From Bacteroidota bacterium (GTDB lineage: Bacteria > Bacteroidota > Rhodothermia > Rhodothermales > Bin80), in contig JAPOTS010000122.1 of the NCBI GenBank assembly GCA_026709065.1, positions 1-40,847 of the forward strand: DNA of 40,847 bases. The letters are read 5' to 3'. This document shows positions 1 through 40,847 of the stretch, piece after piece. The position numbers and the translations under genes were made by a program. Positions within the stretch are counted from its first letter, which is position 1. Every line of letters begins with the position of its first letter. The notes under the pieces are model-generated. The model saw only the letters and a program-made list of their open reading frames with translations, did no database searches and was not told where the DNA came from.

Positions 1-36
1 ATGAGCTATATGCCTGCGCCAGAAAATGAGTTTAAC

Positions 37-744
37 CTAATTTTGAAACAACCCCAGCCCCATGATGTCTCGATCAATGGTAGGTGCTACAACTGACTCA
101 ATAACATATTTTCGCCATTCTTCAAGTTTTGTATTTCCGAACCCGTCGGAAAAGGAGCCTGGATAGCCACCAAAAAACATATATTCATTAGCCGTCAACC
201 CGAATACCTGCATCATTTCCCCAAATGTCCAGTGAGGGACCCGAATGGAATCAAAACGACCAACTAGACTTTCATTACGCCCAATAAGCATCCGCCAAGC
301 GGCCGATCCCAAGATCACTACCCGTAGAGGAAACTTCATCCTGTGATCTGTATCCCACATACCTTTCACGATGTTTGACCAGCCAGGAATGATCTGAATC
401 TCATCCAGAAACAACACTAAACCTCGTTCTGAGTCCAGAGAAGCTTGGCGTGCTCTCTCCCATATTTCAACTAAGACCTGTTCATTTGCTTGAAATCCTG
501 TTCGTAAGGTACTTCCAGACTCCTGTAACTCAAACCAGTCAGATTGTTTAGAATCTATACTATCCATAGGTATGTACCAGGATGGGATTTTTGAGTCAAG
601 CAATTTCTTGCGAACTTGAAGAGCAATTGTTGTCTTACCAGCTTGGCGAGGGCCAGTAATGGCGACAATTCGAGTGTGTGAAACTCGAGATACCCGCTCA
701 AAAATGCTATGAACATATGAGCGTTCAAATGTCTCAATCTTCAT
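37..744 (-). CDS. AAA-type ATP-binding protein of the DUF4143-associated family, C-terminally truncated
   Basis: The N-terminal ATPase half of a DUF4143-type AAA protein is present. It has a Walker A motif GPRQAGKTT at residues 31-39, a Walker B motif LFLDEIQ around 111-117 and a sensor-like GSAAW. Family members usually run to about 380-450 residues, with a DUF4143 domain following the conserved DRDIMGL segment. Here the protein stops five residues after that segment, at 235 residues. The other two frames close within about 15 codons and show no DUF4143 sequence, so this looks like a real truncation rather than a single frameshift. The biological role of the family is poorly defined; these genes are common in defence and accessory regions. 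The gene begins next to a 14-bp inverted repeat that could be its operator. It may be non-functional, because the C-terminal domain normally contributes to substrate binding (inference). The left window edge prevents checking for a displaced remainder. Confidence 0.75.
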   Translation of the reverse strand: MKIETFERSYVHSIFERVSRVSHTRIVAITGPRQAGKTTIALQVRKKLLDSKIPSWYIPMDSIDSKQSDWFELQESGSTLRTGFQANEQVLVEIWERARQASLDSERGLVLFLDEIQIIPGWSNIVKGMWDTDHRMKFPLRVVILGSAAWRMLIGRNESLVGRFDSIRVPHWTFGEMMQVFGLTANEYMFFGGYPGSFSDGFGNTKLEEWRKYVIESVVAPTIDRDIMGLGLFQN

Positions 745-786
745 AAAAGTACTATCTTATAGTAATTATTGCAAGATAGTACTTTT
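745..786. promoter_or_regulatory. Perfect 14-bp inverted repeat abutting the ATPase start codon (candidate operator)
   Basis: AAAAGTACTATCTT and its exact reverse complement AAGATAGTACTTTT are separated by 14 nt. The repeat directly touches the ATG of the leftward ATPase gene. A second small palindrome, ATGATA-G-TATCAT at 815-827, shares the GATAGTA core. Symmetry, position and core repetition suggest binding of a dimeric repressor or of the ATPase itself. On the plus strand the arm ends in a T-run, so a terminator-like hairpin is the alternative, but no plus-strand gene precedes it. Confidence 0.45.
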
Positions 787-1392
787 TTATAATTATCAAG
801 TTTCATTAACTTAAATGATAGTATCATAATTCCAACTCAATTATATTCGGGGGCAGGATTATAAATGAGAAACGAGGATCACGACCGATGCCCTCAACTC
901 GTAGATATCCGTAGCATTTTTCATGATTTTCTACTTCACAGTCATCTTGAGATGGTTGATCTTGTTTGTCCATTTATTACCTATTTGAACCGTTTGTAAA
1001 ACCTCCATGTTAACGCTAAAAAATACGTCTCAGATGCTCCATTCAATATTTCTAGCAAAATGCAGAGGTTTTGTAAACGGCTCACTCGTCACCCCAGAGA
1101 TTGGATGATGGGGATGTTGATTCAATAAATTGCTAACTTTATGTTAGATCTTATAGCAGGACGGTTCAATCAGTAATATTTGACGACCCCATTCACCACT
1201 CTTGAGGTCTAATCCAAAGAGATGGTGGATGAAAGACTTACGTTACCAGCTTTATGGTATAGTATGCGACAATCATGAAATGCTCCCTTCGTTAAATCCT
1301 CAAAACTGCCCTTCGATGAAGCACTAAATTGGTAGAATTCCCCAGAGTTTCCTAAATTCAGAAATAACGAATACATTCAAACCAACAATTTC
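787..1392. other. Intergenic stretch with one possible short ORF
   Basis: No established gene is visible. A 44-codon plus-strand frame at 865-999 (ATG to TAA, beginning MRNEDHDRCPQLVD) has a protein-like composition but matches nothing I recognise. It may be a relic or a small protein. The rest shows scattered stops in all frames. The region must hold the promoter of the downstream symporter, but no clear Bacteroidota-type TAnnTTTG box was found close to that gene. Confidence 0.4.
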
Positions 1393-2994
1393 ATGCAATT
1401 TGCTCCGATTGATTATGTTATTTTTGGAGCGTACTGCCTCCTAATAGTGACACTTGGACTTTGGGTTTCACGGGAAAAGAAAGGAAAAGTGAGAGATGCA
1501 GAGGATTATTTTCTCGCTAGCAAATCACTTCCGTGGTGGGCGATTGGTGCTTCCCTGATCGCGTCCAATATCTCTGCAGAGCAGTTTATTGGGATGTCTG
1601 GTTCAGGATTCAGATTAGGATTGGCTATTGCAACCTACGAATGGATGGCAGCAATCACACTATTGCTGGTTGCATGGTTATTCATTCCCATCTACTTGAA
1701 AAAAGGCATCTATACGATGCCACAATTTCTTGAAACACGCTATGATGGGAGAGTCAGAACTCTACTGGCTGTATTCTGGCTCTTGGTTTATGTCTTTGTA
1801 AATCTCACTTCGGTAGTCTATCTGGGGGCGCTGGCTCTGAAGGGAATCATGGGAATATCACTGTGGCAAGGTGTGCTCGCTCTCGCAATTTTTGCAACGG
1901 TTTACAGCGTATATGGTGGACTCAAAGCAGTTGCTTGGACAGATGTAGTTCAAGTCTGTTTCTTGATTGGAGGTGGACTACTGACAACGATTCTTGCATT
2001 GAACGCATACAGTGATGGACAAGGCGTTATCGCTGGTTTTTCTAAGCTACTTAGCGAAATTCCAGACCGATTCAATATGATACTTCAGCCTGGTGAATTG
2101 ATATATACTGATGACGATGGAATGAAACAAGATGCCTGGGAATTACTTCCAGGCATTGGAGTTCTAGTTGGTGGAATGTGGGTTGCTAATTTATTCTACT
2201 GGGGGTGTAATCAGTATATCATCCAAAGAACATTAGCTGCACCATCGCTGAAAGAAGCGCAGCGAGGAGTCGCCTTTGCAGGCTTTCTAAAATTACTCCT
2301 ACCACTCATTGTCGTCATACCTGGAATCGTTGCCTATGCCCTCAAGGCCCCCATTGGAACGGCTGATCAAGCCTATCCATGGTTACTCAATGCATATGTT
2401 GGACCCGGATTGAAAGGCCTTACTTTTGCAGCATTGATTGCAGCAATTGTGTCCTCATTGGCATCAATGATGAATAGTACCAGCACTATCTTTACAATGG
2501 ATCTATACCGCAATTACCTCCGACCGAATGCATCTCAGAAGGACCTAGTTCGCACTGGTAGAATTGTGGCGCTCGTCAGCATGGCTATTGCGGCTGTTCT
2601 GGCCCCCCAACTCGCTTCCCTTGATCAGGTATTCCAATATATTCAGGAATATACTGGGTTTGTGAGTCCTGGCGTTCTTGCTATATTCGTCTTAGGTTTA
2701 TTTTGGAAAAAAGCGACTGCCAATGCAGCTCTGATCTCTGCAGTTCTTAGTATCCCATTGTCTGCAACAATAAAATGGATCATGCCTGAAATGCCATTTT
2801 TGGATCGTATGGGATGGGTCTTTGTGATTTCTGCAGCGTTGATTGTGATCGTTTCGTTACTAGAAGGCAGAGGCAAGGACAGCTCAAAAGCGATTCAACT
2901 TAATCGAAGTGTGATTCAGACAGACCCATTATTCGCAGTCCTCTCTTTCGCTATCCTAGCTATTACTGCAAGTTTATATGCGATTTTCTGGTAA
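1393..2994 (+). CDS. Sodium:solute symporter (SSS family, SGLT-like sugar transporter)
   Basis: This 533-residue inner-membrane protein has about 14 hydrophobic segments, which matches the 500-550 residue, 14-helix SSS fold of Vibrio vSGLT. Diagnostic features are the N-terminal LLIVTLGLWVSREKKG region, the DYFLASKSLPWWAIGASL segment of helix 1, the SNISAEQFIGMSGSGF stretch, and the later SSLASMMNSTSTIFTMDLYR motif around residues 355-374. The last contains the conserved serines near the sodium site. It would couple sodium entry to uptake of a sugar or a related polar solute. The subgroup resembles glucose/galactose carriers, but the substrate is not decided by the sequence. The gene stands alone, with about 650 bp of non-coding DNA upstream and no sugar catabolic genes nearby. 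The first ATG fits the usual N-terminus. No defects are seen. Confidence 0.92.
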   Translation: MQFAPIDYVIFGAYCLLIVTLGLWVSREKKGKVRDAEDYFLASKSLPWWAIGASLIASNISAEQFIGMSGSGFRLGLAIATYEWMAAITLLLVAWLFIPIYLKKGIYTMPQFLETRYDGRVRTLLAVFWLLVYVFVNLTSVVYLGALALKGIMGISLWQGVLALAIFATVYSVYGGLKAVAWTDVVQVCFLIGGGLLTTILALNAYSDGQGVIAGFSKLLSEIPDRFNMILQPGELIYTDDDGMKQDAWELLPGIGVLVGGMWVANLFYWGCNQYIIQRTLAAPSLKEAQRGVAFAGFLKLLLPLIVVIPGIVAYALKAPIGTADQAYPWLLNAYVGPGLKGLTFAALIAAIVSSLASMMNSTSTIFTMDLYRNYLRPNASQKDLVRTGRIVALVSMAIAAVLAPQLASLDQVFQYIQEYTGFVSPGVLAIFVLGLFWKKATANAALISAVLSIPLSATIKWIMPEMPFLDRMGWVFVISAALIVIVSLLEGRGKDSSKAIQLNRSVIQTDPLFAVLSFAILAITASLYAIFW

Positions 2995-3351
2995 TTCAAG
3001 AGTCCTTAATTCACGCATTGATCGGAAAGTGACTTACATTCAATCAAATTTCCTTATAGCTCTAATTGAAAAGCAGTTAACGCCCATTGATTTATCATTT
3101 CAGTGTGAAGAGATAGCCCCCGGCCATAATGATGTTATGTTATAATTAACTGCAAATCTTCGCTATCTGGTCCCAGACGTTGATTTTTCAATTGTTGATT
3201 CTGCTCAATACTGCAGCCCGTTGCATGAACTCTAATGGTGTGAGACCATCACTGCGAGGATTCTCACTCAAGTGTTCATGGCTTTACCAAACTCCGCGCC
3301 GAGCTCTTTGAGATTGCGCAGATTCCTCTGGTTTCATCAGTTGGAATGGAG
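2995..3351. other. Intergenic stretch with a probable gene relic on the minus strand
   Basis: There is no intact gene. On the minus strand, two consecutive frames read like the end of a protein: a segment around 3270-3310 ending KELGAEFGKAMNT, then, after a frame change, a segment at about 3190-3260 containing DGLTPLEFMQRAAVLSR before a stop. The layout suggests a decayed C-terminus, possibly of an insertion-sequence or recombinase gene, but I cannot name the family. No terminator hairpin for the symporter was seen. Confidence 0.3.
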
Positions 3352-3855
3352 TCAAGTAGATTGGACAACGTCTACAATTGTGTCTCGAAATTTTATTCCA
3401 ATGACACGACGCACATCAAACTCTGACATACCGTTATCGTAAGCCATCTCACGTATTCGCCTAGTCTCTTCATCAGAGTAAATTTCGTCAGTCTGCACAT
3501 ACCTAAAGCAAAACTCTTGGATTTCGTAAGAATCTTTGTTATTAAATGAGGTTTTAGTAGCCTGACCAAATCGTTCAACCCACTTAGATGCGTCTAATTC
3601 TTTCCAAATCTTTTTTCCTAAATCATTGAGCTGTAAAGGGCTTCGCGTGTCAATAACATCTCTCTTAGGCTTAGAAAGGATATTCAATAATTTGTCGTTG
3701 ATTTCACGAAGATCTGTTTTTACTTCCTTCATAAAATCTTTGAAATTTCTCTGGTTTGCACTAATGCGACCCAACCATACCCCTACACCGATCAGTAACG
3801 TTGCAACGGTAAGAAACCCAGCTTCTATTTTAATCCACTCAATCATAGCTTCCAT
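3352..3855 (-). CDS. Hypothetical membrane-anchored protein
   Basis: I do not recognise this 167-residue protein. It has one clear transmembrane helix at about residues 12-29 (FLTVATLLIGVGVWLG). A charged, helical and probably coiled-coil stretch follows at about 33-62 (NQRNFKDFMKEVKTDLREIN). The C-terminal part is soluble, rich in acidic and aromatic residues, and has no catalytic motif I can identify. The layout is that of a small protein tethered to the inner membrane with a cytoplasmic helical domain. It stands alone between relic-bearing intergenic regions. Codon use and composition look normal, and the reading frame is much longer than chance, so I consider it a real gene, possibly accessory. 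There is no strong ribosome binding site. Confidence 0.6.
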   Translation of the reverse strand: MEAMIEWIKIEAGFLTVATLLIGVGVWLGRISANQRNFKDFMKEVKTDLREINDKLLNILSKPKRDVIDTRSPLQLNDLGKKIWKELDASKWVERFGQATKTSFNNKDSYEIQEFCFRYVQTDEIYSDEETRRIREMAYDNGMSEFDVRRVIGIKFRDTIVDVVQST

Positions 3856-4363
3856 GTGCTCATTGTCTAATCATACTCCGTGCGGAGATCTTCGGGGTCG
3901 CATTTAGGTTACTTTGTTTTTTTATTAAGTGAAATAGTGTAGATTGTTGATGTATCGATTTATGCATTCATATAAATTCGCATTGATTTACCCCTTTAAA
4001 ACTGGATCTGCGCACCATTTGCGCAAGTATATCAAGACCCTCAAGCGAAGAATTGTCTAATCCAAGCATTTTGAATAATTCAGTATCATGTCTTTTCTGT
4101 TCTGAATACTAATGTTTCGCTGGCGAGCGGAAATGAGGACCCTTTGAATTCGTCTAAGATCACTAAACATTGTTTGAGTTGGTCTTCTATGTTAATGTAG
4201 CCCTATATCCACAAGATTCTGATAGAACAATTTACAAAACTGATATAGTTTAACAAAGTTCAAGTTTAGTGCATATTGCCTTATGTTATAATGGTTCTAC
4301 CACGAATTTAATTCCCAAATAATAACCTCATCCTAAATTCACTCAAATAAGGCATATTTGTTA
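3856..4363. other. Intergenic stretch with a short relic frame
   Basis: There is no clear gene. A minus-strand frame at 3968-4069 (33 codons, beginning MLGLDNSSLEGLDILAQMV) continues open for a further dozen codons upstream without a start. It looks like the tail of a degraded protein gene of unknown family. A 12-mer TTATGTTATAAT occurs here near 4281 and also near 3136, too weak to interpret. Downstream of uvrC, TGCCTTAT and ATAAGGCA form a loose inverted pair around 4278-4353, but no compact terminator is apparent. Confidence 0.3.
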
Positions 4364-6232
4364 TCATTTGCTAGGTGCCTTATCTCGAAAATACTCCAGA
4401 ATTTCGTTTGCTATTGACTGACCAACCAAATTTCTGAGTACCTTTTCATCAGCTTCTTTTACTTTCCGAACGGATCCAAATGCTCTGATGAGTTTCTGCA
4501 TTGTCTTCGTCCCTACACCAGGAATGTTTAGCAACTCCGAATGAAGCATTCGATCCTTGCGTTGCTTACGCTGAATCTTTATTGCAAAACGATGTGCCTC
4601 ATCACGGATGCGCTGAATCAGTTGTAGCGATGCACTCTGCTTAGCAATATGAAAAGGATCCCTTTCCCCTGGAAAATATACCTCTTCCAATCGTTTTGAG
4701 AGTCCGATCACAGGAAATTTTCCGTAGGTATCAGTCTGCTTCAATGCTTTAACTGCACTTGAAAGTTGCCCCTTTCCCCCATCAACGATAATTAAATCAG
4801 GCAACGGACCCTCTTCATCCTGAATGCGACGAAATCGCCTCTGTACAACCTCTTCCATTGCGAGAAAATCATCCGGTTTCCCATCGGCGACTCGACGAAT
4901 TTTGTAACTGCGATAATCACTCTTTCTCGGGCGACCATTATGAAATACCACACACGAAGCCACCGTCCCCGTTCCTCCTAAATGAGAAATATCGAAACAT
5001 TCAATTCTCTTGGGCAATGTTTTCAATCGCAAATCTTCCTGCAAGGCTTTGATAGCGAAGGGGATTCGATCTTCTCCTCGTTTGAGTAGCTCAAGTTTAT
5101 ATTCTCCCAAGATAAGGTCAGCATTAGCCTGAACCATTCGCATCAGTTCTGCTTTATCTCCGCGCTGTGGGACATGCAAGTGAATTTTCTTCCCTCGTTG
5201 TTTGCTCAAAAAATCAATGATTGTATCACTTTCAGAGGTTTGGATATTCAGAAAAACCTCATCTGGAAAGAAAACGGTCTGGGTATAATAGTTTTCTAGA
5301 TATCGTTGCATGAGTGCCTCATCATCAAAACCATCTATTTGACGCATGATTTTGTGCTCACGCCCAACAATCTTGCCTTCGCGCACCTTGAAACAGATCC
5401 CAACCGCGGCATTCTCATCCCGAGCCGTTGAAAGAGCAAAAAGGTCTCGATCCACAGGTTTTGAAGTCACTACTTTTTGCCTCTGTCCATAATTTTCTAT
5501 AGCATCAATTTGATTCCTCAACCGCACAGCCTCTTCGTACTCCTTTTCTAAACTCGCCTGATTCATTAAATCTTGTAGAGTCTGCTTCAATGCACCAGTA
5601 TGTCCATTTAAAAACATCTCTACTTGTGCAATCGTCTCATCATACGATAGCCTGGCTTGATAGCCAACACATGGCCCAGCACATTTCTTGATATGATATT
5701 CCAGACACACCCGATACTTACCCTGCTCAATTGGCTCAGGCGACAAATCTAAAGAACATGTCCGGAGCTTGAAAATATTACGTATCACTTTAAGCGCACG
5801 CTTCATGGCTCGTACATCCGCATAGGGGCCGAAATATTTTGATCCATCTTTGATTATGCGCCGAGTTGTAAATACACGGGGAAACGGCTCATTTTTTATG
5901 CAGATATACGGGTACGTCTTATCATCCTTCAGATTGATATTGTAACGAGGTTTGCGTTCTTTGATCAGATTATTTTCAAGGATCAATGCCTCCGCCTCGT
6001 TATCGGTTACAATGACTTCAACATTCACAGCTTTCGCAACCAAGAGCTTGATCCGTCCATGCATTTGAGGATCATCACGAAAATAGGAACGAACACGGCT
6101 TCGGAGATTTTTCGCCTTACCAATGTAAAGAGGCCTATCATGTTGATCCAGAAATTGATAGACTCCACACCCCGTCGGCAGCTCAGACACTTTTGTAAGT
6201 AAGATATTTTTTATCGTACTAGTCTTACCCAT
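4364..6232 (-). CDS. uvrC: UvrABC system protein C (excinuclease subunit C)
   Basis: UvrC makes both incisions around a DNA lesion held by UvrB in nucleotide-excision repair. The 622-residue length is normal. Domains in order: an N-terminal GIY-YIG nuclease (residues about 20-100, with GVYQF and YIGKAKNLRSRV) for the 3' cut; a cysteine cluster C159, C176, C184 and C188 matching the reported UvrC iron-sulfur site; a UVR domain for UvrB binding (about 215-250); and the RNase H-like endonuclease with D414 (ECFDISH), D485 (VDGGKGQL) and H547 for the 5' cut. A tandem helix-hairpin-helix containing NIPGVGTKTMQKL ends the protein. The start ATG lies inside the end of the upstream epimerase gene (8-bp overlap, ATGGGTAA), so the two are probably co-transcribed and translationally coupled. 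No defect is visible. Confidence 0.97.
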   Translation of the reverse strand: MGKTSTIKNILLTKVSELPTGCGVYQFLDQHDRPLYIGKAKNLRSRVRSYFRDDPQMHGRIKLLVAKAVNVEVIVTDNEAEALILENNLIKERKPRYNINLKDDKTYPYICIKNEPFPRVFTTRRIIKDGSKYFGPYADVRAMKRALKVIRNIFKLRTCSLDLSPEPIEQGKYRVCLEYHIKKCAGPCVGYQARLSYDETIAQVEMFLNGHTGALKQTLQDLMNQASLEKEYEEAVRLRNQIDAIENYGQRQKVVTSKPVDRDLFALSTARDENAAVGICFKVREGKIVGREHKIMRQIDGFDDEALMQRYLENYYTQTVFFPDEVFLNIQTSESDTIIDFLSKQRGKKIHLHVPQRGDKAELMRMVQANADLILGEYKLELLKRGEDRIPFAIKALQEDLRLKTLPKRIECFDISHLGGTGTVASCVVFHNGRPRKSDYRSYKIRRVADGKPDDFLAMEEVVQRRFRRIQDEEGPLPDLIIVDGGKGQLSSAVKALKQTDTYGKFPVIGLSKRLEEVYFPGERDPFHIAKQSASLQLIQRIRDEAHRFAIKIQRKQRKDRMLHSELLNIPGVGTKTMQKLIRAFGSVRKVKEADEKVLRNLVGQSIANEILEYFRDKAPSK

Positions 6233-6971
6233 GGTCTATGGATTCCCAGAAGTCAAATATTACCGCGGGAAGACATTTGTGCTGGATACTCACTGGCAAT
6301 ACAACAACTTGTGCATCGGGCCACTGGCACTGTAATTGATACGCATGTGTAGATTGGGTGCTAACCTCACTGATGAGTATTGGTACAGATGGTGATTGTA
6401 ACTCTTGACCAACTAATCTTTTTGAAGCATTATGGATCACCACACTCCGACCGATGGAAGAAACTCCTTGACTGGTGACCACATGTTCTGAGTCAGAACC
6501 CGACGTAATGCAACGTCCACTTGAAAGCATTGTTTTTTCTAATTCATCACACTGATCAAATAGAACTGTATACTGATTCATTAGTTGGCAAAACTCTACT
6601 AAAATCCCGCCAGTATCTCTGGGATCCAAAAAGAAAATACGCTTTCCATTCGCACCAAAAACAGGGCTATCCGTGAGCGGGATGAACCCTTCGTTGCACA
6701 TTTTATGAAATTGCAGTTGTATATTATTCACCCGAAATGCAATGTGATGAAGCCCTGGACCTCGTTTATCAAGAGATCGCTTTAAATCTGATGTATGATC
6801 AATGGATTCAAGGACTTCGATGTGGGTTTCATCTCCATAGAATCGGGCCCGAACCCCTTGTTGAATAATATTCTCAGGGACTGCAGGAGCACATTCTGCA
6901 AGCTTATTGAGGACTCTCTCTATCACCTCTGCATCGTTTACAGCGATGCCTATATGATCAATCGTTAGCAT
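6225..6971 (-). CDS. mce: Methylmalonyl-CoA epimerase with an unexplained C-terminal extension
   Basis: Members of this glyoxalase/VOC-fold family interconvert (R)- and (S)-methylmalonyl-CoA in propionate metabolism. Signature elements are the N-terminal LTIDHIGIAV with the first metal-binding His, then GPGLHHIAFRV and GGILVEFCQ with the later His and Glu ligands. I chose the ATG at 6971 because the family begins just before DHIGIAV; an in-frame ATG at 7028 would add 19 residues of unlike sequence. Typical epimerases have about 130-150 residues, and this one has 248. The last 110 or so residues, from about the LMNQYTVLFDQ region, form an additional segment with no domain I recognise. They have ordinary composition and no stop, so this is a fusion or lineage-specific extension. 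The gene is divergent from rsmB and overlaps uvrC by 8 bp. The function of the epimerase half is confident; that of the tail is unknown. Confidence 0.85.
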   Translation of the reverse strand: MLTIDHIGIAVNDAEVIERVLNKLAECAPAVPENIIQQGVRARFYGDETHIEVLESIDHTSDLKRSLDKRGPGLHHIAFRVNNIQLQFHKMCNEGFIPLTDSPVFGANGKRIFFLDPRDTGGILVEFCQLMNQYTVLFDQCDELEKTMLSSGRCITSGSDSEHVVTSQGVSSIGRSVVIHNASKRLVGQELQSPSVPILISEVSTQSTHAYQLQCQWPDAQVVVLPVSIQHKCLPAVIFDFWESIDHG

Positions 6972-7056
6972 AAGGATGAAATTTTTATCTATGTTGTACG
7001 CTTTAACAGTAAGATAATAAAGACGCAATTATTGAGTAGCATTTTTTGAAACATTG

Positions 7057-8355
7057 ATGAGTAATAGATCACCCAATGATCGCATAGAGGCGGTTAATCA
7101 GTTGCTACGAATTACACGCGACAAGGCATATCGTAACTTAATTGATCATAACTCCACCCCAAAGGTGGTTGCACTCGTTTCTACTGTCACTCGGTGGAAA
7201 CGATACCTGTTATTTCTACTACATCATTTCTTAAACAATCAGTCAAAGACGCTTCCTGCCCCATTAGAACAACTACTGTTGATAGGACTGGCCGAATTGG
7301 TCTTACTTGATAGGCCTCCTCACGCAGTCGTGAACGAAATCGTCAATATCGCAAGATCTCTAAGACTCAATACAAAACTAACCAATGGACTTCTCAGATC
7401 CGTGGCCCGTTCGCTCAACGTATTGCCCGAACCTGAGACTGGAAACCCGATTCGTGATTTAGCTATTCGGTGGTCACATCCTACATGGATGACGCGCCGA
7501 TATATCAATCGGTTTGGCATCAATGAGACGAAACAGCTTCTACAATGTAATAATACGCCACCCCAATATAGTATCCGTGTCAATCAAATGAAGATCAGCG
7601 CATCACTGTTGACCGAAAGATTCCGCAGTCAAGCTATCTCGGTAATGCCCTCAGAATTCTTAGAGGATTATTTTCGGGTTCAACCCATAGGCCCTCTCAT
7701 CAAAGAAGGTTATCTTGATCAGGGACTGTGTAATATTCACGACGAAAGTGCAGGTCTTGTAGTGGCTTTACTTGATCCCCAGCAAGGCGAGATCATTTTG
7801 GATACCTGTGCTGCTCCTGGCGGCAAAGCAATTGCTACCGCTTGCAGAATGCAAGGATCTGGGCAATTGCACGCATGGGACAAGCATCCAAACCGTCTGA
7901 AAAAAGTGAAGCAGATAGCAAATATTCAAGGATTGGACAATATTCATGTGAAGGTTTTAGACCTATTGGAGAGCCCTCCATTTCAAGCCGACCGTGTCCT
8001 GTTGGATGTGCCTTGCAGTGGAACAGGTGTCATGACCAAGCGGGCAGACTTGCGGTGGCAACGTGGTGAATCTGATCTCCAAGATTTGATCACGTTGCAA
8101 CAAAATCTACTGGATGCCTGCATCAATCATGTGAAACCTGGTGGCTGTCTCGTTTATAGTACCTGCTCCATTGAGCCCGAAGAGAATGAAGATCAAATTG
8201 ATGCGTTTTTACAACGCCATTCTGAATTTGAAATTGAACATGGAGAGAATTTTCTTCCCTTAAAAGTTTTAACTGCATCTGGTTATCTATTGACACTTCC
8301 CCATCACCATGGAAGTGATGGCGCGTTTGGTGCGCGATTACGTAAATGTTATTAA
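7057..8355 (+). CDS. rsmB: 16S rRNA (cytosine-C5)-methyltransferase, RsmB family
   Basis: This protein transfers a methyl group from S-adenosylmethionine to a cytosine of 16S rRNA, by homology C967. It has an N-terminal NusB-like RNA-binding domain (about residues 5-125) and a C-terminal Rossmann methyltransferase. The latter contains the SAM loop LDTCAAPGGK (about 248-257), the motif IV cysteine in DVPCSGTGV (about 320) and the catalytic cysteine in VYSTCSIEPEEN (about 370). Length 432 fits the family. The frame is open from a TTG at 7054 immediately before an ATG; I take the ATG. It is transcribed divergently from the epimerase-uvrC pair with a short shared promoter region (about 85 bp to the epimerase ATG). 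No other ribosomal genes are adjacent. Confidence 0.93.
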   Translation: MSNRSPNDRIEAVNQLLRITRDKAYRNLIDHNSTPKVVALVSTVTRWKRYLLFLLHHFLNNQSKTLPAPLEQLLLIGLAELVLLDRPPHAVVNEIVNIARSLRLNTKLTNGLLRSVARSLNVLPEPETGNPIRDLAIRWSHPTWMTRRYINRFGINETKQLLQCNNTPPQYSIRVNQMKISASLLTERFRSQAISVMPSEFLEDYFRVQPIGPLIKEGYLDQGLCNIHDESAGLVVALLDPQQGEIILDTCAAPGGKAIATACRMQGSGQLHAWDKHPNRLKKVKQIANIQGLDNIHVKVLDLLESPPFQADRVLLDVPCSGTGVMTKRADLRWQRGESDLQDLITLQQNLLDACINHVKPGGCLVYSTCSIEPEENEDQIDAFLQRHSEFEIEHGENFLPLKVLTASGYLLTLPHHHGSDGAFGARLRKCY

Positions 8356-8613
8356 AATCCCTTCAACAATATTCAATGCTTTTGGTAGAAATTTATTCGA
8401 TTTTTGCAATGACATGATAGAATTAATTGTGATCGGTTAAATAAGTCACATTTTGTCATTTCCCCTTTTGCTCCCGTTAGCCTGAATTATTAGAACTTCG
8501 CATAATTTTGACACTCCATTGATGGATACCTTAGATTCTCTGAAAACTCAAATCATTTAACTGGTCGGTTCGTACGAAATGACTGTTTGTCAGTACAAGT
8601 CGGTTCAGCGTAT

Positions 8614-8621
8614 TACTTTTG
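8614..8621 (+). promoter_or_regulatory. Possible Bacteroidota-type -7 promoter box
   Basis: TACTTTTG fits the Bacteroidota -7 consensus TAnnTTTG and lies 13 nt before the ATG of the PorV-like gene. A TTG lies upstream, but the spacing of about 24 nt is longer than the usual 19-21 nt, so the -33 element is weak. This is a motif match only. Confidence 0.3.
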
Positions 8622-8634
8622 AATCCCCCGATCA

Positions 8635-9765
8635 ATGATTTTGCGTCAGGCCTTACCTTTTGTATTGATTGCAATCATGACTTGCCTACCCGTGTCTGCT
8701 CAACGGATAGCGAAGTATGGTGCAGACTTTCTGGCGGGAGGCGTGGATGCTCGGGCCCTTGCAATGGGGGGTGCTAATGTTGCACTCACTCACAATGTGA
8801 ATAGTGTTTATTGGAACCCCGCAGGTCTGATGCAAACCGAATACTCAGAAGTTGCTTATATGCATGCTGAGCGTTTTGCTGGAATTGTATCTTTTGATTT
8901 CGCTGCCATTTCATATCCTGTCACGCATCAGTCAACTGTCGGACTCAGCTTTTTCCGAAGTGGAGTCAATGATATCAAAAATACTCTGAATGCCTGGGAT
9001 GCGGAGCGAAATCAACCCAAGGCAAATCCTGAATCATATATCACCAGTTTTTCTGCGGCTGACATGGCGTTTTTTCTTAGCTACGCTAGAAGCCTCAATC
9101 ACAGGCTATTGGTTGGTGCATCTGGAAAAATCATCCGACGCACAATTGGTGATTTTGCTGATGCATGGGGCTATAGCTTTGATGCGGGGGCATTATGGCG
9201 TGGCGATCGATTTATGATCGGGGTTCAAATTCAAGATGTGTCTACAATGCTACAGAGTTGGAGCGTCAACTCATCTGCATTCGCCATTGAAGATATCAAT
9301 CCAAATACAGGAAATCCTTACACATTTGTTGAGGTGTTTGATCAGGAGTTACCAAGTGGAGATACATTCTTGGTATTACCTGTGATGCGACTTGGCTCGG
9401 GGTTAAAGATCCCTGTTGGTTCCCACAGTACAATCCTGATTGGCTTAGACTTTGATATCGCCTTTGACGGCCAGCAGTCGGATGCTTTTAATTTGGGAGA
9501 TCTTTCCTTTCATCCACGCCTTGGTGGAGAATTCTCATTCCGTAATCTCATTGCCCTGCGTGCAGGATTAAACCGCATTGCCCAAACTGAAAGCTATGGC
9601 TTTGATGTTGTCCCATCTGTTGGTGCTGGAATCAAGATTGGTCCTCTATCTATTGATTATGGATTTGGAGATTTTGGAGGCTTGGTGAGCGATTTAGGGT
9701 ATTCGCATAGGATCTCGGCACATTTCACATGGAAGCATCCGCGATTTAGACGACCATCTGAGTGA
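8635..9765 (+). CDS. PorV/PorQ family outer-membrane protein
   Basis: The 376-residue protein begins with a signal peptide (about residues 1-22, ending VSAQ) and the characteristic N-terminal block GADFLAGGVDARALAMGGA followed by NSVYWNPAGL. This block marks PorV/PorQ relatives of the FadL-like barrel family. The rest shows alternating aromatic strands ending in a basic tail, as expected for an outer-membrane beta-barrel. In T9SS organisms PorV shuttles cargo with a C-terminal sorting domain to the attachment complex at the cell surface. The large peptidase encoded at 27443-31444 carries such a domain, so a role in its secretion is plausible. Many genomes have several paralogues, however, and this copy may be a generic family member. 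It is a single gene between rsmB and the haem-uptake pair. The family call is confident; the specific T9SS role is inferred. Confidence 0.82.
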   Translation: MILRQALPFVLIAIMTCLPVSAQRIAKYGADFLAGGVDARALAMGGANVALTHNVNSVYWNPAGLMQTEYSEVAYMHAERFAGIVSFDFAAISYPVTHQSTVGLSFFRSGVNDIKNTLNAWDAERNQPKANPESYITSFSAADMAFFLSYARSLNHRLLVGASGKIIRRTIGDFADAWGYSFDAGALWRGDRFMIGVQIQDVSTMLQSWSVNSSAFAIEDINPNTGNPYTFVEVFDQELPSGDTFLVLPVMRLGSGLKIPVGSHSTILIGLDFDIAFDGQQSDAFNLGDLSFHPRLGGEFSFRNLIALRAGLNRIAQTESYGFDVVPSVGAGIKIGPLSIDYGFGDFGGLVSDLGYSHRISAHFTWKHPRFRRPSE

Positions 9766-9928
9766 TTGATTTGTTGACTTACAACTTGGTAAACATTGAA
9801 TCTCATGGTGATGTATTACTAAAACAATCCTTTATGTCTGTTTGTAATGTATGGGAATTATATAAAACTGCAAACACAATCAATAAGTATTTTTCCATCA
9901 AATTGAAACATTTAATGATTTATCCGTA

Positions 9929-9949
9929 TATTTAGACTAAATCTAAATA
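9929..9949. promoter_or_regulatory. Candidate metal-responsive operator in front of the TonB receptor
   Basis: TATTTAGA and its exact reverse complement TCTAAATA are separated by CTAAA, ending 3 nt before the receptor ATG. The core TTTAG-A-CTAAA is itself palindromic, so the site can be read as three overlapping TTTAG-like half-sites, as in Fur/DtxR-type operator arrays. Haem and iron uptake genes are classically repressed this way. The regulator is not encoded in this window. Confidence 0.5.
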
Positions 9950-9952
9950 AGG

Positions 9953-12112
9953 ATGATGGCAAAACTTCCGACTTACTGTTACTCAGGGCTAATTTGGGTC
10001 TTCTGCATTCTATGTCTTTTGGGTACTCTGACGGTGTCTGCACAGACTGTTATCCCTGATTATAGTCCTAAGGATTCAATCCGTACTATTGAGATGACTC
10101 CCTTGGTGATCACTGCGACTCGGTCACAGAAAATGCTTGAAGATGTCGCTGTCCCAACGACTATCATTACATCAAACATAATCCAACGTGAGGGCGCTCT
10201 ACGATTAGGAGATGTGTTGGCTAATCAAATGGGGATCGCGTTGTTTGATGATCACGGCACTGGTATCCAAATTCAAGGATTCGCATCCGATTATACCCTT
10301 ATTTTGCTTGACGGTGAGCCAGTAATTGGTCGCACTGCTGGAACACTTGATATTGATCGTATTACTCTGAAAGGATTGAGTCACTTAGAAATCGTACGAG
10401 GCCCATCGTCTTCACTCTATGGAAGTGAGGCACTCGCTGGGGTGATTAATTTGATCCCTTCTCCACCAAAAGAAAAGATGGAGGGGGCAGCAAGTTTTCG
10501 GATTGGTTCCTATGCGACATCCGATATGACCCTACAAATGGAAGGAGGGCGAGACTGGGGAGGAATGAGGGTTTTTGTGAATCGATATGCCTCTAGAGGT
10601 TACGACTTATCCCCCAATATTTATGGGCCAACCACCCCATCATTTTCTGATTGGACGGGCGATCTAAGAGCGCACATCAAACTGTCGGAGCGTATCAAAG
10701 TCAAACTTGGTGCCCGAGGAACTTTCGAAAATCAAGAAAGCGTTTTTGCCTCTCAACAATTAGGTCAAACTGAAGAACGATACAACGAAGAGGGAGCTCG
10801 CAGGGAATGGAGTATCCACCCAGAAATTGATGTTCAGCTATCGAAAAAGACCCGACTCAATACAACCCTTTACCGCACAAGCTATCGCACAGAAACTCAT
10901 CACCTTCGTCAAGAGGATGAGTTTATCAACTACGAAGATAATTTTGATCAAACCTATTCCAAAGCAGAAATAAAACTGGATATGCTCTGGAATACAAAAC
11001 ATCTGTCAAATATTGGTGGGGGAGTCATTGGTGAACAACTCGGCGGAACCAGATACCCATCCACCTCCGAACCTGAATCATCTCATAGATATTTCTTCAT
11101 TCAGCATGAATGGTTGGCCTCCGATCTGATTCATTTCAATACCAGTGCACGCTATGACGATCATTCCGACTATGCCGCTAGGTTTACACCTAAGTTGTCA
11201 GTGATCGTCCGCCCCTCTGATCAAATCCGACTGCGTGCAAGTATCGGAAGTGGCTTCAAGGCTCCGGCCTTTCGTCAGCTTTACTTAGCCTTCACCAATT
11301 CTTCTGGTGGATACTCTGTATTTGGATCTATCCCTATGAGCGATGGAATCAATCAACTTGAAGCCAATGGACTGATTCAACAGCGACTGCTTGATGTCCG
11401 TGAGTTAGATCCCTTAAGAGCAGAAAATTCGGTCGCATATAATGTGGGTGGATCAATCACTCTACGCACATGGCTTACTGCACAATTAAATCTATTTCAC
11501 AATAATGTGACTGATCTGATTGAAACACAGCCTGTTGCACAGAAAACCAATGGCGCATTTGTATACGGCTATTTTAACTTAGCAAAAATCTATACGAGAG
11601 GGATTGAAAGTGAACTGCGGATGACTCCACAGTTGAATTCCCAAAGTTCCTTGGATATCTCATTGGGATATCAGTATCTGCAGGCACGAGATCGTGAAAT
11701 TGTTGATGCAATCAATGAAGGGACTGTCTATGGACGATCACCTAGTGGGCGAGATTATCGTTTAGGGATTGGAGATTATACAGGCTTGTTTGGCCGATCT
11801 CCCCATTCTGCTTCACTGCGTGCTGCCTATATCAATTCTAAAATCGGTCTCACTGCTAGTGCTCATGGTCGTTGGCGAAGTCGTTACGGTTATCGTGACT
11901 TAGATGGAAATCTATTCGCCAATCGCCCCGATGAGTTTGTACCCCATTATGCCGTCCTTGGAGCTACGATCAGCAAAAAATTCACATTCGTTCCTTCCAT
12001 TGAATTCATTGCACAGGTTGGTTTAGATAACGTATTTAATCATACCTACCCCACATTAGTCCCTTCGCTGCCTGGCCGACGAGGGTACACTTCTCTTCAA
12101 TTTAATTTTTAA
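9953..12112 (+). CDS. TonB-dependent outer-membrane receptor, probably for haem or an iron complex
   Basis: The 719-residue protein has a signal peptide (about residues 1-31, ending TVSAQ) and a TonB-box-like TPLVITATR at about 49-57. The plug domain contains ALRLGDVLANQMGIALFDD, IQIQGF and the conserved EIVRGPSSSLYGSEALAGVI block. A long 22-strand-type barrel follows, closing in the aromatic GRRGYTSLQFNF end. It would import a ligand across the outer membrane using TonB-ExbBD energy. The next gene, 8 bp downstream, encodes an HmuY-like haem-binding lipoprotein, so the pair resembles Porphyromonas HmuR-HmuY and haem is the likeliest ligand. Sequence alone cannot exclude other siderophore or vitamin ligands; no cobalamin riboswitch is seen upstream. 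A palindromic operator candidate touches the start region. Two consecutive ATG codons occur, and I use the first. Confidence 0.9.
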   Translation: MMAKLPTYCYSGLIWVFCILCLLGTLTVSAQTVIPDYSPKDSIRTIEMTPLVITATRSQKMLEDVAVPTTIITSNIIQREGALRLGDVLANQMGIALFDDHGTGIQIQGFASDYTLILLDGEPVIGRTAGTLDIDRITLKGLSHLEIVRGPSSSLYGSEALAGVINLIPSPPKEKMEGAASFRIGSYATSDMTLQMEGGRDWGGMRVFVNRYASRGYDLSPNIYGPTTPSFSDWTGDLRAHIKLSERIKVKLGARGTFENQESVFASQQLGQTEERYNEEGARREWSIHPEIDVQLSKKTRLNTTLYRTSYRTETHHLRQEDEFINYEDNFDQTYSKAEIKLDMLWNTKHLSNIGGGVIGEQLGGTRYPSTSEPESSHRYFFIQHEWLASDLIHFNTSARYDDHSDYAARFTPKLSVIVRPSDQIRLRASIGSGFKAPAFRQLYLAFTNSSGGYSVFGSIPMSDGINQLEANGLIQQRLLDVRELDPLRAENSVAYNVGGSITLRTWLTAQLNLFHNNVTDLIETQPVAQKTNGAFVYGYFNLAKIYTRGIESELRMTPQLNSQSSLDISLGYQYLQARDREIVDAINEGTVYGRSPSGRDYRLGIGDYTGLFGRSPHSASLRAAYINSKIGLTASAHGRWRSRYGYRDLDGNLFANRPDEFVPHYAVLGATISKKFTFVPSIEFIAQVGLDNVFNHTYPTLVPSLPGRRGYTSLQFNF

Positions 12113-12120
12113 TTATTCTA

Positions 12121-12849
12121 GTGAAACTCTTTTTTCTACACTTCTATATTCTATGCTTAGTCATTTTTCTTGGTGCCTGTAACAGTACACCGAGTGAACC
12201 TGAGCGTATCATGCTTGATGTCCAGTTAGCTGAGGACATCATCGCTGACCCTGTCACTAGTAGAGACCCTTCCACAGGCAGGGCTCTGTCAAACAACCTC
12301 TACTCTCTCTTTGATCTTGACACTAACGAGTTGATCCTCTCTTCATCGGTGACCGATAAGGATCAACGCAGGACAGATTCGAGTGGAACAATATGGGATA
12401 TTGGTTTTCGAGGTACGACCGTCATCTTCAATGGAGGAGTAAGCGGTCCTGGTGAAGCGACTGCTCAGATTCTAACTCTGCCATTTGAAACGGTATTTGA
12501 TGAACCATTACCTTCTGATGGCTATGTGACCGATGGTAGCAATACTACTTGCCCCAGTATTGAGACACCTGCAGGCCCCGTGCCGGGTAGCACTCTTGCA
12601 ATCTGCACCGGGTCAGGAAATGGTTGGTATAACTACAATTCTAATACTCAACTCATTACCCCAATACCAGGTCGCACCATCGCATTCACAACTGCAACTG
12701 GCAACTATGGAGCACTTAGATTTTTGAGTTACTACAAGGGAAATCCTAACCCACCAGATTCTGATCAGCCCTCCCGCCATTACACATTTGAATATCTTGT
12801 TCAACCTGACGGATCCCGCAATCTATTTAGAATGCCTTCAGACAATTAG
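12121..12849 (+). CDS. HmuY-like haem-binding lipoprotein
   Basis: The protein has 242 residues with a lipoprotein signal peptide; the lipobox LGAC places the lipidated cysteine at residue 20. After the signal come segments typical of the HmuY family: ALSNNLYSLFDLDT, then SSGTIWDIGFRGTTVIFNGG, and the late FTTATGNYGALRFLSYY strand pair. HmuY proteins capture haem at the surface and pass it to a TonB receptor; here the receptor gene lies 8 bp upstream, so the two form an operon. The start is GTG, the only start consistent with the lipobox spacing. Haem ligands differ between HmuY homologues and I cannot assign them. It has four cysteines after lipidation-site processing or fewer, and any disulfide is uncertain. 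Convergent with the downstream methyltransferase gene. Confidence 0.82.
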   Translation: MKLFFLHFYILCLVIFLGACNSTPSEPERIMLDVQLAEDIIADPVTSRDPSTGRALSNNLYSLFDLDTNELILSSSVTDKDQRRTDSSGTIWDIGFRGTTVIFNGGVSGPGEATAQILTLPFETVFDEPLPSDGYVTDGSNTTCPSIETPAGPVPGSTLAICTGSGNGWYNYNSNTQLITPIPGRTIAFTTATGNYGALRFLSYYKGNPNPPDSDQPSRHYTFEYLVQPDGSRNLFRMPSDN

Positions 12850-13158
12850 CACGGGATCTGAAATGACTTTTATTTTTCATGATTCGCGATATTTTGCCTA
12901 GTTTTCGGTTGTTTGATTTCAAGATATACGACGAGATATGCGATGTCTAAACAGTTGTCAGAATTAGACAATCAGCATTCTCTTTCGTGTTCTTAGGAAT
13001 ATTTCGTTCGCTTTTTAATGACTTTCTATAGTCAAATACTTTTCCGTCAACGACCATTCAAAGTTTCGGTTTGGGCATTAGAAATTTTACAAATTTTTCT
13101 CTTTAATTTAGCGGTAGTCAAGTATAAAAAATCATATAATGTGTGTGATTTACGATTG
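12850..13158. other. Intergenic region between convergent haem-uptake and methyltransferase genes
   Basis: This is AT-rich DNA with stops in every frame. I see no compact hairpin-plus-T-run terminator, although several T-runs occur near 13012 and 13099. It marks the left border of the defence island. No direct repeat suggesting an insertion boundary was found. Confidence 0.35.
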
Positions 13159-14451
13159 CTACAGGATCGGTGATAGACAGTGCGGATCATCGTAGCTCAT
13201 GGCCTTAGATGTATCTCTCTTATGATACAGAGAGGCTAAGATATCTCCATGCATCTTGGTAAATAGCGGGGGAACGGCCTCGCCTATCATTTGACGTACT
13301 GGCGAATGCCCCCAACGGTCAATCGCCTCTCCCCATTTAAAATCTTCTGGAAAAGTCTGTAGATGGGCACATTCCGCAGGGCTCAAAACACGATTTTCCC
13401 ACGGATGAAGCGTGCGATCGCTTCCAATGTGACCGCTTGCAGTGGTAACCGTTGAAGCAGGTTCATAGGGTGACATTCGTCTATAACTAGAATTTCGGAA
13501 TCCACGAATCATTCTCCATGTTCCATCCTCTTCACGAATGATAGGGCGAAGTAAGGGGCTGGAGCATTGGGGGCATAGAGGAACATCTTGCTCTACATCA
13601 ACAGAGCCGCAGGATGGGCATAGATTTGATTCCCATGCACTTGCACCACTTCTCGGGGGAATAGCGGCGACCATATCATAGCGCTCAGCACAGATCACCG
13701 GAACTTGGTGCATTGGATGTTCAGGAGTATGAGCTGACTCTAATGACTGAGCATCCAGAGAGGGAAGGTTTAACTCACTTAAAGCGTGATCAAGTGTGAC
13801 TTCACATGGCAGATCTGGACTACCATGAGTTGGAAGGGGGAAAGGTGCTTTTTTGGATTGAATCAATACTTCAGCTGAGGCAGAATCTTTACGCACAAAG
13901 GTAAGAAATGCACGATTACGGCTTTGAGGCACTCCATATTTAGATAGATTAATTACCAGAGTATAGAGATGGTAATCCTTCTTCAAACGACGGGTGAGCA
14001 GTGTTGCAGCAGAAACTGGATCCTTTTTTAATGGGTCGTACACTTTTCGTCGAAGGAAAGCAGGTACATTCTCTACGACTATGAAAGTTGGTGCAAGTTC
14101 TTTCGCAACATGCGCAATTGGAAGTGCGAGCAGGTTTCGTCCGTCACGAGTTCCGGCATCTGCATCCGCTTCAAATCCGCGATCACTTTGAGCAGTGCTC
14201 ATTCCTTGACATGGGGGACATCCACAAAGAAGCACTGGGGGTTGCAAACCATACGAGGCTCTGAAAGCATCAACCACTTCGGGCCACGACTGCCGTATAT
14301 CTCCACTTATGGGAACTGCATCTGGATGATTGAGCGATGCCACATCAAGACGTCGTTGTATGATTTCGGAGATCACACAAAACCTGAAACCAGCGGAAGC
14401 ATATCCAACATCGCCAGCGCCACAGTTAGAAAAGAGGCTAACGGCTTTCAC
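13159..14451 (-). CDS. DNA (cytosine-5-)-methyltransferase with zinc-ribbon insert
   Basis: This is a C5 cytosine methyltransferase of 430 residues, the modification component of a restriction system. Motifs in order: I, AVSLFSNCGAGDVGYASAGF (residues 3-22, SAM binding); IV, GCPPCQGMS (77-85, catalytic Cys81); VI, ENVP (127-130); VIII, QSRNRAF (176-182); IX, around PASTVTT (331-337); X, GEAVPP (390-395). The target-recognition region holds a four-cysteine cluster C278-x2-C281 and C293-x2-C296, a zinc-ribbon-like insert unusual for such enzymes. The start is GTG, sharing GTGA with the stop of the upstream ATPase-nuclease, so the two are translationally coupled. The recognition sequence cannot be read from the gene. 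Codon positions look intact, and the enzyme should be active. It is not a solitary housekeeping Dcm, given its partner. Confidence 0.93.
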   Translation of the reverse strand: MKAVSLFSNCGAGDVGYASAGFRFCVISEIIQRRLDVASLNHPDAVPISGDIRQSWPEVVDAFRASYGLQPPVLLCGCPPCQGMSTAQSDRGFEADADAGTRDGRNLLALPIAHVAKELAPTFIVVENVPAFLRRKVYDPLKKDPVSAATLLTRRLKKDYHLYTLVINLSKYGVPQSRNRAFLTFVRKDSASAEVLIQSKKAPFPLPTHGSPDLPCEVTLDHALSELNLPSLDAQSLESAHTPEHPMHQVPVICAERYDMVAAIPPRSGASAWESNLCPSCGSVDVEQDVPLCPQCSSPLLRPIIREEDGTWRMIRGFRNSSYRRMSPYEPASTVTTASGHIGSDRTLHPWENRVLSPAECAHLQTFPEDFKWGEAIDRWGHSPVRQMIGEAVPPLFTKMHGDILASLYHKRDTSKAMSYDDPHCLSPIL

Positions 14452-16502
14452 GATCCACCACGCTCACCCGATAGGCGGTAAGCTTCGTCTCTGACACGAT
14501 CTTGAACATCCAAGAATTGTTCATTTGCTATAGTTGCTCTTGTGAGAAAATCACCCCAAGAAATTTGGATAATTTTTTCCTTATTCCTCCACCAGTCATA
14601 AGCTCTAACCATATCTCGATCCGTGATATTGACAGAATCACATATCAAGTCAACAACCCATCCGCCCTCAAATTTCTGCTCCAATTTGCGGCGAGAACTG
14701 AAAAATTTCTCAAAAGCATCAAGATAATTATGGAGGCGATCCCAGTCATTGTTATTGAATGTATGTCCAACGGCTTTGATTTCAACAATATGAAGTTTTT
14801 GACTCATATTGGCAAGGATAAAGTCTGGGCGTTTGCGACCATGATCAATAGCTAAGCTCACTTTTTCTTGAAACTTCCTATAGTAGTAACTTTCAAATCC
14901 TCGCTTGAACTGTTTCAGGGATTGGTTGATTGTAATGGGTGTCCAAGTAGGTTCAATCAGCCATAGGGCATCTGTAAGAATGGACTGGAGGTCACTTTCG
15001 TCAGGATCATTATGAATTAATTCCGAAAGACGGCGAATCACTTCAACTCGCTCACTGGCAATTTGAGCATAAGAAGCCATTTCTGCAATGCGGGTTTTGG
15101 AGAAAAGGTCAAGGAGTTTGTTAATGCCTCCATTGAGCCCCAATGCTCTGGAGCGAAATTCCTTGAGAGCTTCCATTAAAGCCATATGAGGCGCAACGGT
15201 AAGAATAACCTTCGTGAGAGACTCAACATATTCACCATCATTCAACTCATCCTCTGAGGCTAAGCGTCCAATCTGTTTTCCAAGACGTACGGCCATTGTG
15301 GCCACTTCGCGATCGGCAAAATAGTTGTGTGCTTTTTTATCTAAATCAGATGCCTCAAGAAAAAGCATTTCGACCCTGTCCCTCCGAGGCTGGCGAGAGG
15401 CTGCCCCAATGGCTTTGATCCGATCTGATCCCCATTTTCGTAGGGCTCTTCCGTAATCGGATTCCCACAGAATATCCTGCCGGTCTGTTGTGATCAGATC
15501 CTCACCATCATCCTCATCAATCCAATCCGCATGAACTTCACCGACAAGATAGGATCGTAGAGTAAATTCTCCAGTATAGCCTGCGGGTTTCTCAAAATCT
15601 CTTGTCGTAGCAACAATTTTTCCTCGTGCATAGATACGAACCCCAGCCATTTCTTCATTTTTGTATGCATTTTTTGCAAGTCCCATCCATCCAGTAACTG
15701 GTAACGTTTTCCCATCTTTTAGCTCAACGGGGAGGTCATCAAGAAGAATCCGTGTTTTTTCCATCAATGGGATGTCGTAACAACCTACAATAAAAGGTGT
15801 ATTTTCGTTAGGATTTCTTGAATCCGTCACCTGTATACTAAAGTCTAATTGCTGAATGCCGAATCGAACCGCAAGTTGACGATGGAATGTCTCTCGGTTG
15901 GGCACCCGTTTTGGAAGAAAATTTCTCAAGCGAATGGTGGTCCCTGAAGCGTCCATATAGGTTCGATCCAGTTCTCCACGTTCAATCTCAATCGGCTCAT
16001 CACTATGCTCAAGGATCTTGTCATAATCCATCTTAAAATGTGAAACGATATAACCTTTCTCAGTAGGATCTCCTCCAGCAGAAATCACCTCTATGATTTT
16101 GCAAATTCCAAATGGAGCAAGCTTACCTATTCCTTTTCGCCCCATCACGTTACGGTTCTTATTCCTTGATAGACTTCCAAGTTTTTCATCTTTACGACGA
16201 TCCTTACCAACCCACAGAAAATGTTCGTTCGCATCAGAAGGAGTCATTCCATGGCCATCATCCTTGACTTCAATGACATGTTCAAATTCTTCAATTTCAT
16301 GTGTTGCAGAATTACGTCTTGCTAATAAAGTGTTTAATGGAACTTTTACACTCACATTCTCTGCATCCGCATCATACGCATTGGCAATCAGTTCAGCAAC
16401 CACCGCACTTACTCGATCATATAAACGAACGCCTAATTTATCAACCGTCATGCGAGATATTCGCATCTGATAGGGTCCGATACCATTATTGAAAATAGTC
16501 AT
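14448..16502 (-). CDS. GHKL (MutL/MORC-like) ATPase fused to a PD-(D/E)XK-type nuclease domain
   Basis: The N-terminus of this 684-residue protein is a GHKL ATPase: N-box ELIANAYDAD (37-46, Asn41), G1 box KDDGHGM (80-86) and G2 loop GRKGIGKLA (121-129). A MutL/MORC-like transducer region and a helical stretch follow. Near the C-terminus, RPDFILAN with Asp560 is followed by EIK with Glu574 and Lys576, a convincing PD-(D/E)XK nuclease core. Iyer, Abhiman and Aravind described MutL/MORC-type ATPases in bacterial restriction-modification systems, often beside DNA methyltransferases. This gene fits that picture, because its stop codon overlaps the start of a C5 methyltransferase. I infer that it is the restriction subunit, acting as an ATP-gated dimer that cuts unmodified DNA. 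No separate endonuclease gene is present. Biochemical cleavage and specificity are unknown. It is divergent from the DUF262 gene. Confidence 0.85.
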   Translation of the reverse strand: MTIFNNGIGPYQMRISRMTVDKLGVRLYDRVSAVVAELIANAYDADAENVSVKVPLNTLLARRNSATHEIEEFEHVIEVKDDGHGMTPSDANEHFLWVGKDRRKDEKLGSLSRNKNRNVMGRKGIGKLAPFGICKIIEVISAGGDPTEKGYIVSHFKMDYDKILEHSDEPIEIERGELDRTYMDASGTTIRLRNFLPKRVPNRETFHRQLAVRFGIQQLDFSIQVTDSRNPNENTPFIVGCYDIPLMEKTRILLDDLPVELKDGKTLPVTGWMGLAKNAYKNEEMAGVRIYARGKIVATTRDFEKPAGYTGEFTLRSYLVGEVHADWIDEDDGEDLITTDRQDILWESDYGRALRKWGSDRIKAIGAASRQPRRDRVEMLFLEASDLDKKAHNYFADREVATMAVRLGKQIGRLASEDELNDGEYVESLTKVILTVAPHMALMEALKEFRSRALGLNGGINKLLDLFSKTRIAEMASYAQIASERVEVIRRLSELIHNDPDESDLQSILTDALWLIEPTWTPITINQSLKQFKRGFESYYYRKFQEKVSLAIDHGRKRPDFILANMSQKLHIVEIKAVGHTFNNNDWDRLHNYLDAFEKFFSSRRKLEQKFEGGWVVDLICDSVNITDRDMVRAYDWWRNKEKIIQISWGDFLTRATIANEQFLDVQDRVRDEAYRLSGERGGS

Positions 16503-16984
16503 CTTCAGGATTAATGATTTAAATGATGAGACAAACTAAAATTCATCCTTCTGTAGCAGTTTTGGTAAATGAACCCTAATAAGTATGGATTTTGATGGTT
16601 TGACCTATATCATACAAAAATACGAACAAAAATGATTATAGATTCCGTATAATAGCAAGATTTTGTTACGATTAGTGAATGCCACCCAGCCCTTGCCAAC
16701 AGCGCGTTCTCCGTGCAATCGATTATTGGTATCGCCAAAAGCCTTCATGATTGCGCCAGAAAATAGAAGAGACTCAACTACCCCTCATGAAGTTTTCCTA
16801 AACGATTACTGAGATCTCTGCAGTTGAATGGGCACCGGAAAATATGGCGGCGGTTTGGTTGATTGAACCAATCAAATTTTACACGATTCTTCATCTCTCG
16901 GTGCCACACTAAAATCGTATGGATACAAACATCACACCGAATGCGTATCTTTTGATTTATTCAATATCCTTTTGAGATCCATTT
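16503..16984. other. Divergent control region of the defence island, with nested inverted repeats
   Basis: No full gene. A TATAAT box occurs near 16649. A 23-codon frame at 16679-16750 (starting MPPSPCQQRVLRAIDYWYR) ends at TGA and may be a relic. Nested inverted repeats are present: an outer GGCACCG (16831-16837) with CGGTGCC (16899-16905), and an inner TTGGTT/AACCAA hairpin at 16855-16871 with a 5-nt loop. These lie 80-150 bp before the DUF262 gene and could form a structured leader or operator. Another frame over 16820-16912 reads openly for about 30 codons, so decayed coding sequence is also possible. Confidence 0.4.
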
Positions 16985-18928
16985 ATGACAACTATAAATA
17001 TCATTCTTGCAAATGTGGCTGCAGAGCAAATCACCCTTCCCGACTTTCAGAGAGGATTTGTATGGAAACGAAAACATGTTCGAGATTTTTTTCACTCTCT
17101 TTATCATGAACATCCATTCGGTTGCCTCCTCACTTGGCTTACCACCCGAAATGGTGTCAAAACTGAGCTCATCCTTGACGGACAGCAACGAATCACCTCG
17201 CTTTACGGTGTGACCACAGGAAAAACTCCCAAATTCTTTCGGGGCGATCAATCAGTACTGAAGGGGCTTCACTTTCATGTCAAGGAGAAAATATTTGAAT
17301 ATTATCAACGTGTTAAAATGGAGGGGAATCCACTGTGGTTTGATGTCACTAAGGTAATGCGAGCTGGAACCAGCGGAATAGAATCCTTAATAAATGAACA
17401 AGGTTTCAGTAAATATAATCCTGAAGATCAAGTAAAAATCTTGCTAGCCTTGTCTAAATTAGTCGGCATTCTTCAAAGGCCTATATATGTTGAAAAAATC
17501 GCAGATGAGAACAAAGATCCTGATGTGGTCGTCGATATATTCAATCAAATTAATAGCTCTGGTACCAGATTGTCCAAGGGAGATTTAGCACTGGCGAAAA
17601 TTTCTGCTAAATGGCCCTCTGTGCGCGATGAAATGCGTAAATCCTTGAAAAAATGGGAAAACTATGGCTATGATTTTCCCATGGATTGGCTTCTCAGATG
17701 TGTAAACGCCGTCATCCACGGTGAAGCAGATTTTAAACACTTACATCAAACAGACCGAAATACATATGAAACAGGACTTAAAAAAACCATAAAGTATATT
17801 GATATAGTCCTGAATCAAATCTCTGGTAAACTCGGGATAGATCATGATAGAGTGTTGTTTTCAAAATTTTCCTTACCAATCTTGATTAGACATTTGGAAT
17901 TATGTAATGGTAGACAAATGAGTGCTCAAGAGTGGAATTTGATTCTTTACTGGTATCTGCAGACTGGGATCCACGGAAGATATTCAAGTACTACGGAATC
18001 AAAAATCAGACAAGATTTGACACATTTGGATGGTCAACTCAGTGGAATACAGCATCTGATTTCAGGCATTGGTCTGTCCTGGGGACGCACACAAATTCTT
18101 CCAGTCAATTTTGATTCTTGGGCTCTTAATGCTCGGACCTATCCTATACTATACTGGATGACTCGGGTGGGAGGAGCACAAAATTTTTGTGACGGAATTC
18201 AGCTCAAACAAAATCTCTTAGGTCAAGGTGCACAATTAAATGTCCATCATATATTCCCCAAAGCAAGACTTTATGAATTTGGGTACACTCGACCACAAGT
18301 GAATGCTGTTGGTAATTTCTGTTTTCTTACCGCCGCCTGTAATGGACTGATCAATGCTTATCTACCAGACAATATTGCTGATTCCTCTATACCATCTGGC
18401 ATTAATTCAGATGGTTACTTCTATTGGATCAAGAAAAATCATCCTGAAGCATTACAATCGCATTGGATTCCAATGGATGAAGAGTTGTGGAAGATTGAAA
18501 ATTATCTAGAATTCCTTAATGCTCGAAGACACATATTAGCCAATGCTGCCAATGAGCATTTGAGATCTTTGAATCCCAATCATCCTCATAACGAAAGCAT
18601 CCCAGAACCGTCTCTTCAACAAATGAAACACACTGAAACTGTTGCTGAAGAGACTCAATTAAAGGAAGTTCAATCGTGGATGAAGTCACAACAACTGCCG
18701 TCAGGTATATTTGGCTATGACCTTGGTCAATCTGATCAAGATAATGTAAGAACAATTATAGATCTAGCATGGCCAGATGGAATCTGTGAAGGCCTTGATA
18801 GCCCGTTGGCACTTCTACTCAATGAATCTGCAGAAACGTATCAAATCGTCAATCAATCTGGATACCAATGCTTTGTTGATGTTGAGTCCTTCAAAACGTA
18901 TGTTGAGTCTGAAATCGTTGGTGTTTAG
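16985..18928 (+). CDS. DUF262-HNH protein, GmrSD-like modification-dependent restriction endonuclease
   Basis: The N-terminal DUF262 (GmrS/ParB-like) domain contains LPDFQRGFVWKRKHVRDFF (18-36) and the signature DGQQRITSLYG (65-75), associated with nucleotide binding and hydrolysis. A helical middle segment includes the DUF262-typical FNQINSSGTRLSKGDLALA. The GmrD-like HNH nuclease motif follows: HHIFPKARL at about 421-429 with an Asn in VGNFCFLT about 20 residues later. Fused GmrSD enzymes cut phage DNA carrying modified cytosines; relatives such as SspE and BrxU recognise other modifications. About 110 further residues at the C-terminus, beyond roughly position 535, have no motif I know. 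The gene is divergent from the methyltransferase/ATPase-nuclease operon, so the locus combines a system attacking unmodified DNA with one attacking modified DNA. Length is 647; no defects are seen. Confidence 0.87.
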   Translation: MTTINIILANVAAEQITLPDFQRGFVWKRKHVRDFFHSLYHEHPFGCLLTWLTTRNGVKTELILDGQQRITSLYGVTTGKTPKFFRGDQSVLKGLHFHVKEKIFEYYQRVKMEGNPLWFDVTKVMRAGTSGIESLINEQGFSKYNPEDQVKILLALSKLVGILQRPIYVEKIADENKDPDVVVDIFNQINSSGTRLSKGDLALAKISAKWPSVRDEMRKSLKKWENYGYDFPMDWLLRCVNAVIHGEADFKHLHQTDRNTYETGLKKTIKYIDIVLNQISGKLGIDHDRVLFSKFSLPILIRHLELCNGRQMSAQEWNLILYWYLQTGIHGRYSSTTESKIRQDLTHLDGQLSGIQHLISGIGLSWGRTQILPVNFDSWALNARTYPILYWMTRVGGAQNFCDGIQLKQNLLGQGAQLNVHHIFPKARLYEFGYTRPQVNAVGNFCFLTAACNGLINAYLPDNIADSSIPSGINSDGYFYWIKKNHPEALQSHWIPMDEELWKIENYLEFLNARRHILANAANEHLRSLNPNHPHNESIPEPSLQQMKHTETVAEETQLKEVQSWMKSQQLPSGIFGYDLGQSDQDNVRTIIDLAWPDGICEGLDSPLALLLNESAETYQIVNQSGYQCFVDVESFKTYVESEIVGV

Positions 18929-20254
18929 CCATAGAAGATTTTTTACTCTCATTCCGAAGTCTAATCATTCCTATTTACTGACCATCATCTAAACTCCTAT
19001 GCCATAAAGTAATCCATATTTTACGAATTATTTGCTCCTTAACGATGAGTCTGTATCAACAACTTTCTCCCAATTCTTAAGTCGGTTTCCGCCTTTGATC
19101 ACTATCAGGTTGAAAAGCTTAAATGATAATTTAGCTTGTGGTTGAAGGCTATTTTATCACCCAAAACCCCAACTGTGACATTAGAGAAATGATCCTATGA
19201 TTGTTCTTCATTTACGAGCATCCAACGAACTATGGCTAATATGGGGAGAATTATCAATCAATTTGAAAACACATTAAATACCAGAATCTACCCTACGGTG
19301 TGACCTTAAAGAAATTAGCACAAGCGGTGGTTATTGGTGATCAGCGTATTAACCCAACAACGCATCATCATGCGTGTTATCTACAAAAGCGTAGATTCCA
19401 CTACCCTCAAGCCCCATGGTGCAGATGTGGAAGCTGAAAAACCTGACCAGATTGTTCGCCCTTAGCCGATGCCAATCAACGATATTTCGCCAGAAAAATC
19501 TCTTGGTTTATCGATGGATTCAAGCGGGAAAGAATGCTTGAGCAGGGAGTCATCCTTGGTTCAGGTAAACGCTTTTGGTATTGTAGAGTCAAGAGGTCGG
19601 CGCGTTTCTTGTCCAAGGAAAAGAATCATTCCATGCCGTATAGTAACGATCATTAAGGAGATAATTAAGAAATCCTTCTTTTCTTACAGATGCAATGCAT
19701 GATAAGAAAATTACTACACCTGAAGAAGCACTCCTTAAAGATTATTCACAGATATTGAATTTCTGTATTGATGATTTAATAGGCCCTTTTACAACTAAAC
19801 GAGGATTAAACTTAGCCAACTAAAATCAATCAAGAAAATGTATCACTTCACAAGTATCAATACAGTAAATCATCAATTGACATAAGATTGCACATTGATG
19901 ATTTATCTGTTATTTGGAACCCTTTGTGAGAAAAGATGATGGAGTTATTTTGGAACACACATTTTGCGGGAGTAACACTTATCAGAAAGGGAGAGCGCTA
20001 AGCACTCCCCCTAACTGATTCACCAAAATCTTTTATTCATGCTCTAAATGAAGCACCAATGAGGATTCTAATGAAGGGATCAAAGAATTGTTCCATATAT
20101 GATGAATCATTTTTAAGGAAATCCTGCTACTATCCATATCTGTATTGATAAATATTATATATTTGGTCAAATTGCAGTCCATGCTTATTTTGATTTCAAC
20201 CATATCCTCAATCATTTACTGATCGGTTGGATTAATATTTACCAAAAATAGACG
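18929..20254. other. Long relic zone downstream of the DUF262 gene
   Basis: These 1.3 kb contain no intact recognisable gene. Protein-like pieces appear in shifting frames: a piece around 19289-19430 starting LPYGVTLKKLAQAVVIGDQ and ending at a stop; a 77-codon frame at 19469-19702 of low quality; and a 42-codon frame at 19695-19823 beginning MHDKKITTPEEALLKDYSQI with good protein composition. The pattern is what remains after a gene or insertion decays. I could not assign a family. Some short AT-rich dyads are present but no strong terminator was identified. Confidence 0.4.
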
Positions 20255-21643
20255 ATGAAACCTCTTGGAACTTCAGATAACCCAGCCAGAATTGCTATTA
20301 TCGGCGCTGGCCCCGCAGGATTCTATGCCGCCGGACACCTTCTAAAACAAAAGGATACAGTCGTCACAATTGATGTATTTGACAAGCTTCCGGTCCCATA
20401 TGGACTTGTCCGAAGTGGTGTTGCACCCGATCACCAAAAAATTAAAAATGTGACCCGTGTCTATGAAAAAATCGCATCGCATCAGGGGTTTCGGTTTTAT
20501 GGGAATGTTGAATATGGTAAACACATTAACCTTGATGATCTAAGCAAACACTATCATCAAGTCTATTTTTCAACAGGTGCGCAAGTAGATCGCCATCTAA
20601 ATATCCCTGGAGAAGACTTAAAACGCAGTTATTCTGCTACTGACTTCGTTGCATGGTATAACGGCCATCCTGACTATACAGGCCTTCAATTTGATCTTTC
20701 AAAACATTGTGTCGCTGTTGTTGGGGTGGGCAATGTCGCGGTTGATGTTTGCCGAATCCTCTGTCGTACAATTGATGAATTGAGACAAACTGATATAGCT
20801 GACTATGCTCTTGATGCCCTCTCTGAAAGCCAAGTAAAGGAAGTCTACATGTTGGGAAGACGAGGACCCGCACAAGCTGCATTCACGCACCCTGAGGCAA
20901 AAGAACTCGGTGAATTATCGGGCGCAGATCTATTTATCTCGGAAGCAGAGGCTCAACTAGACTCTCATTCTGAGCAATGGATGAACACTCATGGGGATCG
21001 ACTTACAGCTAAGAAGGTTGAACTCATTCAGACATTAGCTCAACGATCTAGCTCCCAGAAATCACGCCGCCTGATCATACGATTTCTGACCTCACCCGAA
21101 ATTCTACACGATGATGGTTCTGGCGGAATTGGTAGCGTGACGCTTCGCAAAAACAAGCTACTCCCACATGAAAAGGGTCTACGCCCAAAAGCTACTGATA
21201 TCACTGAGGAATTACCCGCACAAGTTGTCTTTCGCTCAGTGGGTTATCGGGGAGTTCCTCTTTCAGGATTACCATTTAGAGACGATTGGGCCGTGATTCC
21301 AAGTGATCATGGACGTGTCAAAGGCCGCGAAGTCATCGTAGGAGTTTATGTCGGCGGCTGGATCAAGCGCGGGCCCTCAGGAGTGATCGGAACAAACAAG
21401 CCCGACGCATTAGAAACAGTTAAATGCATGGTTGAAGACATTGTAGCAGAGCGATGTTTTACCCCACAGTTCACCGATCCTCATTCAGTGGAGCGTATGC
21501 TACTTGATAGGTGTAAGAATCTCTTTTCATGGAAGGACTGGACAGAAATTGATCGTCTCGAAACTACAAGAGGATTAGATCAGGGGAGGCCACGCGTCAA
21601 GTTCACTTCAACTGAAAGTATGCTTCGCGCCCTTGGACGGTAG
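20255..21643 (+). CDS. Ferredoxin-NADP(+) reductase, adrenodoxin-reductase/FprA type
   Basis: This FAD flavoprotein moves electrons between NADPH and ferredoxin. The 462 residues fit the FprA/adrenodoxin reductase family. The FAD-binding GxGxxG is IAIIGAGPAGFYAAGHLL (13-30), followed by the family hallmark KLPVPYGLVRSGVAPDHQ and the NADPH-binding Rossmann motif VAVVGVGNVAVDV. Further family signatures are GRRGPAQAAFTHPEAKEL and, near the end, VGGWIKRGPSGVIGTNK, which contacts flavin. The 7Fe ferredoxin encoded at 25773-26117 is a natural partner (inference; the genes are not in an operon). The gene stands alone between relic-bearing regions and appears intact. The ATG used gives the usual short leader before the GAGPAG motif. 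Confidence 0.95.
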   Translation: MKPLGTSDNPARIAIIGAGPAGFYAAGHLLKQKDTVVTIDVFDKLPVPYGLVRSGVAPDHQKIKNVTRVYEKIASHQGFRFYGNVEYGKHINLDDLSKHYHQVYFSTGAQVDRHLNIPGEDLKRSYSATDFVAWYNGHPDYTGLQFDLSKHCVAVVGVGNVAVDVCRILCRTIDELRQTDIADYALDALSESQVKEVYMLGRRGPAQAAFTHPEAKELGELSGADLFISEAEAQLDSHSEQWMNTHGDRLTAKKVELIQTLAQRSSSQKSRRLIIRFLTSPEILHDDGSGGIGSVTLRKNKLLPHEKGLRPKATDITEELPAQVVFRSVGYRGVPLSGLPFRDDWAVIPSDHGRVKGREVIVGVYVGGWIKRGPSGVIGTNKPDALETVKCMVEDIVAERCFTPQFTDPHSVERMLLDRCKNLFSWKDWTEIDRLETTRGLDQGRPRVKFTSTESMLRALGR

Positions 21644-22117
21644 CATCAATTACCATTTATGGTGAATGTTTGATACATAAAGAAGGTATCCTTACGAATG
21701 AAGCATTCTCCTATCAATCATAATTCTATTAAAATTGGAGATGATGTTGAGTTAGCATTTGGCTTTAACTTCCTGAAACGATGAATCATGAATTTATCAG
21801 GCGTATCACACAGTGATCCATATGGAGGTGAAGATGAAGAATTATTTTTGATCAACATGTGCCTATTACGATGAATAGGGACAGGCAAGATACGGACACA
21901 AATGGTACGGATTCTCTCTGAATAGATGGGATTTTGTCAAAAATGATGGAAGTTAATTCAATTTGCAAGTGATGATTTTCGTGCTCAGAATGGATTTGGT
22001 GTTTTCTTTAAAACACATTGTTAGATGCGAATATGATATTACAAATAAAAATGTTCGTCTTGCTGTATTGGAAAGCGTTAACATGCCTCAATCAATTAAC
22101 TTAAACACCTTAAAATC
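21644..22117. other. Intergenic stretch with short decayed frames
   Basis: No recognisable gene. A 28-codon frame starts at ATG 21698 and ends in DDVELAFGFNFLKR; another begins near 21789 with MNLSGVSHSDPYGG. Both close quickly. A 68-codon frame at 21963-22169 overlaps the WD40 stub and looks like chance. The pieces read like a degraded coding region preceding the stub. Confidence 0.3.
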
Positions 22118-22279
22118 ATGCAGTTGTTATTCATTATTTTCTCAAATTCATTTCTTTATTTTGCATTGATTGATAATGCTCCTGCACACGACCATCCAAA
22201 CGTTTTATGGCGTACAGAAAACTTGGCTATGGATGCAATTGCATTTTCTCCAGATGGATCGTTAATGCAACTCGGTTAA
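22118..22279 (+). pseudogene. Stub of a WD40-type beta-propeller gene
   Basis: A 53-codon frame (ATG to TAA) begins with a hydrophobic leader (MQLLFIIFSNSFLYFAL) and then VLWRTENLAMDAIAFSPDGS. The latter is the typical first-strand sequence of a WD40 blade, where FSPDGS precedes the expected L-A-T/S-G. Here it breaks off as LMQLG and a stop, with no further blades in any frame. The simplest reading is a propeller gene reduced to its first 53 codons by deletion. It is unrelated in strand to the beta-propeller gene next door. Expression is doubtful. Confidence 0.5.
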
Positions 22280-22341
22280 GTGATACCGGGCTGGCGGTCA
22301 TTCTAATTGTCGCTTAACAAGGGATGATTCAATCCGTATGG

Positions 22342-23385
22342 CTAAGGGTCAACCCGTTTCCAGAATACTATTCCACCAGTCTGCTGCCCCGCATCAATGG
22401 AATCCACCATCGTTCCAGAGGTAATGTGTAAGGCATCCACGACTCCAGGTTTAGCCCCGATGCCTTCTGATGTCACAAAAGCATACTGACCCTCAGGTTC
22501 AATAATGACTCCATGCGGTATTGGTCGTGAAGTAGAAATACGATATCGCTCAATCCCTGATGACAAATCAATGATACTCACTGCCTGAGCGCTTTTTAAT
22601 GTAGCAATAAGAATTGAGCCATCAGCAGAAATAGCAAGATTATAGGGTGATCCTGGCATTGGGATACGTTTGGATACTTCTGCTGACTCTAAATCCACAA
22701 TAAGGATTTCATCAGACCCGTTACCTGCTATATAAGCTATAGGCATCCGAGGGTGATGTATCACCCAAGTCGGTTGAGTTCCCTGCCCGAGAGGAATCCT
22801 ACGCCGAACCATTAATTGCAAGGCATCAAGTTCAACGAGTTCATGTCCCATCATTACAACTGAGTAGTGATGTGTCCCATCTGGTGCAAAAGCTGATCCA
22901 TGTGGCATGATACCGGTTGTAATTCGGCCGACTTCCAACATAGCATCAGGATCAACTACCGAAACAGAACTCGGCTCCATATCACCGTGTAGATTAAAAT
23001 TCACCACATACAACAACCCTGTATACGAAGAAATTGCCATAGATGCAGGGAATAAACCAAGCGTCACTGATCCATTCGGACGCTGGTCAACTGTAGAATA
23101 GCGGACGACTTTACCGTTAGGCTGTCCGTGAGCCATGGAAACAAACCAATGTGATCCATCAGGATCAATTGCAAGTCCGTGAGGTCCTTCAATTTCAGTC
23201 CCAATTGTCCCTACTTCAATCGTATCGGGTATAGAAAATGTTTGACCATCAAACTTAATCAGCATAACTGAATCATCCGATTCATTGGCGACATACATAT
23301 AATAAGATTGCGCGTTGGCACTTGGTACTGTACTCAGCACCGCTAATGTCAAAACTAGTAGACAACACCTTGAATTTAGATTCAT
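22342..23385 (-). CDS. Exported YVTN-type beta-propeller protein
   Basis: The 347-residue protein has a signal peptide (about residues 1-26, ending ANAQ). The mature part is a series of blade repeats of about 40-45 residues, each with a YV/FV strand and a PDG turn: MYVANESDDSVMLIKF, GLAIDPDGSHWFVSM, LLYVVNFN, AFAPDGTHHYSVVMM, IAYIAGNGSDEILIVDL, LAISADGSILIATL and VIIEPEGQYAFVT. This is the seven-bladed YVTN/lactonase-like propeller fold. Such proteins are usually periplasmic or surface-exposed and bind ligands or partners; no catalytic residues can be assigned. It has no T9SS tail or lipobox. The gene is divergent from the Nudix gene with a 395-bp gap. Fold call is confident; function is unknown. 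Confidence 0.85.
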   Translation of the reverse strand: MNLNSRCCLLVLTLAVLSTVPSANAQSYYMYVANESDDSVMLIKFDGQTFSIPDTIEVGTIGTEIEGPHGLAIDPDGSHWFVSMAHGQPNGKVVRYSTVDQRPNGSVTLGLFPASMAISSYTGLLYVVNFNLHGDMEPSSVSVVDPDAMLEVGRITTGIMPHGSAFAPDGTHHYSVVMMGHELVELDALQLMVRRRIPLGQGTQPTWVIHHPRMPIAYIAGNGSDEILIVDLESAEVSKRIPMPGSPYNLAISADGSILIATLKSAQAVSIIDLSSGIERYRISTSRPIPHGVIIEPEGQYAFVTSEGIGAKPGVVDALHITSGTMVDSIDAGQQTGGIVFWKRVDP

Positions 23386-23780
23386 CTCTAAAAGGTTAAA
23401 GATCTGCCGCAGCCCATGTGATTCTGAACATTGATGTGCTGATCACCGAACAATCATGAGTCATTAATAGTGCAGTAGGGTTGAAAGATAATCTGAAATC
23501 ACAACTCAGCTACCTCCACGCTGTAGCGTTCAACGACATAAATATAACTCACAAATCGGCAAGACACCTTAATCAATCCAATGATAACCTTTACGATGGG
23601 TTCACTAATTGACCGCGTTGCATGAATGTTGAAGTAACTTGGATAATTCAATCAGATCAGTGTATCTTTTGACCCTATTCTAAAGATGATTCATTGCTAC
23701 ATACTCCACCTGAGCTTGTGAATCATATTGGAATCAAATTTGGTAAATTTATCAACCAATTTAAGCCTAAATCATAGTTA
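23386..23780. other. Divergent intergenic region between the propeller and Nudix genes
   Basis: No gene-like frame longer than about 30 codons is apparent. The stretch must carry both divergent promoters. TATCTTTTG occurs near 23662, close to but not matching the TAnnTTTG box. No operator-like palindrome stands out. Confidence 0.3.
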
Positions 23781-24443
23781 ATGTTAATGTTTTATCCTTG
23801 TAGTCGTTGGGATCTTCCCACGGCAGAAAATACAGGCGTATTGTTTCAAAACTTGCATGATGCGCAATTGCTCATGATGAATCAAATCATTGTCCTTGAT
23901 CATAAGATGCTCAACGATCTAAGGCCTGTCGGCACTGGATTTCACGCAGGATCTATTCCATCGGATGCAGTCTTGAATTTCAATCCGTATGCTACTCCAC
24001 GCGAAGTGATCGCATCTGGAGGAATTGTACATCACCGCGTCACTGGTCACCTGCTATGTATCAAACGCCACGGAGTCATTGACCTACCCAAAGGAAAACT
24101 TGATCCCGGTGAAACCATTGCTTCCTGTGCTAAGCGGGAGTTACAAGAAGAAACTGGAATCACTGACTTGACCCAAGGGAGATTACTTGGAACCACCATA
24201 CACGGGTACAGGCGCTCAAATTATTTTGACGTAAAAACAACCTTTTGGTATTCATTTACATCCGAAGCTAATCAGTTTACCCCCGCACTCAGCGAAGGGA
24301 TTGAGTCCGTCTTTTGGCTTCCCTATGCCGATACTGAACAAACTCTTGGATATGCGCCTCTAAGTGATTTTTTGAAGGACTTGCGATCGGTTATCAAAGA
24401 ATCACCAAAAAATTCACAAATTGAATCATTGCAATCATTCTGA
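23781..24443 (+). CDS. Nudix hydrolase
   Basis: The Nudix box spans residues about 105-127 with the full G-x5-E-x7-REL-x2-EE-x-G-x pattern: G105, E111, R119, E120, E123, E124 and G126, so the metal-binding catalytic helix is intact. The preceding strand GIVHHRVTGHLLCIKR and LPKGKLDPGE resemble diadenosine-polyphosphate or MutT-like hydrolases that cleave nucleoside diphosphate linkages. The substrate cannot be decided. The N-terminal 75 residues before the Nudix fold are not part of the core domain. The ATG at 23781 gives 220 residues; ATGs at 23874 and 23877 would shorten it to about 189 and still keep all of the fold. The gene converges on rnd with an 84-bp gap. Confidence 0.88.
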   Translation: MLMFYPCSRWDLPTAENTGVLFQNLHDAQLLMMNQIIVLDHKMLNDLRPVGTGFHAGSIPSDAVLNFNPYATPREVIASGGIVHHRVTGHLLCIKRHGVIDLPKGKLDPGETIASCAKRELQEETGITDLTQGRLLGTTIHGYRRSNYFDVKTTFWYSFTSEANQFTPALSEGIESVFWLPYADTEQTLGYAPLSDFLKDLRSVIKESPKNSQIESLQSF

Positions 24444-24527
24444 CTTATCTTTTAAATTGCTAACCCTCAAAATACTCTTTCAGAACCTAATATCACTATT
24501 AGGCCCGTTGTAGGATGACTTGACGCA

Positions 24528-25673
24528 TTAATGACGCACAGATCTAAGCTTAATGCTCCCTTGATTTAGTTCAACCGAAGCTGAACCTTCAAGCACTCTT
24601 AATAGATCATTACCGATCAATTCCCTTCGCCAACCGTGAAGCAATATACTATCTGACATATCTGGATTTAATACTAAATCATTGAGGACTGACTTTGATG
24701 CGATCAAATCTGGCTGAATTCCATGATCAAGGGCACATCCATCAACCACAGCCTGCAACAATCGACGTTTTATTATCTCAATGCCCTTGAGGGGGCTCTG
24801 AGCAAATGATGAGGGGCAGTGGTGTTTTGGAGTCTTCAATGCCTTTCTAATCAACTTGGCAACTTCAGCCTGGTATCTTCGCGGCAGTGAGCGGCAAACC
24901 CTTCCTACCGAAGCCGGCTTGGTGATCCGCCTTGTCGCCAGCCTAAGAATTTCGCCATCCTTAATGAGTTGCTTAGGAGTGATGCATAATATTTCAGATA
25001 CCTGAGATCTCCATTCTGTAAGTGCAACAAGCACAGCACGCTGAGACGGCTCAAAAAAATGCGCCATAGACGATCGCAGAATGCGTTCGGAAGGAGAAAG
25101 TGGAGTATAATGATTAGGATCATTGAATTTAAGCATGTCTTCATCAATCCAATGAAGTCGACCCATCTTTTCTGCCTGAGAGCGAATCATCGTTTGAATC
25201 TCAGGTAAGTACTTAACATCCTGTTCGGCATAACTGATTTGTGCATCAGATAGAGGCCGAAGAAGCCAATCTGATCGTTGCTGCTCCTTCGAAAGCCCAA
25301 TACCACAAAATGTATGAACGATTTCACTTAGCGAGTAATTTGTTCCTGCACCTAATAGCCGTGCTCCTAGCTTGATATCAAAGATGTTTTGGGGGATTGC
25401 TCCAGAGCTTTGTGATATCAATTCTAAATCCTGACCGCCATCATGCATAATTTTTATTATATCTTCGCTCTCAAGTACTGGTCTGAGAATGTTGAGATCT
25501 TCAAATGCTAACGCATCAATCAGAAAAACATCTTGATGGTTAAAGCCCACCTGCACAACCGACAGTATCGTTTTAGGTGCCTCCCCAGAGATAAATTCAG
25601 TATCAATGGCGACCGATGGAGATGACTCGATCCGCTTGCAAAGATCCTTTAACTCGCATATTGTGTTAATCAT
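24528..25673 (-). CDS. rnd: Ribonuclease D
   Basis: A 3'-5' exoribonuclease of the DEDDy family that trims stable RNA precursors. The three exonuclease motifs are present: VAIDTEF (D24, E26), IMHDGGQDLELI and YAEQDVKYLPEI with the Tyr that defines DEDDy. An HRDC-type helical region follows (about residues 205-285, with ALTEWRSQVSEI). Length 381 matches bacterial RNase D (about 375). It converges with the Nudix gene and is divergent from fdxA, with about 100 bp between them that must carry both promoters. No signs of damage. Confidence 0.92.
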   Translation of the reverse strand: MINTICELKDLCKRIESSPSVAIDTEFISGEAPKTILSVVQVGFNHQDVFLIDALAFEDLNILRPVLESEDIIKIMHDGGQDLELISQSSGAIPQNIFDIKLGARLLGAGTNYSLSEIVHTFCGIGLSKEQQRSDWLLRPLSDAQISYAEQDVKYLPEIQTMIRSQAEKMGRLHWIDEDMLKFNDPNHYTPLSPSERILRSSMAHFFEPSQRAVLVALTEWRSQVSEILCITPKQLIKDGEILRLATRRITKPASVGRVCRSLPRRYQAEVAKLIRKALKTPKHHCPSSFAQSPLKGIEIIKRRLLQAVVDGCALDHGIQPDLIASKSVLNDLVLNPDMSDSILLHGWRRELIGNDLLRVLEGSASVELNQGSIKLRSVRH

Positions 25674-25772
25674 TTTGGAACATGATTAAATTAAAGTCAT
25701 ATAAAGTCGGTTATGTACCACAACCCTTAGCATAGTATATCTAAATTATCTATTTAAAGTCATTCTCTACAA

Positions 25773-26117
25773 ATGCCTTATATCGTTACAGAACCATGCA
25801 TTAACTGTAAACATACTGATTGCGTGGAGGTCTGCCCAGTAGATTGCTTTTATGAAGGGCCAAACTTCTTGGTCATACATCCTGAAGAATGCATTGACTG
25901 CAATGCCTGTGTTCCAGTTTGCCCCGTAGAAGCCATATATCCCGATGATGAAGTTCCAGAAAAGTGGGAGCACTATATTGAATGGAATGCTTATCTGTCG
26001 GAAAAATGGCAGGAACAAGATCACAACATCATTGAACGTCAAGAGCCTATGACCGACGCCGAGGAATGGAAATCGCGAGAAAAAAGTGAAGAGAATATTC
26101 TGGAGTGGAGCGATTAA
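25773..26117 (+). CDS. fdxA: 7Fe (3Fe-4S/4Fe-4S) ferredoxin, FdxA type
   Basis: This small acidic electron carrier of 114 residues closely follows Azotobacter FdI-type ferredoxins, with nearly the same opening, [23 protein letters not shown]. Cysteines 9, 17, 21 and 25, with an extra Cys12, serve the first cluster region; C40, C43, C46 and C50 ([11 protein letters not shown]) serve the second. After the clusters comes the typical acidic helical tail with PDAE-like PMTDAEEW. It probably accepts electrons from the FprA-type reductase encoded at 20255-21643 (inference). The last codon and stop overlap the end of ahcY on the other strand by 4 bp, so the two mRNAs are convergent and antisense at their 3' ends. 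Confidence 0.94.
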
Positions 26118-27391
26118 GTTCCTGCAGAATAGTCAATCGCATAAGCTTGTTGCTCTGGGGTAAGGGTATCAATTCTAAGACCCATAGTTTCCAACTTGAG
26201 CCGGGCAATCTCCTCGTCAACCGAAGCAGGTAAATCAATCACCGATCTAGGGAGAGTCTCTCCATTCTTTTTAGACTGAATCAGATGTAAATGCGTCATA
26301 AATTGGTTGGCAAAGCTCATATCCATTACCTCTGAAGGATGCCCCTCCGCGGCAGCTAAATTGACTAAGCGCCCATCTGCCAACACATAAATTTTTGTTC
26401 CGTCTTGGCGAGTGTACTCGCGATTATCTGCACGAATTTCCCGTTGATGTGTAGCTATCTCAGCAAGCTCCTTAAGATTCAATTCTACATCATAGTGCCC
26501 AGTATTGCACACGATCGCATCATCCTTCATTAACTCAAAGTGGTGACCACGTATCACATCTTTCATCCCAGTTGCAGTTACAAAGACATCCCCAACGCGC
26601 GCAGCTTCCTCCATTGGCATGACCCGCATCCCGTCCAGTGTTGCTTTAAGTGCGGCCGCAGGTCTTACTTCGGTGACGATCACATTGGATCCCATACCGC
26701 GTGCCCGAATAGCAACACCACGTCCACAATGACCATATCCAGCAACGACTAAATTTTTTCCCGCCAACAGAACACTACTAGCGCGTAAAATCCCGTCAAG
26801 TGTGGACTGACCTGTTCCATACACATTATCAAAATCCCATTTTGTTTCGGTGTCATTAACTGCATATACAGGATAAAGAAGTTTACCATCATCCGCCATT
26901 GCTCGCAACCTCTGAACGCCAGTAGTGGTCTCTTCGCTTCCGCCAATGATATGATCGGACAAGTGGGGAAAGCGTTTATGGATCGTGAAGATCAAGTCAG
27001 CTCCATCATCAAGAGTCGTATCAGGAGCTTTATCAATTGTGCGGTCAATACTCCAATAAAATTCCTCAACATTTTGCCCATACCACGCATAAATCTCAAT
27101 GCCACCCAGTGCCAATGCAGCAGCGACTTCATCATTGGTTGAAAGCGGATTACATCCACTCCATGAAACCTCCGCCCCGCAGATTGCTAAAGTCTCAATC
27201 AGCACCGCAGTCTCTTTGGTGACATGTAAACAGCCTGTGATTTTGAAACCCTTAAATGGTTTAGATTCAGCGTATTGTTTACGTAAACGCATCAACACGG
27301 GCATTCGACTTTCCGCCCACTCTATTCTCATCCGGCCTTTGTCAGCCAGCTTTAAGTCACGAACTTTGTATTTCCCCTTTATATGATCCAT
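26114..27391 (-). CDS. ahcY: Adenosylhomocysteinase (S-adenosylhomocysteine hydrolase)
   Basis: This cytosolic NAD-dependent enzyme cleaves S-adenosylhomocysteine, the product of SAM-dependent methylation, to adenosine and homocysteine. Recognisable blocks are [16 protein letters not shown] (substrate domain), [35 protein letters not shown], the NAD-binding [19 protein letters not shown] and the C-terminal [15 protein letters not shown]. The 425 residues match the family (about 420-430). It lies 51 bp downstream of the giant peptidase gene on the same strand; no SAH riboswitch was recognised in that gap or further up. With metK it completes the activated-methyl cycle represented in this window. 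The 3' ends of ahcY and fdxA overlap by 4 bp. Confidence 0.96.
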
Positions 27392-27442
27392 TGAATCAAA
27401 TTAAAACCGAACGTAATACCTTGTTCTTGCAATTGAGTTCAT

Positions 27443-30400
27443 TTACTGGAGAAGTGTGATCGATTGTTGAAGTAGTGAATTACCGGCCTCCATCCTGATC
27501 CAATAGACCCCCGGCGCAAGCCCTCCTAAATTTAAATTCAAGGTGTAACCCCCCGCTTCATACATCCGATTCGTAATTGATTGGACATGCTGCCCCAAGG
27601 TGTTGAACAGTGAGATTTCCACATTCATGGTTTCAGGAATGACATAACTCACCGAGGTTTCATTGATAAATGGATTTGGAAAGTTAGGATAAAGAATCAG
27701 ATCGGTAGGAACATAGATGGGTTGCACGTCGGTGCTCAACCGATAATACTCTGCATCATAAATCTCCCAGTATTCTCCATCAATCTTGGTTGTGGAATGA
27801 AATAAATCAAACCGTAACTGAAAAGGCTGTTTTAAGTCGGAAAGATCAAACCAGCTATCGGTTGGTTGCGGGTTTACACCATCAATGATTGTATAATCTT
27901 GCGCTCCCATATAGAGGGGATCTTTATCAGATGCAAGAAACCCCCATGTAGTGCCCCCGTCTTCCGAAACACTGATCAGTCCCTCACTGCCTGTAATAAT
28001 GTTATATGCATGATTGAGGCGCAACATGGTTCGCTCTGATGCAGTAGCAAAATATACTGGAGATAACACTAAAGATGATTGCCCCGAATGCAAATCAGTT
28101 TGAGCGGAAAATTTCCCATCAATCCTCTCCCATGCCCCACTAGGCCGAACTCCAGACAAGGCCTTTCTTGGAGATTCCGAAGGCACATGCAATCTGTATA
28201 AATTATCTGGAGCATCTCCAGCATTTTGAATGTTATTATCAAAGTCTCTGATGGTGATTGAATACCCGAGTGCATCGGTAGTTGATAATTCAGGTATTGT
28301 AACTTCATACCAGTTTGATCTTGTTTTAGAGGGTCTTAATCTGAGGGTCCGAAGCAGATCAATCTGATTGTCATTAACACTGTATAGGTCTAACCTAACT
28401 GATTCTATTCCGATATCATCGGTCGCAGAAATATCAATGTATGCAGATGTTTGACCTGGCATGATGAATTGATTCACATAAGGGCTTATTTGAATCTCAG
28501 GTGGTTTTTTTTCAATGGGAGGATCTATTAAAATCCGCACATCTCGCACTGCCCATCCAGCAAAATTGTCCGTCGTCTGATGTAAATTTCCAGATCCCGT
28601 TCCAAATACGAGTCGGGTGCTGACATCAAATCTATACGCCTGCGGGGGGGCATCTGGTAAGGGTACGCGAACGCGCCTCCAACCGAAACTTGAGCCTCCG
28701 AAAACAGGAGTTCCTGCTAAAGGATTTGATTGAGATGCATCAGCGTTTCCATTATATCCCCAACGTGGGGAAACGACTGACCATGATTGACCTCCATTTG
28801 AAGAAACCTGAATTTGACCCCCATCATGGATCACTCCACCAGGCTCCCCAGGTCCTGGGACATCTATATTCTCAAAATCATACCATTGCCAGAATTCAAG
28901 TTGAGCCTCAGGGTTTCCTACAAGATTCACATCAGGAAATGAAAGGATACTTGCATTGGGTTGATCACTGTAGGATTTGTTTGGAGAGGTTGACCACAGA
29001 GCCCCCTCATAGCCAAAAACATTCTGATCTTTCATCCACTCGCCCTGAGCAACCACAGCTTCATGGTCAGGACTCCAATTTCCAAGTTCATTTGAGGTAG
29101 GCAACACATCAAGCCTAAGTGGAGGTGCTGAGTCAGATGGAAAAAGTGTTCGATTCGGAGGATCTGCCCTATCAAATGCATCAATTTGATACTCAAGTTT
29201 TGAACCTACCAACAATTCTGGAGAAACGTCTAACTCAGTAATGTTAAATGAATAGGTATTTCCGTTTGATTTGCGCAATGATAGCGTACCGTTTTTGACG
29301 CTTTGTCCACCAGAGCTAGTCAGTGTATACATCAGTTTCACCCCACCAACTTCCTCATTGTCGGTGACCTGAATCTCTATCATTTGATTGATCTCTTGGG
29401 GAGATAGATGGGTAATTGGAGAGTACTTAATTGATGGAGACTGAGTATCTTTACCGATATATACTTTAAACAACTCTTCGGGTGCCGCTTTGGGTAGGGT
29501 TTGAGTAAATCTGGATGTAGACGCTTGAATGTAATATTCAATCTGTGTTGTGGATTGGGGCAGAGGAATTTCAAACTCCCATATGGTTTCCGTTTGCTCT
29601 TTGGCGGATACATTCATAAAACTCCCAGAATTTATTCGATAATGGACTGACGGAGTCATAATTGGTAAGCTTACCGCGGTAATTGTTGACTGAAGTTCAA
29701 GGAACGCGGGAGCCGTCATAAGTCGTGGAGGGGGCGAATGGGTAATCTGAGGAAGCCCTACTACTGCTTCAATAAACCCATACGGCTCAAAAGTATCAAT
29801 AATATCATCAGTGAACCGCCCATCATAGAGCGCTTTATCTGCAGCCAGTAAAGCCTGCACCATATCTAAAAGCGTATACCTCCGGCCCAAGTATGAAAAT
29901 GCGACTAAATGGAGTCGATCAGTGTTTTCACGCCCAATGAGCCCCCAAAGATTCATCATGAGCGCTGACCAAGTTTGAGCATAGTAATAAAAGTTGCACC
30001 CTGACCGACAGTCCTGCTTAATCGTGCTATATCGCTCATTACCATCTGCACGGCGTCCTCCCCACGCAACCCCATCCCACGGAAAAACGACTCTCCAATC
30101 ACCTTCTGGAACCTGGTCACTCTCCATCAAATGTCTGCGATATGATACTGCCCAATAGTCTGCGAATCCTTCACTAAGCACTTTTTCTTCATGGAAAATT
30201 CCAAAATACCCAAAGCGATCATACATGAGCACATGACCAAACTCATGCAAGATGACTCCTGCATCTTCTCCGTCATCTACCCCACCGTCACCAAAGCCAA
30301 GGAAATAATTGGCTGGTCTAAAAAAAGAATTATCAGCAGCATTGATATGAGGATCGGCCGTGAGCCTTCGGTTGGGGGGAGGACTACCAGTGTTTAGGCT

Positions 30401-31444
30401 TTCAACGTAACGTTGACTCTCGGTGATATAGTAGTAGATCATAACAGCTTCAAAACGCGGATCATCTCGTGTATATTTAAATTGATTTGGATCCCGCTCT
30501 GCAGGAGGATTGCTACCAGCAATTCTCACCCGAGGTCCACTAAGTCGATACATATTATTGCTATCTTGAGTGATGTCATGAAGTGTCACATCTATGAGCT
30601 GATTACTAAGGGCCGAATTGTCTCGATCATTGTTGTCAGTGAATGCGCCTCCATATGATTCTCCAGATGCAGTCAATGGGTCATATAACCAGATCCTTCC
30701 TTGTCCTTCAGCTTTGGATTTTGGATCTGAGCGTAAAAATATGCGTTGATCCATGAGTTGAATCAATGCTCCCGTATTCGCATCTATCAGAACCTCCCAC
30801 TCTGCAGCAATTGAATCTGGCCAGGCGATGACTTTCCAAATCAGTCGAGGCGACTGATTTGGAAGCACAAAGAGTTCAGCGGGCATAGAGGAAGCAGATT
30901 GATCAGAGACGGCTTGCTGAGCAATGATTTCGGCTTGACTAGCATGTATAGCTGGAATGGGTTGAAATGTATCAACTTGTTCAATATGGGGCATGTAAGT
31001 GCTCGTAGCCATTACGGGTAGGCCTGATCTACCTATATTCACATGCATGTAGCTTCCGAATACTCTGACACCCGATAGCGTTTGTTGAAAAGTTAGATGA
31101 CTTGCTCCGACCGTTTCAGTTTCGCGAACCAGCTCCAATGTTTCGGTCAGATGAATCCCAAATTTGTGCCCATCAACTTCAAGCCACTTACGTGCAGTTG
31201 CTTCAGGTGTCGCATCAGGGACGATATCTGGATTAAGATTATAGGCTGCGCGAAGAATCCCCAACTGCTTATCAATGCGTCCATCTGATATATCAATTGT
31301 CTCATAGGAAGTCCAATCATTTTCTGAAACAACCATTAACTGGGAGGCTGCGGGGAGAGCTTGATATGCAACAGATTGATCCTGAGCGATCGCCGTCACT
31401 GTGCAAAAAAACATGAGTAACCCAACCATGCCATATCGTGTCAT
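27443..31444 (-). CDS. T9SS-exported metallopeptidase (M36/M4-like gluzincin) with sorting domain
   Basis: A 1333-residue exported protein. After the signal peptide (ending IAQ near residue 20) comes an FTP/PepSY-like propeptide with VRETETVGASHLTFQQ, then a metallopeptidase core. HEFGH (about residues 400-404) supplies the two zinc histidines and the catalytic Glu, and EGFADYW about 30 residues on supplies the third ligand, as in fungalysin/thermolysin gluzincins. Several beta-sandwich modules follow, with repeats of Ig-like and jelly-roll type. The last 80 residues (FPNPFINETSVSYVIPE, then LNLGGLAPGVYWIRME) form a T9SS type A sorting domain that directs secretion to the cell surface. The PorV-like protein at 8635-9765 may assist. 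The substrate is presumably extracellular protein (inference). ahcY follows 51 bp downstream. Confidence 0.9.
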   Translation of the reverse strand: MTRYGMVGLLMFFCTVTAIAQDQSVAYQALPAASQLMVVSENDWTSYETIDISDGRIDKQLGILRAAYNLNPDIVPDATPEATARKWLEVDGHKFGIHLTETLELVRETETVGASHLTFQQTLSGVRVFGSYMHVNIGRSGLPVMATSTYMPHIEQVDTFQPIPAIHASQAEIIAQQAVSDQSASSMPAELFVLPNQSPRLIWKVIAWPDSIAAEWEVLIDANTGALIQLMDQRIFLRSDPKSKAEGQGRIWLYDPLTASGESYGGAFTDNNDRDNSALSNQLIDVTLHDITQDSNNMYRLSGPRVRIAGSNPPAERDPNQFKYTRDDPRFEAVMIYYYITESQRYVESLNTGSPPPNRRLTADPHINAADNSFFRPANYFLGFGDGGVDDGEDAGVILHEFGHVLMYDRFGYFGIFHEEKVLSEGFADYWAVSYRRHLMESDQVPEGDWRVVFPWDGVAWGGRRADGNERYSTIKQDCRSGCNFYYYAQTWSALMMNLWGLIGRENTDRLHLVAFSYLGRRYTLLDMVQALLAADKALYDGRFTDDIIDTFEPYGFIEAVVGLPQITHSPPPRLMTAPAFLELQSTITAVSLPIMTPSVHYRINSGSFMNVSAKEQTETIWEFEIPLPQSTTQIEYYIQASTSRFTQTLPKAAPEELFKVYIGKDTQSPSIKYSPITHLSPQEINQMIEIQVTDNEEVGGVKLMYTLTSSGGQSVKNGTLSLRKSNGNTYSFNITELDVSPELLVGSKLEYQIDAFDRADPPNRTLFPSDSAPPLRLDVLPTSNELGNWSPDHEAVVAQGEWMKDQNVFGYEGALWSTSPNKSYSDQPNASILSFPDVNLVGNPEAQLEFWQWYDFENIDVPGPGEPGGVIHDGGQIQVSSNGGQSWSVVSPRWGYNGNADASQSNPLAGTPVFGGSSFGWRRVRVPLPDAPPQAYRFDVSTRLVFGTGSGNLHQTTDNFAGWAVRDVRILIDPPIEKKPPEIQISPYVNQFIMPGQTSAYIDISATDDIGIESVRLDLYSVNDNQIDLLRTLRLRPSKTRSNWYEVTIPELSTTDALGYSITIRDFDNNIQNAGDAPDNLYRLHVPSESPRKALSGVRPSGAWERIDGKFSAQTDLHSGQSSLVLSPVYFATASERTMLRLNHAYNIITGSEGLISVSEDGGTTWGFLASDKDPLYMGAQDYTIIDGVNPQPTDSWFDLSDLKQPFQLRFDLFHSTTKIDGEYWEIYDAEYYRLSTDVQPIYVPTDLILYPNFPNPFINETSVSYVIPETMNVEISLFNTLGQHVQSITNRMYEAGGYTLNLNLGGLAPGVYWIRMEAGNSLLQQSITLLQ

Positions 31445-31755
31445 GATAGATGTGTTTATTTGGTTATTCCACTCGCATGTTGTTGTTTGGAAGTTATATG
31501 TGAATCATTACATAACTGCAACTGTTTTACTCTCAGAGAGCAGTCAATGATTCATTATTTTAGCCTACAATGTCGTGAAGCACTTAGTAATTGTCCTCCA
31601 AGGCCGCCTCTATAAGCTGACGAATTTATTCGGGAATTTTTTCGTGAGAGCTGAAATCTAAGCAGCTAAGCGAAAAACCCTTACAGATTAGACGCTTCAG
31701 ACTTTTTAAATCTTTTGTCAAGTAGCCGAGGGGAATCTCACCCTTCGGCTCTCAC

Positions 31756-31791
31756 AGAACCGTGCGCGAGCCTCTCAACTCACACGGCTCT
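31756..31791 (-). ncRNA. Group II intron domain V
   Basis: The minus strand reads AGAGCCGTG, a loop region with GAGA, and then CACGGTTCT. This is the paired 5' and 3' arms of the catalytic domain V hairpin with the AGC triad. A second hairpin with GAGATTC and the terminal CTACTTGAC follows as domain VI. The reverse-transcriptase frame ends inside the 5' arm, as is common in this class. Primary sequence looks intact although the RT is broken. Confidence 0.75.
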
Positions 31792-33070
31792 TACCATACA
31801 GCCGTTTGGAATTAAATAAAGGGGGACCATAAAGGAGGTCCCAGTGCACAAATAACCCTGAATTTTGGCGTGCATACTTCTCCAATGTCCTCTATACCGC
31901 TTATACTTTCTCATCATCCATCGAATCAGATGTATTTTTATGCTCATTAAGAGCTGCTTCAACTTGGATCTAAAGAATGCGCCATAATAGTCTATCCAAC
32001 CGCGTACCGTGGCATCTATTAAACTCGCGATATGCTCCATTGAGTTCGAACTCAAACGAGCCAGCCCCCAACCTCGAATAGTCTCACGTATAGCTTTCGC
32101 CGCTTTTCGACTCACCGCAGGATTAAACCCCAGAAAGATTCTGCCCCATTATCTCTGGTCATTCTTGGCTTAAATGTATAACCCAAAAAATCAAACGAAA
32201 TATCTGGATACGTGCCATCTCGACCCGTTTGCTTGCAGTATACAATCCTGTTTTATCCGGGTTTAGGGTTAAGTTACAAGCCGTGAAACGATCTTTCAAC
32301 TCCTGCCAAAGATCGTGCGCTTGTCCCTCGCTTATGCAGTGGCATACGATATCGTCTGCATAGCGTTCAAATGTAATGTCAGGATAATGTATATCATCCA
32401 TTTGTCAAACGCATAATGCAAAAATGGATTCGCCAATAGTGGACTAATTATCCACCCTGTGGAGTGCCTACATCTCTTGGTTCTTCGGATCCGTCTGGAT
32501 GGATCACTGAGACCTTAAGCACGCTCTATGTACAAGAGTGTCCACTTTTGACCTGTGTGTCGCTTGACCGCTTTCATCAGTAGCTCATGATCTATCGTAT
32601 CAAAGTAAGCTTTGATATCCATGTCTAACACCCATGCCCTCTGCCAACAACTTCTACGTGCCTGATCTAGTGCATCATGTGCTGATTTGCCCGGTCGGTA
32701 TCCATAGGAATATGGATGAAACGCTTCGTCCATCTCTGCTTCCAGCTTCTGCTTGACCACCATCTGTGCCAATCGATCCGCCACCGTTGGAACTTCCAGT
32801 GGACGGATACCACCATCTGGTTTGGAATTTCAACTCGACATACCGGCTGTGGATGATAACTGCCCGATGCCATCCGATTCTAAATCTTGTAGAGATTATC
32901 TCCAAGTTCTTCCTCAAATTCGGCAATGGACTACCCATCTATTCCTGCCCCGCCTTGATTCGCTTTTACTTGCTCCCACGCATACCAAACTTGGCGTTTG
33001 GTCACGGGAAACGGCTTTGCGTTCTGCTCGGAAGTCCTCCCTTTCGCTGCTTCCTTACATAATGCTGCAT
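31780..33070 (-). pseudogene. Group II intron reverse transcriptase/maturase, multiply broken
   Basis: Fragments give a recognisable LtrA-type RT in order: KPFPVTKRQVWYAWEQVK; SIAEFEEELGDNLYKI; the RT core YSYGYRPGKSAHDALDQA with VLDMDIKAYFDTIDHELL; FERYADDIV (catalytic YADD); FDFLGYTFKPRMTR; and the thumb/X region ending IPNGCMVRAV. Damage seen: TAG at DG*SIAEFE (near 32928), TAG at YKI*NRMASG (near 32882), a one-base deletion at EIPK-PDGG (near 32823), frame loss at GTPQGG/ISPLLAN (near 32445), another just before the YADD segment, and one at GFNP near 32126. The start ATG at 33070 is preceded by GGAGGTGAACC, a textbook Shine-Dalgarno that host genes here lack, pointing to foreign origin. 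Confidence 0.85.
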
Positions 33071-33468
33071 GGTTCACCTCCTTTGCTCCATTTCCATTAC
33101 AGAAACTTCTTCACTACTACGGTCTGGTCCGCCCCTATGGGATTCATTGGTACTCAATCTCTCACGGGTACTGCCCGCTTGATACGCTCCCTTTGCATTC
33201 TCCCGACAGGTTCCCACGTTCCATATAAGGGCCCAAATCAAAGTACCGCCATCTATATGCCGGAGCCCATTTGACCAGGCTCCCGCCAACCTCGTCCCGA
33301 GATTGTCCAACTACCTCGGTTTTAACTCTCATCTAAGTGCTTTCGACACGTCATCAATGGTTCACTTTCGTTCGACTCTTTGATTCATACCTGCTAGGTT
33401 TCTAACCCTACCTTTTCCCAGCACGCTCACCACGACACCTCTTTAATGTCGCAGCTGTAGATGGTTTA

Positions 33469-33494
33469 CAACCCCCGCATGTACAGCGGTTGTG
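33469..33494. repeat. Hairpin in the 5' flank of the group II intron
   Basis: ACAACC and GGTTGT pair across a short interior with an additional GC/GC pair and a CCC bulge. The hairpin lies about 30-55 nt outside the predicted intron 5' end. Stem-loops (terminators, attC-like sites) are known insertion targets of some group II introns, so this could be the homing site. The short stem makes the call tentative. Confidence 0.35.
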
Positions 33495-33738
33495 GAGGCC
33501 CTAACTCCATCCCTTATATAGTTTCAATAAATGTTGCTAAGTCATTTGCTTACCTCCAATTATATTTACGTGGCACACTCGGACAGACACTAAGTACAAT
33601 CGGGGGATGAAACGATAGGTGTGTTCAGGCACTCAATCGTTATGCCGCCAATCACTTCTGGCACTCAGGTATATAATTCTCAAAAGAAACCAGAGATCAA
33701 ACAGATCGTTTACTTGTTTTCATTTTTCCTTTCTTTTG

Positions 33739-34272
33739 ATGCATCGTTTTATTTCATTGACTTTTGTCGTTGTTTGTCTATTTCTGTTGACTGATCATGC
33801 CCATGCTCAACGGGCATCATCTCCTCGCGGAGAAGCTTCCACCCAGATTGGTGAAGACTGGATTATTGTTGACTACAGCCGCCCAATTTTGCGTGGTCGC
33901 ACAGAGATTTTCGATTCGGGCGATGAATATAGTCAAATGGTCACTGGTCCAGCCCCTGTTTGGCGTGCAGGTGCGAACAAGTCTATGCGACTCCACACTG
34001 AAACTGCGCTCATAATAGGAGGTGTCAATATTGCTGCAGGTGAATACAGCACCTTCGTTGAGCTGTCTCAATACGGTTGGATGTTTATTTTATCCTCTCA
34101 TGAAGCTAAAGAATCCGGTAGAGAAGAAGGAGATGGACTGTGGGGAGTCTATGAATATACAGATGACAAAGATGTTGTTCGTGCTCCTATGATAGTTTCT
34201 GAATTGGACATCAGTTTAGATCAATTCACGATTGGATTTATTAATGTGACTGATAAAGGGGGATTCTTGTGA
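33739..34272 (+). CDS. DUF2911 exported protein, frameshifted near its end
   Basis: The frame is open from 33619, but I start at the ATG at 33739 because it begins a clean signal peptide (about residues 1-23, ending AHAQ). The mature part carries the DUF2911 signature: RASSPRGEASTQIG, VDYSRPILRGRTEIF, PVWRAGANKSMRLHTETAL, GGVNIAAGEYSTFVEL and LTIGF-like DQFTIGFINVTDKGG. The function of this periplasmic or surface domain is unknown. The gene stops at TGA just after TDKGGF-L. In the +1 frame translation continues LVMVWETTMATIPFMVTQ and stops at 34322, which is the expected end of the domain (aromatic-WE, then IPF). Adding one G to the five-G run at 34258-34262 restores it (DKGGILVMVWETT). So it is a one-base indel: either a sequencing error or a recent mutation. 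Confidence 0.8.
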   Translation: MHRFISLTFVVVCLFLLTDHAHAQRASSPRGEASTQIGEDWIIVDYSRPILRGRTEIFDSGDEYSQMVTGPAPVWRAGANKSMRLHTETALIIGGVNIAAGEYSTFVELSQYGWMFILSSHEAKESGREEGDGLWGVYEYTDDKDVVRAPMIVSELDISLDQFTIGFINVTDKGGFL

Positions 34273-34453
34273 TGGTCTGGGAAACGACGATGGCTACTAT
34301 TCCGTTCATGGTTACCCAGTAGAATATTAATACATAGAGAATTCTCGATCATCGTAGGTAGTGATTGATAGAGACATTGGCTATTTTTCTGTGATCAGAT
34401 ATGAAAGAAGTGCGTAACCATTAAGCACAACATAAAGTACATGATTGCCCTTT

Positions 34454-36475
34454 ATGAGTAGAATTAATATCGGACGAGCCGTTCAGAATATTGTAGGCAA
34501 AACTGAACCTTATTCTGCACTTGTTGAGTTGGCTGTGAACGCCGTAGAGTCCATTGAAGAAGCTGGCCACCGTGACGGTTGTGTTACCATACGAGTACTG
34601 CGTAGCGATCAAATCAGTATAGACCAAGCTCTACCTGATGTGGTCGGGTTTGAAGTTGAGGATAATGGTATTGGATTTAATCGGGAGCATCTTCAATCAT
34701 TTGACACCCTTTACACAGACCTTAAGATCCAGCGGGGAGGTAAAGGATTTGGCCGTTTTGTGTGTTTGAAACATTTCAAAAAATTTTCAGTCCATAGTGT
34801 ATATGAAAGTGAACATCAGTTTTTCTTTCAAAAATTTCACATGGGAGAAGATCACGATATTATACACAACCCAGAACATGGTCCAAGTGAGATAAAGAAA
34901 ACAGGAACAACCGTAACTATCCGTCATCTACGTAGTGGTTCCTTCCCCGACAAAAAGCTTGATACTATAGCAAAGGTTCTGCTTCAGCGCATTCTTCCGT
35001 TTTTTCTTTCCCATCAAGAAAGATTCCCCAAAATTATCCTTTGTGAGGACTCAAGTGTGACTCAAGGACATCATCAATCCATTTGCCTGAATGATTTTTT
35101 AGATAATCAGATAGGGAATTTCTTGGAGAGACTAGAACCTGACAATTCTACGTTTTCATTAACAACGAACACTGGTGATCAAAAGCATTATGATTTTTCA
35201 GTATACATCTATAAGCTTTATACCCCTAGAAACTGGACAAATCGTATTAGCCTTGTTGCTCACAAGCGTGAAGTATTACGTACGCAACTATCTGACCATA
35301 TTCCAGAATTTCAAGATGCCTTTGACGAAGACAGTGGCCAAGGCGAACTTCGAAAATACATCATCAAGGCATATGTATGTAGTGATTATCTTGATGAAAA
35401 TGTATCGGTGGAGCGAGGAGGATTTAGATTCAAGAAACACCCTGATATAGAAAATCCAATTGGGCGTTTACAAATTGAAGAAAAGGTTTCCCAGATTGTT
35501 AAGAGTGCTCTTGGGTCCGACATCACGACTCGTGAAGATCAAAACATAAAAACCTTTCAAGATTATGTTGACCATCAGGCTCCATGGCATAAACGAACTT
35601 TTGCCAATGCTGATCTATCTAAGTTGCCCTACAGACCTACTGAAGAGCAAATGGAAGTGCATCTTCGCAATGTAGGTTTTCAAAGAGAATTGGATCTTAA
35701 GACTCGAGTAAAGAAAATGATGTCAGATGTTGATTTTAACTCAACAGATCACGATTTAACAGACATCGTTAATGATATTTCTGATTCTAGTAAGGAGAAA
35801 CTCGCCGAGTACGTTGTATTTCGTAAAATCATTCTTGATCTATTCAAGAAAAACCTCGGTTTAACAGATAATGGACATTATTCTTATGAACGAGTTCTTC
35901 ATGATATCATTTTTCGGCGAAAAGGAGATACGGATTCTATTTCTTACGAAGATCATAATTTATGGCTGATTGATGAGCGTCTCAATTTTACTAGCTATGT
36001 TGCATCCGATAAACCACTTGGTGCTGGAAATCAATTAAGCCCTGATATTTTGGCTTTTAATCGGGCTCACATGTTTAGAGGTGATAATGTTAAAAGCAAT
36101 CCGATCACCATTTTTGAATTCAAGCGACCTCAAGAAGATGCTTTTGCAAATCCTTCATCGCGAGAAGACCCAGTTACGAAAATTGTACGTTATGTAAATG
36201 ATATCAGGGCAGGTAAATTCAAGACACCCGATGGGCGACCTATTGAGGTTACAAACCATACTCCCGCCTACGGTTTTGTTGTTTGTGATATTACTCCCAA
36301 AGTTCAGGAATGGCTCCGCTATATCAAAGATTTTCGAGATCTACCCGACAACTTGGGTTGGTATCGATGGTATGACAACAACAGTCTTCTAATTCAAGTC
36401 ATTAAATGGGAGAAAATTTTACAGGATGCTGAGATTCGTAATAAGATTTACTTCAAAAAATTAGGCTTAGCCTAA
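34454..36475 (+). CDS. Solitary GHKL ATPase with C-terminal PD-(D/E)XK-like nuclease domain
   Basis: I take the ATG at 34454 (673 residues); the frame is open from an upstream TTG. The N-terminus is a GHKL ATPase: N-box VELAVNAVESIEE (around Asn29), G1 box EDNGIGF (69-75) and G2 loop GGKGFGRF (95-102). The middle is helical, with VSVERGGFRFKKHP, and has no motif I can name. The C-terminal part contains NLWLIDERLNFTSYVASDKP (a block I recall from several uncharacterised defence-type GHKL proteins), then SPDILAF (Asp531) and FEFKRPQ (Glu555, Lys557), matching a PD-(D/E)XK core. This suggests a DNA-cleaving, ATP-gated effector. Unlike the ATPase-nuclease at 14448-16502 it has no methyltransferase neighbour, and their sequences look only distantly alike. 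It lies beside a group II intron relic. Antiphage function is inference. Confidence 0.8.
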   Translation: MSRINIGRAVQNIVGKTEPYSALVELAVNAVESIEEAGHRDGCVTIRVLRSDQISIDQALPDVVGFEVEDNGIGFNREHLQSFDTLYTDLKIQRGGKGFGRFVCLKHFKKFSVHSVYESEHQFFFQKFHMGEDHDIIHNPEHGPSEIKKTGTTVTIRHLRSGSFPDKKLDTIAKVLLQRILPFFLSHQERFPKIILCEDSSVTQGHHQSICLNDFLDNQIGNFLERLEPDNSTFSLTTNTGDQKHYDFSVYIYKLYTPRNWTNRISLVAHKREVLRTQLSDHIPEFQDAFDEDSGQGELRKYIIKAYVCSDYLDENVSVERGGFRFKKHPDIENPIGRLQIEEKVSQIVKSALGSDITTREDQNIKTFQDYVDHQAPWHKRTFANADLSKLPYRPTEEQMEVHLRNVGFQRELDLKTRVKKMMSDVDFNSTDHDLTDIVNDISDSSKEKLAEYVVFRKIILDLFKKNLGLTDNGHYSYERVLHDIIFRRKGDTDSISYEDHNLWLIDERLNFTSYVASDKPLGAGNQLSPDILAFNRAHMFRGDNVKSNPITIFEFKRPQEDAFANPSSREDPVTKIVRYVNDIRAGKFKTPDGRPIEVTNHTPAYGFVVCDITPKVQEWLRYIKDFRDLPDNLGWYRWYDNNSLLIQVIKWEKILQDAEIRNKIYFKKLGLA

Positions 36476-36929
36476 CTTGGCTTCTTCAATTAGTTAGCGT
36501 TCACGCAATTGATTTGATTTCAATGGTATTTAGATGATCCAATGTTGGGATTTACTCAGCATGTGCTCTTAGGTTTTGTGGAAAAATAATGTGTCAAAGA
36601 TCTAAGTAACGCGGCAAAAATGTTGAACCAACCCTAAGCCGAAGAGATTGAACTTTATTCATTTGATCAAATGCACATAACAGTTGTGGGCAATCTGAGT
36701 AATGAATCAATAACTGCAAAGATAATGAAGGCCCGAAAAGTAGGATATATAAAACATTGATCATAAGTGATTGGTTTGTTCCTAAAGCGGCACAGATTTA
36801 GGGGGAAGGAGTTGGAGTTTTGAAAATATATTCATCTCATCACTTTAAGTAACGGAAACTATCTATATTATGGTTGGTTAGATTCTGTATCTCCAAGAGA
36901 TTTCTTTTAATTTAACTTTTTTTACTGTA
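36476..36929. other. Intergenic stretch with a short open frame
   Basis: No intact gene. A 29-codon frame at 36671-36760 (MHITVVGNLSNESITAK, then IMKARKVGYIKH) continues open upstream for 11 codons back to a TAA. It has protein-like composition and resembles a truncated C-terminus. The remainder is AT-rich. No promoter or terminator is obvious after the preceding ATPase-nuclease gene. Confidence 0.3.
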
Positions 36930-37066
36930 GTACCGTTCTCCCCCCTGTATTGGTGCTCAAAGGCACTGACTCTCTACTGGACGTTATCAACGGCACTCCC
37001 TGGGGCACAGATCCCCCCCGGGTGCTCAAAGGCACAGGGGGCGCTTGGTTGCTCCCAGGGAGGTAC
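36930..37066. other. GC-rich structured element with repeated short hairpins
   Basis: In AT-rich DNA this stretch is strikingly GC-rich and self-complementary. GGTGCTCAAAGGCAC occurs twice (36952-36966 and 37021-37035), each a GTGC/GCAC hairpin. CCCCCTGT (36941-36948) pairs exactly with ACAGGGGG (37034-37041). GTACC at 36930 pairs with GGTAC at 37062. CTCCC-A-GGGAG forms another hairpin near 37052. Nested pairing around two identical loops suggests a structured RNA or a small repeat element. It lies between an ATPase-nuclease gene and the end of metK. No known RNA family was recognised (not tmRNA, RNase P or SRP RNA). Confidence 0.45.
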
Positions 37067-37233
37067 CCTAACTAATGATGTAAAACCGCTTTAACTGATA
37101 AGAAGCCGTTTTAATACAGGGATGTCTCAAGAAAAAAAGAAAAGTTCAAACGACTTTAATTTTTCATCCCCTGCTTACTTATAAATCATCACAACTTCAC
37201 AACGCCTACAATATACAGGGGGATAATGGACAT

Positions 37234-37251
37234 ATATCAAATATTTGATAT
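37234..37251. repeat. Perfect 18-bp palindrome
   Basis: ATATCAAATATTTGATAT is exactly self-complementary. It lies about 150 bp downstream of metK in a gene-free region that also holds an imperfect hairpin near 37083-37113 (AAAACCGCTT with AAGCCGTTTT). It could bind a dimeric regulator or be chance in AT-rich DNA. Confidence 0.35.
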
Positions 37252-37408
37252 TAGATAGGTTGCAAGATCCAATTCGGCATCACTATATAATTCCCTTACT
37301 AGTCAGCAATGTGCTCCTGTCAATTGATTAGCCCCTAATTCCTCTGATGATTTACGCATCGTGCGCTCACATAGATTTAATAATTACCGTCAATTAAACA
37401 GTCTAATT

Positions 37409-38590
37409 TTAGTTTGCAACCCTAACTAACTCATCCACGGCATCTGCACGCTCCCATGGAAAACAAGATCTTCCAAAATGACCATAAGCAGCGGTTTGTT
37501 GATAGATTGGGCGTTTCAAATCTAGCCGTTCAATGATACCCGTTGGGCGGAGATCAAACGTATCCTTAACAATCTGCGTAAGGTCAAAGTCGGATAACCC
37601 TTTTCTTACGGTCCCAGAAGAGTCTACAAAGATAGACACTGGTTCAGGCTCTGCAATCGCGTAAGAAATTTGGATTTCCACCATATCGGCGAGTTTGGCT
37701 GCAACAAGATTTTTTGCAACATAGCGCGCAGTATATGCAGCGGAGCGATCTACTTTTGAAGGATCCTTGCCACTAAAAGCTCCTCCACCATGTGCACCCC
37801 GTCCTCCGTAGGTATCAACGATAATTTTCCGACCAGTCAAGCCAGCATCTGCATGAGGACCGCCGAGCACAAAGGGACCAGCCCGATTGACAACGAGTTG
37901 AGTTTGATCATCAATCAGGCTTGGATCAATAATACGCCCGAGTAAATGGGTTTCAATATCTTTTTTTATCTGCTGACGATCAACACCTTTGTCATGCTGT
38001 GTGGCAATGATAATTGTATCAACGCGTTTCGGGATTCTTCCTGTAGAATCATATTCAATCGTAACCTGACTTTTTGAATCTGGTCGCAGATAAGGCATAA
38101 TGTCTTCATTTTTGCGGATATTGGCCAATTCTTGAACAAGCCTGTGTGCATAAATCAAAGGCATTGGCATGAGGGTCTCAATACCATCTTGAATACCTTC
38201 AAATTCTCTACAGGCAAATCCAAACATCATGCCCTGATCACCAGCCCCGAGCTCATCTTTGTCAACTCCCACATAAATATCTGGGCTTTGTCCGTGAATT
38301 AGATCAATAATCTCAACAGTATCCCAACAGAAATCAAGATCCTTATGTGTGTATCCGATTTCGTGAATGACCTTTCGAACAATCCTTTCAAGCTCGGTCT
38401 TGTCTATCGGAGCACTTGAGCGAGTTTCTCCTGCTAAAACAACATGATTTGAAGTCACTAAGGTTTCAACTGCAACCCGACTTTCTGGGTCATGACGGAG
38501 ATATTCATCCAAAATCGCATCCGAAATCTGATCACAAACTTTATCTGGATGACCTTCAGAAACAGATTCAGATGTAAAAAAATAAGCCAT
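37409..38590 (-). CDS. metK: S-adenosylmethionine synthetase
   Basis: This enzyme condenses methionine and ATP into S-adenosylmethionine. All family landmarks are present in the 393 residues: SESVSEGHPDKVCDQISDAILD (residues 8-29), the ATP-binding hexapeptide GAGDQG (115-120) within GAGDQGMMFGFA, the glycine-rich GGGAFSGKDPSKVDRSAAY loop (about 266-284) and the C-terminal TAAYGHFGR. Length is normal (about 380-400). The gene is alone, with about 930 bp of gene-free DNA downstream and acpP divergent 274 bp upstream. No SAM riboswitch was recognised in the leader, though a TATACT-like -10 lies near 38638 on its strand. Its product feeds the methyltransferases in this window. Confidence 0.97.
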   Translation of the reverse strand: MAYFFTSESVSEGHPDKVCDQISDAILDEYLRHDPESRVAVETLVTSNHVVLAGETRSSAPIDKTELERIVRKVIHEIGYTHKDLDFCWDTVEIIDLIHGQSPDIYVGVDKDELGAGDQGMMFGFACREFEGIQDGIETLMPMPLIYAHRLVQELANIRKNEDIMPYLRPDSKSQVTIEYDSTGRIPKRVDTIIIATQHDKGVDRQQIKKDIETHLLGRIIDPSLIDDQTQLVVNRAGPFVLGGPHADAGLTGRKIIVDTYGGRGAHGGGAFSGKDPSKVDRSAAYTARYVAKNLVAAKLADMVEIQISYAIAEPEPVSIFVDSSGTVRKGLSDFDLTQIVKDTFDLRPTGIIERLDLKRPIYQQTAAYGHFGRSCFPWERADAVDELVRVAN

Positions 38591-38813
38591 TAACTACGTT
38601 TAATTGAAAGCTATCGCAAAAATGATAAAAAACGCATAGTATACATTGGGACACTTTTCCCTAAAGATTTATGTCTGATCAAGAGGGATTTTTAAAGATG
38701 CTTTAATGGAAATAGAACAGATTTATCTTTATTCGGGTTTAATCATTTCTTTTACTGCAGATCTTTGTTTTTGTTCAAATTGGGTTATTTGCCGTAAATT
38801 AGTTGTTTCATGT

Positions 38814-38832
38814 CCGCAATCTTTCATTGCGG
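38814..38832 (+). promoter_or_regulatory. Hairpin in the acpP leader
   Basis: CCGCAAT and ATTGCGG form a perfect 7-bp stem with a CTTTC loop, followed by an AT-rich TTAAATAAA stretch, 32 nt before the acpP ATG. It may affect initiation, stabilise the mRNA, or serve as a weak terminator or operator. Confidence 0.35.
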
Positions 38833-38864
38833 TTAAATAAATTAGCATTCATCATACATTAATC

Positions 38865-39101
38865 ATGTCAATACTTGCAGATAAGGTCAAGGCAATCGTG
38901 GTAGATAAATTGGGGGTTTCAGAGGATTCAATTTCTCCTGAAGCTTCTTTCACCGATGATTTAGGTGCAGATTCTCTTGACACCGTTGAGTTAATCATGG
39001 AGTTTGAGAAGGAGTTTGAAATCAGCATCCCAGATGAGGATGCTGAAACCATTGCTACTGTTGGAAATGCAATAGATTATCTCACAGAGAAAACCGGATA
39101 A
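38865..39101 (+). CDS. acpP: Acyl carrier protein
   Basis: A small, acidic, highly expressed carrier of 78 residues. [20 protein letters not shown] contains Ser37, where 4'-phosphopantetheine attaches; the preceding DDL and the acidic helix II bind fatty-acid synthase enzymes. fabF follows in the same direction after about 22 bp, the classical acpP-fabF order. A perfect 7-bp hairpin lies in the leader. metK is divergent upstream. The ATG is preceded by AT-rich sequence and no Shine-Dalgarno, as for most genes here. Confidence 0.98.
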
Positions 39102-39123
39102 TTTTCTCCATTAAGACTTGGGC

Positions 39124-40392
39124 ATGGCATATCTAAGTAAGCCGCGCCGCGTTGTTGTCACTGGAATGGGGGCATTGACCCCCATTGGAAATTCACCCAC
39201 TGAATTTTGGGAGAATTTATTAGGCGGGCAAAGTGGTGCTGCGCCGATCACCTATTTTGATACAGAGCATTTTGCTACGAAATTTGCATGTGAACTCAAG
39301 GGGTTTGACCCTCTTGACTTCATGGATCGTCGTGACATGCGAAAAATGGATCCATTTGCCCAATTTGGGCTAGTTGCAGCAATCCAGGCTGTGACTGACT
39401 CAGGGCTTGACCCCGAAAAGATGTCACAAGAGCAGCGAGATCGTGTAGCGGTGATAGTCGGGAGCGGAATTGGAGGAATACAGGTTTTTTTAGAACAGAC
39501 AGCCGCTTACATTGATAAGGGACCGCGTCGCATTTCTCCCTTCTTTATTCCAAAATTGATCCCAGATATCGTCAGCGGTCACATCTCAATTCACTATCAG
39601 TTCCGAGGTCCAAATTACTGTGCTGTCAGTGCATGCGCTACGGGAAACAACAACATCAGTGATGGATTCATGATGTTGCAACGTGGAATGATTGATGTGG
39701 CATTATGTGGTGGAGCCGAGGCTGCCGTCAGTGAAGTAGGAATTGGTGGCTTCAACGCACTTCGGGCTTTATCTACCCGCAATGACCAACCAGTAACTGC
39801 TAGTCGCCCGTTTGACAAAACCCGTGATGGGTTTGTATTAGGAGAGGGGGCAGGAATTCTGATTTTGGAAACATTAGAACATGCCAAGAAGCGTGGAGCC
39901 CGCATCTATGCAGAACTAATTGGAATCGGAATGAGTGGAGATGCCCATCATATCACAGCCCCCGACCCCGATGGAAAAGGGGCTACCCTCGCTATGAAAA
40001 ATATGTTATCTGATGCTAAGATCTTGCCAGAGGATGTAGATTACCTCAACATGCATGGGACTTCTACCCCGCTTGGAGATATTGCAGAAACAAAATCAGT
40101 TAAGGAAGTTTTTGGGCAACATTCCTACAAAATGAGTCTTTCCTCAACAAAGAGTATGACGGGCCATTTGTTAGGCGCGGCAGGTGCGGTTGAGGCAATT
40201 GCTACCATCAAAGCAATATGTAACGATATCGTTCCACCTACCATAAATTTTGTCCATCCTGACGCAGAGTGTGATTTGAATTACACCTTCAATCAACCCC
40301 GAAAACGACCCATCAATATAGCCGTATCTAACGCCTTCGGATTTGGTGGCCACAACACCTCGGTTGCATTTCGGAAGTATACCGATTCGTAG
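39124..40392 (+). CDS. fabF: 3-oxoacyl-[acyl-carrier-protein] synthase II
   Basis: This cytosolic condensing enzyme elongates acyl-ACP with malonyl-ACP in fatty-acid synthesis. The thiolase-fold catalytic triad is present: Cys in SACATGNNN (about residue 171), His in MHGTSTPLGD and His in KSMTGHLLGAAGA. The N-terminal RRVVVTGMGALTPIG and C-terminal NAFGFGGHN glycine-rich motifs are typical. The frame is open from a TTG at 39118, but the ATG at 39124 gives MAYLSKPRR followed by the family start, and I prefer it (422 residues). It is in an operon with acpP. The usual next gene rnc (RNase III) is not found directly after it; a low-confidence short frame and two strong hairpins occupy that place instead. 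Confidence 0.96.
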   Translation: MAYLSKPRRVVVTGMGALTPIGNSPTEFWENLLGGQSGAAPITYFDTEHFATKFACELKGFDPLDFMDRRDMRKMDPFAQFGLVAAIQAVTDSGLDPEKMSQEQRDRVAVIVGSGIGGIQVFLEQTAAYIDKGPRRISPFFIPKLIPDIVSGHISIHYQFRGPNYCAVSACATGNNNISDGFMMLQRGMIDVALCGGAEAAVSEVGIGGFNALRALSTRNDQPVTASRPFDKTRDGFVLGEGAGILILETLEHAKKRGARIYAELIGIGMSGDAHHITAPDPDGKGATLAMKNMLSDAKILPEDVDYLNMHGTSTPLGDIAETKSVKEVFGQHSYKMSLSSTKSMTGHLLGAAGAVEAIATIKAICNDIVPPTINFVHPDAECDLNYTFNQPRKRPINIAVSNAFGFGGHNTSVAFRKYTDS

Positions 40393-40462
40393 ATTCGGTC
40401 TGCTTTCTTTCTGTGGTAACGCTGGAAGGCTTCCGAAAATGATCGGATGAGTTCGTCCTACC

Positions 40463-40732
40463 ATGTTGAGAACATCAGGCCTTTCTCAACTATTGGTGGA
40501 TTCAAATCAGATCTCCTCTGATGGGCAGATAGAGTTGGGGGTTGTTTCAAATCTTGTTGAAACAACCCCGCGGGTGCCCATCAAGATACCCGCCTCTTTA
40601 TTGTTGGGATCTACATACTTTTTACGCACATATGAAGAATCACAAAGCATGCTGGTTGAAAATGAAGCACGGAATGCACTTCCTCGCCGATCTTCTGTAG
40701 ATGAGACAAGTCTCCTTCAGGGTCAATTTTAA
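40463..40732 (+). CDS. Doubtful 89-residue hypothetical protein
   Basis: The frame begins MLRTSGLSQLLVDSNQ, 70 bp after fabF, and ends in TAA. I recognise no motif, signal or domain. The composition is reasonable and the frame is longer than most chance frames in this AT-rich DNA, but it contains two strong hairpins (40538-40569 and 40570-40593) that would be unusual inside an ordinary coding sequence. A short unknown protein and an untranslated structured region are about equally likely. Confidence 0.3.
   Translation: MLRTSGLSQLLVDSNQISSDGQIELGVVSNLVETTPRVPIKIPASLLLGSTYFLRTYEESQSMLVENEARNALPRRSSVDETSLLQGQF
40538..40569. repeat. Perfect 13-bp hairpin downstream of fabF
   Basis: GGGGTTGTTTCAA pairs exactly with TTGAAACAACCCC across a 6-nt loop (ATCTTG). 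This is a stronger stem than any other in the window. No T-run follows it directly; the next hairpin (40570-40593) begins immediately. It may act in termination or mRNA 3'-end protection of the acpP-fabF transcript, or as an RNA gene element. Confidence 0.55.
40570..40593 (+). terminator. Possible terminator hairpin following the 13-bp stem
   Basis: GCGGGT and ACCCGC form a perfect 6-bp GC-rich stem with a 12-nt loop, followed by CTCTTTATT. The trailing T-rich stretch is weak, so intrinsic termination of the acpP-fabF operon is possible but not certain. It is adjacent to the 13-bp hairpin with no spacing. Confidence 0.35.
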
Positions 40733-40847
40733 TGATGACTCTGGGTAGATCCTTGTTACGTCCACTATTGTATACTTAACTGCATCGCTGGGTTACCGAA
40801 CGCTCATAAAGTTTCCGACATAGACCGAAGAGGACCTGTCATCCAAA

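Follow-up and report, generated by a model that had tools for sequence, protein, structure and literature searches.

We find that the defence locus in the window, by which we mean the whole 40,847-nt stretch of a Bacteroidota genome analysed here (contig JAPOTS010000122.1), is best explained as two independent enzymes of known anti-phage kinds lying in one integration hotspot, a type II-like pair and a BrxU-type GmrSD enzyme, a reading to which we assign a probability of about 0.78. The pair, a C5 cytosine DNA methyltransferase (MTase) and a GHKL ATPase that carries a nuclease domain, is a known but little-studied kind of defence pair, and the DUF262 gene beside it encodes a separate defence enzyme; in place of the three-part defence system proposed in an initial annotation we see two known parts brought together in a hotspot. 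The evidence lies in the domains and residues of the proteins, in the co-evolution of the MTase and the GHKL protein, and in the missing linkage of the DUF262 gene. The three genes are open reading frames where that annotation had placed them (Table 1), the GHKL stop and the MTase GTG start overlap as it described, and the GHKL and DUF262 genes are divergent, with 482 bp between their starts, inside the 500 bp it had given.

Table 1 Coordinates of the features of the defence locus in the window
Feature	Position	Strand	Details
C5 cytosine DNA methyltransferase (MTase)	13159..14451	-	430 aa, GTG start; Pfam DNA_methylase E 2.9e-35
GHKL ATPase with S5-like domain and C-terminal PD-(D/E)XK nuclease	14448..16502	-	684 aa; predicted restriction subunit; HATPase_c_3 E 4.5e-19
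Overlap (GTGA) between the GHKL stop and the MTase start	14448..14451	-	4 nt
Nuclease-domain coding part of the GHKL gene (residues 495-684; E502, D560, E574, K576)	14451..15020	-	
Remnant of an EcsC-family gene, frameshifted, between the MTase-GHKL pair and the DUF262 gene	16679..16968	+	two collinear tblastn pieces
DUF262-HNH protein, BrxU/HEC-05-type GmrSD family	16985..18928	+	647 aa; predicted type IV restriction enzyme; GmrSD_N E 1e-27
Start of a decayed SNF2 helicase gene	19197..19574	+	tblastn, DNA match, shuffle score

The ATPase motifs and the D560/E574/K576 core stand at the positions reported for them in the initial annotation, and alignments reveal no loss of these residues: across 62 homologues of at least 35% identity, all 14 positions tested in the GHKL region and D560 are kept in 62 of 62, E502 in 61, and E574 and K576 in 60. 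E502 completes, as a fourth residue, the E-D-ExK set given for the C-terminal nuclease of paraMORC3 by Iyer, Abhiman and Aravind in 2008 (PMC2292703), and, judged from sequence and model together, the window protein combines the GHKL ATP-binding motifs and S5-like domain of that family with its C-terminal E-D-ExK nuclease domain. In an AlphaFold model of the whole GHKL protein (mean pLDDT 82), residues 1-370 match MORC3 and MORC2, the best match being MORC3 (Z 21.8, rmsd 4.0, 296 aligned residues, 15% identity), and the secondary structure that the model gives the nuclease domain follows the expected order. Structure searches with the whole model are filled by matches to its ATPase part, and the nuclease domain finds no significant match among solved structures, with hits to NucS (E 0.14, weak) and chance matches; the nuclease D and E are invariant in 28 clade members. 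A decayed or inactive pair that survives as an orphan methyltransferase only is scarcely credible: pseudogenes do lie in the surrounding hotspot, but both reading frames are open, all tested catalytic residues are kept, and a sister species (G270) carries a pair that is 88-89% identical to that of the window.

The best full-length NCBIfam family of the window GHKL protein is NF050001, the BbrUII/HgiDII restriction enzyme (E 5.6e-77), and its 259.8 bits fall below the curated cut-off of 550, which rules out plain membership of that family; PADLOC labels the pair REase_II (GHKL protein) and MTase_II. The host genome encodes two more MTase-GHKL pairs (L041 and L042), whose GHKL proteins score 703 and 730 bits on NF050001, above the cut-off, and which their sequences identify as true BbrUII/HgiDII family members; the window pair, with its GHKL protein under the cut-off, is therefore a third, diverged pair of the host. 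A scan of one genome per species (84,980 species) was used to collect GHKL relatives, and of the best 79 loci kept from it about 60 hold relatives with identities of roughly 35-88%, spread over many bacterial phyla and archaea, alongside a distant group at 26-31% identity. A maximum-likelihood tree (43 rows) sets the 27 rows of the window clade apart by a branch of 1.85 with support of 100/100, and the other side of the tree includes one BbrUII-type protein of the host. The GHKL-nuclease and MTase pairs form a conserved clade, widespread in bacteria and archaea, and we know of no member of the window's own clade with known activity. The window GHKL protein can be read, by layout, as a paraMORC3 protein (type I-D Shedu-like), and by sequence as a distant relative of the BbrUII/HgiDII enzymes. 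Two viral contigs (L194 and L195) encode a GHKL protein of the window type, at 39% identity, and a methyltransferase whose gene overlaps that of the GHKL protein.

The MTase bears the motifs PPCQ79-82, ENV127-129 and QxRxR176-180 in a 19-member alignment and, in its specificity region, a zinc ribbon (C278/C281/C293/C296), in which C278, C281 and C293 are invariant and C296 is kept in at least 90% of the same 19 members; the clade methyltransferases have PPCQ, ENV, QxRxR and the four zinc-ribbon cysteines in common. A search of solved structures for a close relative of the MTase returned general C5 methyltransferases only. The same 4-nt overlap with the GHKL gene, as GTGA or ATGA, recurs in 10 further members from several phyla, the sister species included, and would couple translation of the two genes. 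Protein distances of GHKL proteins and MTases are strongly correlated (Mantel r = 0.94, p = 0.0001, n = 19 pairs), a correlation to which shared host ancestry can contribute, and a C5 MTase adjoins the GHKL gene at 75 of 80 viral loci and in most relatives outside Nocardia. Because the MTase and the GHKL protein co-evolved, the pair is best read as a type II-like restriction-modification unit, as the initial annotation had supposed.

Within Nocardia, 16 relatives have a window-clade GHKL-nuclease with no C5 MTase within 6 kb (L082, L084-L087, L089-L091, L093, L094, L099, L100, L103, L106, L108 and L125), so that the nuclease can exist without an MTase partner. These loci, the layout of VcSduA, which is described without a methyltransferase partner (PMC12137116), and SduA_C Pfam matches in 15 of 28 clade members (E 4.2e-6 at best, with no Pfam match for the domain of the window protein taken alone) would all fit a GHKL-nuclease that acts directly on phage as a Shedu-like (type I-D) enzyme blind to methylation, with the MTase in some other role, e.g., regulation or a separate mark. 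We consider this unlikely in view of the tight GHKL-MTase co-evolution, the recurring overlap, the presence of the MTase at nearly all viral copies, and the identity of the best full-length family, BbrUII/HgiDII. In the type II-like reading that we prefer, the C5 methyltransferase would mark the host's own DNA at a short sequence, the GHKL protein would dimerise on ATP as a MORC/Hsp90-like clamp, and the C-terminal PD-(D/E)XK domain would cut the same sequence when it is unmethylated; the role of ATP, the restriction activity and its specificity are all predicted here.

Vsr is the usual companion of 5mC methyltransferases, and a Vsr, recognised by sequence motif, adjoins or is fused to some of the clade MTases. 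One Dehalococcoidia member has a Vsr-like stretch in frame ahead of its methyltransferase (L072:8101-9774). In Proteobacteria (L055, L056, L057, L058, L059 and L083), a second GHKL gene stands after the GHKL-MTase pair on the opposite strand, its product diverged and bearing a PD-(D/E)XK-like motif of its own, and at the two loci read closely (L055 and L057) a gene that is Vsr-like by motif only lies between the pair and the second GHKL gene. It is possible, though doubtful, that the window clade constitutes a separate branch of ATP-gated type II restriction-modification, in which a GHKL clamp would close on ATP before a Shedu-type nuclease cuts, the zinc-ribbon MTase would read a sequence other than GTCGAC, and Proteobacteria would add Vsr and a second GHKL-nuclease to the unit.

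A GmrSD-like enzyme does lie near the pair, as the initial annotation proposed. Beyond its GmrSD_N match, the DUF262 protein matches PADLOC HEC-05 (E 4e-35), which is equated with BrxU in one paper (PMC11411939), and gives a full-length profile match to BrxU itself (7p9k, E 1.7e-37); 7p9k is also the top Foldseek match of its structural model (E 1.6e-14). The motifs QR22-23, DGQQR65-69, F186-N190, HHIFP421-425 and N453 agree with tested GmrSD enzymes, with D65-R69 invariant in the 17-18 DUF262 relatives aligned, and H422 and N453 invariant in the alignment of relatives. Sequence and model point to a DUF262 domain with DGQQR and a C-terminal His-Me (DUF1524-like) nuclease, as in the GmrSD/BrxU enzymes; the HNH part finds no match in Pfam and is seen by motif and by a BrxU alignment that runs through the C-terminal domain. 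BrxU is known for ATP-dependent cutting of DNA with 5mC, 5hmC or glucosylated 5hmC (PMC8565348, PMC12409352), and the window enzyme would likewise sense modified bases, its putative substrates, via the DUF262 domain, with nucleotide hydrolysis, and cut with its predicted His-Me nuclease. The last ~90 residues of the DUF262 protein (window 18655-18925) are kept in close relatives, missing in shorter DUF262 relatives, and unaligned with BrxU, and the extra C-terminal part that reaches past the BrxU alignment comes to about 80 residues. Elsewhere the DUF262 gene occurs within a type I restriction island (L030), as a lone gene (L031), and on plasmids, in varied contexts.

Conservation of the three-gene order, put forward in the initial annotation as a check on its proposal, is not seen: a DUF262 gene lies within 6 kb of the GHKL gene at 0 of the best 79 genomic loci and 0 of 80 viral loci, some loci being bounded by contig ends, and a GHKL or MTase gene stands beside DUF262 at 0 of 48 viral DUF262 loci. 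The GHKL protein is present in 10, the DUF262 protein in 8, and both in 3 (G000, G270 and G215, all of one family) of 296 genomes from the phylum; the genes are adjacent in the window only, and the pair and the DUF262 gene are on different contigs in G270 and G215. DNA of the sister species aligns with the window from 13141 to 16916 at 84% identity, where the match ends, and there is no DUF262 gene beside its pair; its DUF262 gene, 57% identical to that of the window, lies on a separate contig with SNF2 and SWIM genes after it. The missing linkage at these genomic and viral loci, together with the arrangement in the sister species, leads us to reject a three-gene unit, and, as far as gene neighbourhoods go, the DUF262 gene fails to co-occur with the pair in related genomes, the outcome that the initial annotation had itself named as telling against one system. 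The rival reading, in which the three genes form one layered system selected jointly, the pair cutting unmodified DNA and the DUF262 enzyme modified DNA, could draw on their adjacency in the window, on their joint presence in three genomes of one family, and on BREX with BrxU as a tested precedent of complementary defence (PMC8565348). We regard it as very improbable, as adjacency recurs at none of the loci surveyed, the two parts are on different contigs in both other genomes, a pseudogene (EcsC) separates them in the window, and GrwAB and VcSduA, which are similarly co-located in Vibrio cholerae, were judged to be independent systems (PMC12137116).

Two independent enzymes in a hotspot also accord with what surrounds the genes. 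Most of the gap between the GHKL and DUF262 genes, from 16679, is a decayed EcsC gene, identified by tblastn at 57% and 56% identity (E 1.3e-19) to an EcsC gene of the sister species, and for this reason we reject a shared regulatory region as the chief explanation for the gap. The SNF2 remnant beyond the DUF262 gene is detected as two collinear pieces (tblastn E 0.002), by 42 bp of DNA that match another SNF2 gene in the hotspot, and by a best-frame score of 72, where shuffled sequences average 33.6 and reach at most 47; SNF2 starts 269 bp after DUF262 in the window and 266 bp after it in G270, and the helicase gene is therefore a neighbour that the DUF262 gene has in common with its nearest relative.

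The defence block of the window (12850-20254) is flanked by a TonB-HmuY pair (hmuY) and an FAD reductase gene. In G167 the same flanks are separated by 358 bp, an empty state, and in G297 and G298 by about 43 and 38 kb with many defence genes, which include C5 MTase-Vsr-MORC-Z1-AIPR, an MTase with HEF_HK and Response_reg_2 proteins, and ZorA-like and Dsr1-like proteins. The assemblies of relatives are fragmented and both flanks are on one contig in four genomes only, of which G297 and G298 are alike, so that the hotspot rests on three distinct states. We conclude that one variable defence hotspot, between hmuY and the reductase gene, houses the pair as well as the DUF262 gene, and this explains their co-location. 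The hotspot loci of the relatives are L301, L302-L304 and L305-L307. The genes beside the reductase in G270 were considered as a type III Mod-Res system, which is ruled out, since the second gene encodes a ribonucleotide reductase, leaving only an N6/N4 methyltransferase.

The initial annotation further held that the DUF262 protein must tolerate the host's own 5mC. This constraint is real for a BrxU-like enzyme, as BrxU cuts fully 5mC-substituted DNA (PMC12409352, PMC8565348), but it is not specific to the locus: at least three C5 methyltransferase genes of the host adjoin a GHKL gene, and the DUF262 enzyme, if BrxU-like, must tolerate the marks of all host 5mC MTases, which makes the constraint genome-wide. 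BrxU was tested with every cytosine replaced, and sparse 5mC marks may therefore simply escape cutting by a BrxU-like enzyme.

Comparison with known systems places each part of the locus near enzymes that have been described. The pair resembles the BbrUII/HgiDII type II enzymes (with M.BbrUII/M.HgiDII, the site of M.HgiDII being GTCGAC) in joining a C5 methyltransferase to a GHKL protein of equal length and layout, and its methyltransferase is adjacent, as in those systems; it differs in that the window clade is separate and on a long branch (260 bits vs 550), that the GHKL gene precedes the MTase gene whereas the host's two true members have the MTase first, and that the window MTase has a zinc ribbon. 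With paraMORC3 the GHKL protein shares N-terminal GHKL and S5 domains and a C-terminal RE-fold domain with E-D-ExK (PMC2292703); we find no essential difference, the window protein fitting the description, and C5 MTases and Vsr are described as neighbours of these GHKL families (PMC2292703). MORC2 and MORC3 have the same ATPase-S5 fold, but at 15% identity and with the C-terminal nuclease outside the match. The DUF262 protein resembles BrxU/HEC-05 in its DUF262 domain with DGQQR and its C-terminal His-Me finger, and differs from BrxU in having 19% identity in the structural alignment and HHIFP vs DHIYP. VcSduA, a type I-D Shedu protein, is similar when compared by layout, with a GHKL ATPase followed by a PD-(D/E)XK domain, which in VcSduA is of the SduA_C (DUF4263) type and in the window protein may be, and differs in its lack of a described methyltransferase partner; in Vibrio cholerae it protects against phages, and both domains are needed (PMC12137116). 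The statement in the initial annotation that bench studies exist for few MutL/MORC-type ATPases in restriction systems should be brought up to date in light of VcSduA and of the characterised BbrUII/HgiDII-family methyltransferases (PMC5867850), and the window clade is near enough to both BbrUII/HgiDII and VcSduA to make the role of ATP in such restriction enzymes directly testable.
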